Below, one piece after another: positions 1 to 64,000 of a stretch of 64,000 bases of DNA. The notes beneath the pieces were generated by a model that saw nothing but the letters and a program-made list of their open reading frames with translations, searched no databases and was not told the origin of the DNA. Every line of letters begins with the position of its first letter. The first letter of the stretch is position 1. A program made the position numbers and the translations under genes. This DNA comes from Gaertneriomyces semiglobifer (taxonomy: Eukaryota > Chytridiomycota > Chytridiomycetes > Spizellomycetales > Spizellomycetaceae). The stretch is from contig JAHLKF010000013.1 of assembly GCA_025558075.1 (NCBI GenBank), positions 248,001 to 312,000 on the forward strand. The letters are read 5' to 3'.

Positions 1-620
1 ATGCATGCCGTATTGACGCTTGAATTGAACCCGACTCTGGCGTCGGAGCACTTCGCTACGGTCATCGTGAAAGGCGCTCCTACTCAACGTGCCGGTCTTT
101 GTTGCGTCGCACTTAATATGAGATTGAGTTTCCTTCGACCATGTTATAGATCGTCGTCCGCCTCCAGAGCTTGACAGAATGTTGCGGAACATGTCCGAAC
201 GGCCAGTGCTTCGGCCAATGACCGAGTCGGAATCTGTACATTGCAGCGCACTGCGGATGGGGGCAACGTGTGCATTGATGTTCGTGGTGCTTCAGATCGT
301 AAAGGAACCGAAGGTCGACAAGTACCGGCAGATCCGGGCTTTGAAGAGAAACGACCGTGAGGCCGAGGCGCCCGACAATTTGAACGCAAAGGACGAAACA
401 TGTCAACCTTTGTAATAACAGCAGTTGCAGCCCTGTAGCGAAAGTGGAGGTCTTTACTTCTTGATTGGTGTTGCGAACAGAAATTCTTGACATTCGCACC
501 CGCGCGTTCTCCGACAAAAGAAATCTTGGAACTTGAATTGTGCAACCGGCAGAGTCGTTGTCGCTCATTTCGCTTGTCCAGTGGATGCGGTATGGGACGA
601 TTTGAGATTAGCGGGCGGCC
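1..620. other. Left-edge region, no secure gene
   Basis: Several overlapping open frames exist on both strands, but none shows a recognisable domain. A plus-strand frame is open from the window edge to a stop at 172-174 and could be the end of an exon cut by the window. The minus-strand frames between 113 and 701 overlap each other and the start of the next gene, so they are probably chance frames. The stretch must also hold the promoter of the gene starting at 621/690. Confidence 0.4.
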
Positions 621-2510
621 GTGCTTATGTGGTGGACTATCAGAAGGTCGTTGAGAGCTGCGACGATGCGGTTGACTGGTCCTTACAAGATGGCAACACA
701 TAAACCAGTTTTAGTTGTAGTTGGGACGACTGGAGTTGGCAAATCCCAGCTGGGGGTTGAACTTGCCAAGGCAGTTGATGGGGAGGTTATCAACTGTGAC
801 TCCATGCAGGTGGGCACCCCAGAGAAGCGAAACCCCCTCACGCAAAGGAGCCTACTCACTCGTGCCATTGACCGACAGGTTTACCAGGGATTAGACATTG
901 CAACCAACAAAATAACAGAGAGAGAGAAGGCCGGTGTCCGGCATCATCTTATGGACTTTGTTGACCCTGCCAATGAGTACTCCGTAACTGATTTCGAGCG
1001 CGATGCTTTGAAGACGGTACAGTCGGCGCTGAATCACGATGAACAGTGTCCAACCTATTCTGACGACTGTATTGCAGATTGATCAAATTCATTCGCGCAA
1101 TCGGATTCCAATTCTCGTTGGTGGCACCAACTATTACATCCAATCTTTGCTCTGGAAGCAACAAATTATTGCCGCTGCTTCCGATTGTGAGCCAGCTATG
1201 GCGGAAAACCGTCAAGTCATAGAAGAAGACATTGCGCATCCCAGCATTGCAAATTCCCCGTTAGCAACGCAAATCGCTGAATGCTTACGAGGGGAGAATA
1301 ATGACCTGACCGAGAGCTCAGACTGCCCTAATATTGACGTCCGCATGTTTGAAACATTGCAGAAGGTGGATCCTGGTAGGTCGGATGACTGTACGACAGT
1401 ATTGTAGTCGTGTGTCTCATAATAACGACTACCGCAGCCATGGCTCAACGTTGGCATCCTCGCGACGTGCGCAAAGTACGGCGGAGTCTGCAGATCTTTT
1501 ACACTAGTGGCAAGCGGCATAGCGAATGGCTCGCTGAACAAAAAGAAACGGAAGAGCAGGAGGGAAATCAGCTAAGGTCCAATATGAGACTGGCATGAGC
1601 TTGGACCCAACGGCATCACTTATCCTACGTTCAACAGATTTCCGACTTGCGTGTTCTGGCTTTACGCAGAGCCAAACGCGTTATATCCGAGACTCGACGC
1701 CCGCGTTGATGACATGGTCAATGTACGTTTGAAAGATTAGTGAGCTCTTGCCTCTGCCGTACGACCCACAGGCTTCCATTCATGTAGGCCGGATTATTGC
1801 AAGAGTTGTATCAAATGCGCCATAAGGTACTTGCAGGGCAGGTGCTGGGAACCGCAGCTGGCGGCGATTCGATGGTTTCCCCTGACTATACCCGAGGAAT
1901 TCTGCAGACGATAGGTTTGTACCTCTGTCAATGGTCCTGCCCGTCTTGAGTTGCTTATCAAATGGACCTACGAACTGCAGGTTTCAAAGAGTTTCATGCA
2001 TACCTTGCGAGTGGGGCAGAGTCAGAAGCAGCCGAGGGCCTTTTGAATGAGTCTCTGGAGGTTATGAAACGTGCTACAAGGCAATACGCGAAGCGACAGG
2101 TCACCTGGATCAAGAATAAGCTTGCAACTAAATGCATTTCTGCCGCTTCTACATCTGATGACAATTCCATGCGATTCTTCTTGTTGGATGCCACAAACCT
2201 GAACGGCTGGGCAGATACCGTTAAAGACCCGGCGGTCGATATTGCGCAGAAATTTTTAGCAGCACAATACGAAGCGCTACCCGATCCGCACACGCTTTCG
2301 GACACTGCTACGCGTATGTTGCCCCCATGCTCAACAGGACGGCCTGCAGAAGAATGGAAAAAGTACGAGTGCGAATTATGCGTTGACCGGCAGACCGGCC
2401 AGAAGCGGGTTTTCAATGGGAAACTTGAATGGGACGTGCACCTAAGAAGCAGAGGGCATAAGAAAACGGTACAGTATATGCATACCAGCAACAAACGGGA
2501 AAAGGATTAG
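621..2510 (+). CDS. MOD5: tRNA dimethylallyltransferase (MOD5/TRIT1/MiaA family)
   Basis: Transfers the dimethylallyl group from DMAPP to A37 of tRNAs reading UNN codons. Proposed exons are 621-809, 879-1016, 1078-1375, 1438-1576, 1638-1722, 1788-1914 and 1981-2510. All introns are 61-69 nt, and the joined frame is 1506 nt (501 aa). Visible motifs are the P-loop GTTGVGKS, the INCDSMQ-VYQGLDI segment formed across intron 1, GGTNYYIQ, and RFPTCVFWLYAEP restored across intron 4. The C-terminus carries a C2H2 matrin-type zinc finger (C-x2-C near CELC, then H-x5-H), as in eukaryotic members. In-frame ATGs lie at 621, 666 and 690. The stretch before 690 is basic and lacks acidic residues, so dual mitochondrial/cytosolic starts as in yeast Mod5 are plausible. 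Intron 4 uses a weak donor (GTCCAA). Confidence 0.93.
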
Positions 2511-2680
2511 CCCGGGTTTGATCATGAGTGTTGTGATGGTGGTGCTCCCGAATTTTGCCTTTTGTGGCCAAGGCTTAATGTAGAGAGCGTTGGTCCGTGA
2601 GGATCCTCGGTTGAACAAAGTTGTGGCCAGCAGCTACAGTCCTGAATCTTAACTTGGGATACTACGTGTCGTTCAATGTC

Positions 2681-5462
2681 TTACGCCCGACCATGAGCGG
2701 AAAGTCCACCTCCATGTTGATATAATTGGTACAACTGTAGTAGCGACACTATGTAAAGATTTCTCCACGGCTCACCCAAGCCAAAGAGAAGAATCGCACA
2801 TACAGCTACTGTGGTAGACGAAAAGAGAGACTGCTTGGCCCTAGCGATAGGTAAACCGGCCGCCATGTATAGCGGCAACTCCACACACTTCTCTAAGGTA
2901 GACGCCAGATATGTCCATATGGTGTAGCGGTGGTGATTGGCCAGCAGCCGCGGGAAGATCACTGGAATCAACCATATCAGAGTTGCCGTATGAGAACGGA
3001 CTGGTTTTGCATTCTACTCGCAATAGTTAAATATCCTGATCGAGTGCACTCTCAAATTAAGTGCTTCTTACCGTAGTTTGACGCCAGAGGGCCTTCAACA
3101 CACCAAGCAGCGCAATGCTTCCAGGCGGAAAAGATGGCGACAGAAGAACGAAGAAAGCAAGCGCGTGCTGGGTATAGATGTTGGTATTGCGTGGGAAATG
3201 GCAGCTAAACGAAACTCTGTGGGTCAGCTTGGTCGCATGAAGGTCAAGCATAATGACTTACAAGCTATCAGCGAAGTTCCACAGGATGTTCGCCAGTGTC
3301 GTTGCCATGTGCAATATCCATCTGACGCAATTATGCATGCCGCAGCAGACGCCATATAGTGTAAGCATTCCAAGTAAACTTCCGCGTCCGATGATCTGCA
3401 GAATAATCCCAGCAACACCTATCAGTCGTAAATTCCTGTAATGGTTGCCTAACGAGGCGACAGTGCAAACGGGGACAGTGGCGATGACATATCGGGCCAG
3501 AAATCTCCCAGCTGTTGCGCGCCAGTCCACTGCCAGCTCTAAGATTGCCTCAGCGTAGCCTTCGGCCAGGATCCTTATTTTAACGGTGGGCTTGTCCTGG
3601 ACCGGATTAAATTCAGGATACCCGTAAAAGGTAAGAGGCGTCCATTCCTTTTCCTTCACAAAACGTTCCTCCGAAAAAGGGGGATGCGCAAGTTGAATTA
3701 AAGGCGGCAAGTGTGTCGATGAGTTTTGCGAGCTCAGTGACACTTTCATCCCATATTTCAGGATGCTCTGCGCGGCCCAAGGAAGGTCTATTTCCAAATT
3801 CTGGTCTCCCAAATACAGGTTTTGTGTGGTTCCCTTCAAAAGCGCTGAGAAATAACGTTGATCAGCATCAATGTGAACCGCCGGTGGAACTATGGCAATC
3901 TCACCTATTAGAGAAGGAGTAGGGTGAACTCTGCGGACGGGTTTAACTAATGCAAATCCTTCGACCACGGAGTCGTCCAATTGTAAACTAACTTCTTTCG
4001 AGAACGATGACGTTAAAGTAACGTGATGTCCAGATGGCACCTTGAACCCAGGAATTACGGTGCACTCTGAACTTGCGCCGCAAACTCTCACAATATTTCG
4101 CGATGAAGTCGAAACAATTGACACCATCTTGTCCGCGGGAAGACGAAAAGTGCGAGATTCTCTTCCACCACTCAGTGTCAGCATCCTTGGCAGCTGAAGC
4201 GCAATAGCTTCTTCAGGGCTATAAGCTGGTGGCTCACTGTTTTCACGCCCGTGAATGAGCACTCGCCTAAATGCCTCCACTCGAGCGTGCGGCTCTGCCG
4301 GAGCATCGTTCGTATTCAAGTTCCATAGAACGTCGCTGACGCCTTTAATTACACTCCACACAATCTGGTTGCACCACAAGACGGCCTTGTGGTCAGCTGC
4401 TGTCCAAACATCTGGCATTGCGGAAGCGTACGTAGTAAATCCATGGCTACTTGGCACGAAGGACGAGATTTCGCATAGATCGGAGGATACTAAGGTGTCG
4501 TGGTTACCACCTGCAAGAGAAACAATAACGGTACGTGCAACATCGGGGTACTCTCTAGCTAGCTTTGGGTCCTCATCTACGAGTATTCTCTGCCAAAGAC
4601 GGTTAATCGTCCGATAATGCGTAGACAATCCTCGCTCGAACGGTGCTGGCGGCTGTTGATGTGGGGCCGCCAGAGTGACAATAGTGGTCACACTTCCTGG
4701 AAGATAATCGTCCATTTCATGCAATGTTCGCGCAACAATTCCGCCCATCGAATGGGCAATGACTAGGACACTTTTCGGTGGATTGGGGTACAACGAGAGA
4801 ATGTGTTGTATAGCATGATTCGCGTAGGATGCTTGTGACAAGATGGTCGACAGGTGGAAGGCGGATAGCTCATCATTGGTTTCCAGGGCAAATACATCCA
4901 ATGGTTTCACATTTGTATTGTTAGGAGTCGCCTTCAAAGTGTTCCAATAATGCTTCGACGCAACGCTGCCAAGTGAGCGCACTTGTTTGTAGCTGCCAGC
5001 ATTGCCGGGAATGAAGAGCACGGGGATGCCGCGTGGCTTCAAGGAGGATAAGGTACAGAATCAGCGATGGTTCGTAAAAATCTGCGAGCAACCTCCAGCT
5101 AGTACCGTATCTGTCTTGTCCTTGCGATCTCGCTCTTTGTACAAGTACAATTTATAGTCCTTGAAGCGAGAATTCATGACATGGAAGTCCTTCATTTCAA
5201 CAAATCCCGGCCACATATACGTCATCTTGCATGCGGCCACATCCTGACCGTAGTGAAAGTAGGCTTCTCCCGCGTACAGTGCGAAAGCCAACGCTAAGAT
5301 ACTGAACAGAATTGTGGGTACTTTCGACCGCATGGCAGTTTTCTGTAGGGCCGACTCTGGAGATGGTGTCTCGGCCGAAAAGGCGACCACCGGGGAGATG
5401 GATGCGGTTACTGGCAAGAGTGGAACGTCATGCTCTTTGATTGCTCGGCCATGATCTCCCAT
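2681..5462 (-). CDS. BST1: GPI inositol-deacylase (PGAP1/Bst1)
   Basis: ER membrane lipase that removes the acyl chain from inositol of GPI anchors, a step needed for export of GPI proteins. Proposed exons on the minus strand are 5462-5106, 5036-3262, 3204-3072 and 3013-2681, with introns of 57-69 nt, giving 865 aa. An N-terminal signal-anchor (after MRSKVPTILF) precedes the conserved CKMTYMWPGF. The segment IPVLFIPGNAGSYKQVR and the lipase nucleophile motif AHSMGG are clear family marks. The last two exons encode hydrophobic helices matching the multi-TM C-terminus of the family; their joints rest on splice-site phase and are less certain than the catalytic part. The ATG at 5462 is the first in frame, and the N-terminal extension is acidic and cytosolic-looking. 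Confidence 0.93.
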
Positions 5463-5552
5463 GACGGATCTGCAAGGTTCACCACACACATGGCCAGGAC
5501 GCGCTTGACATTTTTATTATGTCGATACAGACAAGATTTTCCGCAGCAAAAC

Positions 5553-6988
5553 CTACGCACTACCCAATATTTCTGGTTTCTTCAAGTTCTTGAGCTGATA
5601 CCCCTTCTCAAAATCCTTGATGCTCAGCTCCCGTTTTCCCTCGACCTTTAGCTTCTTGCATGCTAACCAGGTATCAACGCATTTAACATACATAGTAGAT
5701 AGATTTTCGCTAAAGGCCGTGGTACCAGGAGCAGCGCCTGATATTAAATTGTTTGGCAAAGATGCCGCAGATGGGTCATCCATTTCTAGAATCTGCATCC
5801 GCTTCTTACGAAATGTCGTAAACAAAGGCAGCTGCACCCAGTAAGCAATTTAGCGCCATACGATTATTAAAATACGACGACGGCCGTACACCAACCTTGT
5901 ATCCTATCGCTCTATGGAGACGATAGATACTTTCCCCTGTGTTGTTCCAATCTACTAACGCCATTTCCTTCGAGATCTTGGGTGCATGTGTAGCATGCTG
6001 ATCACTTTGCGTCCTCGCCTCCATCCTAGCCGCCTCCAAGTTGCGGATGACGTCTAACATATCATTTGCGCCAATTTCTCCTAGTTGATCGTGTAAATCT
6101 TTCAAAAAGATATTGGGAGGAACGCTCTAGCGCATCCGAAAAGGTTGGTCCAGTTTAAAAAAGCTGTTGCCGATTTATGGTGTGCCTACCACATGAGTTT
6201 GCTTCAAAATACGGCCGACATCGAAGCGTTTATCGTCCAACTCAATTATGGAGACACCGGTTTCTGTATCGCCGTTGAGAATAGTGTGTTGTAGCGGAGC
6301 TGCACCTCGATACTGCGGCAGAAGGGACGGGTGTACATTGAATGCGCCCGATTTGAAACTGCTGATCACGGTCCGGGGTAAGAAGTAACCAAAGGAGACC
6401 ACTACAGCCAGGTCGAATTTGTCGTCACTAGAAGCTGTTTGGGGCTTCGGAACCTGAGAGAAGAATTCAATCGTACGCTATCATCCGTTCAAGTAAAATC
6501 AAAGACAAGATGGTGCGAACCTCCCATCCTTTTAAGGTCTTCCGCGGTGCCGCATGTACCGGCAGGCGGTGTGTCTCCGCATATTGCTTCAACGGCACTG
6601 GATTGCAATATCTTCAGGAGTGAGACCATACAGCCAAACAAATTTGGCAACCTTTCGCTACCTTGCGGGACTTTGTTCCTAGGATTATCAGGGGGAGTTA
6701 CAACCTCGAGGTGCGATATCAAGGATCCCGGGTTCGCGACTAAAGACACATTGCTGAGTTTACCCTGTATCCACAGGAAGTTGCGTATGAAGCAACGGCC
6801 TCACCTTTTTCCGCTCGTAACTTTTCCAAACATATGATGGAAAACTCGTCAGATCCGAAGAACAGAATGTTGTAAGGTCGCCTCCCGGAGCTGGTGTGTA
6901 AGAGATGAAACGGCGTGCGACCTGGATTAGATATATGGGCTTGCCGCAGCAAATTGCATCGCAAGGGCACTCTAGGTAGTATGAGCAT
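5553..6988 (-). CDS. FMT1: Mitochondrial methionyl-tRNA formyltransferase
   Basis: Formylates initiator Met-tRNA for organellar translation, using 10-formyl-THF. Proposed minus-strand exons are 6988-6805, 6739-6662, 6597-6521, 6453-6190, 6126-5896 and 5831-5553. Introns are 63-67 nt and the joined frame is 1113 nt (370 aa). The N-terminus is basic and Ser/Thr-rich, fitting a mitochondrial presequence. The formyltransferase core begins at [10 protein letters not shown]. The catalytic segment [18 protein letters not shown] (Asn and His) is followed by the family's DxG (FDVGRIL). The C-terminal domain follows from [11 protein letters not shown]. It is divergent from the PPR gene across about 0.4 kb. 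Each intron was chosen because it alone restores family continuity. Confidence 0.93.
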
Positions 6989-7455
6989 GGCTGCTCAGTA
7001 GTGAAGGTGATCCAGATGCAACCACTTGCACAGAGGATCTTGAGAGTTATGGGACGCGAGACAGTTATTCCACATTTATTATTACATCGAGAGCAAGCCT
7101 GTAAACGCTGCTGGCAGGAATATAATACGCCGCTGCTGGCTTCGAAGTGTCCTTGGCCAAACTCTACACTCCACTTCGAAACCCGAACGGGTGTTTTACC
7201 CAATATCTTCGTTTTCGCTTGGTGGATTTCGCATCTGACTATGCGCCTTGACACCATGCGTCAATGGCTGTGTCCTGAAGAAGTCTGTCATATGTGCACC
7301 CCAAGAGAGTGCCTCAGTGGAGTGAACTTGTTAGGCTAGTGTGCATCTTAACTCGCATGACAGTTCTTGCTCCCGTAGGTGTTGGGTCAAAGGATATTTC
7401 TGTTTCCATCGCGTTACTTTGGCTTCGCTGTTTCTGCGGCGATCGACTGGACCGG

Positions 7456-8992
7456 ATGACGAACCCACTACAACGATCGCTGTGCATACAGCGTCGAGCC
7501 TTAAGCGGCATACCTCTGGTATCTGCAGCACAGAGTGTACATGTAACATGGCTCCCGGAAGTGGAAACACGAATTTGGAACATATCGCACTGGCGCAAGA
7601 GACGATGCGTCGGTCAACGCAGGCTTAACACCTTCTCACAAAGGCGCTCCGCTGTTATGGCGAGACCAATCCACGAGACGGTATTTGCCTTCAACTCCAA
7701 GCCGCAAGCAGTTCCGCATGAGTAGGGACTCTGCCTAGTTATAGCACAACTGTTCTCTCACAACTCCTACTCGTAGGACTCTCGACCCGCGACGCACGAG
7801 ATATTCCAAGCAGCTCGTTTCATTGATGCAGCTAATGAGCAACCGATCCTTCCGCAGCCGCTTCGCCACTTTCAACGTAGCTGGACTGAACACGAACGAC
7901 TTGAACGCTTTATTGTCGGTTCGTCTCCTTTCGCACGACGTGGCAGGCGCTGAAATGGTATACTGCCGGATGACTGAAGATACCAAGACAGCGCCCAATG
8001 TAGCCACATTTGTGAAGCTGATAACTTATTTTGCTTCCGGCCCGACTCTCAATCCTGTCAAGCTGAAGTACTATTTTGAACAGATGGACCAGCGGAATGT
8101 TACCCCAGCCACTGACGTATACGCAAGCCTTCTTCGAGGGTTTGCCTTGAGTTCTTTGAGAGCAAATGAGGACTTTGCTTGCTTACTCGGGAAAAAGCCC
8201 TTGCCCACTGATGAGATCCTTCAGAATAGTGAGGCGTATGTTTTGGAGCATATGAAGCACAAGCAGATCGTAGTGGACACGACGATATTAAACGCACTAG
8301 TGTATGGCCGTATCCTTCATGACGATATAGTTGGTGCTTTGAAATGGCGTACCACCTTGACTGGCTTTGCTCAACCCAACGCCGAGACGTTCGAGCTATG
8401 GATAGAAGGCTACTGCAATAAGGGTACGCGAATGTGCATCAGTTCTGCAATGGATTTGTTGTATACCATGGAGACAAGTCCAGACCCATCGATCAGCAGC
8501 TTGAGTGAGACGCCCTATATCACCTTGTATACGGCGTTGATTCGTTTGAAAGACATGGATGCAGCCTCTAAAGTCATAACGAGGATGCTCAACCATGGTA
8601 TCGTTCCGACGATCAAGACGGACAGGGCGTTGCTGTTTGGCTACGCCACTTGTGGGGAACTCGCTCTGGCACGGAAGCAGTTTGAGGAGACGTACCTGGA
8701 TTCTCAGATTAAGCGCTCTGACAGCAAGAACTACTCAGCAGATGTGTGTCTTGTAACGAGAGCATATATTGCAGCAAAGGACTGGGCTGGTCTTCTCTCG
8801 TTCTTGCGCGTCGCTAAAAGTACCGGTTATCAGTTGACTGCTGGAAGTGAGGTTGACACGATGGTTCGTGAGAACTTTCACGCTATCAACCCAAACAATC
8901 AACGAAAGTATGAATTCATATTTGCCAACTGGCGTTCACTTAGAATCAGTGGGCCAAACCCATCAGAAGCGATTTGTACTATTAAGGGATGA
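7456..8992 (+). CDS. PPR-repeat-like protein, probably mitochondrial
   Basis: Two exons are proposed: about 7456-7680 and 7745-8992, with a 64-nt GT-AG intron that keeps phase 0 (490 aa if the ATG at 7456 is used). The long exon shows degenerate 35-residue helical-pair repeats typical of pentatricopeptide proteins, for example around TTILNALVYGRILHDDIVGA, and further on TDRALLFGYATCGELALAR. PPR proteins bind organellar RNA; the specific target cannot be read here. The first 30 residues from 7456 contain several Arg and almost no acid, consistent with mitochondrial import. An earlier in-frame ATG (7357) is possible. Exon 1 is inferred from splice phase and composition only. Confidence 0.7.
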
Positions 8993-8995
8993 ACG

Positions 8996-11652
8996 TCATG
9001 CTATGCTAATATTTTGCTGTCTGAACGCAGCCAATGCAGTCGCAGCGCCTCCGGATATAGCCGGATCTTTAGCCTCAGCCAATCGTCCTAAGTGCTTGAC
9101 TGCCCCGGCGGATGCCAAAGTTTTGGCAAATTCGTCACTAACATTGGCGATATTTCTGAGACATTCCACTCCACGATGCTGCATCTCCGGGCTTTGTTCA
9201 GATTCTGCAACCATACCAACGATGACTTCAACTGCCCTGCTTTCCTGCATAACCAAACGACAGGCGTTCTCACTGGATGACAATATGGCAAGTGCGCCTG
9301 CAGCGGCTCGCCGCGTTCCGAAATCCTCTGCATCGGATAACGCGATGAAAATCCGCAACTTGCTAGAGCTCGATGCTTGCGCGTAGCTGGTAAATACTAC
9401 GGGGTCAAACATCATATTGCACAATGCCTCGGTGGCGGCGCGCTGAATCAATTCGTTGTCGGATAATTGTAAAAATTCCATCTTCTTCACACCGTTCACT
9501 TGAACTATTCGTGATCGTATGTCATCATTCATACTGGCCAAATTAGTCAAGGCCATTAGTGCCTCGAACTGACGCAATTGGTTTTCGCTGTCACATAAGT
9601 CAACTAGAGGGCGCACAAGCTCTACCGCGCGCTGGCCTTTGAACGCGATGTTGGGATTGACCGTAATGGCGACCTTTGCTAGTGCCTGGGCAGCAGTTGC
9701 TATCCCCTCCGGAGTACCTTTCTGCGTCAGATCCACGAGAGCTCTGGCGCCGCCTTGTTGAACGATTGTTCCGTGCAATTGGCGGTTGGTTGCTATGTTG
9801 AGGAGAATTTGTGCCACAGTATCACGTACTCTCGGGCTGTCGGACTTCGCCAGCAGAACGGCGACGCCGATGGCTCCTGCCTGAACAACCAGCTTACAGC
9901 GCTTCTCGACCATATCATCATTGTCCAACGGGTCGTCTTTCTCAGCAGGGATATCCTTAGCCATCTCACGCAATTTTCTTACTTGCTGCTCTTCCTGTGT
10001 CTGAGGTTTGCGGTATAGGGTCACATTACAGATTATGTTCGCTACGCCAAACTGTAGTGACCGATCATCCAACTTTGCCAAAGAGATAAGATGCTTGAGA
10101 AAGTCTTGATGGGCCACGATTCGCTCCTTGGCGTGGCCTTGCATGGAAAGGTACGCCAAACCCTCCACCGCGCGCAAACGTGACGTAGCGTCCGTTTTCT
10201 GGTCAACAGCGGCATTCATGAAAGTGACAACCATCCGCTGCGGATCGGAATTAACAAGACCTTCCATTGAGTTTGATGCCATTAACTTTGTCAAAGTAAC
10301 TGAAGCTGCACTTTTCAATGCCATATCCGTACTTTGCGACATTTTGTTGAGGAACCCCGTGCCAAGTTTGGCGATAGCAGATCGACAAGGTTTATCTGTG
10401 CATGCACTGGACAGCAGTTCGATCATAGCAAGCTGAACCTCTCTGGATTCAAATTCGATGCAATCAATGGCGTTCTCCAAAAACCCGTTTGAAAGAAGTA
10501 TTCCGCTTCCAATAGAGCTACTCGCTTGTATAATCGCGGCCAGAGCAAGGAATCCCTGACGCTTTGTCTTGGCGGAATCGCTATCTGTGCGATTGCGCAC
10601 GTATGCTGAGCACGCCTTTGCTACAGCTTTCTCGTCTTCCGAGGTCAGTCGCTCAAAAACACGCGCGAGAGCTGCCGGCACGAGCGCCGCAAGTTTCTCA
10701 TCGGTATCATCAATAAGATTGAAGATGGCAACACTTGCGCCTGAATTAACTAACGCCATAGCGATATCCGCAGTCACAATGCACTTGATCACTCCGGTAA
10801 GCGCAGACATTCGGATGGTGGCAGGGTGAGCCGCATCTGTCAACGACACCATAGCCTTTACGATTGTTATTGCGTCTGCATGATAATCAGTGCTCTCTGA
10901 CTCAGGCAAGCTCAGCATTGCTCTGGAAAGGGCATCGATAGCCATGGAAACTGCAACGGCGTCCGTCCGCCCGATGAACAAATTTGGGTCAGTCCGCGCT
11001 ACGCAGGATAAGAGCAATGAACCGTTGGCTGGCACTCGTACGAAATTGGCAATTATCTGCAGCAATGCCGCTTGTAAAGAGGGGGCACCCACTTCGCCTG
11101 ACGCGCGACGCTCACGCAGGAGAGCATGCACTAGGAGATTAACAGCCCCTGCATCGGCCAAATGTCTAGTGGCCTCTGGGGTTTGTGTTGTCGCCAACAT
11201 AAGGCGCTGAGCAGCTTCAAAGGACTGTCTTGCCATATCGGCGCTATTCCCGGATGTGTTGTCTCGTGTCGCGGTCGCGAGCAACGTTTCCAGCGAAGCT
11301 GCCGCGGACGAAGCCTCTTTGGCAGATTGCTGGAGAAGCCCACGCATAGCCTCCACTGTGCGAGGATCCTTTTGATCCAACATTAATGCTTCTCTTATAT
11401 CCTTCAAAGCCTCGTCATTTTTGCGCTGTGAAGACAGAACTGTCGCGCGCTTGAGCAACAGATCAATTCGATGCCTTTTTGAAGCTTCATCCGTCATTTG
11501 GAGGGCTTGAAGCGCTGTTGGTGTGTTGACAAGTTCAACATCCGCTCGACCGAGACATGATTGTACTTAAAGCAAGCTAATCACCTGCCTGCGCTTAAAT
11601 CATCCAGGCTTTCGGGATCACTAGCATCCGCGTTTGATCGCCTGTCTGCCAT
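8996..11652 (-). CDS. SHE4: UNC-45/She4/Cro1-type myosin chaperone
   Basis: UCS-domain co-chaperone that folds and stabilises myosin motor domains for the actin cytoskeleton. Minus-strand exons are 11652-11622 (31 nt) and 11565-8996, joined over a 56-nt intron in phase 1, giving 866 aa. Residues about 10-70 form a TPR-like helical segment. The remainder is a continuous armadillo-like alpha-solenoid with repeated helices and the UCS-typical stretch LVDLCDSENQLRQFEALMAL, followed by ALTNLAS. The length fits UNC45 (about 800-950 aa). A start at 11497, using the single long exon, is the alternative. The short first exon is preferred because the sequence between the intron and that ATG is open and helix-like. 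Confidence 0.9.
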
Positions 11653-12104
11653 TTTGAGATTAACAACTAAATGGTCGGTACAATGCATACGAACACTCCA
11701 CCCTACCACCACCCTACTCCACTCACCTTCATGTGCCGTATTCGTCGCCATCATCATGTCCTTTCCTCCCTTTACAATATGAGCCGTCAATGTAAAGTAC
11801 GAGCAACCACAACGCGAGAGGGCCTAACATATCGTCCCCATGGCAACAGCGTCGGTCATCGCGCCTTGAACCTCAAGTTTTTTGCTCAGATTTACCACAA
11901 CAGCGACAGGGAGACAGAAACGGCAACGCATATAGTACTAGGAAAGACGATTCTACCTATACATCTCTCGTACACGGATTTTCTGCCACTCACTCACAGA
12001 ACGATTTTGCTGCCGGTTTTGCTCAACGTCGTATCCATCGAACAAGAACTCGTTGATATTCGTCAGATCGCCATTCCGTACAACCCGGTTCTCATAGAGT
12101 AATC
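11653..12104. promoter_or_regulatory. Divergent promoter region between UNC45 and eIF2-gamma
   Basis: About 450 bp separate the two divergent start codons. No domain-bearing frame is seen. The half near 12105 is rich in pyrimidines and ACAACAG-like words, as expected of a 5' leader. I see no clear TATA box. Confidence 0.45.
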
Positions 12105-13463
12105 ATGGAGCGAGTTGAAGTCGATGTTACAAAGCTTAATCCGCTATCCCCGGAAGTCATTTCCAAGCAGGCTACGATCAACATTGGTACCATTGGACAT
12201 GTAGCACACGGCAAGTCCACTGTTGTCAAGGCTATCTCAGGAGTGCAGACGGTCAGGTTCAAGAACGAACTGGAGAGAAATATTACCATCAAACTTGGGT
12301 ATGCCAATGCAAAAGTTTTCAAGTGTGATCGTGAGGAATGTCCTCGGCCCGGATGTTACACATCTCGTCGTAGTGATACTGAGGAGGGCTTTGAGTGCCC
12401 GCAATGCCATAAAGGTTCTATGAAACTCCTAAGACACGTTTCGTTCGTCGATTGTCCTGGACACGATATTCTTATGGCTACTATGCTGAACGGTGCCGCG
12501 GTGATGGATGCCGCGCTGCTGCTTATCGCCGGTAACGAATCCTGCCCACAACCTCAAACATCAGAACATCTTGCAGCTATTGAAATCATGAAGCTTCAAC
12601 ACATTATTATCCTTCAGAACAAAGTCGACCTGATCAAGGAGAGCGCCGCTGAGGAACATTATCAGAGTATTCTCAAATTCATTAAGGGGACTGTTGCCGA
12701 TTCTGCCCCTGTGATCCCTATCTCCGCGCAATTGAAATACAACATTGATGCCATCAACGAGTACATTGTGAAGAAAATTCCGGTACCAATCCGCGATTTC
12801 AGCGCAGATCCTCGTTTGATCGTCATTCGTTCATTTGATGTAAACAAACCTGGTGCAGAAGTTACCGACCTGAAAGGTGGTGTTGCTGGTGGATCACTGT
12901 TATGTGGTGTCTTAAGGCTGGGAGATGAGATTGAAGTTCGCCCGGGAATTGTCACAAAGGATGCGGACGGAAAGGTCAAATGCCAGCCAATTTACTCGAG
13001 GATCGTAACCCTGCTCGCGGAACAAAACCAGCTCAAATTTGCCGTTCCCGGAGGTCTCATTGGTGTGGGTACCAAGGTCGACCCCACGCTTTGCAGAGCT
13101 GACCGTCTTGTTGGCCAAGTGCTCGGCGCCGTTGGTAAACTCCCATCAATTTACACGGAACTGGAAATTAACTACTTCCTTCTTCGACGACTACTCGGTG
13201 TTAAGTCTGAGGATAAAAAGCAAGCTAAGGTTCAAAAACTCGCTAAGGGCGAAGTACTCATGGTCAACATTGGTAGTACGTCAACAGGTGGAAGAGTGCT
13301 GAGTGTCAAGGAAGACATGGCTAAGATTGTCTTGAATACCCCCGCATGTACCGAAATCGGTGAAAAGATCGCTCTGAGCAGACGTATTGTCAAGCACTGG
13401 CGGTTGATTGGGTGGGGAACAATTAGGCGAGGCGTTACTATCGAACCCGAAGCACGGGTATAA
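12105..13463 (+). CDS. GCD11: Translation initiation factor eIF2 subunit gamma
   Basis: GTPase core of eIF2 that delivers initiator Met-tRNA to the 40S subunit. Single exon, 452 aa, close to the human length (472). G1 is GHVAHGKS, G3 is DCPGHD and G4 is NKVD. A four-cysteine zinc knuckle ([11 protein letters not shown], then CPQC) sits in the G domain, as in all eukaryotic and archaeal gamma subunits. Beta-barrel domains II and III follow. The switch I sequence [13 protein letters not shown] is intact. The ATG at 12105 is the first in frame and directly precedes the conserved [19 protein letters not shown]. Confidence 0.97.
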
Positions 13464-13590
13464 ACAATGGGTAGAAGAAAGAAGTTATGTGACGAGTTAC
13501 TGGTAGGCTGGCTAGTGCCTTACGCGATTGTAATGGTTGGCATTTGATGAACATGATATGTATTTATACTTGCCAACAGCTAAACAAATT

Positions 13591-14924
13591 CTACTTGCTG
13601 AAAGCCGGCCGATACTTCATCACTAAAGGTTCTTCCAGGTTTGTCCAGAGTTCTCGTGCTATATACTCCATCGACCAAGCTTCTTGGAGGACTTGACCGT
13701 TATACCATAACTCGACCTGTGAATGACCTGCACGTGAGCTTTTATACTTACGCCTCTTGCATAGTGGACACAGGTTAAATACCTGCGTCACAGTCGGGGG
13801 CAATCGTTTCCGAACATGCTTTTTGAGTTGCGAAACAGTGGTCGCTGCCCTGGTCTTTAGAGATGAGGATGACAGTTGTGCGTGGGTAGGATCTATCCCA
13901 AGTGGTACGCAGTGATCTTCAAACCACCTGTAGGGATGAGATGAATGAAGATACCCTTGCCAACTACAATTCGAATACTAACTCAAGATCCAGACCAAGG
14001 GAGAAAGCGATGAGAGAATCACATGTAAGGGCGTCCAGGGTCGGCATCCCCTCGAAAGAAGATGCGCCCGATTCTGCTATTCTGTATTCATTGGAAAAAT
14101 TCCTTTGTTGCGTTCCATTACGATGTCGCCTAGAGGACCGTCTAGAAACATAACTCTCGGATACAGTCGGGATAGGGGTAAGTACGGAGTCGGCCGTTGG
14201 ACCTTCCATTTGTGATAGCTGTGCGGTCTGCTGAGCTGGAGTGGCGAAAGATCAGTAATACGTCTTTCGGTGAGTTGTCGTCATCGTCGTTGTAGTTACC
14301 TGCAAACTCCCTGATGTATTGGTGCTCCTTCGCTTCTAATCCAGGTATCATTAAATAAGCAATATTTTGCATGGTACGGTCAGGCCTGTCATAAACAGTC
14401 AGTACCCAGTGATATGTCATGGGGTACGGGAGTACTTGCTTCAGACATTGCAGCGGGTTCGCACCCAGCTCTTCATTACAGGTCGGACACCGTTTATAAA
14501 ACCCTTGAAACTTCCAGTTATTGTAGATGCACGTTTTGCAAACTGTCGCAAATGGATTAAGACCCAACTGGGAATTCAACGAGGAAAGGAGTTTCTTGGT
14601 ACGTACAAGTATGAAGACATGGATCGACAGTTGTTGCATCGACCAGATAGCCTTCGCACAGTGCACATATCAGAAACCTGCAGACATGCGTCAGAAGCGT
14701 ATTCGAAAGGCAACATTCCCACGCGTACTACCTATGCACCAAGCTTGGCTGTAAGATGCATGAAATAGATCTTAGCGCTTATAGGGTGAACCTGCATCTT
14801 GAAAACGTTGTACCATAAAAGTCATCTGGAACCCCGTGGTCAGCACTAACTTATCTGCCTGGGGAAAACGGGTACTCACATGCTTTCCATCCAACGTCGC
14901 TTTCTCTGTTTTATCCTCATTCAT
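13591..14924 (-). CDS. Polycomb-group RING finger protein (PCGF-like; RING + RAWUL)
   Basis: Homologue of the PCGF subunit of Polycomb repressive complex 1. Proposed minus-strand exons are 14924-14880, 14825-14814, 14748-14732, 14677-14607, 14542-14440, 14385-14300, 14235-13968, 13927-13783 and 13716-13591. The sum is 873 nt (290 aa) with every phase matching. The RING reads CALCEGYLVDATTV, then CLHT-FCKTC across an intron, then CPTCNEEL. The PCGF-specific linker DRTMQNIAYLMIPGLEAKE follows. The C-terminus is a RAWUL (ubiquitin-like) fold: TTVSQLKKHVRKRL joined over an intron to VELWYNGQ, ending MKYRPA. One intron (14386-14439) is GC-AG, and restoring LK-PDRTMQ requires it. Exons 2 and 3 are only 12 and 17 nt and are the least certain part. 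Confidence 0.88.
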
Positions 14925-15620
14925 CGATTGTTCCTGGCGCTGAAGTTATAAAGTGCTCAGGGCATCTGGTTGATCTGAAGGGACCATACCACTTGATGCG
15001 TTGGCAGGTCGCCGTTATTCGCCGCTTCCTGCGACGACAATTCGCTTGACATTTTTGAAAACTTGGTTTACCTCGGAGCTTATTTGTTTGGACCAAATTA
15101 CTAAAAGAAGTTACGACCGTCTATGTATAATTTAATCTGAGTAGCCATCTTTTGACTGTGGCCAGTAACCGTTTTCTGCCTACCTCTTGGTGATAAAGTG
15201 TTGGAACACAAAACAGGCGAATGTACTGAGGCTGCTAACATTGCATTTCCATTATGATGTATATATACGCTGTGTAGACCCACTCGTCAATCGGGGTGCT
15301 GGAAGGTATGCCTCATTAGTGCTGGTAAAAATCGAATCGAAGCGGTCGCGCTCCGCTAAAACTGCCAAAAACTTTCTTTGGAGTCTGTGTGAGCGAGAAT
15401 GCATTCATCGCGCCAGCAGTGAGCCTCTCACACCAAACTCTGCCCCCATTTATATAAAGGAGAACGCTCATCCGCTCTCGCTGCTGCTGTCGTTGACACT
15501 GTTGCCGTTGGGTATGTAGCTGCACATTCGGTTTCAAGTGAGCCTCTGAGATTGAGCCGCTACTGACTGAGGTTGCGCAGACGTATACTCTACTGAGCTC
15601 TTTTTACGTAAGAACCGGCG
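14925..15620. promoter_or_regulatory. Divergent intergenic region, PCGF gene and desaturase
   Basis: About 700 bp between divergent starts with no recognisable coding content. It holds an A/T-rich TATATATA-like word near 15259 and a clear TATA box near 15450, described separately. Confidence 0.5.
15449..15459 (+). promoter_or_regulatory. TATA box upstream of the desaturase gene
   Basis: The sequence TTTATATAAAG lies about 165 bp before the ATG at 15621 and is followed by a pyrimidine-rich, CTG-rich leader. The spacing is compatible with a core promoter for a regulated lipid-biosynthesis gene. Motif recognition only. Confidence 0.5.
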
Positions 15621-16855
15621 ATGTGTCAAGTTACTGGTTGCACACCGGACACCCTAAAGTGCCGCGCTACTAAGAGCGCGGCAGCCGATGTGGACGAGCA
15701 GTCAACGGACCATGCGGTGGTTGACCGCCGTCACCCTCTTTACTTAGGCGATTGGGAACGGTCGATCCCGCATGTACACGATGATATTGCCAAGGATGAC
15801 CTCGACGAACCGCATATCAAGCGAAAGCATGCCATCCTCGAGGCGCACCCAGAAATTAGGAATCTTTATGGCATAGATACCCGGACAAAGTGGATTACGT
15901 TCCTTGGCGCTGCGACTCAGGTTATCTTGGCTTATTACTTTGGAAAAATCAACAACCAATCGTGGTGGCCGTTACTCATTTGCTCGTATATCGTTGGCGC
16001 GAGCGTGACGCAGCTTTTTGGCGTCGTCATCCACGAAGCCACTCATGGCCTCTGCGGTCAAGGCCTGGGAATCAACCGCTTTGTCGGTTTCCTGGCTAAC
16101 GTCGGCATCCCTTTCCCTATCTACTCATCCTTCCGACGATACCATCTTGCGCACCATGCTTTTCAGGGCGTCGTGGGACGGGATCCGGATCTTCCGCTAG
16201 ACTGGGAGGTCAAGTTTATCAAGTCAAACCCACTTGCCAAAGTCTTGTTCCTTTTCTTTTACCCAATGATGTACGTTGTCCGCGGCGCGGCTATGCAAAA
16301 GAAGCCTTCACGTTGGGAGATTTACAACGTGCTCTTCACCCTTACGACGGACGCCCTGGTGGTTAAGTTTTGTGGATGGAGAGGCTTCTTTTATTTGTTC
16401 TTCTCCTTGTGGTTTGGATACGGTATTCATCCGGCTGCAGCACATTTCATCCAAGAGCATTTCACATTTGACGACGGCCAGGAGACTTACTCATACTACG
16501 GATGTCTGAATTGGTTCTTTTTGAACATTGGTTACCATAACGAACACCATGACTTTACAAAGGTGGGTGGTAAATTACTGTTGTACTGGAGCATGCAGCG
16601 GCTGCTCACGCTTTTTTGGCTCAGGTTCCATGGTCAAACTTGCCTAAGGTCCGCGCGGTGGCGCCTGAGTTCTATAATACTTTGGCGTACCATACTTCGT
16701 GGGTGATGGTGTTGGTCAATTTTGTTATCAAGAAGGATATCGGCCCCCAGAGCCGTGTAGGGAGGGATCTCGAGGATCACAGAAAGGGACGAAAGATGAT
16801 TGTGGAAAAGAAGAGGGCACAGGGAGAATCCTTAGCAGCTGATGCTGACGAGTAA
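15621..16855 (+). CDS. DES1: Sphingolipid delta(4)-desaturase (DEGS1 family)
   Basis: ER membrane di-iron enzyme that introduces the 4,5-trans double bond into dihydroceramide. Exons are 15621-16562 and 16625-16855 with a 62-nt intron (390 aa). The N-terminal DES signature HPLYLGDWE-like segment is followed by helices and the three histidine boxes: HEATH, HLAHH and HNEHHDF. The last box is completed with TKVPWSNLPKVRAVAPEFY across the intron, which is diagnostic for this subfamily. The C-terminal tail is lysine-rich. The N-terminus (about residues 1-35, Cys-containing) is longer than in animals. Confidence 0.95.
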
Positions 16856-17225
16856 ACCTTTTTTCTGTTTCTATCGCTAGTACGTAGTACCCGCCAGGAG
16901 GCTGTTCTTGAAATTGTGTGTTTTGCATTAATCTTATTGTACGTGAAATCATCTGCCCGCCTGTGTATCGCATCAAGAACAGGATAACATCAAATTGTAC
17001 GCGTTCACAGAGTCCCATCCTCCGCGGAAATGTCGGGTAATTAGTACTCCCATTGCCATGTCAACAGCGAGCGTAATGAGTTGCTGACGTAAACACTGAT
17101 GCGGATCTGCGTCTCGACCTTTTTGAGGTTCAAAAGGCCAACGTCCAGCTACGCAGCAGCAGCCTGTTGTTAATCAGAGACCGTCAACTCCATATTGTTG
17201 TTAGCCCTTGTGCGGATAGGCAGAA
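16856..17225. other. Intergenic region, desaturase to aminotransferase
   Basis: About 370 bp between same-strand genes. It should hold the 3' UTR of the desaturase and the promoter of the aminotransferase. I see no strong open frame, repeat or RNA structure. Confidence 0.4.
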
Positions 17226-18410
17226 ATGACCGCCCCTACATATCCTGGTCGCGTTGAACCCAGCACGATCGACTTTTCCAACATCGGTTTCGGTTACGTG
17301 AAAACCAACGGACATGTTCGGTACACTTGGCGCGAAGAGTCCGGCTGGGACGCAGGAGAGCTCGTGCCTCATTTTAACATTACGCTCGACATTGCAGCCA
17401 CTGTTTTACACTATGGACAATCCATTTTTGAAGGCCTCAAGGCATTTCGCATGAAGGACGGCAAGATCCGCATTTTCCGTCCTGACCTGAACGCACGAAG
17501 GATGATTAAGAGCTGCAAGGGAACATGCATGGCGGCACCAACTGAACAGATGTTCTTGGAGGCGGTTTTGAGGGCGGTCGAGTACAATAAGGAGTATGTG
17601 CCACCGTATGGGTCTAGTGGAGCTCTTTATATCCGTCCTTTCGTGTTTGGCAGTGGAGCACAGGTTGGATTGAGTCCCGCAACGGAGTACGTGTTTGCCG
17701 TTCTAGTGGTACCAGTTGGTGAATACTACAAGGGAGGTATGGGATCTCCAGTGACTGCCGTGATCAAGCACAAGTTTGACAGGGCCGCTGCCTACGGAAG
17801 TGGTCAAATCAAAATGGGTGGTAACTATGCAGGATCCCTGGGACCAACTCTAGAGGCGAAGAAGAAGGGCTACACTGTGATGCTCTTTTTGGATGCAAAA
17901 GAAAACAAATATGTCGATGAGTTTTCGACTTCTAACTTTGCCGCCTTAACTGCCCCTGATGCAGAAGGCAAAAGAGTCTATGTGACTCCTAAATCTACGT
18001 CAGCGCTTGAATCCGTCACGAACCGGAGTTTGGCAGAGTTGGCTTATAAGTGGTTTGGTTGGCGCGTGGAAAGGAGACCGGTTGCTTGGGAAGAAGTCAG
18101 GTCGCGCGCTTTTAGCGAGGTCGCTGCATGTGGCACTGCAGTGATCATCTCGCCTGTGAAGGAAATACATCGCGAATTGCCTGTGGCCAAGCAGCCTCAG
18201 ACAAAAAAGGTGAAACCGAATCCAGACGATGTGTGGGGAGACGACGAGGAGGAGCCTGAGCAGACCGAGATGGAAATTGCAAAGATCGCTGAAACGGGGC
18301 AAGCCTTTGAGGGCTTCAAGCGATTGTATGATGCTTACCGAGCGCTACAGACCGGGGATCTCGAAGGGTGGGAAAACTTTGGGTGGATGTGGCCCGCAGA
18401 GGGAATTTAG
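17226..18410 (+). CDS. BAT1: Branched-chain amino-acid aminotransferase
   Basis: PLP enzyme (fold type IV) interconverting Leu/Ile/Val and their 2-oxo acids. Single exon, 394 aa. The PLP lysine is in SGQIKMGGNYAGS (about residue 196), and substrate-loop residues are in FEGLKAFR and YIRPFVFGSG. The C-terminal helix with GDLEGWENFGWMWP ends the fold. There is no obvious presequence, so a cytosolic form is likely. An unusual Lys/Pro then acidic insertion (about residues 321-352, including WGDDEEEPEQTE) interrupts the C-terminal region between the ISPVKEI strand and the last helices. Confidence 0.96.
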   Translation: MTAPTYPGRVEPSTIDFSNIGFGYVKTNGHVRYTWREESGWDAGELVPHFNITLDIAATVLHYGQSIFEGLKAFRMKDGKIRIFRPDLNARRMIKSCKGTCMAAPTEQMFLEAVLRAVEYNKEYVPPYGSSGALYIRPFVFGSGAQVGLSPATEYVFAVLVVPVGEYYKGGMGSPVTAVIKHKFDRAAAYGSGQIKMGGNYAGSLGPTLEAKKKGYTVMLFLDAKENKYVDEFSTSNFAALTAPDAEGKRVYVTPKSTSALESVTNRSLAELAYKWFGWRVERRPVAWEEVRSRAFSEVAACGTAVIISPVKEIHRELPVAKQPQTKKVKPNPDDVWGDDEEEPEQTEMEIAKIAETGQAFEGFKRLYDAYRALQTGDLEGWENFGWMWPAEGI

Positions 18411-18689
18411 ATATTACGACTGGTAGACTAGCCTCTTGCAGACAGACGTAGATGCACATACGCAGTTCGTCGTGTTACATACATTTGTTGCTAAGGACCG
18501 AACGGAATGACACTCAATCACGTTAAGTCACGTTACGCCTGGTTTGGAACTAGCGCCGCACTCTTGCATTCCAATCTTTGCAGCGTCCTCGCTCAGCATC
18601 CCTACACACCATACGCACTAAGAATCGCATTCCTTAACTCCATAGTGGGCCCCTGATCAGTGGTGTGGAGATCTAACAAGGTATCATAG

Positions 18690-19682
18690 CTAATCGGCGG
18701 ACCAGGGATCAACGGTTAGCCATGGCCTGCCATCCGTCTCCCTAGCGTATTCTTCTGCGCTTTTCACAGTGAATCGCTCTCCTTTCGGGTTCAATAACTC
18801 GTTTGAATTGCTGTGGGAATAATCGTATACACCTTGAGCCATGAGGATGGGTATTAGTGGACCTAGCCTGTCGGCTGGGATCGTTTGACGTATTTGTTCA
18901 TACTCTGAAATGGCGGTTTCCAAAGGGATATACACCCGCTTGACAGGCTTCCCTGAAGCGGCATCCATAATGTCTGCGTATCGGTTCAATGTTTCACAAG
19001 CAGAGTACACTCGAATTTTCGATGGTAGTACGTCTGGCTGCCTATATGCCAATAGAACTGCCTGTAACGCATAAGAACCGACATCTTGATCACTCGTCAT
19101 TGCGACCGGTACATTCCCGTCCCCGACTATTCTCCATTCGCCCTTAGCTGAGTCCAGTCCGAACCAACGACATATGGATGTTTCGAGAATCAAGGACACG
19201 TACATGGCGTACGGCCTGATTCCTTTTTCTTCGATTGCATTGAAGTATTTCCGCTTGGACATAAGCACCGCATTGGTTTGTGAATACTCTGTTGACGTAT
19301 GATCTGTTCCCCATTCCGACGGAAAGTATACTTGAACTCCGGCCTGTGAAGCGGCATCGAGCAGAACATACTTGTTCTTTTCGTAATTACCTCGAGTGCC
19401 CATTGCGGAAACCAGAACATGCACGCCAGTTAGTGCCGCCAACAGAGAATCCGGATTGCCATAATCTATCTCATGAATGGTGGGAGTGGCTTCCTCAGTT
19501 GTTGAATCCACTCTGAGGAGCTTACGAAAGCGTGAGGGCGAGGCATCCGTTGTAAGAATGCGGAGATTTGCAATCGAGCGAGTATGCAGCGCCTCGAGGA
19601 ATGCAGGGACGAGCATTCCTCCTATATAACCAGTCGCTCCAACAAGAGCCACGGTGGGCGCATCACGTGCTATGCTAGCCAT
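18690..19682 (-). CDS. NmrA-like / isoflavone-reductase-like NAD(P)-binding protein
   Basis: Atypical short-chain dehydrogenase/reductase fold of 330 aa, single exon. The N-terminal nucleotide-binding loop is GATGYIGG. The sequence then follows the NmrA pattern: LVSAMGTRGNYEKN, a YFPSEWGTD segment, and the lysine of the PCBER/NmrA type in SKRKYFNAIEEKGIRP. Members are redox-sensing regulators or reductases; substrate and role cannot be decided here. It is convergent with the aminotransferase and divergent from HscB. Confidence 0.85.
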   Translation of the reverse strand: MASIARDAPTVALVGATGYIGGMLVPAFLEALHTRSIANLRILTTDASPSRFRKLLRVDSTTEEATPTIHEIDYGNPDSLLAALTGVHVLVSAMGTRGNYEKNKYVLLDAASQAGVQVYFPSEWGTDHTSTEYSQTNAVLMSKRKYFNAIEEKGIRPYAMYVSLILETSICRWFGLDSAKGEWRIVGDGNVPVAMTSDQDVGSYALQAVLLAYRQPDVLPSKIRVYSACETLNRYADIMDAASGKPVKRVYIPLETAISEYEQIRQTIPADRLGPLIPILMAQGVYDYSHSNSNELLNPKGERFTVKSAEEYARETDGRPWLTVDPWSAD

Positions 19683-19881
19683 GCTTGGTGAGCGCTTGAG
19701 CGGTGGAATTTTCTTTGAGCAGACCTTCGCTGCTCGCTTTCCAAAAAGTCTGGTAACTGGTGGTGATGTCGCTATTGGTCTTCAAATTTACGTTTCGGGA
19801 TAACATGCGCGCGTAAGGCCTGGTTGGACTTCCAAAAAAGTTGCTCGCACAACACTTGAGAGTTAACACATCACAATAGCA

Positions 19882-20640
19882 ATGTCTAGGTATTCCATAA
19901 CCACAGGGCTGCGACATCTTGGCAGAGATATGCGAATCTGTCGGATACCTGTTTATCTTCCGCGCAAAACCATCATCCGGCTACACTCGAGCACTGGAAG
20001 CCGAGCAGAACCGAATCGCAAATGCTGGCATTGCGGTGCGGAAGTTCCACGCAACTCTATATTCTGCCCAGCAGAACCAAAGCTAATCCAGCCGCCACCT
20101 GCCAACCAGTCATATTATGACATTCTGGTTCCAGATGTGTCACCTTCCGAGGTGCCGTTTGCCTACGACATTGATGAGAAGAAGATGAAAAGGAGATTTT
20201 TACAAGTGCAACGGGATGTACATCCAGATGGCTTCGGAAGGAAGAGCAAAACGGAGCAACAGTGTGCGGACCTACAATCATCTCTACTGAACAAGGCATT
20301 TCAGACTTTGCGAGATCCCCTGTCGCGAGCCAAGTATCTGCTGAGCCTGAATCACCTATCCCTTGCTGAACATGAAGGGTTATCCGACCCTCATCTTTTG
20401 ATGGAAGTAATGGAAATTAGGGAGGCACTGGAAGAGGCATCAAGTCAACACGAAGTAGACAACATCAAAACAGAAAACGATCAGCGTATTGCTGAGACCG
20501 TTCAACGACTGTCGGATGCATTCCGAAGCCATGATCTTGAGATAGCCAAGAAACTCACAGCGCAATTACAATACTGGATGAATATCAAGAACGTCATCCG
20601 AGATTGGGCACCGGGGAAGAGAATTGATCTGCAGCATTAG
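19882..20640 (+). CDS. JAC1: Mitochondrial Fe-S cluster co-chaperone HscB/Jac1
   Basis: J-protein that stimulates the mitochondrial Hsp70 during transfer of Fe-S clusters from the scaffold. Single exon, 252 aa. A basic presequence (about residues 1-40) precedes an N-terminal metal-site motif CWHCG. The J domain contains the HPD motif (DVHPDGF). The C-terminal three-helix scaffold-binding domain runs from EHEGLSDPHLLMEVMEIREA onward. In animal HSCB the N-terminal site is two CxxC pairs; here the second is FCPAE, so one cysteine is missing. The ATG at 19882 is first in frame. Confidence 0.95.
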   Translation: MSRYSITTGLRHLGRDMRICRIPVYLPRKTIIRLHSSTGSRAEPNRKCWHCGAEVPRNSIFCPAEPKLIQPPPANQSYYDILVPDVSPSEVPFAYDIDEKKMKRRFLQVQRDVHPDGFGRKSKTEQQCADLQSSLLNKAFQTLRDPLSRAKYLLSLNHLSLAEHEGLSDPHLLMEVMEIREALEEASSQHEVDNIKTENDQRIAETVQRLSDAFRSHDLEIAKKLTAQLQYWMNIKNVIRDWAPGKRIDLQH

Positions 20641-20949
20641 GGCTTTCCAGAACCACAGTGTATACTTAAATAGTTTTGTTCACTACAACATAGCACAGAC
20701 TAGGTACTAGCAACTCTATACATGTGTGCTCGCTGGCGACGTTAAATCACTACTATAAGGAGCATTGCTGCTGTAGTTCTTAGTCTCTTTATCGTAGCGT
20801 CAACATACCTGTTCTATTTGTTCTTTTGGACTGCCCGATGTATTCAAAAGCTTCAAATGTAGTCATCTTTGATCATTTCTGATCGCCGATGTGAGTACAG
20901 TGAGAAGCGTGATTTGTAAAGGACTACATCAATCCTTTTTACAAGAACC
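20641..20949. other. 3' flank shared by HscB and Fanzor (convergent)
   Basis: About 310 bp between two convergent stop codons. The half next to the Fanzor stop contains nested inverted repeats, described as a putative RNA. The half next to HscB shows no strong signal. The outer end of the Fanzor element must fall in this interval or overlap it, but no terminal repeat is obvious to me. Confidence 0.45.
20850..20949 (-). ncRNA. Putative Fanzor omega-RNA (guide scaffold)
   Basis: Directly 3' of the Fanzor stop, on the same strand, sit nested complementary segments. ATGTAGTC (20857-20864) pairs with GACTACAT (20922-20929). Inside them GATCA (20871-20875) and TGATC (20880-20884) form a hairpin with a 4-nt TTTC loop. 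AAAGGA (20918-20923) can alternatively pair with TCCTTT (20933-20938). In TnpB/Fanzor systems the guide scaffold is encoded at the 3' end of the nuclease gene and runs into the flank, so position and structure fit. The boundaries and the guide segment are inferred and cannot be fixed without other copies or RNA data. Confidence 0.5.
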
Positions 20950-22805
20950 TTATGCGTTGTCCCACACGTACTTTCCCACGCAGTTCTTCAGCGCATGATT
21001 CCTCGCACCATTCACGTCTCGATGAACCCTGTATCCGCATCTTTGGCACGAGTATTTCTTCTCGCCGCCCATCTGCCTCAGATGTCCACAAAACCCACAC
21101 GTCTTGGTGGTATAAGCTTCGTCATTCAACTCCACCACGAGGCCTTCAATGAGTTCTGCTTTCCCCTGCAGCGCAGCCTTGAATGCTGCGTGTCTCCAGG
21201 TCAGAAGGTCCCGTCGGGTGCGAGCACGGATCTTGCCTTTGCCTTTGCGGGTTTCGCCTTGCACAATGATGGTAGGCCTTTCTACCATGTTGGCGACCTC
21301 GAAGATGGATCCATGGATATACTGATAGTTGCTTGTGAGGTGGTGCACCACCTTATTGATGCATTCTTTTGTCCGGTTTCTCATTTGCTCGTGAATCCGC
21401 AGCCGGCGCAAGGAAAGACGGTTGCAAACAGAGGGCGGAATGTAAGGTGCATCGTTGCTTTTGTCATCGAGAAGGCTGCTTATTTGATTAAGTCGATCTT
21501 GGTATGGCCGAAACGTCTTTTGCAGATCATCATTCATACCAAACGAGCCCGCTACCATCGTGGTTGGAGAATAGTAGGTCATGTAGGGGTTGCTTCCGGG
21601 ATCGAGCGCAACGAGATGTCCCTGAGCTTGAGGACTGACTTCCTTTTTTTGAACATAAAGCGGGGCATGCATGAGAAAGCGCCCGGTCTTTGTCATCGTA
21701 ATCTTCACGGCACGAGGTGGCCCATCTGGGTATTTTTCAATGATGCGCCGCACATTTCTCTTGTGGAAACGCAGCCGTCCTTCATTTGGGAGACTTTCCG
21801 TATAGAAATTCCATCGCCGGCCAGCCCGTTTGCTGAAGTTTTGAGTGGGGATGGTGATGGCGGATGGCCTGGTGGCTTTAACGGAGCGGAATTTGATGTT
21901 GTCAAACACGTTCGTAGTACCATCAGTCAATCTCCGAAAAGCCGCACTGTACGCCATTGAGAGTTCCTTTGTCGCTTCCTCGCGTATAGAGTAAGGGGTG
22001 TCCTTCAACCACCTTAGCTTCTTGGGAAATCGATTCACCCCACAAGTGACGATTTGAGTCTTCAAGGCCATGCGATTGGATGGTGATATCAAACGCAACC
22101 CTCGTCGGAAATGTTTCTTCAAAACGCCCAGTGCCCAGTTGTAGGTATGCCGGGCGGCGGCAAACCATGTTTTGAGTATGGCTCGCTCTTTGAGTCTTCT
22201 TTGGTAGGGTAAAACCGCATGGTATACGTGCGTAACACATGGCCTGGGGGCACCTCCTTCTGGGATTTGAACATGACACCCTTCTTTGTCGCAGGCATCG
22301 CATCAGATGGTTCGTCTTCTTCGTTGTCGATAGACCGCTTTTTCTTCCTATTCTTCCTTCCAGAAGGTTTTCCAATATTCTCAGCAGGTTTGGAACCCGG
22401 GGTGGGAACGGGCGATACCCTTGTTAACCGATGTTGTTGACTGCCCGAAGCATAACCGTAACGGACATGGTGAAACCAGCTGTCCGTAGGTGAATCTTGG
22501 ACAATAAGTTGGCCGTGTAATGGGTTTGGAGGGCGCCACCAGCGAACATATTCTTCTTCAAGATGCTCCTGCCAGAAAGGAGGATCGTGTGTAGATGTCG
22601 GACGCGATGGGGGTGACTTGCTAGGTTTCGTGGTCCCTTTCTTCCGGGTAGATGTATGATTGTTCTTCCCATCCCCATCATTGGTCTTCTTGTAGGAGGG
22701 GCATTTCTTTGAAGTGCATGAGCCATGATATTCCACTTGACTGCGGCGACCTTCTTTTGTACAAACGGAACACCATCTCCTGGTGTCTTTTTCTTGTTCA
22801 CTCAT
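20950..22805 (-). CDS. Fz: Fanzor, RNA-guided RuvC endonuclease (TnpB family), frame interrupted near 22191
   Basis: Eukaryotic TnpB-like nuclease, strongly resembling the characterised Spizellomyces punctatus Fanzor (SpuFz1). The N-terminal part (22805 to about 22191) begins MSEQEKDTRRWCSVC, with Cys pairs, then a basic NLS (GRKNRKKKR) and the family start RTYTMRFYPTKED. The same protein continues in another frame (KERAILKTWFAAARHTYNWAL) to the stop at 20950. A one-base loss (or -1 shift) near 22191-22193 is needed to join them; the total would be about 618 aa. RuvC-I Asp is in ALDPGS (codon 21603-21601). RuvC-II candidates are the Glu in SIFEVANM (21300) and the Glu in NDEAYTTKTC (21120). 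The zinc ribbon is CGFC and CQRC, and the RuvC-III Asp is in HRDVNGA (21018). No splice sites explain the frame change. Confidence 0.95.
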
Positions 22806-24237
22806 GGATAGATGTTATCTATGTATAAGTATGTAAAAGTGGGACTGAAGTCATGGTAGATGTGAGGAGATTGGGGAAGGGGGGTTTACGAATGAGATGT
22901 GGGGGGTTTTGGAAAAGGAAAAGGGTGGGTGGAGGGATCTAGTGCCTGGGGTGGGTGGGTGTGTTGGTGGTGGTGGGAATAAATCCTGGAGGAGAGAGTT
23001 CCAGTGTCTGATGTTGTTGCGACTGCTGCTGCTGGTCCTGATCCAGTGTCTGGCCCGTCTGGTGAGGAGATAACAGGAGGGCATCCCCGAAAGCCCTCTC
23101 CTTTTATATTCACGAGACGAGGGGTGGCAAGTGAAGGCGGTGAGATGCATCTTGCCATCCTTTTTTGGATTTTCCATCTTGTCTGAGCACCGTATCCCAG
23201 ATGTTGGTAATGGACAGATCATCTGGTAAAAGTTTGTTTATTTGATGGGGATCCGATCCTGCATTTCACTAGACTTGCCACCGGGATGTATCAGTGCATA
23301 TAGTCGCTGTATGTAGATGCAGGATGCCAAACAAAAGAGCAAAGAGGCAACGATTTCCACGCGTAGCGGAGCTTATGTCAGCTACCGACGGTCTTATTGT
23401 GGCTCAGTCACGACACAACTAATAGTCAAGACTGATCGCAAACATAATCTCAATGCGCCACGCTGCGCCACCGTTTTTTCCGCAGAAGTATAAAAGCCTT
23501 GGGGATCCCACGGCCCTCAGACGAACGCGAAGAGTGGGAGTTATCCCAGCCGGCGGTATCTCCGGCCTTCTCTGTGTTGCTTTCATGTGACCGATGGGGA
23601 GGTCGGTCGAATGTTCCGCTACATCTGTTTCTACCTCTGCGTACGCATTAGTGTCGAGAGATAGAGAAGTAAAACAGTTCTTCCTGTAGAGACACACGCT
23701 GTATTCACACAATGCATAATAACGATTTAAAAAGTTTGTCTACCGCCCTGAGGGACGACGGCAGTCACCGCTTATTACGGTCGCTTTGACCGGGAAAATG
23801 TGTACAAGAAAAATAACACTGTATACTACAAAGGTCGCTAATAATGGCTTTACGCAGTCCCGATGTTTTCACGCGTATTCCGTTTCCGCGAAAGATGTGG
23901 CAGCGACGATATGATGATGATGATGATACACACTCCAAAAAAGCATAATCCTGCCTTGGTTTGGTGGCTCCTTCTAGTCATGGTTCGGTGCACATAGCGT
24001 CACGTTTAAGTGGACGAGGGCAATGAATGAGGGCATCAAGCAACCCACCCGAGATCCCCGCGAGAACAACGAATAGAGTCATTCAACGTCAATCCTAAAA
24101 GAGAGCCCAGGTGCAACACCTCCACCACCACCGAAACCAGCTCAATACCCAGTTAAAAAAGCAAGCACGTCAACGACCACCAAAGCAAAAAAGAACTCTA
24201 ACACACCTACTCCAGAACAAACCTCTCATCTCACACC
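22806..24237. other. Gene-poor region upstream of Fanzor
   Basis: About 1.4 kb without a convincing gene. Near 22858-22975 is a G-rich plus-strand tract (pyrimidine-rich on the Fanzor sense strand). At 23910-23927 there is a short ATG/GAT microsatellite. A minus-strand frame at 23419-23712 (97 aa) has no recognisable domain. The last 130 bp before 24238 are CA-rich and read as the leader of the next small gene. Confidence 0.45.
22858..22975 (+). other. G-rich tract with clustered G-runs
   Basis: Runs of 3-6 G recur (for example GGGTGGGTGGAGGG and GGGGTGGGTGGGTG), some spaced closely enough to allow quadruplex-like folding on the plus strand. The tract lies about 50-170 bp upstream of the Fanzor start and is a C/T-rich promoter or leader on the sense strand. 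Confidence 0.5.
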
Positions 24238-24459
24238 ATGTCTTCCAACAAGGCTCAAACCGCTCAAACCACTCAAAACACCCAATCCGAAGCCCGCTCC
24301 GGCCTCACCAATATGAAAACCACAGACACTGACCGTCCCGTGCAACAAGCACAAGCAGGCGAGCGTCACGGTGGAAAAGACTCGAACCAACCTCGGGCCG
24401 GTTTGACAAACATCAAGACGGAAGACAAGGAAAAGGTGATGCACAACTTGGACAAGTAA
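24238..24459 (+). CDS. Small hydrophilic protein with an internal repeat
   Basis: 73 aa, with ATG in a good context (CACCATG). It is almost free of hydrophobic residues and rich in Gln, Thr, Asn, Lys and Asp. It contains two copies of a short unit, RSGLTNMKTTD and RAGLTNIKTED, about 35 residues apart. That duplication with conservative changes argues for real coding. The composition recalls stress-type hydrophilins, but no family is recognised. Confidence 0.6.
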   Translation: MSSNKAQTAQTTQNTQSEARSGLTNMKTTDTDRPVQQAQAGERHGGKDSNQPRAGLTNIKTEDKEKVMHNLDK

Positions 24460-25423
24460 AAGTCCCCTTCCGTTCGGGAGAACGATTGAAAATGCTAAGT
24501 ATGTCAACCATGTATTACTACAAACCCGAGTAGACTGTGTTTGTAACCGCTGGTCGGGCGTTCTCTAGATCCGGCTGCTATCGGTCTCAATTGACCCTCA
24601 AAGAGCACAAGCGGGATAGATGGCAGTTCTGTACAAATGTGTGCCGGGAAGTTGAAATGAATATATTTTTTTTTGGGAACCAGAAAAGCCAGAATGGTCG
24701 TTCTTGATTGTACTTCATCCTTACTTACTGCGTAAAGCAAAGTGCAAGCAGTGTGTACCGTCCAAGTCGAGGTTGGTGTGCAACCTACATCTACATAACA
24801 GAGTGCTTTCACCTCCAGATCCACATCATCACTCGCAATTCATCAGCAACCTTGATTCCTCGTCGAGATTCCACTCGCGCTTGAGATATATAAACTGGGC
24901 AGCAGCCATCTGACATCTTTGTGGTAAGATACTGATGTATTATGCACTCGCACGACTTTCAAAAGACTTGCCACCGGAATGGATGTTTGCCAGTGCGTCA
25001 GTACTTATCTTTTTTTGCATTTTTTCATCGGTCCTAGTAAATGGTTGGCGGCAATGTCAAATGGGCAGCCGACAGACACAGCGGCCAGCGGCCATGTTTT
25101 GCCCAAGTGCATTTGCCATGTATCCAGCTCTATGTTCATTTGATGGGGGTCGATCTAGATCATCGTTTGCCAACCGTCCGCGTATGGATGACACACTCCG
25201 CGACATCCGCGAAAATGATCAAGTTCGATCATTGGTGATTCACGCGGACCTCAATCCGCCACAGCTTCCATTCATTGTTCTGCCCTTGACCTCATCCCGC
25301 TTCACTACAAACGACTCAATAGAAATACAGGAAGGTCTTTAAGAGTATATCGAGTGGCAGAAATTCCCCTGAGTTCACTGCTGGTTACCTGTTGTTGCCA
25401 TTTTGACGACGTAGTAGTCCAAG
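24460..25423. other. Intergenic region before V-ATPase subunit a
   Basis: About 960 bp. A plus-strand frame at 24935-25342 (135 aa, ATG start, one hydrophobic segment near its N-terminus) could be a small membrane protein, but it lacks homology I can see. A T-run lies near 24664-24675. The promoter of the gene at 25424 should be in the last few hundred bases. Confidence 0.4.
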
Positions 25424-28400
25424 ATGGCCGGGAACATGTTCCGATCGGAGGAGATGTCGCTGATCCAGGTGAGACCAATGCCACCACAGACCGCTATAAC
25501 AAGCCAATTGACGAGCCATTGCTTGTCTATAGCTGTACATCCCTCTCGAAATCGCCCAGCCGACGGTCTCTGAGCTTGGAGAGTTGGGGCAGATTGAGTT
25601 TCGCGATGTAAGTGTATATGCACTACGTAGCTCCTTCAATAATTAGGCGGAACATTGACAGCGCTGATATTACAGTTGAATCCCAATGTCAACGCCTTCC
25701 AACGTGCGTTCGTTAGCGAAATACGAAGACTCGATGAGATGGAGCGGAAGTTGCGTACGTATAGTTCAGTTACAACCATCACAGTGATTTCGTGGCTTAC
25801 GAAACGAATTCCCGAATTCTTAGGCTTCTTGGAGGCCCAGATCAAGAAAGCGTCCATCAAGATTCCCGCGCCCGTGGATAACGGAGCATATTATGCTCGA
25901 ACACGTACTCAGCAAGAGATTGATGAGCTCGAGCAACGCCTCAATGATCATGAAGCCCGTGTCCAGCAAATGAACACTTCTTTGGAGACTCTCAACAAAC
26001 GTTACCTCGAACTCACGGAGCTGAAATACGTGCTTCGGGAAACCGCGGTGTTTTTTGATGAGGTGGGTATCACAAGCGCCGCCAACGTTCATGGCTTAGG
26101 CGAGTGGTTGTTCATTTTGTTCTCTCAAGGCTACGTCGCGCACTGAAGACATTTTGGGTGCTTCACAGCGTGAGGATACTCGTCTTCTGCAGTCCGTAGG
26201 AGGACCAGAGGACGTAGAAGCGGTTGAAAGGGGTGAAGGGTCGTTACGCAGTATCAATTTAGGGTAAGACACGCTTATGGTTCATTGCCAAGGTGTGGTA
26301 GACTGATGCAAAGTCTGCGATAGCTTTGTGGCAGGTGTCATCTCACGCTCGAAAATGGCCACGTTTGAGCGCATTCTGTTCCGGGCACTTCGCGGTAACC
26401 TCTACATGAACTATGCCGAGATTGATGAAGTAATAGTCGACCCCGTCACCGACGAATCCGTCCAGAAGAACGTTTTCATTATTTTCGCCCACGGGAAGCA
26501 ACTCCTCGCAAAGATCAAGAAGATATGTGAAAGCATGGGTGCCACGGTGTACCCCGTTGACGAAAGGGCGGATAAGAGACGTGAGGATGCCGCTGAGGTT
26601 ATAATTCGTCTCGAAGACCTCAAGCACGTAGGTTTCTCGTCGCCTACCCTTGTATTGGCAGGTTCGTGACTGACGCAAATTTATCTCAAACATTCAGGTT
26701 CTTGACAACACTCGCAACACGCGCCGTATTGAGCTCGCTAAGGTTGCCGAAAATTTGGATACGTGGTCTGTCATAACAAAGAAGGAAAAGGCGATTTATC
26801 ATACCATGAATATGTTCAATTACGACCTTAACCGAAAAGCGCTGATTGCTGAGGGTTGGTGCCCGACTTTGAGCATCAACGCCGTTCAGTACTCCCTAAG
26901 GACGGTGACTGAACGCACGGGTTCTACAATTCCCCCGATCCTTAACCCGCTCACTACTCATCTTGAACCACCTACGTATCATGCCACCAATAAGTTCACG
27001 CGTGGCTTTCAAGAAATTGTCGACGCGTATGGCGTGGCCAAGTATCGTGAGGTTAATCCTGGTCTCTTCACCACCATTACATTTCCGTTTTTGTTTGCGG
27101 TCATGTTCGGTGATTTTGGCCACGGTATCTTCATGACCGCGTTTGCTGCGTGGATGGTCATTAAGGAGAAGGAACTGGAGAAAAAGAAATGGGGAGAGGT
27201 AAGAGTCATGTACGGGCGTTGGGGTCTCAAGTTCGTTTGCTGATAGTTAAATCAGATTTGGGGAACCTTTTTTGGAGGCCGTTACATCATTCTTCTCATG
27301 GGTATTTTCTCTATCTACACCGGGCTCATTTACAATGACATCTTTTCGCGTGGCATGAACATTTTTGGGACTGGTTGGGAATTTCCGGACCACCCCAATG
27401 AGGCTGGCAAGTACTTGGGGGTGAAAAAATGGACTTATGCCGTTGGTGTCGACCCCGCTTGGCATGGTAGCGACAACGCGCTTCTGTTCAGTAATTCGTA
27501 TAAGATGAAGATGGCTATCATTTTCGGAGTCATTCACGTAAGTGATGCTTGTATCGCCTTCCGCTGCCGCTTTCCGCTAATACGAATATGCCAGATGTCG
27601 TTTGGTATTGCGCTCAATGTTCCCAACTACATCTATTACAAGCAAAAGAAATCGATCTGGACTGAATTCGTGCCGCAAATCACATTCCTCTTGTCGATCT
27701 TCGGGTATCTTGTGGTGATCATCATTTACAAGTGGGCCAGTCAGTGGCCGAATGGCGATGCCCCAGGTCTTTTGAACACACTCATCTACATGTTCTTGTC
27801 TCCTGGATCCGTCGACGCCAAAAATCAGCTTTACAAAGGACAGTCTGCTGTACAAACTATTCTACTACTCATTGCCGTCGCTTGTGTGCCTTGGATGTTA
27901 TTCGCCAAGCCTTACTTTTTAAAGCGAGACCATCAGCGCCGAGGAGGTTTGGGCTATGCTAATCTTCACGAGGACGCGGCGAACACATCTGCCTCGAGCC
28001 CCACCGGTGGAGGTCTTGGCGAAGCGCGTCCTAGCGAGGATGGTGGCGTGGGCCATGCAGTCAGTCACGGCGGTGAACATGAGCATTTCGATTTTGGAGA
28101 GATCATGATCCATCAGATGATTCATACCATCGAATTCTGCCTTGGAGCGATCTCTAACACCGCGAGTTACCTCCGTTTGTGGGCACTGAGTCTTGCACAT
28201 GCACAGTTGTCTGAGGTGTTATGGACCATGGTACTCGCCAACTGCTACAAGATGACCGGCGCCATCTTACCTATCGCATTGGTCATCGGGTTTGGACTCT
28301 GGTTTGTTCTCACAGTGGGCATTCTGTTGATCATGGAGGGGCTCAGTGCGTTTTTGCATGCGTTGCGGTTACATTGGGTGGAGTTCCAAAATAAGTTTTA

Positions 28401-28467
28401 CGTGGGCAGTGGTGTCAAGTGGGAACCGTTCAGTTTCAAAACCCTGCTCACTGAAGCCGAGGAATAG
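25424..28467 (+). CDS. VPH1: V-type proton ATPase subunit a (Vph1/Stv1)
   Basis: Membrane subunit of the V0 sector that carries protons past the rotor ring to acidify vacuole and Golgi. Exons are 25424-25468, 25533-25607, 25676-25754, 25824-26062, 26130-26263, 26324-26627, 26698-27198, 27256-27537 and 27595-28467. Introns are 57-70 nt and the joined frame is 2532 nt (843 aa). The start MAGNMFRSEEMSLIQ then LYIPLEIAQ is typical. The cytosolic half is coiled coil. The membrane half includes FAVMFGDFGHG and the essential arginine in ASYLRLWALSLAHAQLS. Eight introns make it one of the most intron-rich genes in the window. Confidence 0.97.
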
Positions 28468-28720
28468 ATTTGGACATTGGATGATTTCATACATGCTCCT
28501 TCATTTTTGTAAACTATCTTGAACATGACATGGTAGTTTGCATTCGCATTTTACATATGAGTTGCATATTGGAGGTGAAGACTTGGTGGCACTCACACAT
28601 TGTGATACGGGACGTATTTGTCCGCCGATGGCGAAAATTAATATCCAATGGTATTAAACAGCCCTAGAATCTTTATGTACATATACGGCGTAGGTCTTCC
28701 GGTTGTGAAATGATACAGAA

Positions 28721-31700
28721 TTAGGTTGTGGAGATTCCCAATTGCGGTTGCGTTCGGTAATTGAGCTCATCCTGTTCAGTCACGGAGTCATGGGAGAGGG
28801 TCGGATGAAGTGGCAGCTCCTGTGTATGATGATGTTGGTGCGAATCCTGTTCCCCGGACAACTGATGTGAGGACCTGTCATCGGGCGTAGGAGCAGTCCC
28901 CAGCGTTGATGCCAACATCTGATCTCGCTGCATTTCACGTGGGTCCACCTCCATCTCCTCCATCACTGGCTGTGCTTGCCTTATTGCCTCAGGTCGCATC
29001 TCCCCAAGATTCAAGTCGGCCTCTTGTTGCCCGTGGTCTACCGAAGATGGCTCCTGCTGATCGGCTCCAGCAGCTGCAGCAGCTGCTACCGCAGCGGCTT
29101 GCATACCCATAACCTGTGTTAGCAACAATCCCCATCTTCCCAGATAGGCCTTTCGTCGTTCCACGCCGTCTCTTCCTTTCATGTTCTCCAGCTCCGTTAT
29201 TCTACCTTCTACTAGAGCGCGATCTTCCTCTGGGGTCCATACAAACGCATGCAAATCCGTGGGGGCGTCGATAGACAAGTTTTGCGACAAGAACTTCCGG
29301 AGAGTCGTCAAAGACCCGGAAGACATGTGCAAGGCTGTGAAGAGAGTTTGGCGCGGCACATGGGAGTATTGGTCGGAGAGTTGGTGAAGATGGTGCAGAT
29401 AGCTCTGTTTTAGCGCGAGGATTGGGTTCATGAGCGGAGGGTTGGGCGAGTCGAGTAGCGGATTCACGTTCAAGTTGATGTTCAAATCTGCAGGGTTAGG
29501 CGGTGGTTTGATATCTGCAGAGGATGTTGATAGGCGAAGTGCTTCCATATCCGGTGCTGAGCGGGGAGGAAGCGCGGTAGTATCAGCTATTTGAGGGAGA
29601 TTAGCAGGAAGGGATTGTTGCCATAGATCCCCTGCCATGGCTGATTGGGGCGATATAAAGAACGCCTGAGGTTGCGGTAACTGCTCTGATGGGTGTTGTG
29701 GCTGTTCCGACACAGTATCAACTCCGTCCATCTGCATCGACTCTTGGGTATCTCCAGTCTGTCCCTGCACTTGGGATTGTGCCTGAGCCTGAGCCTGCGC
29801 TTGAACTTGAACTTGAGCTTGCATTTGAGCGGCTACCTGCTGATCCCAGCTCATCTTGATCTTTTTTGCGAGTTCCACAATATGATACGACTGTTCCATG
29901 ACTTTGAACATATTCTTGTTAAAGTGGTTTCGCCAGCTCTCACCACTATGCTGTGGATGTCTCGAGGCGAAATCCCGCCAAAATGGAGCACTTTTGATTC
30001 CAACTTGGCCCAAAAGTGGCCGCATCTCACTACGCATCAGCATTTTGTCGCGATCGGTAAATTCACCTCGTTTCGTGTGTGCCTTTCGCTTCATAGCAGC
30101 CTCAGCCTCCTCAGGTGTTTCGGAATGGGCGGCCAACACCCGTTCTTGTGCTAACGTACGCGCACCCTCACGAGCAAAGTACATTTTGTAATCATCTTGA
30201 TGGTGGGTCGGGAAATATGCTGCCATCGCGTCGTAAGCCGCTTCCTGATGATCGTCCGGACATATACGCATGACATCAAGTAGAACAGCTGCTTCATGTG
30301 GCGTAAAAAATATGTTGCGTCCTCTACTGGGGTTTTCTGATTTGATCCTTTGACTGTCATTAGCGCCTGTGTCGTTTGCGCCATCTGACCTCATTTCCTC
30401 TTTGATCAAGCTGGCCCGAAATTCGGGACTCAACGATGGTAAGATATGCTTTATGGCGCGGTCCCGCCACGACTGCCACGAGTGCCTCGGATACTTAGTT
30501 TGAAGATCCTCCCAGAGCCTTGTACCCACAATACCCTTTTTTAACGCGTTCATTTCAAGTTCTTGGCGAATTATCATGTCGTCTTGTGCGGTAAACGGTT
30601 CGCGAGGTATACTCTCCTTCTCACTCAATTCCTGTTGCTCTTGCTGCTGGGGTAGCACTGGCAGCTCATATGGTTGGATTTCGACAAGTCGACCATTCCT
30701 CACGCACTCCAAAACAAAATCAGTCGAGTATATTCCGGGCCCTGTTGCCGCATGCGAAGGCGGCGCGAGACGGATGAGTGGTCCTACATAGAGGGGGCCC
30801 ACAATTTCCCCGCCGTGTGCTTGTAATAAATGGCCTACTTGAACAGCAGATGGATCCGAAAAGGTCAAAAGAAAGCGAATGGGCTGTCCTTGCGCGTCAA
30901 TAAATAAAGGAGGAAGGTTTAGGCCTTGCAGATTTCGGATGAATGCGCCAATCTGAGAGCCGATGATATCTGTTGTGTTTGTGGCAAGCAATTGCTGAGA
31001 GGAATGCTGGTCATGATTTTCTTCCTGCTGGACAAGTTCTTGACGATGAAAGTCTTGGTGATTTTTTGGCGAATGGTGGGGATCGGGTTCGGGTCCGTCC
31101 GCGACTTCCATTTGACCAGGTGTTTGCTGTTGCGTTAGCAGTCCCTGCTCGTGCAACCGCTGATGCTGGTATTGTGGGTGCTGTTGAATGACCGCAACAG
31201 CATGGGCAGCCGCGGCGACAGCAGCAGCCGCAGCAGCTTGAAAGGCCAGTTCTCCCGTCCCACTAGCTTGCTCGACTTGATGTTCGTCATGTTCAACCGT
31301 TAGATTCCCGTGTTCGAGACCCTCTCGGTGTTCCTCATTTGCGTGGGTAAGGGTCATGCTTATGGTCGATGTGGCTGTCGTGACATTTCTTGTCGTCGGC
31401 CTTCCAGACGCGAAGCCTTCTTGCCTGTCCACCACCGTACTGCTAGCACTTGAACCGCTCGGCGATCGATGATCGGTGGGGTCTTTCACGTTGATCCCGC
31501 CTGGAATTGGAGTATAACAAATGTTATATGATATGGATATCCAGAACGGTTACTCCAGCTGTCTTTTTTGCCTGCAAAGTTCAATTTACTGCGCGTGGGA
31601 AGCATCCCTTTGGATTTTCCTACTGCAATGACAGACACTGTAAAACTCTGAGACTCGTAGCCTACTAAGTTCAAATCATTTGAACATTCTACTGGCATTT

Positions 31701-31851
31701 CTAGCTCGCTTTTGTTGGAGCTGCATTGGGTGTTTTGCGTTGCTTTTTGCTTAACTCTCGGCCTGCGTATGTCTGCGTTTACTGTGAACTCATTTTCTCT
31801 CCGCCTGTCAGTATAAGAAGTAGATCTGGAAACAAAACACCCGACCAACAT
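28721..31851 (-). CDS. RAP1: RAP1/TERF2IP-like telomere protein (BRCT, Myb-like, RCT)
   Basis: Probable shelterin component. Minus-strand exons are 31851-31554 and 31500-28721 with a 53-nt intron in matching phase (1025 aa); the N-terminal exon is the weakest part. An N-terminal BRCT-like segment runs from LPPLFIDAQGQPIRFLLTF to YSTDFVLECVRNGRLV. Two Rap1-type Myb repeats start FTAQDDMIIRQELE and FTDRDKMLMRSEM, each ending in a W-x2-W or ESWRNH-like helix; a divergent third (FFTPHEAAVLLDVM) lies between. The C-terminus contains ALHMSSGSLTTLRKFLSQNL and FVWTPEEDRAL, matching the RCT region. The linkers are rich in Gln, His, Ala and Pro. A start in exon 2 would need a non-ATG codon, which supports the upstream exon. 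Confidence 0.82.
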
Positions 31852-32991
31852 GACAGCAGAGCATACATAACGTTAACTGGAAGAGTATGAAGAAATGCTG
31901 GAAGTGAGAAAGCTGCTCGTAAAGAGCCTCATCAGTTTGCCTTGTTGGACTCCGTATTTGCCTGGCTTCTCAATACGGACCGCCACCGAGGGAGAACTAC
32001 AGTTTGAAGCGACTATTCACATGGACAACGGGCATAATAAATATGTACCAGGTATAGGGTTATTTACGACTATCAGTGCCCGAGAGCGGCGTTTGCGAGG
32101 GAGCTCGAGTGCTGATCCCCCAGACTGAAAATCGAGGGCGATTCTACACCACAAGAGACCTAGCAGTTCGAGGGCACCGATAGTCGTAGATAGCCCGTAT
32201 CAAGCGTGCGATAACTCATTGATGCCAGGTTTGGAGGATTTCGAGGGGATGAACAGACGTGTAATAATTTCGCACATGAAAGGTAGCGCTACAACCGAAC
32301 AACAAACCAGCGAAGGAGGTGCAGAAGGTGCCGAAGGTGGACAGTCCAAACCCGTCGAGGCCGGCAGCCAAACCGCGGAATCCGCTGAAACTGTTGTTAA
32401 CCACCCAAGCTGCTGGATGACATAATCACTGGTAATTTACGCCCGAATAGGCCAAATGAACGGCACAGTTATTTAACGCCAAGGCTGCGAGTCTCAGATG
32501 AGGCCGATGATACGATCTTGCACCTCGGCAGCATTCCTTGTTCATCCTGACACTTGGTCGCTTCCAGAATCAGGTGGTCTTGTCGCTCATTCGAACTAAC
32601 GTGTATAACGGCTGGCTCTACCTGCGGCTGTTTAGTCATTCCGGGTAAATCTTATTCTCGCATCCAAGCTCGCCTGTTTACCTGTTGTCGCCTAATCCGC
32701 ATATTTCATTCCAGCTAACTGCTGCTTTGCACTGTCTCCCTTAAGCTCGCACTGCGCTGCAAATCAACGTTGACAAACGTTTGGTCATTTTCGGCGTCGC
32801 CGTCACCCGGAACTTTCACGTCTCGATCTTATGGCACAGTAATAAACATCGTGGCACAGTCATTTTAGGGCGGTCCATCAGTTCACAGCCCGTCACGAAA
32901 GGTTCCTCGACAGCGAAGATTGCACCAGGATATTGGCCACCAACTGTCGACGACGAAAGCTCAACCATTACCACCACTGACAGCAGCGACG
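31852..32991. other. Intergenic region with weak small frames
   Basis: About 1.1 kb. Plus-strand frames at 31895-32128 and 32222-32425 look mildly protein-like. They could be exons of one small gene, but the gap between them is longer than the usual intron here. The stretch 32426-32991 has no recognisable content and should include the promoter of the oxysterol-binding protein gene. Confidence 0.35.
32222..32425 (+). CDS. Hypothetical small protein ending in CWMT
   Basis: An ATG-initiated frame of 67 aa with a Gly/Glu/Ala-rich middle and a terminal Cys-Trp-Met-Thr. That end could be read as a CaaX-like prenylation box, although Trp at the first aliphatic position is not ideal. No homology is recognised. 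It may be the last exon of a gene starting near 31895. Confidence 0.3.
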   Translation: MPGLEDFEGMNRRVIISHMKGSATTEQQTSEGGAEGAEGGQSKPVEAGSQTAESAETVVNHPSCWMT

Positions 32992-35900
32992 ATGCCGTCG
33001 TCTGTTGAGGATGCGTTTCGACACCTACACTTGGTCGAGGCCATGCGCACCAACGATGCGCAAGCCATTACGACGCACCTGATCAATTTCCCACTTCAAG
33101 CGTCGTCCATACCACCCCTTACAGGAGCGGGGCCATCACCTTCGCAACAACTGCTGCCATCGTATGGTTCACCTCTCCATCTCCTCATCTCCCTCTGTAA
33201 TGCCTCTGTGATCCAAGCCGTCCTCGCTCACCCAGAGGTTCAACCACGGCTTCCCGTGTGGATTAACGCGAGGAACAGCGATGGTGAAACTCCACTTCAT
33301 GTTGCTGCTCGTCTCGGTCGCACCGATATCGTGGAGGCCCTTTTTGCTGTCCCTGGCGTCGATGATACTCTACCAGACAATGACGGCCGAACCATCGACA
33401 GAGTTGCCAAGGGCGAACGCCTTGCTTTTCTCATTCTCACACACCGGATGCATTTTGCTGAAAAAATTACTCGCCAAATCCGAACGCACCTCTCCACCCC
33501 CGCATATCAGCGTATAATAGATCTCTTCAATGCCGATCCTCGTGCAAATGCTTACCTCGCCCGAGGGTGGTTCGATATAAATGCGCCGATTGACACTGAG
33601 GCAGAGATGTCGATTCTTCACTTTGCGGCAAAGGCCGACGACATCGTGCTCGTCAACTGGTGCCTTGCGAAAGGCGCTGATCCCGGAGTGAAGGACCGCA
33701 AAGGGAAAAAGCCGGTGGACTTGACTCCCAAGAAAGACAGCAAAACCAAGGAGCGACTGAGGACAGCTATTGCACAGGCTCCTATAATGTCCGGGAGCCT
33801 ACCTGAGGCGACTTCATCAGCTACCCCGGGTACCTTGCTTGTTCAGCAAGACGCTCCTACTCTTCGTGGTCAACTCTTCAAGTGGACAAACTATGCAATC
33901 GGTTATAAGTCGCGCTACTTTGTCCTTGAACATGGCAATCTTTCTTACTACAAAACGAGTACCGATTACCCCCTCGCTTGTCGAGGCTCCATTTCCACCA
34001 TGATTGTTGATGTCGCCATGCCCGATTCCAGCGATAAGAGTCGATTTGATGTCGTCGGCAAGGGTAGCGTGCGGTATGCACTAAAGGCAAGAAGCCCAGC
34101 TGACGCAAAGAAATGGGTTTGGGCTTTGATGGAAAGCAAAAAGTTTATGGTAGATCGCGCGAAACGGTCCTCGGTGGCACCCACGTCCACGGGTTCAAGT
34201 GTTCTCCTCATCGAGGAACCCACTGATACTGTTAAGGACGGCGAAGAAGATGCTGATATCGATGTCGAGGAGGAGTGGGACGCTGAGGAACTTTCAAAGA
34301 AAGCTCCGCTGGATGATATCTACGCTGAGTCGCTGACGGTTCCGACGTTAGCTGAAGCCGACGCTCGATCGGCACATTCTACGAATTCCGCTGCAAGCAT
34401 GGTCTCTCAAGCATCATTTCCTTCTCCTAGCACGCATGTCGTGAATGCACGTAATCCTTCGGACGTGCCTTCTTTAGTTCAAGATTTCCAAACTCTTCGT
34501 TTCACCTTGACAGTGCAAATGGATGTTCAACAACGGCTGGTAAACTCTTTGGTAACCGCATTGCAACATCAAAAAGAGGAACAACTTTCCGATGATGTTG
34601 ACTTTGCTAACATTTCATCCGCCCTCGCCTCTTCCTCTCAGCACATACAGCAAACAATTGGGCGCATTATTGAACGAGCTGAAAAAAGGGACAGATATTG
34701 GATGAAGCGTTGGAGAAGGGAGAAAGAGGGTCGCAAAACGCTGGAAGACATCATTCAGAGAATTCTTAGCTCTGAAGCTACCACCCTTTCTAAAAGTGGC
34801 GGCCCCGGCTCGGACGAAGCAACGGCTGGTGGCGAGAGTGCTGGTGCTACTCTGACCGTGCCGGTGACAATGTCTGAAACTGCATCTTTCTCCAGCGTAA
34901 CCGACGATGATTTTGACAGTGATTCTGAGGACGAGGCGGACGTCTTCTACGACGCTTTGGAACAAAACAGTAATGGAGGCACTCTCAGGCGTGATCATAC
35001 TAGGCGGGAGCCGAGCTCAAGAAAGGGAACTACCTTTGTGGAAAACGTCTTTGGTTTCGAACCCCTAGACGATGTGGCTCCAGAGCAACAGTTGATCGAG
35101 AAGGAAACGGCACAATTAGCCCGAGAGCTTTCAGTTGTATCGAACCGACATTCGTCTTTCGCTCATCACCCGACGTCCTCTCAGCAAGTTCTAATGCACG
35201 CGCCAGGTTACCCGGCCGTCACAGAGTTGCGCACTGCCCTTCCATTGGACCCAACCTCACCGAAACCGGTGCTCAGCATCTGGGGCTTCTTGAAATCTGC
35301 CATTGGAAAGGATTTGAGTAAGGTTACCCTTCCAGTTTTCTTCAACGAGCCGCTGAGCATGCTGCAGAGAATGTGCGAAGATGTAGAGTACGTCGATCTA
35401 CTGAGTGTAGCCAGTGTCGTTGGAAAGTACGGATCGCCAGTGGCCTCGCCAGAGAGCACATCCGATCCGGTTGCTAGAGATGCTCTTAGGAACCTTGCGG
35501 TGCCCTTTGATGTGCTCTCAGGGCTTACCGGTGAAGACTCCTCACTCATCCGGTTGATGTACGTGGGTGCATATGCGATGTCGAATTATTCTAGCACAGT
35601 GAACCGAGTACAAAAGCCATTCAATCCTCTCTTGGGGGAGACATACGAGTTGGTACGGCCGGACAAACAATACCGTTATCTGTCTGAGCAGGTATGTCAT
35701 CATCCGCCAATCAGCGCTTGCTATTGCGATTCTCCGGATTACGCGTTTTGGACCGAGGTGAATGTGAAGAGTAAGTTCTGGGGTAAGAGTTTGGAAATCT
35801 GTCCTACTGGGCTATGCCATGTTGTGCTGCCATTGTGGGGTGACAGTACGGCAAACAACTCAGATGATGCCACGGGGAGTAGTGATCAGCAACAACGCCC

Positions 35901-36744
35901 GTCACAGCATTCAGTGGGAGATGAGCGCTATGAGCACTATACTTGGAAAAAGGTCACGACTACCGTCAATAACCTTATCATGGGTACTTTATATATTGAG
36001 CATTCGGGTGATATGGTGATTCGCAATCACCGGACAAATGAAGAGTGTACCCTGACGTTCAAGCCCAACTCTTCAGGTTGGATGGGAAGCGGCGGAAAGA
36101 AAGGGAAAAACCTCATTGTCGGAACAGTGAAAGATCGCAATGGGGTGATCCGCTGGAACATCGAAGGACGGTGGGACGAGGGTTTAACCGCTACGCTCGT
36201 GGGAACCGCTACAGGCCAAGCGCCGAGCACGCTTCCTTTATGGCGTAGGGCACCCTTACCCCCGAACCCGGAGAAGAACTTCCACTTCACATACTTTGCA
36301 AACTCGCTGAACCAGGGTACGCCGACCTTAAACCGTCTGCTCCCACGAACCGATTCCCGTCTACGTCCTGATCAAAAAGCCATGGAGCGCGGAGAATGGC
36401 AACGCGCTGATGAGTATAAAGAAAAGGTCGAGAAAGCCCAGCGCGAGAGACGACGCCTCATCGTTGAGGAATATGAACGGACCCGGAAGCCTTCTGGACC
36501 GGTGCATTCCTTTGACACCCAAGGTGTCATCCCTATCGGAGAGGACTGGTGGACACCGCGATGGTTCGTCCGGGAAATTGAGACGGATACCGGCGAGCCA
36601 CACTGGAGATTCACCGGTGAGTATTGGAAATGTAGGGAGAAGGTATTGAAGGCATCAGTAGGGTCGGATGGATTGGTGCTTAAAGACGGAGATTCCGCCG
36701 AGGCAAAGTGGCCAGAGTGGGTCTTAGATATTTTCCAGGTTTGA
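32992..36744 (+). CDS. OSH2: Oxysterol-binding protein, ankyrin-PH-FFAT-ORD type (Osh1/Osh2-like)
   Basis: Lipid-transfer protein at ER contact sites. Single exon, 1250 aa. Ankyrin repeats lie near residues 50-190 (GETPLHVAARLGRTDIVEAL). A PH domain lies near 280-380 (RGQLFKWTNYAIGYKSRYFV). An FFAT-like acidic motif is DEADVFYDALE. The C-terminal ORD has the KPFNPLLGETYE motif and the signature EQVCHHPPISAC. The domain order equals that of yeast Osh1/Osh2. Open frame extends 72 nt upstream without an ATG, so 32992 is the start. Confidence 0.96.
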   Translation: MPSSVEDAFRHLHLVEAMRTNDAQAITTHLINFPLQASSIPPLTGAGPSPSQQLLPSYGSPLHLLISLCNASVIQAVLAHPEVQPRLPVWINARNSDGETPLHVAARLGRTDIVEALFAVPGVDDTLPDNDGRTIDRVAKGERLAFLILTHRMHFAEKITRQIRTHLSTPAYQRIIDLFNADPRANAYLARGWFDINAPIDTEAEMSILHFAAKADDIVLVNWCLAKGADPGVKDRKGKKPVDLTPKKDSKTKERLRTAIAQAPIMSGSLPEATSSATPGTLLVQQDAPTLRGQLFKWTNYAIGYKSRYFVLEHGNLSYYKTSTDYPLACRGSISTMIVDVAMPDSSDKSRFDVVGKGSVRYALKARSPADAKKWVWALMESKKFMVDRAKRSSVAPTSTGSSVLLIEEPTDTVKDGEEDADIDVEEEWDAEELSKKAPLDDIYAESLTVPTLAEADARSAHSTNSAASMVSQASFPSPSTHVVNARNPSDVPSLVQDFQTLRFTLTVQMDVQQRLVNSLVTALQHQKEEQLSDDVDFANISSALASSSQHIQQTIGRIIERAEKRDRYWMKRWRREKEGRKTLEDIIQRILSSEATTLSKSGGPGSDEATAGGESAGATLTVPVTMSETASFSSVTDDDFDSDSEDEADVFYDALEQNSNGGTLRRDHTRREPSSRKGTTFVENVFGFEPLDDVAPEQQLIEKETAQLARELSVVSNRHSSFAHHPTSSQQVLMHAPGYPAVTELRTALPLDPTSPKPVLSIWGFLKSAIGKDLSKVTLPVFFNEPLSMLQRMCEDVEYVDLLSVASVVGKYGSPVASPESTSDPVARDALRNLAVPFDVLSGLTGEDSSLIRLMYVGAYAMSNYSSTVNRVQKPFNPLLGETYELVRPDKQYRYLSEQVCHHPPISACYCDSPDYAFWTEVNVKSKFWGKSLEICPTGLCHVVLPLWGDSTANNSDDATGSSDQQQRPSQHSVGDERYEHYTWKKVTTTVNNLIMGTLYIEHSGDMVIRNHRTNEECTLTFKPNSSGWMGSGGKKGKNLIVGTVKDRNGVIRWNIEGRWDEGLTATLVGTATGQAPSTLPLWRRAPLPPNPEKNFHFTYFANSLNQGTPTLNRLLPRTDSRLRPDQKAMERGEWQRADEYKEKVEKAQRERRRLIVEEYERTRKPSGPVHSFDTQGVIPIGEDWWTPRWFVREIETDTGEPHWRFTGEYWKCREKVLKASVGSDGLVLKDGDSAEAKWPEWVLDIFQV

Positions 36745-36920
36745 GACCCCAGTTTGTGTGAGGTAGCTTGTAGGCCAGGCTGTTAGGTAGGAAGTCTGTA
36801 ACCGAGCCGAAGGTTGTTTTGGTTCCTTTTTTTGGTCGTCACCTTCAATTCCATGTTTAATTTTCATGTCGTCAACCATCTCTGTGATCGTGCAAGAACA
36901 ACCGCATGTGCATGGGGAGC

Positions 36921-37952
36921 TCATCCCATTTCCTTCAGATACGCCAATATACGGGCCCGTTCTTTCGTATCCCGCTCGGCTTCTTTGCGCGCCGCTTTGG
37001 CGCGCTTCAGTTGCTGTACCTCCTCCTCAGAGCGGGATCTTTTGGTTCTGATTCCCAAACCCAACCGATCCTGCTTCATGGAAGCTCGTATAGGTGCCAG
37101 TCTGCCCTGTTCTTCAGCGCCCAAGCCAGTGTCAGGTGTCCATCCGGCGCCGCGCAGGAGCTTGAACCCAATGTTATCTTCGTTCAAGGCGTAGACCCCA
37201 CGACGTCTGTTGGAGACCTGATTACCCTCGGCGGGTTGCCCCTGATATTCCCGATCCGCTTTGGCAAGCTGGTGCGTAATCGACTCGTTATGTAACTCTA
37301 CCGGCATGTTATGCACAGTCCGTTCGCAAATCGGGCAGAAGAAGGGTGAATGGTCGGGGTCACGAGGTACGGCGGTTCGATCGTCTGTGAACATATCATC
37401 CGCTGACGTTTCAGAGTCCGGTTCGATTATTATCACATCGTCGTCAGCAGCTGGCTGTGTTACTATACAAACCTCATCATCCTCAGCGACACTTTGATCG
37501 CTGAGCGCGGTAGAGGGAGGTAAGTTGGCCGAGTTTACACTATGTTCGGCCAATGCTCGATACAGCGAATCTGTAGTGGTACCTTGTGTAATAAGAGATC
37601 CTTGCGCCTCCGGTGCGGGTGGATAGATGGCCGTCGAGCGCAGGAATCTGACGGGTTTGCGACCAGTAATACGTTCGTATGACGTCCATTGTTTCTCTTC
37701 TCCAACAGATGTCGGCTCATCGACCTCCGGTAGACCACCCGCAATATCATCAGGTTTTTTCATATGAAAAGAACTGAGTGCAGACGACAGATAGATTGGG
37801 TCGTTGTCCGTTACAAGAATCGTTTCGCCAGGACAGAAGGTACTTCTTGAAGACGCTTCACCCATCGGTTCCGTCAAGTCGATCAAAGCCAAACCAGATT
37901 GCGCACCAGCGCTGTCGTCGTCCGCAGTGAGATCTATCACTGCTGTTTGCAT
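36921..37952 (-). CDS. G-patch protein with tandem SUMO-interaction-like motifs (GPANK1-like)
   Basis: 343 aa, single exon from the ATG at 37952. The N-terminus carries two hydrophobic-acidic motifs, VIDLT followed by ADDD (residues 5-13) and LIDLTE (23-28); a third, DDVIIIEPDSE, comes later. These match the SUMO-interacting pattern seen in STUbL-type proteins. A C2H2-like finger (FFCPICERTV, then HNESITHQ) is followed by a G-patch: IGFKLLRGAGWTPDTGLG to RLGLGIR, ending in a Lys/Arg-rich coiled coil. The finger plus G-patch order is as in GPANK1. G-patch proteins activate DEAH helicases; a partner is not identifiable. It shares a 130-bp divergent promoter with ZNHIT3. Confidence 0.85.
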   Translation of the reverse strand: MQTAVIDLTADDDSAGAQSGLALIDLTEPMGEASSRSTFCPGETILVTDNDPIYLSSALSSFHMKKPDDIAGGLPEVDEPTSVGEEKQWTSYERITGRKPVRFLRSTAIYPPAPEAQGSLITQGTTTDSLYRALAEHSVNSANLPPSTALSDQSVAEDDEVCIVTQPAADDDVIIIEPDSETSADDMFTDDRTAVPRDPDHSPFFCPICERTVHNMPVELHNESITHQLAKADREYQGQPAEGNQVSNRRRGVYALNEDNIGFKLLRGAGWTPDTGLGAEEQGRLAPIRASMKQDRLGLGIRTKRSRSEEEVQQLKRAKAARKEAERDTKERARILAYLKEMG

Positions 37953-38082
37953 TTTGATAAAGGTTCCCGTCCTTGTCGACGTTCGCTGACATTTAGCAAA
38001 TAGAAGTGTTTCCCACTGGGCATCGCGTTGTTTGACATTTCTTCCATTAACAAAAGTTGGTCGACATCGACATCTTCCCACG

Positions 38083-38487
38083 ATGCCTACCTCGATATGT
38101 TCAATATGTAACGAACACCCGTCAAAGTACAAGTGCCCAAACTGTTTGGTGCCGTATTGCTCCCTGTCATGCTTCAAAACGCACAAGGAAACACCTTGTG
38201 AGAAGAGTACGGCCGCCCCACCGACACCAAAGGAAGAATCCAGGCCGGACCTTCCCATCGAGGAGGACTCTTTACTGTCGGAGGAGGTGCTGTTAAAGCT
38301 AAAACAGTGCAAGGATGTTCAAAACTTAGTATCGTTACCGGAGCTACAAAAGATCTTGGCAGAGGTGGACGGTGCAGCTCAACCAGAAAAGGCTTTAGAT
38401 AACTTAAGGAATGACCCGTTGATGAGTGAATTCATAGAGAAGGCATTGGAGGCCATCGGTTTGAACGGCAAGCAAACGGAAGATTGA
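38083..38487 (+). CDS. HIT1: Zinc finger HIT-type protein (ZNHIT3/Hit1)
   Basis: 134 aa, single exon. An N-terminal HIT finger (CSIC, CPNC, YCSLSCFKTHK, then C) binds two zincs. The helical C-terminus includes LRNDPLMSEFIEKALEAIG, typical of ZNHIT3. In yeast and human it stabilises Rsa1/NUFIP1 during box C/D snoRNP assembly. The ATG at 38083 immediately precedes the finger. Confidence 0.9.
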   Translation: MPTSICSICNEHPSKYKCPNCLVPYCSLSCFKTHKETPCEKSTAAPPTPKEESRPDLPIEEDSLLSEEVLLKLKQCKDVQNLVSLPELQKILAEVDGAAQPEKALDNLRNDPLMSEFIEKALEAIGLNGKQTED

Positions 38488-38727
38488 GAGCCTTTCCTTT
38501 CAGAAGTGGTTGAATCTCCCAAGTTCGTTGTACATTTCAACTCATGAACCGTGAGCAGCGGTATTGTGACAGGTTGCAACTGGTGGTGACCAGGTACCTA
38601 GTAAACTTACACAAAGATTGCTGCAGCGACAATGGACTGTCATGCACCAGGTCGAATATATGTTGAAGCGAACACGACTTAAATAGAGTAAACTAGGCTA
38701 GAGAAAAGCTGATGAACACTACGTTGT

Positions 38728-39551
38728 CTATGCCACGGCAGAAGGGGTGTCGCCGAGTTGCTCAGTAATTTTGGGGGTAGATGCCCGCGGACGTAACCAC
38801 TCCTTCGGAAACTCGAGACCTACTCTGCGCGGCTTGACGTGACGCATATCTACCGGCAAATCTTCAAAGGTTTCCTTTCCTTCTCTTGCTTCCCGCACCA
38901 TATCTGCTACCATCCTACCCAACGTCTCAACGTTTTCAGCCCGATCGCTCACATCATCAGTTGCTCGTGCTTCATCTGTCTCACTTCTCACCGTGACCAC
39001 GTCTGTGTACGGGTCGTAGAGTTTGCCTGCTAATAGCAAGAACTTGTGACGTTGAACATCCGTTAGCCCTAAATCGGAAACTCGGAGGTGAAAGGTTACT
39101 TTGGTGTTGCGGGGTTGAGGTTGAGTGAAATCGTATGTATGGCGGTCAGTAAACTGGACACATAACGGGGTCGACTTTGTATTCGGCGCTTTGAAAGGCA
39201 CATGCATCGCTGCGCAAGTCAAGAAAGCAGAGTGATCGATCAGCCAAGTGCCGGGACGATTCTAACTAGCAAACCAAGCGAGCTTTTATTACCTTTCAAC
39301 GTGTTGGCATCTTGCTTCATCGCTACCAATAAATCTTTCACCCACTTTGCAGTCTCCATGAAGTCAAGTTCGTAGCGGTGCAACCCATCCTTGTTCAGGT
39401 CACCGGTTATCGCCGTGAAGTCCAGCTCATCACGTCGCTCGCCAGCGTTCGGTCTTCGCCTTGCCAAGGAATGCGTGGTTGTGGAGAAAGACCGCAGGGG
39501 GCCTGTCTGACAGAAGCCTGGCAGTCGTCGTGCTATCCTGAGCAGAGACAT
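38728..39551 (-). CDS. RSM24: Mitochondrial small-subunit ribosomal protein mS35 (Rsm24)
   Basis: Minus-strand exons are 39551-39293 and 39209-38728, with an 83-nt intron in phase 1 (246 aa). The N-terminus MSLLRIARRLPGF is a typical presequence. The core HVPFKAPNT, VTFHLRVSDLGLTDVQRHKF and KLYDPYTDVVTV pattern fits mS35/Rsm24. The intron is longer than most in the window. Confidence 0.8.
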
Positions 39552-39802
39552 GGTGCTGTGTTTTGCGTCTTGCCGGTTTGGTTGCTCGCTTTGGTCGGGA
39601 TGCATGTTAGAAAGTTGTCAGGGCGACAACCGCAAATCATGACTGTGCCACGCCTCAAACAGTCGCGCGAAAGCCAGGACGTGAAAGAAATCTTAAAAAC
39701 GAAATGCATTTTGTACACTTCCAATAATTATATTTTACACCAAAAAATTAGCCAGGGACGATTTCACAGACGTCGTCCGTATCATGCATAGGCATGCTGG
39801 CA

Positions 39803-42800
39803 TTACACGCCCTCGAAACGCGTCACGTATGCCCGTGGAAACCATCCTCCTCGTCCGTCTTCGACTATTCCATACCACCATTCCCCGGTTTCCCCGCCCT
39901 GCAACACAGTGACCTTTTCGCCTGCGCGTAGCTCAACCTCTCCAGAAGCATCAGGGTGGAAATCATACAGGGCCGTCGCTTCCGTAAATTCCAATTCAGG
40001 CGATGCCGGCGTCCCTAGATTTTGGTCTTCTTCGACAGATGGCTGCCGATGCGGTAACGGTGGAGTCCCTCCATTCCCCAAGGTGTTGGAGCAACCACTC
40101 CAGTCGACCATGCTAAGGTCATTCCTGTAGCTGCTTGGCGTCCCCGCATGTCCATTAGAGACAGTCGCGTAGGGATGCGAACTTTGACCAGTTTGCCCAA
40201 AATATCCCGAACTACTACGGCTCATGCTTGGCCTCGACGTCGACCCAGAAGTACTGCGGATACTTCCTCCCAACGACCCATGGCGATCTGGGGCGGCCTG
40301 CCGCAATTCATAATCAGATCCTCCAAAACCGAAATTTCCTCCTCCAGGGCCTCCATTCCAATTCCATTCACGCCATTTACCAAGCGATGTCAACTCTCGC
40401 ATTACTATATCTGCATCGTGATGAGTGTCATTACAGACTTCGAGGACGCCCTTCCAGCTTGCAACGATTGCTTCGTGTACTTTGGCTTGGACGTCAGCGA
40501 TGAACACGCATACCACGTCTACATACTTCGCAGTAAGATCCAAGAAGACCGGTAGTTCCTCGATCAACTGGGCATGCAGTGACACGTAAGCATCAGCAGA
40601 CTCTTCGATTACTTTGTCTGGCTGCTCTCCCCGCGCTCTCAACGTCTCACACCGTTCATAATCTAATAACTTGCTCTCTCGCTTTCTCATTACGACCTGT
40701 GGGTCTTTGAACTTTTTCAATAGCGTCTCCAAAGCAGGATGTAGCGTCGTCTTTACAGCTTCCTCTGCTTCTCGATAAGCACTGACACCAACACGAACGC
40801 ATGCCTTTTGATATTCCTGCGCAGCAAAAAAGTTGTCCACTCTATCATGGCTGCGATCCATAGTGTAAACTTCTTCTAAAGAAAGGGCAATCGTCTCTTG
40901 CACATCCAGCACGGCCTTTGTCTTGGACAACCACAAGGCCAATTCAGCAGAGAGCTGCTGTACCGATTTGTATTGCTCCCAGAACTTTTCAGCAAGAGCA
41001 TCGTATAATGCATCACCCTCAATCACGCCGCCGGTCAATCCGGTGGCCTTCTTTAACTGCTGCGTGCCTCGCGTCCATTTTTTGGAAATCCCATGAAGAA
41101 GATTCGAGTTACTCTTCCCATCCACGTACTTTTCCACAGTTTCTTTGCGTTTCTTCACCTCATTGATTTTTTCTGCCATGTTATCAACCGCGCTTGCTGC
41201 GTGTACCAGCTGTTCGTAGTCCATGTGTGTCTCTGAAGTCTCTTTCAGCAGTTGATGTATCAGTAATGGATACTTTAGCACCCGCTGCACAGGCTTTATC
41301 ACCAAACTTCCAAGATCCCAGGCTCCAGTTCGCCCTTGCAGGTTTGCTTGGCAGTCCTGCAATGAAATGATCTCAGTGTCGGGTTCTGTGAATTTGAAAT
41401 ATAAACCGCTGTTTACAAACCTTCAAGAATGCCTTTACGTCTTCCGGACAGTTCGGGGACGCCAGCTCCGCCAGCTTTGCTGACGCCGCCTGGTTATGCT
41501 TACAATATTCGCAATAAGTTGATTCTAGCTTCTTCATCATTTGGTTGAATGCTTCGCCGATCCATTGGTCCGGAGCTCCCGCGGCAGCCTCAAGCAGCTC
41601 AAGCATTGCTCGTGATGTCGAAATGACAACGTCAAGATTGGAAAACAACGCCTTGAGATCCTGCTGTGAGAATAACCCAGATTGCGAGGCAGGGACCGCA
41701 TATACTTCCATCAGCACTTCCATATCTTTCATGAAAGCCTTTTCCGTATCCACCATTTCACGGATGATTTGTTGTCTTTTCTGTTTCCGCTGCTCAGGAG
41801 CAGCGGAAGACTCATCATTCAATGCCACATCTACGCTTGCTGCGCTTATAGATGGTTCGCTTGGAATTCCGTCCTCTAAGCCATCTTCATCGTCGTCAGA
41901 TCGGCGCGGTCTCGCAACAGGTGTAAAAGTGCTCCGCGGATCTGGTAGAATAATGACAGGCCCGTCGGGTTTGGAGGCCATCGGCGGCAGTGCCGGATAA
42001 GCCTTTCCGACAGAGTTTGCCCTCGACCGGGAAGCGGGGCTAGGTACAACCGGTGGCCGCGCACGTTTGAATGCAGGAGATGAAGGCGCAGTGCGTGGCG
42101 GCGCCGGCGCCGGCGTCACAACAACAATTGCATTATGCTTGGGTATCTGATGATCCGGTATGCGTGATGAAGTGGGTTGCGGGGAAAGCGGTAACACACT
42201 TCCACTCGCTGCTAATGAGGCTATGCGCTGCGATACTGGTACCGTTTCCGGCACTTCGATAGAACTGTTAGACATCGCACGCGATGGCCGCAGCTCTTCA
42301 CTCGACAACACTTTGGTTCTAGATAGCCCGAATGGCTGCCCAGGCGATGTACGTGTCTGTTGTAACGCAGGTGGGCGAGGAATTAACGTAGATTGAGGCC
42401 GGTCATGCTGCAACGATGAAAGGTTCCCAAATGAGACGGCCTTTGGCATGCCGCCGGCAACTTTCAAGTGCAATGAGCCGTGGCTAGGGTCGCCTTTCGT
42501 TAAGTCATGTCCACTGTCAAATATTTGGCTTAGCCTCGATACGGATAATCGCTTCTTGGTATCCCCATTCTGACCTAGCGCCCCATCTGATCCAGAATTA
42601 CTCGTTCCTCGTCGAAAGCGTCCTGTTTCATCGTCATTGAGCAAGTTACCAGCACTGCCAAAGCGGACATTGCGCGGTGGCAAGTGCGAAGAACCTGGAC
42701 CTTCACGAACGGGAGACGACGGACCAGATGACGCACCACGAAAGAGTGCTGACGTCGGGCGAGATCCCGGACTACTAGCCGAGGGTCGCAGCGGACTAAC

Positions 42801-42893
42801 CGGTACTGTGAGATTTTCCTGCGATGCTTGCGCTTCAAAGAACTTTGCAAGGTTACCGACCCCGCGCGGTTGATGTGCACCGTCATCTGTCAT
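39803..42893 (-). CDS. Rho-family GEF with DH, BAR and SH3 domains (Tuba/DNMBP-like)
   Basis: Minus-strand exons are 42893-41421 and 41356-39803 with a 64-nt intron (1008 aa). The first 350 residues are Ser/Pro-rich and disordered. The DH domain starts at RQQIIREMVDTEKAFMKDME and continues over the intron to IKPVQRVLKYPLLIHQLL. A BAR-like helical domain follows from VDNMAEKINEVKKRKETVEKY. The protein ends with an SH3 (ATALYDFHPDASGEVELRAG to WWYGIVEDGRGGWFP). This order (DH-BAR-SH3) is that of Tuba, a Cdc42 GEF linking membrane curvature and actin. No PH domain is visible, as expected for that class. Confidence 0.92.
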
Positions 42894-43204
42894 TGCAGGC
42901 TGTTCCCGTCAGCCGAACCATAAGAACCACCGGACCAATCCTCTCAAGATCTTCCAATCTGAACCTTTGAACCTACAGAAATACCTGTAATTCTCCCTTA
43001 AGCGTCTCACGGCATGTCAAAAGGCTTTTTGCAGACTTGGGACAAGGCCTGAGCGCGCTCACGTGGATATCGAGGTTCGGCGGATGGCCATTAGAAAGAC
43101 ATCCATTAGTCACGGAAGGCTACAAAGGAGTGCACGCAACTGGCAGGCTGGTTCAGCGACGTCGAGCGAAATCCACGCCGAGAGAGCGAAAGTAAACGTA
43201 CAGG

Positions 43205-44242
43205 ATGTCGGCTGCAAGTGAGGAAGTGGCAGTGCAAACAGGCCAGCCAAAGGTCGCTTTCATTCGAAAAGGACGGAGAAGCACACAACAGAATCAAAGA
43301 AAGCGAGCGCAGCTTTCGGACGACGAACAGGAAGAGCATACTCAGGTCACAGACGCAGCAACAGTAGCGAAGAAATTAAACCAGCGCTCCGGGACTTTGT
43401 CCGCCGCGACCGTTGGTGCCAAACGACTCAAACAAACCGCGGCTGCCAACGACGCCGATAATGACAGAAGCAGTACCTTACAAGTGACGTACGAGGCTAG
43501 CGGAACGGCAGCATCCTTACAAGCTGACATGGCGACGCGGACATTAGATGTGGACGGCGTGGATGAAAAGTCGTCCAAACCTGAGGTTCTGGCTGGGGAC
43601 GAAGCCGAGACTGCGGATAATATATACAGAGGTCTTTCCGGATATAAAGAGTACGTCAACAAGCGCACTGACAACGTCACACAATCAAGTGCTTCCCGAA
43701 TACGAGCTGGCCCTTTAAAGGGCAGTACCAACGTTCGTATCAGCTGTCGTTTTGACTATCAACCCGATATATGCAAAGATTACAAAGAGACGGGATATTG
43801 TGGCTACGGAGACTCCTGCATATTTATGCATGACCGTGGAGACTATAAGACGGGATGGCAACTGGATAAAGAGTGGGAAGAGAAACAGAAGGCGCAGAAT
43901 GATCCAAATCGCTTCTTAATCACAAGCGATGACGAGAGTGACGAGCAGAATGACTCAGATGAAGATCTACCGTTTGCATGCGTGATATGCAGAAAAGAGT
44001 TCAAAGATCCGGTGGAAACGAAATGCAAACATTTCTTTTGCGAGACATGCGCGTTGAAACACCATGCCAAGAGCCCAAAGTGTTTCGTATGCGGCATGTC
44101 TACGCAAGGCATTTTCGCCCCTGCCAAGGAATTGAATGCCAAACTCAAAGAAAAGAAGCGGCGGATGCAGGAAAGGGAGGATGAGATCCGCGCCGAGAAT
44201 GAGAAGGAGTTTGGGGAGACCGAGGATGTGGCTGAGCAATAG
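43205..44242 (+). CDS. CWC24: Spliceosomal CCCH/RING protein Cwc24 (RNF113A)
   Basis: 345 aa, single exon. After a basic, disordered N-terminus comes a CCCH finger (CKDYKETGYCGYGDSCIFMH) and a C3HC4 RING (CVICRKEF, CKHFFCETC, CFVC), with the linker GWQLDKEWEE between. This matches Cwc24/RNF113A, which helps activate the spliceosome at the 5' splice site. The divergent neighbour is the GEF, 311 bp away. Confidence 0.95.
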   Translation: MSAASEEVAVQTGQPKVAFIRKGRRSTQQNQRKRAQLSDDEQEEHTQVTDAATVAKKLNQRSGTLSAATVGAKRLKQTAAANDADNDRSSTLQVTYEASGTAASLQADMATRTLDVDGVDEKSSKPEVLAGDEAETADNIYRGLSGYKEYVNKRTDNVTQSSASRIRAGPLKGSTNVRISCRFDYQPDICKDYKETGYCGYGDSCIFMHDRGDYKTGWQLDKEWEEKQKAQNDPNRFLITSDDESDEQNDSDEDLPFACVICRKEFKDPVETKCKHFFCETCALKHHAKSPKCFVCGMSTQGIFAPAKELNAKLKEKKRRMQEREDEIRAENEKEFGETEDVAEQ

Positions 44243-44345
44243 GGCACCATGTTACGTCGTCTTCGAGTAGAACTGTACTGTACTTAATCTATTTCCTCGC
44301 CTGTTATGTACATATATGGCGGTGTTCGCCATGTGATACCAATAT

Positions 44346-46449
44346 TCATACGATCTGCCTCAATTGTCGTGCTTCCTCCATCCATTCATCCGCAACTTGC
44401 TGTACCGCCTTGATTGCAACTTCTGCAAGCTGCTTCATAGTTCCGACTTCCGTATCACCGCGGTTAGTCACTCCATTCGTAGTATCAACAATTTTTGAGC
44501 GCTTCCCTGAGGACGGATCGTCACTGAGAGCGGCCCCCACCTACAACCACAATACAGATGCCCGTCAGCATCGGAGTCATCTTTGTCCACAAACGATAAG
44601 CACATACCGCTTTTCTTTTCTCCAACGCCTTTCGATAGAGCCATTCAAGGCTATGTGTCGCTGTCCAACTATCCACCACATCTAACGGTGGAGCTGGAAA
44701 CCATTTGATTTTGCCTTGGTCGGTTTCAAAACAATCAACTGTTTCCAACGGAATGGTTTCTTCCGTTATCTCTGGTGGGTCTCGGGTGGTGGGGTTCATC
44801 TGCAGTGGCATCGGCGCGACATACGGTGCCGGCGCAGCACGTGAATAAGGGGAGGCATGCAGGCCTGTCTGCGCAATGTGCTGTAATTGTGGGGTGGAAC
44901 TTTGACGAGATAAAGAAGCTTGCAATGCTTTCTTCGGGGATAAGGCAGACAACGGATCCGGAGGATGGTCCAGTAATCTGGGCGTTGCTAGAGGCGGTGG
45001 CGCGTCGGATCCGGGAAACGCAGGGTATATTTTCAGAGGTACAAGCGGTGTCTCGTAATAGTCCATGTTGATAATGCGGTTTCTTGCTTGCTCAGGCATG
45101 CATGCGGCCCAATTTTTGATTTTGGAATATTGCTTTACCTGTTCATTGTATCTGCTTTCACAGACAAAGACGTCTTTCAGATCGGCACCTTTCGGTTTGC
45201 CTTTAATGTAATCTTTGATGAATAATACCCAGCAACGTCCAAAAATCTCGTCAGCAAAGTAGTCTTCCGCATGATTTGTTTTGAACACCTCATTTTGCAT
45301 AAACTTTGCAGAGGCTCTGTGGACAGTTTGCTCAGGGCGAAGATACCAACATACAGTGATTCCGGGACTGGGTATGCCAGTAGCTCTTTTTGGTCTAATC
45401 CAAAATGAAAGAATTTGTGCAACTGTCGGCTTGGGGGGATCGTTGGGGTTGAAAATATAGACGAAATCGCCAATCTCGTATGTTTCTCCACCAATCGCGA
45501 GATTCTGCATTTCGCTCTTCAAAACCGGAACACCAGCAATGGCTCCTCCGGAGGCACCAGCGCTGGCGACCGCCGTGGAGCCTCCACCATGAGACTTTAT
45601 TAGTTCGCTGAACACCATTCGTAATGTAACGGCATCTTCGTACACTTCTGAACCTTCGTCGTTATATGTCATGGCGTTCGCTACCATCTGGTTGAAATCG
45701 GCTTCAAATTCAGTTAGCGTTCTGTACTGGTAGGCACTAACTTTCTGATGTATGTTGTTAAGCGCGATTGGTCGTTTGATTTTCTGGTAATAGTCCGGGT
45801 ACCGCCTTTGAGAGGGCAACTCTTTGAACATCTCCGTAATGTGGCGCCCGTCATCATCCTGCCTCGTTTCAATAGTGTTCAGAATGTCTCTCATCGTTGC
45901 CACTAGCGCCTCGTCCTGCACTGGGGGTCGCTGCAGTTGTGCCTGTGCCTGCTGGGCAGCATAGGTTTGTTCTTGCAGCCGTTGCTGCCTCATGGCCGCT
46001 TCTTCCTCCATTCTTCTCAGTTCTTCGTCTGATGGCCGGAACTCGTCCACTAATTTCGGCAACACCTCGTCTACGACAGCGCCGATTCTCTCTGCATCTT
46101 TATATATCATACTGCCTTTTCGATTGAATGTCTTGGCATTTTCGACCATCAAGTCAACATCTCGCTTGAATTCTTCTGCATTGGAGTATTTTCGTTTTTC
46201 TATCTTGTCTCGCATTAAGCTTATTGCCATTGGCTTAGGGATCACCTTATAGTATTCTGGATAATCCTTTTTACTGACAGGATCCATGAACGCCTCCGCC
46301 AAAATTCTCCCTGCACCGTCTGTCAGATCCATAAGTGCATCTAGCGTTGCACTGATAGCCTTGAAAATATACTCTGGCGCGATCGGCTTGGGGGGTCGTC
46401 CTCGACCGCGCTTCAGCGGCGGGTTCATCATTGGAGAGAATACACTCAT
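44346..46449 (-). CDS. RSC1: Double-bromodomain BAH protein (RSC1/RSC2/polybromo-like)
   Basis: Minus-strand exons are 46449-44608 and 44540-44346 with a 67-nt intron (678 aa). An N-terminal AT-hook-like KRGRGRPPKP is followed by bromodomain 1 (DYPEYYKVIPKPMAISLM), bromodomain 2 (RYPDYYQKIKRPIALNNI) and a BAH domain (YEIGDFVYIFNPNDP to FVCESRYNE). This order equals RSC1/RSC2 of the RSC chromatin remodeller. The ATG at 46449 is the first in frame; the frame upstream has only a GTG. Confidence 0.94.
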
Positions 46450-47200
46450 CCTGTACACAGGCCCCACACTATCAATCGGATATAGAGCCTAGAGTGCCGT
46501 TGAGCAACTTTCACGGAACCGGTAAGATCCTTTCTGATTGTTGAGTCTCGATGCTGCAACGTGGGTCGCAACACTGGCAAAATGCAAAGGGAAAATCCCT
46601 CGTTGGACGCTGCTGTGAACGAGATGCGAAGAATGCGGCACAGTCATGCAGCTGGACTCGCCTTGAAATGCTGGCCAATGCTGCAGCCGACATGGACAAC
46701 GAACGAGCTAAAACTCCAGTACTTTACTGATACATCATGCTGAGGATGGTCTCCTTTAGATTGACTGCTGTATATATATGTGAACCAGAAGGGCTTGGTA
46801 TCTAGTGGCCTGAACGATACATTTCTCCGATTATGTGGATGACCAGAAATACAATATATATAATTCCCTCAGCAATGCAGAGGGGAGTGTTGTATATTCT
46901 ACTGTGATGGCAGATGTCCGCTGTGGGCATGCGGCAACCAGTTGGTAGCGCACTGTAAACAAAAGCTGGTGACAGCCGGTAATTAACGGAAGAATTGCCA
47001 GTGTTCTAAAAATTCATACTTGAGTATGAACGCGTTGTGTTGAATGTCCACACAAGCGCCGAGGATGTGCCAAATATATCTGCCGATCGGATCCTTGTGT
47101 TTGTTAGCTCTTCCCCGGCTCAATTGTATCTCAATATGGGTATAAGAACGAGGTCGAGACCGTCGGCCTCACATGCAGCAGACATTGACGCACTCGCACC
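46450..47200. other. Divergent intergenic region, RSC1-like gene and 7-TM gene
   Basis: About 750 bp with no convincing coding frame. TATATATA-like words occur near 46770 and 46855. Promoters for both flanking genes are expected here. Confidence 0.4.
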
Positions 47201-48489
47201 ATGACAGATCTGGGAGATTTGAAGCCGCCAGTTGCGCTGCACACCATCGTCGGACTAATCCATGCATCGACTTTCGTCCTTCAAATTTACAACACCTATG
47301 AGGCTTGGCTGGCCGTCGCATCAAAAGACCGGAATCCCACTACGAAAAGAAACGGAAATGGGAATTCCTTCGACCACAAGTTTTTCTACTTGAGCATTCT
47401 GCTATTGCTGTACGAAGTTTCCAACATCATTCTCTCCGTTGGTTTCATGGGAAAATCCACAAATACGAAACTCTACCACGGTTTCTACTTGTTTGGCGAT
47501 CTGTTACATTACGGTGTTATGTTTATGTATACCATATTTGTCGTCAAGAGATACGGAATGCTTTACACTGTGCTGGATCCGCGAATCACCGCCAGATTGT
47601 AAGTAGCCCTTGACCGTCGCAGCCCACTCTTGTCTTCGTTATGATTTTAATCAGAAGGGTCACTATTAGCTGGCGTTTGCTGCAAGTTGTGACTGCAATT
47701 ATCTGGGCCGTCATAGCAGGACTCGTATGTGGGTGCGACATCTATGCCACCATTGTTGCACCGGACATTGCTAAGTGGTCATTTGATGGTGTGAGTTCGA
47801 ACGGAGTCGTGACCACGTTTGTGTGGAACATGTACGTCCTCGCGATGGATATAAGCGTTTCTACGGCCCTCTTTTTACGACTGAAGACAGCAGTGGCCAA
47901 TCGGAAGTTCTTTGGAAAGTCAGAACTCGGCTTACCGACTCACCCGACCGGTGCTGGCAACCGGAAGACAAGAGATATGGCTACAAGGGCTTCAAGTGAT
48001 AATATTACGCAAACGAAGGAACAAAATATCGCCTGGACAAGCAACGAAGCACCTGTGCCTCCCGTACCTCTTGTACCCTCTCTCGCATCCGCTGCAACCC
48101 ACAACAGCTCTGCGCACGGTGAAAGCGGAACTGCTTCCAGAAGTGCCAGCGAGCAGAGAGATGTTGAGAAGCTAAATGGCTCCAGTTCGGCACTGACCCG
48201 CGCGAAAAAAGGAGCGCGACAAGGAGCCTTTCCATCGCTCACCAAGAGCGAAACTGCCGCCCTATTAAAAACATCTGGCTACGGCGTGGTGCTGCTTTGC
48301 GGTGCGAGCATCTTGGGGGCTGTCTTCACTGTCGTTGCTCAGTACGTCTACTACAACGAGAATGACCGATTCAACTATGGCTATGCGATTCTTACTGAGA
48401 TAGGATGGGTCACGCCTATTTATCACATGCGCTTCGCGTTTATGTACGTTCAAGCGGTCAAGAAGTTAACTAGCAGATTCAAACAATAG
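47201..48489 (+). CDS. Seven-transmembrane protein of unknown family
   Basis: Exons are 47201-47598 and 47655-48489 with a 56-nt intron (410 aa). Seven hydrophobic segments are visible: near VALHTIVGLIHASTFVL, FFYLSILLLLYEVSNIILSV, FGDLLHYGVMFMYTIFVV, LLQVVTAIIWAVIAGLV, TFVWNMYVLAMDISVSTALF, VVLLCGASILGAVFTVVA and a last one ending YHMRFAFMYVQAV. A polar loop of about 110 residues, rich in Ser, Thr and Pro, separates TM5 and TM6, which resembles the third intracellular loop of GPCRs. No DRY or NPxxY motif is present, so receptor status is only a topology-based guess. Confidence 0.75.
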
Positions 48490-48497
48490 ACATGGAA

Positions 48498-48527
48498 GAT
48501 ATAGGATAAAGAGATATAGGATAAAGA
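48498..48527. repeat. Perfect 15-bp tandem duplication in a 3' UTR
   Basis: GATATAGGATAAAGA occurs twice, head to tail, beginning 9 nt after the stop codon of the 7-TM gene. Confidence 0.9.
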
Positions 48528-48787
48528 CATATGTTCAGACATTGTATTGAGAGTGTTGCTAGCCTTAATGATGGTGCTGATTATTATACCTCTTATACGC
48601 TGTTGCTCCCGACGTGATTTCGCGCGGGATTCATTTGCATACACCATATTCGTACACGACAGCCGCAAAACGAGCCCAGTTGTATTGGTGCTCTAAGGAT
48701 TTACGAGTGAGGTCCTCATTGTCGTAGATGGGTTGAACATAATTTAGGCACGGAAAATCAGACTTTTTCGCAGCAATGGACCCATAG

Positions 48788-49820
48788 TTATCTATTTATC
48801 AACAAACCGTATTCATCATCATCATCATCGCCGGACGGGCGACCAGCAGGCAAGCCTCCACTTCTAAACCCTTCTGCTCTTATTTCGTTCTCTACCTGAA
48901 TATCTATATCTTCGTCTTCATCGATGTTTTCGTCCAACCAAACCTCCTCCTCTTGGCCAGCCTCAGCGGCTGCTAGTACTCTCCTCACCGTAAGTGTCAA
49001 GTACACCAGCACTCCAATGGCGATTAGCATGCCAAAAATCAGCGCAACCACCCGCGTTGGGGTCATGTTGGAAGTATCCGTCAGATCTCGCACGGACGAG
49101 CCAATGTAAACATAAAGTAACAACTTGAAAAGCGACAATGCCGTTGCAATCACGTATCGCTCGAGAGGCATCGATGTTGTGGCGAAGACAACAGATATAA
49201 TAGAATATGGATACGGTGCCAATCGAATAAGCGTAGCCAGCTAAGATAACGAGTGTTTAGGCGGCTGAATGAGTTGAGTAGAAGCGGTTTATCTAGAGCT
49301 CACCTTCCATCCGCCCTTCTCCACGGCACTTTCTACAACCTCAAACTTCGGCCAGGCGCTCACTATTCGTTGGCGGTAACCTTCGCCAAGCCATCGCCTG
49401 GCCCCAATAAAGCAACATATGCCTCCAAGCAGCGCTCCCGTATATGCAGGTACGAAACCCAAGGGAAAGGAATATATGAAACCACACAGATATACTAGTG
49501 TGCCGTATCCGATCATTGGCGGAAAACACGTTGTGAATACCAGGAACATCGTTAGCAACATGCCTCTACACAAAGGAACGAATGGTCAGGAATGTCTTAT
49601 GCTGAGCAAAGACCGACAGGCAGACTCACCCAGCGCCCATATCTCGGACTCGTTGGGCAAATTCTGTTAAGAATGCGAGAATCTGTTCATGATACAAAAG
49701 GAACGTGACCAGCCCGAAGGCGGACACGCCTGCGATTATCCATAGTGGGAGCCATCTTTTGGTGAGGAGGAAACGAAGGTCGGGTATGCGGTTGGTATAC
49801 GATCGGAGAAGGTAGGGCAT
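48788..49820 (-). CDS. VTT-domain membrane protein (TVP38/TMEM64-like)
   Basis: Minus-strand exons are 49820-49630, 49565-49304 and 49240-48788, with introns of 63-64 nt (301 aa). It shows the SNARE-associated/DedA pattern: an N-terminal TM, then VFTTCFPPMIGYGTLVYLCG, GFVPAYTGALLGG, and LAPYPYSIISVVFATTSMPL. The C-terminal tail is very acidic (runs of Asp and Glu, encoded partly by a CAT/GAT repeat near 48815). Relatives act in Golgi membranes and lipid scrambling; the exact role here is unknown. Confidence 0.88.
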
Positions 49821-50161
49821 TGAAGACGCGCGAAAGTATCAGTATTCGTAGTGTAGCTCTTTAACAGCCACCTGATAATGTAGAACAGATGCGACAGAAT
49901 TCTGGAAGATTTACGACAACAGGAGGACCGACTGGCTATCCATGAAGTGAACAGACAGAGTATAATGTTGGCTCGCTGGCTATCTGGCGTCCTGAATGCT
50001 CGCTCGATACTGGCTTTGAAACTACGGGTGTGAGATGTCGTGTGTGGACGCTTTTGGTTATCAATCACAAAACGCCGCGGTACCGGTTTTGGCTGTGAGA
50101 TCTCACACTTCACATCGGACAACTCGCGGAACCACAGATTGAACTCAGACGGAATTCACAA

Positions 50162-50951
50162 ATGTCAGAAGGGCTTGATGGGAAGGAAGTCATGTATTCC
50201 GCTCGCGCAGTGTCGCTGTTATCGCGCTTCTCATCATGCGAACTCGCGGATGCCTTAAGCAAGCTGAACATTCCTTGTCATGTACGCAACTACAGGAAGG
50301 GTCTCTCGCATCTTGTGCTTGCCATTTAACGATGTGCTTTCTCAGATCCCAAATGTGACACTCCGCTCCCCCAATCTCTATAATCCGGCCGCACTTACCA
50401 GGCGAATCATCGGGCCCGCACATACAGTCGAGTTTGTGCCAGCGACAGACACGGTCTCGCCACGCTTACCTCCGAATACACATCATGTTGACTGTGCTCC
50501 AGAAGGCTCTGTTATTGTTTTAAAAACACCGCTGACAACTCCCAACGCTGTGTGGGGCGGCCTGATGTCTGCGCGTGCCACCGCTCTAAAGTCTGCAGGG
50601 GTGGTTGTAGAAGGAAATGTTCGAGATTTGCGCGAGCACTGGGATCTGGACTTTCCAGTATTTGCTTCCGGCCAGTCTACTCTTGGTGCCGGTCCTATGC
50701 TGCGTGCCAGTAAGATTGGGAGCGAAGTCGCTCTTGGTGCCTCCTCAGGGTGGCCAGTGGTGGTGCGCGCAGGGGACATCATTGTTGGTGATATCGATGG
50801 AGTGGTGCGGGTGCCTCTAGATATGGTTGAACAGGTTGCCGATTTTGCAGCAAAGGGAGTCGCCATTGATGCGAAGTGCGCTGAGGACATCAAGAATGGC
50901 CGTAGCATTCTTGACACTTTCGCAGAACACCGAGGGAAAAAGAAATCTTAG
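50162..50951 (+). CDS. RraA-like protein (HMG/oxaloacetate aldolase family)
   Basis: Exons are 50162-50281 and 50346-50951 with a 64-nt intron (241 aa). The fold signature is GGLMSARATALKSAGVVVEG, followed by GNVRDLRE with the metal-binding Asp, and AGDIIVGDIDGVVRVP. Fungal homologues (such as yeast YER010C) have 4-hydroxy-4-methyl-2-oxoglutarate aldolase or oxaloacetate decarboxylase activity. The first exon begins MSEGLDGKEV and contains the typical SSCELADAL. Confidence 0.9.
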
Positions 50952-51447
50952 TCATCCTACATGTACAGGCAAAGTAGTTTAGTACCATAGCACCGATTCG
51001 TTTTGGATCGACTTTTTTCGACGTGCTGTAATGCATTTCTAATATAACTGGTGGTCTTATCTGATGTATAGCTCAATAACGGTCATTGCATGTTAACGTT
51101 CGCATCCTCTTTTATCTGATTTTCGTTCTGACTATCTTACCATCACTGCTCCACTCGTAAGGTGGTAAGAGATATGTTGGCAAAACAGCAAATGCGCCCA
51201 TGCGAGATTGAACTCGGGGTTTTAGGAATCCCAGCGGCGCGTAAAATAAAATGGACACGACAATGGGCATTCTTATGCATAAGAGGCTTGCATTCTTGTC
51301 CTGCTAGGCACTGAACAGTTGCCTCTACACAAATTTTTTGAAGCTGGGTCGCGGAACTTGGAGAACTCACACGAGAGATCCGTCTACGAAGTCGCCTACA
51401 GCATCTCAGGGACGAGGAAGGGGCGTCTGGGGGGAATACAGGGCGGA
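50952..51447. other. Intergenic region upstream of RPC1, with palindrome and tRNA-arm-like motif
   Basis: About 500 bp. It contains a 14-bp perfect palindrome TCTTATGCATAAGA (51271-51284). At 51194-51240 a small fold is possible, with outer GCGCC/GGCGC pairing and an inner CGAG-loop-CTCG that resembles a tRNA T-arm read from the minus strand. Neither is established as functional. Confidence 0.45.
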
Positions 51448-54400
51448 ATGGCGTATTATAGACAGAAAGAACCAGTGCTGGAGTCTACCCCGAAGCAGAT
51501 GTAAGTGTCGCACTTGGTGCATTTTGCCAGTGACTCGCTAACTTGGCCTATATAGTAAAAAGGTTGAATTCGGTATCTTCTCATGTCAAGATGCAAAGAA
51601 ATATTCGATTGTCGAACTGCATGAGCGAGATCTTTACGATGTAACTCAGGCGCATCGACCGTCGGTGAAGTTTGGTGTCTTGGACCAGCGGATGGGTATT
51701 TCCACCAAGATCCATACCTGTGATACATGTGGGGAGAATTTGGAGAAATGTGTTGGTCATTTTGGTGTTATTCGACTGGCGCTACCAGTTTTCCACATTG
51801 GATATTTCAAGCTGATGACCAGCGTCCTGCAATGCATCTGCAAAACATGTGGTCATATCCTACTGGACGAGCGTGATAGGAGGAATTTTCTGCGGCGAGT
51901 TCGGAATCCTACGCTGGATAACGTGCAGAGGAAAGATCTATTCAAACAGATTAATGCTGCGGCGAAAAAGGTTGGCTTATGTCCTGGATGCGGAGGAATC
52001 AACTCAACCGTCAAGAAAGTGGGAGCTTTGAAAATTGTCCATGAAAAGTATCGTCGGAAAGCCAATACCCCAGAGGAAGCAGAATTTCGAAGCGGATTCG
52101 ATAACGCTGCCAAACTGGATGCTGGTATTGCCCAACACATGGGTAAGGCTCAGGACGATTTGACTCCGTTGAATGTGCTTCGATTGTTCGAGAAGATGAA
52201 CGACGAGGATTGCGAGCTTTTAGGGCTTGATCCAAAGACTGGGAGACCTGAGCACTTCTTGTGGACAGCGCTTCCGGTCCCTCCTGTGTGCATCCGGCCA
52301 TCTATTGGGCAAGAAAATTCGAGCACAGAAGATGACTTGACAGTACTTCTCAGTGAAATTATCGAGATTAATACAAAAATCAAAGGACTGGTCGTGGCTG
52401 GGCATAAGACGGAGGCTTTGGTGGAATACTGGGACTATCTTCAATTGCAGTGCGCGATGTATGTCACCAGTGATCTTCCTGGCATTCCGACTCATCTGCA
52501 AGGGAATTTGCCAAAGATCAAAAAAGGTTTTTGCCAACGGCTAAAGGGAAAACACGGACGCTTCCGTGGTAACCTATCGGGGAAGCGTGTGGATTTCTCG
52601 GGTCGTACGGTCATTTCCCCAGATCCTAACTTGCACATCACGCAAGTGGCGGTACCACAACGTGTAGCTATGGTTCTTACTTATCCCGAAAGAGTAACAC
52701 CCCACAATATCGAGAAGTTGAGGCAATGCGTACGAAATGGAACTGATGTGCACCCGGGAGCAACCTACGTAGAAATCCCGGGCACCGATAAAAAGTTCTA
52801 CCTAAGCAGGCCCGAGACCCGCGAAAGAATTGCTTTCAATCTAAGGATGGGGGATATTGTTTCTAGGCACTTGAATGATGATGATATCGTGCTGTTTAAT
52901 CGACAACCATCGCTACACAAGCTGTCAATCTTGTCGCACAGGGTCAAGGTTAGACCATGGCGAACGTTCCGCTTCAACGAGTGTGTTTGTGCGCCTTACA
53001 ACGCTGATTTTGACGGAGATGAGATGAACTTGCACGTTCCCCAAACCGAAGAAGCTCGAGCAGAGGCTATCCAGCTAATGGGTGTGAAAAACAACTTGAT
53101 CACCCCACGGAACGGTGAACCTTTGATTGCGGCTACTCAGGATTTCATTACAGCATCCTACCTGCTCTCGTCTAAAGACCGTTTTTACGATCGCGCCTCC
53201 TTCACACACATCTGTTCGTTCATGAGTGACGCCCTGACGCCCATCGATATACCCGCGCCTGCCATTCAGAAGCCGGTTCAGCTGTGGACTGGAAAACAAA
53301 TTTTCAATGTATTACTGCGACCCAACAAGAGGTCCAACACCATCATTAACCTCGAAACTAAATGTCGTACGTATGACAAAGATTATAAAGGGAAATACGG
53401 TGTGCCAATGAGCAAAGAAAGGACGTACGCAGGACACGCCTTTGATAATACGTTTGCACCAAATGATGCATGGCTATTGATTTACAACTCTGAACTACTT
53501 GCGGGCGTGGTTGACAAGAGTATTGTTGGAGACGGAAACAAAAACTCTATGTTTTATAGTGTCATGCGTGATTGCGGAGCAGATGTTGCAGCAGATTGTA
53601 TGACAAGGCTGGCAAAGATTTCCGCAAGGTGGTTGGCCAATCAAGGGTTTTCGATTGGTATCGATGACGTACAACCTGGACGAGTGCTTGCCAAAGAAAA
53701 GGAACGTGTTGTGGAGGAAGGTTACGCTAAGTGTGACGAGACTATCAAACAGTCAAAAGCGGGCTTATTGCCCAATCAACCCGGTTGTAATGAGGAGCAA
53801 ACTCTTGAAGCTAAGCTCTCTGGTATTCTATCCCGAATTCGTGACGATGTTGGTGGAACTTGTTTCGCGGAATTGAACAAATACAACGCTCCTTTGATTA
53901 TGAGTTTGTGTGGTTCCAAAGGTTCGTATCGTAGTTTTGACAGCTCTAACAATAGCGAAAATAACTAACTGCTATGCCGCACAGGTTCCAAGATTAACGT
54001 ATCTCAGATGGTTGCCTGTGTAGGGCAGCAGATTATCAGCGGTTCCCGTATTCCCAACGGTTTCATTGATCGATCTTTGCCTCACTTTTCAAAGGACGCC
54101 AAGACACCAGCTGCGAAGGGGTTCGTAAGAAACTCTTTCTACTCTGGTTTGACACCCAGCGAGTTCTTCTTCCACGCCGTCTCTGGTCGTGAAGGTTTAG
54201 TCGATACTGCCGTCAAAACCGCCGAAACGGGTTACATGCAGCGTCGTTTGATGAAGGCCTTAGAGGATTTGGTGTCTCACTACGATAACAGTGTCCGGAA
54301 CTCAACGGGAGGCATTGTACAATTTACATATGGTGACGATGGGTTGGATCCTGCAAACATTGAGGGAGGTTCACAACCCGTAGAGTTTCCAAGAACGTTG

Positions 54401-55964
54401 AGACACTGTTTGACCAGCGTGCGTCACCTGGGCGGGACACGACTTCTGCCACACGAGATATGGAAGATCTATGAAGACTGGGCCAAGAATGCGAAAGACA
54501 TTACCGCCGCATTCATTGCTCAACTTGGTGATTTTGTTAGAAAGGAGATTGTCGAGAGCCTAGCCAGCGTTCGGCAAACTCATGGCCTACCAGCAATGTT
54601 AACGCTTTCTGAGTCATACGGTTTAACCGAAGAGCAGGAAAAGGATGCAGGATTGAAACTGAAGTTCACCGAAAAGCAAATTCAGAATTTCCTTGAAACT
54701 TGCTCGCGGAAGTATCAGAGCGCCCGCATGGAACCTGGAACTGGTGTTGGTGCAGTAGGAGCCCAATCCATTGGTGAACCCGGCACGCAGATGACGTTGA
54801 AGACTTTCCACTTTGCTGGTGTCGCTAGTATGAACGTTACACTTGGTGTTCCACGTATCAAAGAAATCATCAACGCTTCCAAAAAAATCTCTACACCGAT
54901 TATCACTGCACGCCTTGTTGCCGGGGGACATCAGAAGCCAGAACTTGATGGTGGGCGGAGCAAACGTATGGCAGAGGCTAGCGCACGTGTTGTGAAAGGC
55001 CGGGTTGAAAAGACAGTACTTGGAGACATTGTGCACTTCATTGAAGAGGTTGTGGATGCTAATGATTACCAACTCCGCATCAAACTGGACTACGACGCCA
55101 TCCGTAAGCTTCAACTGGAAGTTACACTTGGCAGTATTGGATGGTCCATCATCCGAGCGAAGCTCAAGGTATCAGAGGAACACGTTCGCTATGATCCTCC
55201 AGATACCATTCGTATCAGCATTCCAGATTCTAAGAATATTGCTGCCGAAAGGAATAACATGATGCAGAGCCTGAAGAGAGCGTTACCGAAGGTTATGGTG
55301 AAGGGTTTGCCGAATGTTAGCAGAGCGGTCATTAATCAGGAAGAAAAGAACGGCGAACATCGGTTCAACTTAGTGGCAGAAGGTTATGGATTGCGAGAGG
55401 TCATGGGCATTGAAGGTATTGATGGACTTCGAACTTCGACGAATCACACGCTCGAAGCGCTGAGCACTCTCGGAATCGAGGCTGCACGGTAAGCTATGTT
55501 ACGGTGGTGCTCACAGATGGGTGCGACGGATACTTATTTGCTGAACGCTTTCGCAGGTCCTCCATCGTTGGTGAAGTCTGTCACGTCATGAAATCGCACG
55601 GTATGACGATTGATTCTCGGCACGTCATGCTACTGGCCGATCTTATGACGTTCAAGGTATGGAGAGTTATCCCGTCCAGTCCACACCCAAACAACCATAC
55701 TAACCTTTTGGCGCACAGGGAGAAATTCTGGGTATCACCCGTTTCGGTATTGCGAAAATGAAGGACAGTGTTCTGATGTTGGCGTCTTTCGAAAAGACAA
55801 CTGATCACTTGTTTGAGGCATCGTTCTACGGAAAGCGGGATGCAATTGACGGCGTTTCGGAGTGTATCATCATGGGTGTACCCATGAAGATCGGCACGGG
55901 GTTGTTCAAGCTGATACAAGAAACGGAACAAGCAGAGTGCATTAGGCGACCTGTACTCTTTTAG
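51448..55964 (+). CDS. RPC1: RNA polymerase III largest subunit (RPC1/RPC160)
   Basis: Catalytic subunit of Pol III. Exons are 51448-51500, 51556-53921, 53985-55488, 55557-55656 and 55719-55964, with introns of 55-68 nt (1422 aa). The clamp zinc site is [14 protein letters not shown], followed by CKTCGH and CPGCGG. The active-site magnesium loop is [10 protein letters not shown]. The joint at intron 2 restores [14 protein letters not shown], and the trigger-loop region reads [17 protein letters not shown]-terminal jaw/cleft segments are present to the end. The ATG at 51448 ([17 protein letters not shown]) gives an N-terminus of normal length. Confidence 0.97.
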
Positions 55965-56278
55965 TACTCGCCTGTAGATAGGTTACCACTATTTATTAAA
56001 ACTGTGACAGAACGCGAACTCGCGCCCAACGCGTCATCCCATTGACATAACAACTCGATGCTGCACCCAACTAACTGTCGTGTAAAGCAGTACCCAGTAC
56101 GCTAAGAAGTCTTTTTCATTGATCGCACGGACGTGTTCAACGGAAGCAGCTATGGAAAAATCTGAGAAGAGTCATAGTGTCTGTAGGACTCGCTTCGAGT
56201 TCATATGCAACAGGTAGTGTCACTCATAGTTGGTTGCTTTAGCATCCGCATCCAGCGGGAGAATACGAGGACGGCTAC
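55965..56278. other. Intergenic, RPC1 to hypothetical gene
   Basis: About 310 bp; no frame, repeat or RNA signal noticed. Confidence 0.4.
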
Positions 56279-56725
56279 ATGCGAAATGATCCTCCATATC
56301 CGGCCTGGTTTGACCCACAGTTGCGGCCATTCTCACACCCAACGCAACCAACCACAACGTCTCAGGATTCAAGGCTGGCGCACCATAATAACCAGCATCA
56401 ACCTCATCAGACTCCACACGCGGGATACACTCGTCAACGGGAGCCCTCTGCCGAACCAGACCCCCAACTTCGCCACGCAAGCGTTACCTCAGCGACCGTC
56501 GCGGACAATACACCACCCATCCCCGAGCTCGACCCAGCGGGTCAACTTCCACATCCGTCCTCCTTGCATGCAACGGCGGAGACCGTGTTAGGGCGGATGG
56601 AGGAGAAGCTGGGTGAACTCTTGCCTGGAAAGATTGGGAATCGTTTGGAAACTGCGGGTGCTTTGCGAGAGGGATTAGGGTTGGCTGAGAAAGCGGTTAG
56701 GCAGGAAATGGCCAAGCATGAGTAA
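56279..56725 (+). CDS. Hypothetical protein, Pro/His-rich N-terminus and helical C-terminus
   Basis: 148 aa, ATG start. Residues 1-100 are disordered and rich in Pro, His, Gln and Thr. Residues about 102-148 (ETVLGRMEEKLGELLPGKIG onward) form amphipathic helices. The sharp composition contrast suggests a real protein. No family is recognised. Confidence 0.5.
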   Translation: MRNDPPYPAWFDPQLRPFSHPTQPTTTSQDSRLAHHNNQHQPHQTPHAGYTRQREPSAEPDPQLRHASVTSATVADNTPPIPELDPAGQLPHPSSLHATAETVLGRMEEKLGELLPGKIGNRLETAGALREGLGLAEKAVRQEMAKHE

Positions 56726-57256
56726 CCCGTTTGCCAGTGTTGCTACTGAGAGAAATGACAGGAATATGTCCGTTCATTTGAATTTGTAGTCAATCGCAGT
56801 TGATGATATGGTAGAGCACTGCTAATGGTGGAGGTAGACTTGCGGCGGTGCTAAGTGGAAACCAGAAGACACTACCGCCAACTGCTTCGTAGGCACTTTT
56901 GCTCTCAAGTTGTGTTCTCAATACATGTTTGCAGAATGCACAGATTCGAGGTATTTATGTGTATCACCTCAATTAAGCTATCAAGCAGTGAGAAAGTCGC
57001 GGACACGACTGTTAACGTAGCAAGCGAGTCACCCTGTGTGAAGCCTAATGACCCTTCTTTTGGCGGATACTGGCAGCTCATATAAACAAATGTAATGATG
57101 GAGGTGTCCACCTTTGCAGCGCGGGTTACACGTATGAGAAAGTTGCGCAGTGCGATAAAACGCATAAGTGCTCTACTGTCACTCTTTTTATACAAAAACG
57201 ACATCTTGGAGGCTCGATGAGCTCGAAAGGAGAAAACAAGAAAGAAGACGTCAAGC
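56726..57256. other. Intergenic, 0.5 kb
   Basis: No convincing frame on the plus strand. A minus-strand frame (56905-57258, 117 aa) overlaps the start of the next gene and has no recognisable feature. I see no repeats. Confidence 0.4.
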
Positions 57257-57686
57257 ATGGCGGCAGCAAATATTGAAGCAGCAGTGGATCAGGTAAAACG
57301 CAATATGCTCAGAATCTCAAGCAATCTAACGTGCTTTCTAGACCGGGCAGCTAAAAGAAACTATCAAACCTCCCAGCCGACAATGTGTTGCGTGTGGAAT
57401 AGCACGCTCCAGAAAGAGCTTTTCAAGGAACCAATGGAGGATGGGTAGCTCGGCCAGATGCAAAATATGCATGCAAGCAGTAGAGCGCATGCCGGAAAAT
57501 ACCCAGCGGGGTCAGAAGAGAAAGGTTGCAGACGTGGAGCAAGACGGTCCCGACGACCTCTTGGGGCCTGCTTGCCAAAAGAGAAAGGTGGATCTGGGCG
57601 GTTGTGACTACGATGATATTGGGAATGAATCGTGGAGTCTCCCCAAACTGATATGGGTTGACTGGATTGAAGAGCCATTAGAATGA
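57257..57686 (+). CDS. Small zinc-binding protein with paired CxxC motifs (Stc1-like)
   Basis: Exons are 57257-57292 and 57342-57686 with a 49-nt intron (126 aa). After the splice comes CVACGIARSRKSFSRNQWR, then CKIC. This C-x2-C ... FSxxQ ... C-x2-C pattern is the one found in Stc1-type and related treble-clef domains. Two copies of a basic QKRKV-like motif suggest nuclear import. Stc1 links RNAi to heterochromatin in fission yeast, but many unrelated proteins carry this small domain, so function is open. Confidence 0.65.
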
Positions 57687-58531
57687 ATAAGGGAATACAT
57701 GAAATCCATCGGGCCACATTTGCTTCCTGCTTTTGCATCAAGCCAATATGATGGATAGATATATGGCGCTCTCGTTGCCCCTCACGCGTGAGGCACGTGA
57801 TTAAAGATCCACACATGACCGTCACATGACTCGAACCATAATTTGGTGACGCGTGCGTCGAACGTGGTCGGACACCTCAACGTCAGTCAACAAGAGTGTT
57901 AAATGGAAAACAAAGGCGGGAAGCTCAGATCTAGGTTCCAAGGGAGGTTGTGTATGTATTCAATGTCCTTTCCTGCCTGGTTTGTTAGTCTGTCAGTCGT
58001 AACCCAACATAAGGGGAGCGTTCTTTCTTCTGACCGTCTGTGAATATTGTACGAATCAACTATGCCATCATGAAAATGATTATCGTGCGCGCTCTGCTGC
58101 ACGCACGCATATGCATGACGTCGTGCGTTCGTCGGTTGTTGTTGGGCTTCATCACAGCGAGGTTGTCGCATATATGAAGAACTTATACCTTCGACACTGA
58201 TAGGCTCGCATATACGTCCGTTGCATTCCGTTCACCACACTTTGTACAGTCATCCTTGGCCCTTGGGTTGGTGGTGACGCTGTTCTCACGTGATAGTTGT
58301 TGGGACCGACGCCAATACGCTTCTCAGCGAACCTGTAAAAGGGGTATACGTACTCATACTCCCAGCGTCAGGCAAACGCTCTTCCTTCTTCTACCGTCGT
58401 GCGTGCTACAAATACCCGCTCCTCGAAAAGCTACCATTCTTAGAGAGAGTGCATAACATAGAGCTTTCGGTGTGCTCATAACTGTCAAACCTTGACTGAG
58501 CGTCTGCCTCTTACAATCATCACCCGCCTTT
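57687..58531. other. Intergenic region before the debranching-enzyme gene
   Basis: About 845 bp. It contains CACGTGA at 57793 and two CACATGAC words near 57813-57831, which are E-box-like. The small frames present overlap each other and look like chance. No RNA gene was recognised. Confidence 0.4.
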
Positions 58532-61090
58532 ATGCCATCTCGCGTAACAGAAGGTCGTCCCTTCCCGCTTGGCGCCACCTGGGATGGTCTTGGTGTGAAC
58601 TTTGCATTATTCTCAGTCCATGCTACCAAAGTCGAGCTATGCATCTTTGATTCGGTGGGCGAGGTCGAGATCGAACGGATAGCATTACCAGAATACACGG
58701 ATGAAATCTGGCATGGTTACTTGCCCGATGCTAGACCTGGAACAGTTTACGGTTATCGTGTATATGGACCTTACGATCCGGGAAATGGCCACCGTTTTAA
58801 TCACAACAAGATGGTTTTGGATCCATATGCCAAAGCCTTTGTCGGCAACTTGATCTGGGACGATTCACTCTTTGGCTATACCCTAGGACACGCGTAAGTT
58901 TGTCCCTTGAACTTGTCCGGCGTAACCTTGTTGACTGACTAGTCAAGGATTACTCTTTTGATAGGGATGGGGATCTCTCATTCGACGAAAGAGATAGTGC
59001 GCCGTACATGCCCAAGTGTAGGGTCGTAGATACCGCCTACACCTGGGGGCGCGATCGCCGTCCAGAAATTCCGTGGGAGAAAACCATATTCTGTAAGTGC
59101 GTCTTATACGCTTGTTTCGCTTTCGGCTATTCCTCATGGCATTACAAAAGACGAAACACACGTCAAGGGCTACACTCAGTTGCATCCGGCCATCCCGCCC
59201 GAGCTGCGCGGCACTTATGCCGGTCTATCGCACACGGCCGTCATAGAGTACATCAAATCTCTCGGAATCACCTCGATTGAACTGCTTCCCATTCACTTCT
59301 TTGTCGATGATAAATATTTGCTCGACAAAGGGCTCATCAATTACTGGGGTTACAATACCCTAGGATTTTTTGCGCCTGATCCGCGCTACTCAGCGACAGA
59401 TCGTATTGAGGAGTTCAAAGAAATGGTTGCAAGATTCCATGATGCCGGAATCGAAGTCATTCTCGACGTAGTGTATAATCACACACCGGAAGGAAACGAG
59501 ATGGGACCCACGCTTTGTTTCAAAGGGATCGACAACAAAACCTACTACAAAATGTACCACGAGAATAACCGCTACTATGTAAACGACACCGGCTGCGGAA
59601 ATACGGTTGACTTGTCTCACGGAAGGGTCATCCAATTAGTGACCGACTCTCTAAGATACTGGGTTGAGGAAATGCACGTTGACGGTTTTCGGTTTGATCT
59701 GGCGACAATTCTGGGAAGGGAGGCTTGGGGAGGTTTCAACGAAAACGGGGCGTTCTTGAACAGTATACGGCAAGATCCTGTGCTGAGTCGAGTCAAGTTG
59801 ATTGCTGAGCCTTGGGATATTGGATTAGGCGGATATCAAGTCGGGCGATTTGCACCGGGCTGGGCTGAGTGGAACGACACCTACCGTGACACGGTTCGAG
59901 AGTATTGGCGCGGTGATTCTGGGAAGCTTCCAGAATTGGCATCGCGACTGACTGGTTCGGGCGATATTTTCAATCGGCTTGGACGCAAACCATGGTCAGC
60001 TGTCAACTTTGTCACCGCTCACGATGGCTTCTGCTTACACGATCTCGTCTCGTACAATGAGAAACATAACTGGGACAACGGTGAAGAGAACAGAGATGGT
60101 GCGAATGACAATGCTTCGTGGAATCACGGGGCCGAAGGTCCCACCGATGATCCCCACATTCGTGCGCTTCGGGAGCGCACCAAGCGTAACTTCCTGGCCA
60201 CGTTACTGTTCTCTCAAGGAACCCCGTTGATTCTTGCAGGAGATGAATTGGGCCGGACTCAACGTGGTAATAACAATACGTACTGCCAGGACAATGAGCT
60301 CAACTGGGTGGACTGGGAAAACATTACGGATGACGGCAAATCGTTGATGGAGTTTACGCGCCGTCTGATCTGGTTACGGCAAACGTTCCCAGTGTTACGT
60401 CGTAACCGATTTTACACTGGTGAATATAATGAAGAATTCGGCGTGAAGGATGTAACATGGCTCAACCCGGGCGGTGGCGAGATGCCTATGGAGGCGTGGC
60501 TCGACGGGAACTCGAGATGTTTAGGTATCATGTTCGACGGTCGCGCTCAAGCGACAGGTGTCAAGCGAAAGGGGACGGACGTCACGGTGCTGATAGTCAT
60601 CAACGCACATCACGATATTGTCTCCTTCAAGCTTCCACCAGCAGTAGGAGGTGCCCAATGGCAGCTCTTTGTAGATACCAACCAGCCGCAACAAGTTTCA
60701 CCTTTACTGTTCGACTTCGACCATATCTACGACGTGACTGGACGTTCGTTGCTCCTATTTGCACTCAAACAGGAAGGAAACATGCCTGGAAATGATATCG
60801 TACGCCAAGCGGAAAAGTTCATTGAAGAGATTGCAGAAACTCCGATTGCGATCGCGGTGCCGGACATCGACGAGCCAAATGACGGGAATGGAAGTGGTGG
60901 AGCGACAGGCCTGAATAGGAAGCGCAGTATCTTGGGCCATTTGGCGCGCGCGAGTGTTGGCAGCACTGCGAGCATGGCTGCGTCCATAGGGAATCTGAAA
61001 GAAGAGACAGATTCACCAACTTCTCCATTAGCATCTGAAGGGGAGACGACAGGGGATAGCGGAGAAGGCAAGGCTGAAGCTAGTACGTAG
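58532..61090 (+). CDS. GlgX/TreX-type glycogen debranching enzyme (isoamylase-like, GH13)
   Basis: Hydrolyses alpha-1,6 branch points. Exons are 58532-58893, 58965-59092 and 59151-61090 with introns of 71 and 58 nt (809 aa). An N-terminal CBM48-like domain (PFPLGATWDGLGVNFALFS) precedes the catalytic barrel. Conserved regions are DVVYNHT, DGFRFDLA (nucleophile Asp), IAEPWD (acid Glu) and FVTAHDGF. GlgX marks are RVYGPYDPGNGHRFN and ELNWVDWE. The last 100 residues (Ser/Thr/Glu-rich) extend beyond bacterial length. Fungi normally use the bifunctional Gdb1/AGL enzyme, so this class is unusual. The spliceosomal introns show it is a resident gene. Confidence 0.93.
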
Positions 61091-61237
61091 GACGTAGGCG
61101 AGACGTTTTCAGAGTTTTCATAATATCGGACCATATACATATCTGTAAGGTTTTCGGATGCACAGCGGTAACTTTGCCATCGTAACAAACGAAACTAAAC
61201 TAATAGTAACCAAAATTTCCTGCTAATAACTCTTGAC

Positions 61238-63718
61238 CTAGTCGTCGTGAACAGCTTTCAACCAGGGTCGAAGTGTAGCTAGCAAAGGCTTCACCAACAA
61301 CGGCGCAACTTCGAGACCCAACGGGTCCTTCCAATTTGTTTGACGCGGGGGCGGACCGGACGGACCTGCCGCTGGCATAGATACAGGAGCCGGCAGTGGT
61401 TCGCTGATCTTATTCTCTATCGCGACCTCACTCGGATCAATCACAAGTTTGCGCAATTCCGCTTCCAGTCTTGCTTCATCGTCGTCCGGTACCCATTCTT
61501 CACTCTCGGTTGCAACGGAAGTACTGCCAGCATCCGAAGCAGAATCAACCAGAGAATCATAACTAGCGATACTGCGTGACCTAGAATGCCTTGGGGGCAC
61601 CTGCAATGTATCTCCAAGCGATGCTGTGGAACCTCCATGATCAGTTCCTACGGCATCCTTTTGCATAACCGGCTCCGGCCGTCCTTCATTTCCTACATGG
61701 CTCCATAACCCTCTCAAATCTACCTCAGGCAACTCCGCCATGACATCGTGAAAATCATCCAAGTCCTCATCCAACACATCACCTTTAGTAACCCCACGAA
61801 TGCGTGACGAAATGCGATCGCCATGTTTACGCCTCCGTTCAGTTTTCCGGTGTTTCAACTTTTCGAGATCGCGATGGAGACCGGCAACGTCAAGGTCGGA
61901 CGACAGGATCGAGTGTAGATTGATCTTTGGGCCAACACCACGGAAAAAGTTGGCAATGTCGTCCATCCACTTCGCGATTTCTAATAACGCGTTCGCTTGG
62001 CTTGTATGTGCTGAGAGCGTTTGACGGACGTGTCGAAAGATTTTGTTCTCGTGACGTGATAGTAAGGCCATGTAAGGTCTTAGTGGGGGCGCCGCAGTGC
62101 CATTCTGTGCATTCTCTTCGGGAGGGCGTTGCGCTTTCGCCTGCTCCCTTTCGCTGACGTGGAGGAGATCCTCAATGAACCTTGCGGTATCCCGCACAAT
62201 ACCGCCAGGATCCGCTGCCCTATAAGCCTCTGCGAGTGGTTTGTATGTGATGGCGAGCAGATCCTTTGCAATGTGCACGACTACTTCGTTTTTCAATAGC
62301 TCTTGAATCTGTCGCAATCGCCGTAACGTCCAATATATGTCCAGGATCTTCTCAGTTCCCTGAGCTTCCGGACTTTGCGGGTGCGGCTCATAGCCGAGTA
62401 CCTCTGGCAGCAGATACTTGGCCGTCTCATCATCATAACCACCAGCAGGAGCATTCTCGACTATCAATCGGCACCTTTCCACTTGCTCAGGTGATAACCT
62501 GATTGCATTGGCGAGGTAGTTAAGTTCTGCAAGTGTCGCGTTCATCTCATCCTGCACACCCCCTATCATCATACGTTGCAGCCAGCTGAGCCCTCCGAAA
62601 GGCCTGGCCAGGAGAATATTCCCCAGCACTTTCACCACCATGACTGGGTTAGTCCCTCGCAGAATGGCGGCCCAGCTCCGGTAAGGCGCTCTCGAGTGAA
62701 AGGTTTTCAGACGACGTAAATGATCGGGTGCCCGGGCGTCCTCCACAAAAGCGCGGTACAGCGCGGCAGCTGCACAGATCTTCCACCACTCAATCGAGAG
62801 CTGGTAGTGTGATGGCAAATCCATAATCTCGGTCGCCTCCGTAATGGTTTTGACAGCATTCGGGATACCAGACGGATTGAGAAGTTCGTCTCTAAACATA
62901 TCAAGTGCAACTTGTATTTCTTCTGCCCGCTTTCTGGCGGCCTCCGGGTCTGTGTCGTTATCAACTGGACTGCTTTGACCGAGGAAATCGCGCAGTGCGT
63001 TCGTGACAGGCTGCCTCGCTACTGAGTCCAAATAGGCTGTTAAGGTGTCCTTGGCTTCGATGGTAGGTAAAGGAGGCACTATCAGTTTTGGCTTGCGGAC
63101 CAATTGCTTATGCAGCGACTTGAATGCATGGAAATCTCGTTCCACCACGGCATGTCGGCCGTTCAGCTTTGATGAAATCTCATATTTAAGGGTCTCGCCG
63201 CTTCTGAACAGTCCCTTCTTCTTAATAGTTGTCGTCCGTTCAATACGGATATCTGATATCTTCCATTCCACCTCCTTCATGTATCCCTGGAATGCTTCCT
63301 GCTTGGTGACCCCTCCGTGCACAGGTGTAGGCTCTTCCTCGCACACCACGCTCTTGCCAAGCATGGCTGCCAACGCATCAACCAGTTTGTTCGCCAGCAC
63401 GTCTCGTCTGGCCATGGTGAGTGCAGTGCCACCAGAGTCCACTCTTTGTAGTAGCCCAAGAAACCGACCCACTGTGCCCCAGAATGCGAGAGGTCCTTTG
63501 TCCGCTGCACGGCATGGTGGGAAAGGTACGACTATTCGACAAAAGAGAGGGGAGAGCAAGGGAAATGCATCCCGGTTCGGAGATCCCGGCAAGAGCGAGC
63601 CTATTGACGTTTCCGAGGAAAGCAGCTGGGTGATTTCATAGCGCAGTTGTCGTGCGAGAAGATCTTTTTTGAGGAGGTGTACCTCCTCGCCGTTCAAGTG
63701 TGGGGTGGGCACGATCAT
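61238..63718 (-). CDS. PX-domain protein of the Lec1/YPR097W type
   Basis: 826 aa, single exon. The N-terminus (EEVHLLKKDLLARQLRYEI) matches the PX-associated (PXB) domain. A PX-like segment surrounds RDFHAFKSLHKQLVRKPKLI and VPPLPTIEAKD. The long helical middle matches the fungal DUF3818 region, including NPVMVVKVLGNILLARPFGG and WLQRMM. The C-terminus is acidic, then Pro-rich. Yeast Lec1 is a lipid-associated protein; the biochemical role is little known. The ATG at 63718 is first in frame. Confidence 0.88.
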   Translation of the reverse strand: MIVPTPHLNGEEVHLLKKDLLARQLRYEITQLLSSETSIGSLLPGSPNRDAFPLLSPLFCRIVVPFPPCRAADKGPLAFWGTVGRFLGLLQRVDSGGTALTMARRDVLANKLVDALAAMLGKSVVCEEEPTPVHGGVTKQEAFQGYMKEVEWKISDIRIERTTTIKKKGLFRSGETLKYEISSKLNGRHAVVERDFHAFKSLHKQLVRKPKLIVPPLPTIEAKDTLTAYLDSVARQPVTNALRDFLGQSSPVDNDTDPEAARKRAEEIQVALDMFRDELLNPSGIPNAVKTITEATEIMDLPSHYQLSIEWWKICAAAALYRAFVEDARAPDHLRRLKTFHSRAPYRSWAAILRGTNPVMVVKVLGNILLARPFGGLSWLQRMMIGGVQDEMNATLAELNYLANAIRLSPEQVERCRLIVENAPAGGYDDETAKYLLPEVLGYEPHPQSPEAQGTEKILDIYWTLRRLRQIQELLKNEVVVHIAKDLLAITYKPLAEAYRAADPGGIVRDTARFIEDLLHVSEREQAKAQRPPEENAQNGTAAPPLRPYMALLSRHENKIFRHVRQTLSAHTSQANALLEIAKWMDDIANFFRGVGPKINLHSILSSDLDVAGLHRDLEKLKHRKTERRRKHGDRISSRIRGVTKGDVLDEDLDDFHDVMAELPEVDLRGLWSHVGNEGRPEPVMQKDAVGTDHGGSTASLGDTLQVPPRHSRSRSIASYDSLVDSASDAGSTSVATESEEWVPDDDEARLEAELRKLVIDPSEVAIENKISEPLPAPVSMPAAGPSGPPPRQTNWKDPLGLEVAPLLVKPLLATLRPWLKAVHDD

Positions 63719-64000
63719 AGAAGCTTTGAAGTAATGGTGAGCGACACGAGTTCAACGAAGCGAGGAGAGAATGCGAGTCCCTATCAAACCCAAGGCAGCC
63801 GCGAACGGTCCTTCTGCCTCTGTTTTTCACTGGTTGCAGGCGAGTCTGCTGACACTTCAGCCCCGTTACTCATGTCCGTCGTGTGGAAGCTTGTCATCAT
63901 CGCACTAACGCGTTCTTCAACTCGGCCGTGCAACTTTTTTTCCGCCGAGCACTTTATTCAGGCATCACATTGAAATAGCGACTACTACCGCTCATCAAAG
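63719..64000. other. Right-edge region upstream of the PX-protein gene
   Basis: About 280 bp holding the promoter of the minus-strand gene. A weak plus-strand frame (63647-63973) overlaps that gene's start and is not supported. Confidence 0.35.

Follow-up and report, generated by a model that had tools for sequence, protein, structure and literature searches.

The window analysed here is a stretch of 64,000 nucleotides (contig 13, positions 248001-312000) from the 20.86-Mb, 66-contig genome assembly of Gaertneriomyces semiglobifer, a chytrid of the Spizellomycetales, the same fungal order as the host of the Fanzor SpuFz1. An initial annotation had read part of it as a Fanzor RNA-guided nuclease in a chytrid-like genome, and the open reading frames and a Pfam search of the window place a TnpB/Fanzor-type nuclease at 20950..22805 of the minus strand, with its coding sequence split over two overlapping frames, A and B (Table 1). 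Frame A encodes the N-terminal part, which matches the family profile (E 8e-12 in a search of the window and the retrieved loci as frame fragments) and includes HDPPFW in a region common to the relatives P0001, P0008 and P0016. The coding status of the N-terminal extension is uncertain, and codon usage does not decide the matter (scores of 0.001 in its own frame and 0.010 in another); its identification as a known zinc finger was rejected, as there is no Pfam match above the cut-off. Frame B alone matches Pfam PF07282 (E=1e-14) and NCBIfam guided_TnpB (E=9.7e-27, 94.2 bits, against a model cut-off of 100), and an AlphaFold model of the frame B core has a mean pLDDT of 89.3; the protein has a compact zinc ribbon and a TnpB-like fold. 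The N-terminal helix-turn-helix (HTH) domain PF12323 is below its cut-off in the window (E 0.0076), at the place where the frame break cuts the HTH, and above it in the relatives P0002, P0003 and P0016.

Table 1. Positions of the nuclease gene and its predicted RNA in the window.
Feature	Position	Strand	Remarks
Frame A ORF	22119..22805	-	ATG at 22805; Fanzor N-terminal part
N-terminal extension, 72 residues, cysteine-rich	22590..22805	-	Precedes the start seen in relatives
Basic NLS-like stretches	22617-22646, 22332-22361	-	Within frame A
HDPPFW	22572-22589	-	Frame A
MRFYPTKE	22197-22220	-	Conserved piece of frame A; ends at 22197
Frame break	22185..22197	-	Between MRFYPTKE (frame A) and RAILKTWF (frame B)
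Frame B ORF, 450 aa	20950..22302	-	Rest of WED/REC, RuvC and zinc-ribbon core
RuvC-I aspartate D234, DPG motif	21601..21603	-	19/19 alignment rows
RuvC-II glutamate E335, canonical position	21298..21300	-	E in 14/19 rows
Alternative RuvC-II glutamate E395 (Ealt)	21118..21120	-	19/19 rows
C4 zinc ribbon C402-C405-C419-C422	21037..21099	-	Alignment
RuvC-III aspartate D429, RDVNGARN	21016..21018	-	Alignment; RD after zinc ribbon
Predicted omega-RNA scaffold, 103 nt, five helices	20836..20938	-	Three-copy alignment and folds
Predicted guide, ~15 nt of flank after a sharp 3' boundary	20821..20835	-	Length by analogy with SpuFz1

Active-site residues and the frame break

The TnpB-type RuvC-I and RuvC-III aspartates, the two candidate RuvC-II glutamates and the C4 zinc ribbon of the initial annotation are all found, and its strong NLS corresponds to the basic NLS-like stretches of frame A. 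The alignment of Table 1 consists of the window and 18 of the 77 homologue hits, hand-picked mostly for length; the DPG motif (D234-P235-G236) is conserved in every row, and E395 sits a few residues ahead of the zinc finger. Both DPG and Ealt are defined as hallmarks of Fanzors in passages of PMC10711439. When truncated rows are included (55 rows), D234, P235, G236 and E395 are kept at a level of at least 90%, and the cysteines and D429 are not among the positions that reach this level. By these motifs a TnpB/Fanzor-type nuclease with its RuvC and zinc-ribbon residues in place is confirmed.

The single joined protein that the initial annotation had envisaged is not borne out. MRFYPTKE and RAILKTWF, the latter starting at 22185, are shifted against each other by a net +8 nt when compared with the copy on contig 10, which aligns across the break with an 8-nt gap; the relatives P0001-P0004 have seven residues between YP and LxxWF, and P0001 runs through the region in a single frame. 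An intron joining the frames was sought by enumerating GT/GC-AG candidates of at least 30 nt that restore the frame, and was rejected, since the best of the 67 candidates deletes 31 conserved nt. A programmed frameshift is unlikely, because P0001-P0004 lack the 8-nt offset. As assembled, the window gene is frame-broken and not one joined gene; the break could be an assembly error.

The 3' RNA element

Downstream of the stop codon, just outside the interval 20950..22805, lies an element of 103 nt that is also the right end of the Fanzor element. Over a 102-bp stretch past the stop, the window and the contig-10 copy share 80% identity, compared with 72% for the main coding block. A DNA search with this stretch, the match list of which is incomplete, as contig 10 does not appear in it, found a third copy on contig 8 (78% identity over 115 bp, E 4.9e-17). 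No Fanzor was found in the 6.5 kb surrounding the contig-8 copy, where the best tblastn match of four relatives has an E value of 0.51 and the family profile has no match at E 0.01. The three copies align over their full length, and their similarity ends abruptly after AATACATCG.

RNAalifold predicts five helices for the three copies, with 26 pairs, four of them bearing compensatory double changes, and pair-preserving changes on both sides are present in three of the helices. In the consensus fold 96.2% of cells pair, versus 32-39% when the partners are slid by 1-3 columns. Of 500 column shuffles, 10 attain the observed pairing, 25 the four double-changed pairs, 25 the covariation score and 198 the number of pair types. 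Helix 1 has three broken outer pairs in the contig-10 copy. Covariation is modest because the RNA copies number three. When each copy is folded singly, only that of the window shows a clear advantage over its shuffles (z -2.58; the other two, -0.20 and -0.52). One pattern built on the 3' half of the copies and another built on stem-loop 1 both find these three loci genome-wide, with no fourth copy and no control hits, and the element has no match in Rfam.

The layout of the element is stem-loop 1, a longer hairpin, a 3' tail and then non-conserved flank; stem-loop 1 of Fanzor1 omega-RNAs is described as having seven pairs (PMC11423790). On the strength of the three-copy conservation, the fold, this Fz1-like layout and the nuclease-free (ghost) copy, the scaffold is predicted to run from 20938 to 20836 and the guide from 20835 downward, with a length (~15 nt) taken from SpuFz1 (PMC10432273). 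We predict that the 103-nt element is an omega-RNA scaffold, and infer that it would be transcribed, bound and used for guiding; this predicted omega-RNA 3' of the stop is the main addition of the analysis.

Contig 8 holds, at C8:798140, an exact match to the first 15 nt of the guide predicted for the window, ~0.04 such matches being expected; no guide target is claimed there, because the reversed-pattern control gave five matches at no more than two mismatches. The guide of the contig-8 copy has no second match. A second AATACATCG occurs on contig 8 (L020:4951-5035, minus strand), ~1.75 kb upstream of the ghost scaffold and on the same strand, preceded by a scaffold-like sequence that scores weakly at 20.8 bits (E 0.0057 in 15.6 kb) and is not significant genome-wide. 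The pattern CAATACATCG has 35 sites in the genome, versus 17 for its reversed control; among the 33 that remain after subtracting the known contig-8 and contig-10 copies, the RNA model matches one at 14.6 bits and has no match up to E 10 at the other 32.

Other copies and surroundings of the locus

A protein search with the core returns eight matches; one is the window itself, and contigs 10, 25 and 7 contribute four, two and one, respectively. A PF07282 scan of the genome returns six places, of which four are above the cut-off (the window, C7:267532, contig 10 and C7:544316). The pieces on contig 10 carry stops and frameshifts. The decayed contig-10 copy and the contig-8 ghost share the 3' element. 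Neither the core search nor the PF07282 scan found an intact Fanzor copy, and those detected outside the window are either old or in decay. When the window gene is compared with the contig-10 copy, first, second and third codon positions differ at 55/319, 35/319 and 143/317 sites, respectively; by this third-position excess, purifying selection acted on the protein during much of the copies' separate history.

Two of the places on contig 7 differ from the rest. C7:544316-544453 is a C-terminal relic (...NTSKVCHRC...RDYNASKNIL) that passes the PF07282 cut-off (30 bits) and looks unlike the clade of the window; we take it that it may resemble the Fanzor1 type, and therefore both kinds of Fanzor may have existed in this genome. 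C7:267520-267696 (L011:4317-4808, minus strand) is a 164-aa open frame with a Fanzor zinc ribbon, with A at or near the alternative glutamate (LPSAVYTSKTC) and WD in place of RD, and is apparently a dead or reused Fanzor fragment.

The locus had been described as having no transposase beside it, and the neighbouring ORFs agree with this: among eight chosen between 12 and 31.5 kb, seven have non-transposase matches and one has no match, and none of ten further ORFs between 20.0 and 25.6 kb has a match up to E 0.1. The neighbours are of eukaryotic type, including an HscB-like ORF (19867-20637). The IS607-type resolvase domain PF00239 has no match at E 0.001 in the genome (six-frame search, intron-blind), and the same search is positive in 10 of 14 control genomes; the element is therefore not a canonical IS607 Fanzor2. 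Terminal inverted or direct repeats of the right end were rejected, none being clearly better than shuffles: the best inverted match is reached by 84 and 96 of 200 shuffles in two ranges of contig 13, by 159 of 200 on contig 8 and by 27 of 200 on contig 10. Terminal inverted repeats of 30-33 bp, or a left end, were not found on contigs 13, 8 and 10.

Two other features of the window were observed. An LTR-like repeat at 23442-23671, with a TATA-like box on the plus strand, lies ~640 bp upstream of the Fanzor start and also occurs at C14:250931-251230 in two blocks (95% and 88% identity) that are separated there by 71 bp. Its candidacy as the left end of the element was rejected and it is treated as separate, because 8 kb at the contig-14 copy contain no Fanzor or RNA-model match. 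An ORF of 942 aa (28724-31549, minus strand) matches the Rap1 Myb, Rap1 DNA-binding, Rap1 C-terminal and BRCT domains, and probably encodes a chytrid homologue of the telomere protein Rap1.

Placement, interpretation and comparison with known systems

By its motifs, and encoded as it is on contigs of a eukaryotic genome, the window protein is a Fanzor. Its catalytic residues D234, E395 and D429 are spaced 161 / 34, and the second spacing, located by pattern in 14 relatives, is 33-37 in 13 and has no value in one; those of the Lipomyces proteins P0171 and P0179 are 143 / 34. In three trees of 86, 75 and 85 hand-picked rows, none of them a Fanzor1 sequence, the window protein belongs to a 13-row clade (SH-aLRT 100; bootstrap/SH-aLRT 100/100; SH-aLRT 100). 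The 86-row tree took 19 of 27 viral and 23 of 80 bacterial loci, and 11 of its rows were dropped before the other two for long branches, composition or gaps. The stem of the clade is long (1.76 and 1.4 changes per column in the 86- and 85-row trees), and the clade is separate from the bacterial (mostly cyanobacterial) rows, the viral rows and the Lipomyces clade, meeting the clades that contain them in a fork without resolved deep order. Its three rows of known source are all chytrids, namely the window protein and two Borealophlyctis proteins. A viral contig of 116 kb (IMGVR_UViG_3300022188_000226; L050, L053) has a TnpB/Fanzor-like gene and a weaker second match ~23 kb away. An old Fanzor lineage with Fanzor2-type architecture is represented in this genome by the frame-broken gene of the window, a second copy that is shredded, and a scaffold without a nuclease. 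More tentatively, and with doubt outweighing belief, the 13-row clade may be a third eukaryotic branch of RNA-guided nucleases derived from IS607-type TnpBs, independent of Fanzor1 and of the yeast and viral Fanzor2; the clade would have shed its serine recombinase and dispersed among chytrids together with a 103-nt scaffold of its own, the contig-8 scaffold being a trans guide locus that outlived its nuclease.

The locus is probably an old chytrid Fanzor element in a degraded state, belonging to a dying family; when intact, the element would have supplied an RNA-guided nuclease with a 3' scaffold and a flank-derived guide. For this explanation homology, catalytic residues, the frame break, the conserved 3' RNA with its pair-preserving changes and the ghost copy are read from the sequence, and we infer transcription, binding, guiding, cleavage and a role in persistence of the element. 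The intact element would have coded for an RNA-guided DNA nuclease, and its transcript would have continued past the stop codon into a structured scaffold ending in AATACATCG, with the flank immediately after it serving as the guide. Protein and RNA together may have cut matching double-stranded DNA by means of the DPG aspartate, the alternative RuvC-II glutamate and the RuvC-III aspartate, and cleavage presumably helped the element to persist at its site. The family appears to be dying in this genome, where its best copy, that of the window, has a broken frame, a second is fragmented, and no nuclease gene was found near one of the scaffolds.

The intact catalytic residues, the third-position excess of changes and a 450-aa core ORF that is open throughout would also fit a living host gene, a near-complete copy kept as a domesticated RNA-guided nuclease, in which the break would be bypassed or would reflect an error of assembly or sequencing. 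We consider this unlikely: there is a net 8-nt break that no enumerated intron removes without losing conserved sequence, the sister copies found are decayed, and the signal of selection may predate the break. It is similarly improbable that the 103-nt element is only the right end of a transposon (a recombinase-binding site) or a 3' UTR and not a guide RNA. The both-sided pair-preserving changes in three of five helices argue for an RNA, as do the position 3' of the stop and the order of stem-loops, which resemble Fz1 omega-RNAs as portrayed in PMC11423790 and PMC10432273, and one copy (contig 8) exists without the gene; a mere right end would be consistent with the location at the element's right edge and with a covariation set as small as three copies.

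The initial annotation had put the locus in the same group as SpuFz1, as that gene or a sister copy. The shared fungal order, the Fanzor-type active site and the Fz1-like order of RNA stem-loops are compatible with SpuFz1 itself or a close Fanzor1 sister, an identity that is nevertheless very improbable, as the genus is Gaertneriomyces and not Spizellomyces, inverted repeats were not found, and the spacing of the active site differs. In SpuFz1 metal is coordinated by D383, N385, E541 and D606 (PMC10432273), giving spacings of 158 / 65 and a long zinc-ribbon region of 65 residues from E541 to D606 where the window protein has 34, a comparison made from published residue positions. Furthermore, relatives carry the PF12323 HTH; Bao and Jurka report this domain from some TnpB and Fanzor2 proteins but were unable to establish it in Fanzor1, according to the part of PMC3627910 that treats it. 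No row named SpuFz1, S. punctatus, GtFz1 or PpFz1 is among the matches listed, most of which are nameless and one set of which is the best 120 of 561. The 50 structural matches listed likewise include no SpuFz1, GtFz1 or PpFz1, an absence that carries no weight. The locus indicates that the fungal order of SpuFz1 has a second Fanzor lineage, one that is distinct and has a compact TnpB-like architecture, and a lineage without a detectable IS607 recombinase bears on how Fanzors left IS607 elements; the full-length relatives P0001, P0008 and P0009 and a concrete scaffold model are offered for searching.

In the literature searched, the main texts of which may be complemented by supplementary tables listing these proteins, the characterised fungal Fanzors are SpuFz1 and PpFz1, both Fanzor1, and no pairing of Fanzor with Borealophlyctis, Gaertneriomyces, Phlyctochytrium or Fimicolochytrium was found. 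The cyanobacterial pro-Fanzor-like TnpBs and the TnpB of ISDra2 are bacterial and in clades separate from that of the window protein, and in the alignment ISDra2 TnpB has DVG instead of DPG and no glutamate at the alternative site. From Fanzor2, such as that of Acanthamoeba polyphaga mimivirus (PDB 9b0l) and those of Lipomyces, whose TnpB-like proteins are assigned to Fanzor2 on the model of other yeasts in Table 1 of PMC3627910, the window protein is set apart by its own long-stemmed clade, distinct from that of Lipomyces; canonical Fanzor2 is borne by IS607, whereas no IS607 serine recombinase was detected in the genome of the window. The Fanzor2* of Chloropicon primus and molluscs, carried by non-IS607 transposons (PMC10711439, in part), are likewise Fanzor2-like without a detected IS607 recombinase, but have inverted repeats and target-site duplications, whereas the window copy has no detected left end. 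SPu-1, the element of SpuFz1, has inverted repeats of 30-33 bp and many copies (sections of PMC3627910 and PMC10432273), neither of which was found here, and the SpuFz1 scaffold is 75 nt long compared with the 103 nt predicted here; the likeness is in a structured 3' RNA at the end of the element and in Fanzor-less ghost loci, as reported for S. punctatus in PMC10432273. The closest proteins, none of the chytrid ones being called Fanzor in the returned names and the Borealophlyctis entries being partial, are HK104_005794 and HK104_003512 of Borealophlyctis nickersoniae, DFS34DRAFT_502721 of Phlyctochytrium arcticum and P0001, which are 54-67% identical to the window protein over the aligned part; HK104_005794, HK104_003512 and P0001 share its 13-row clade.
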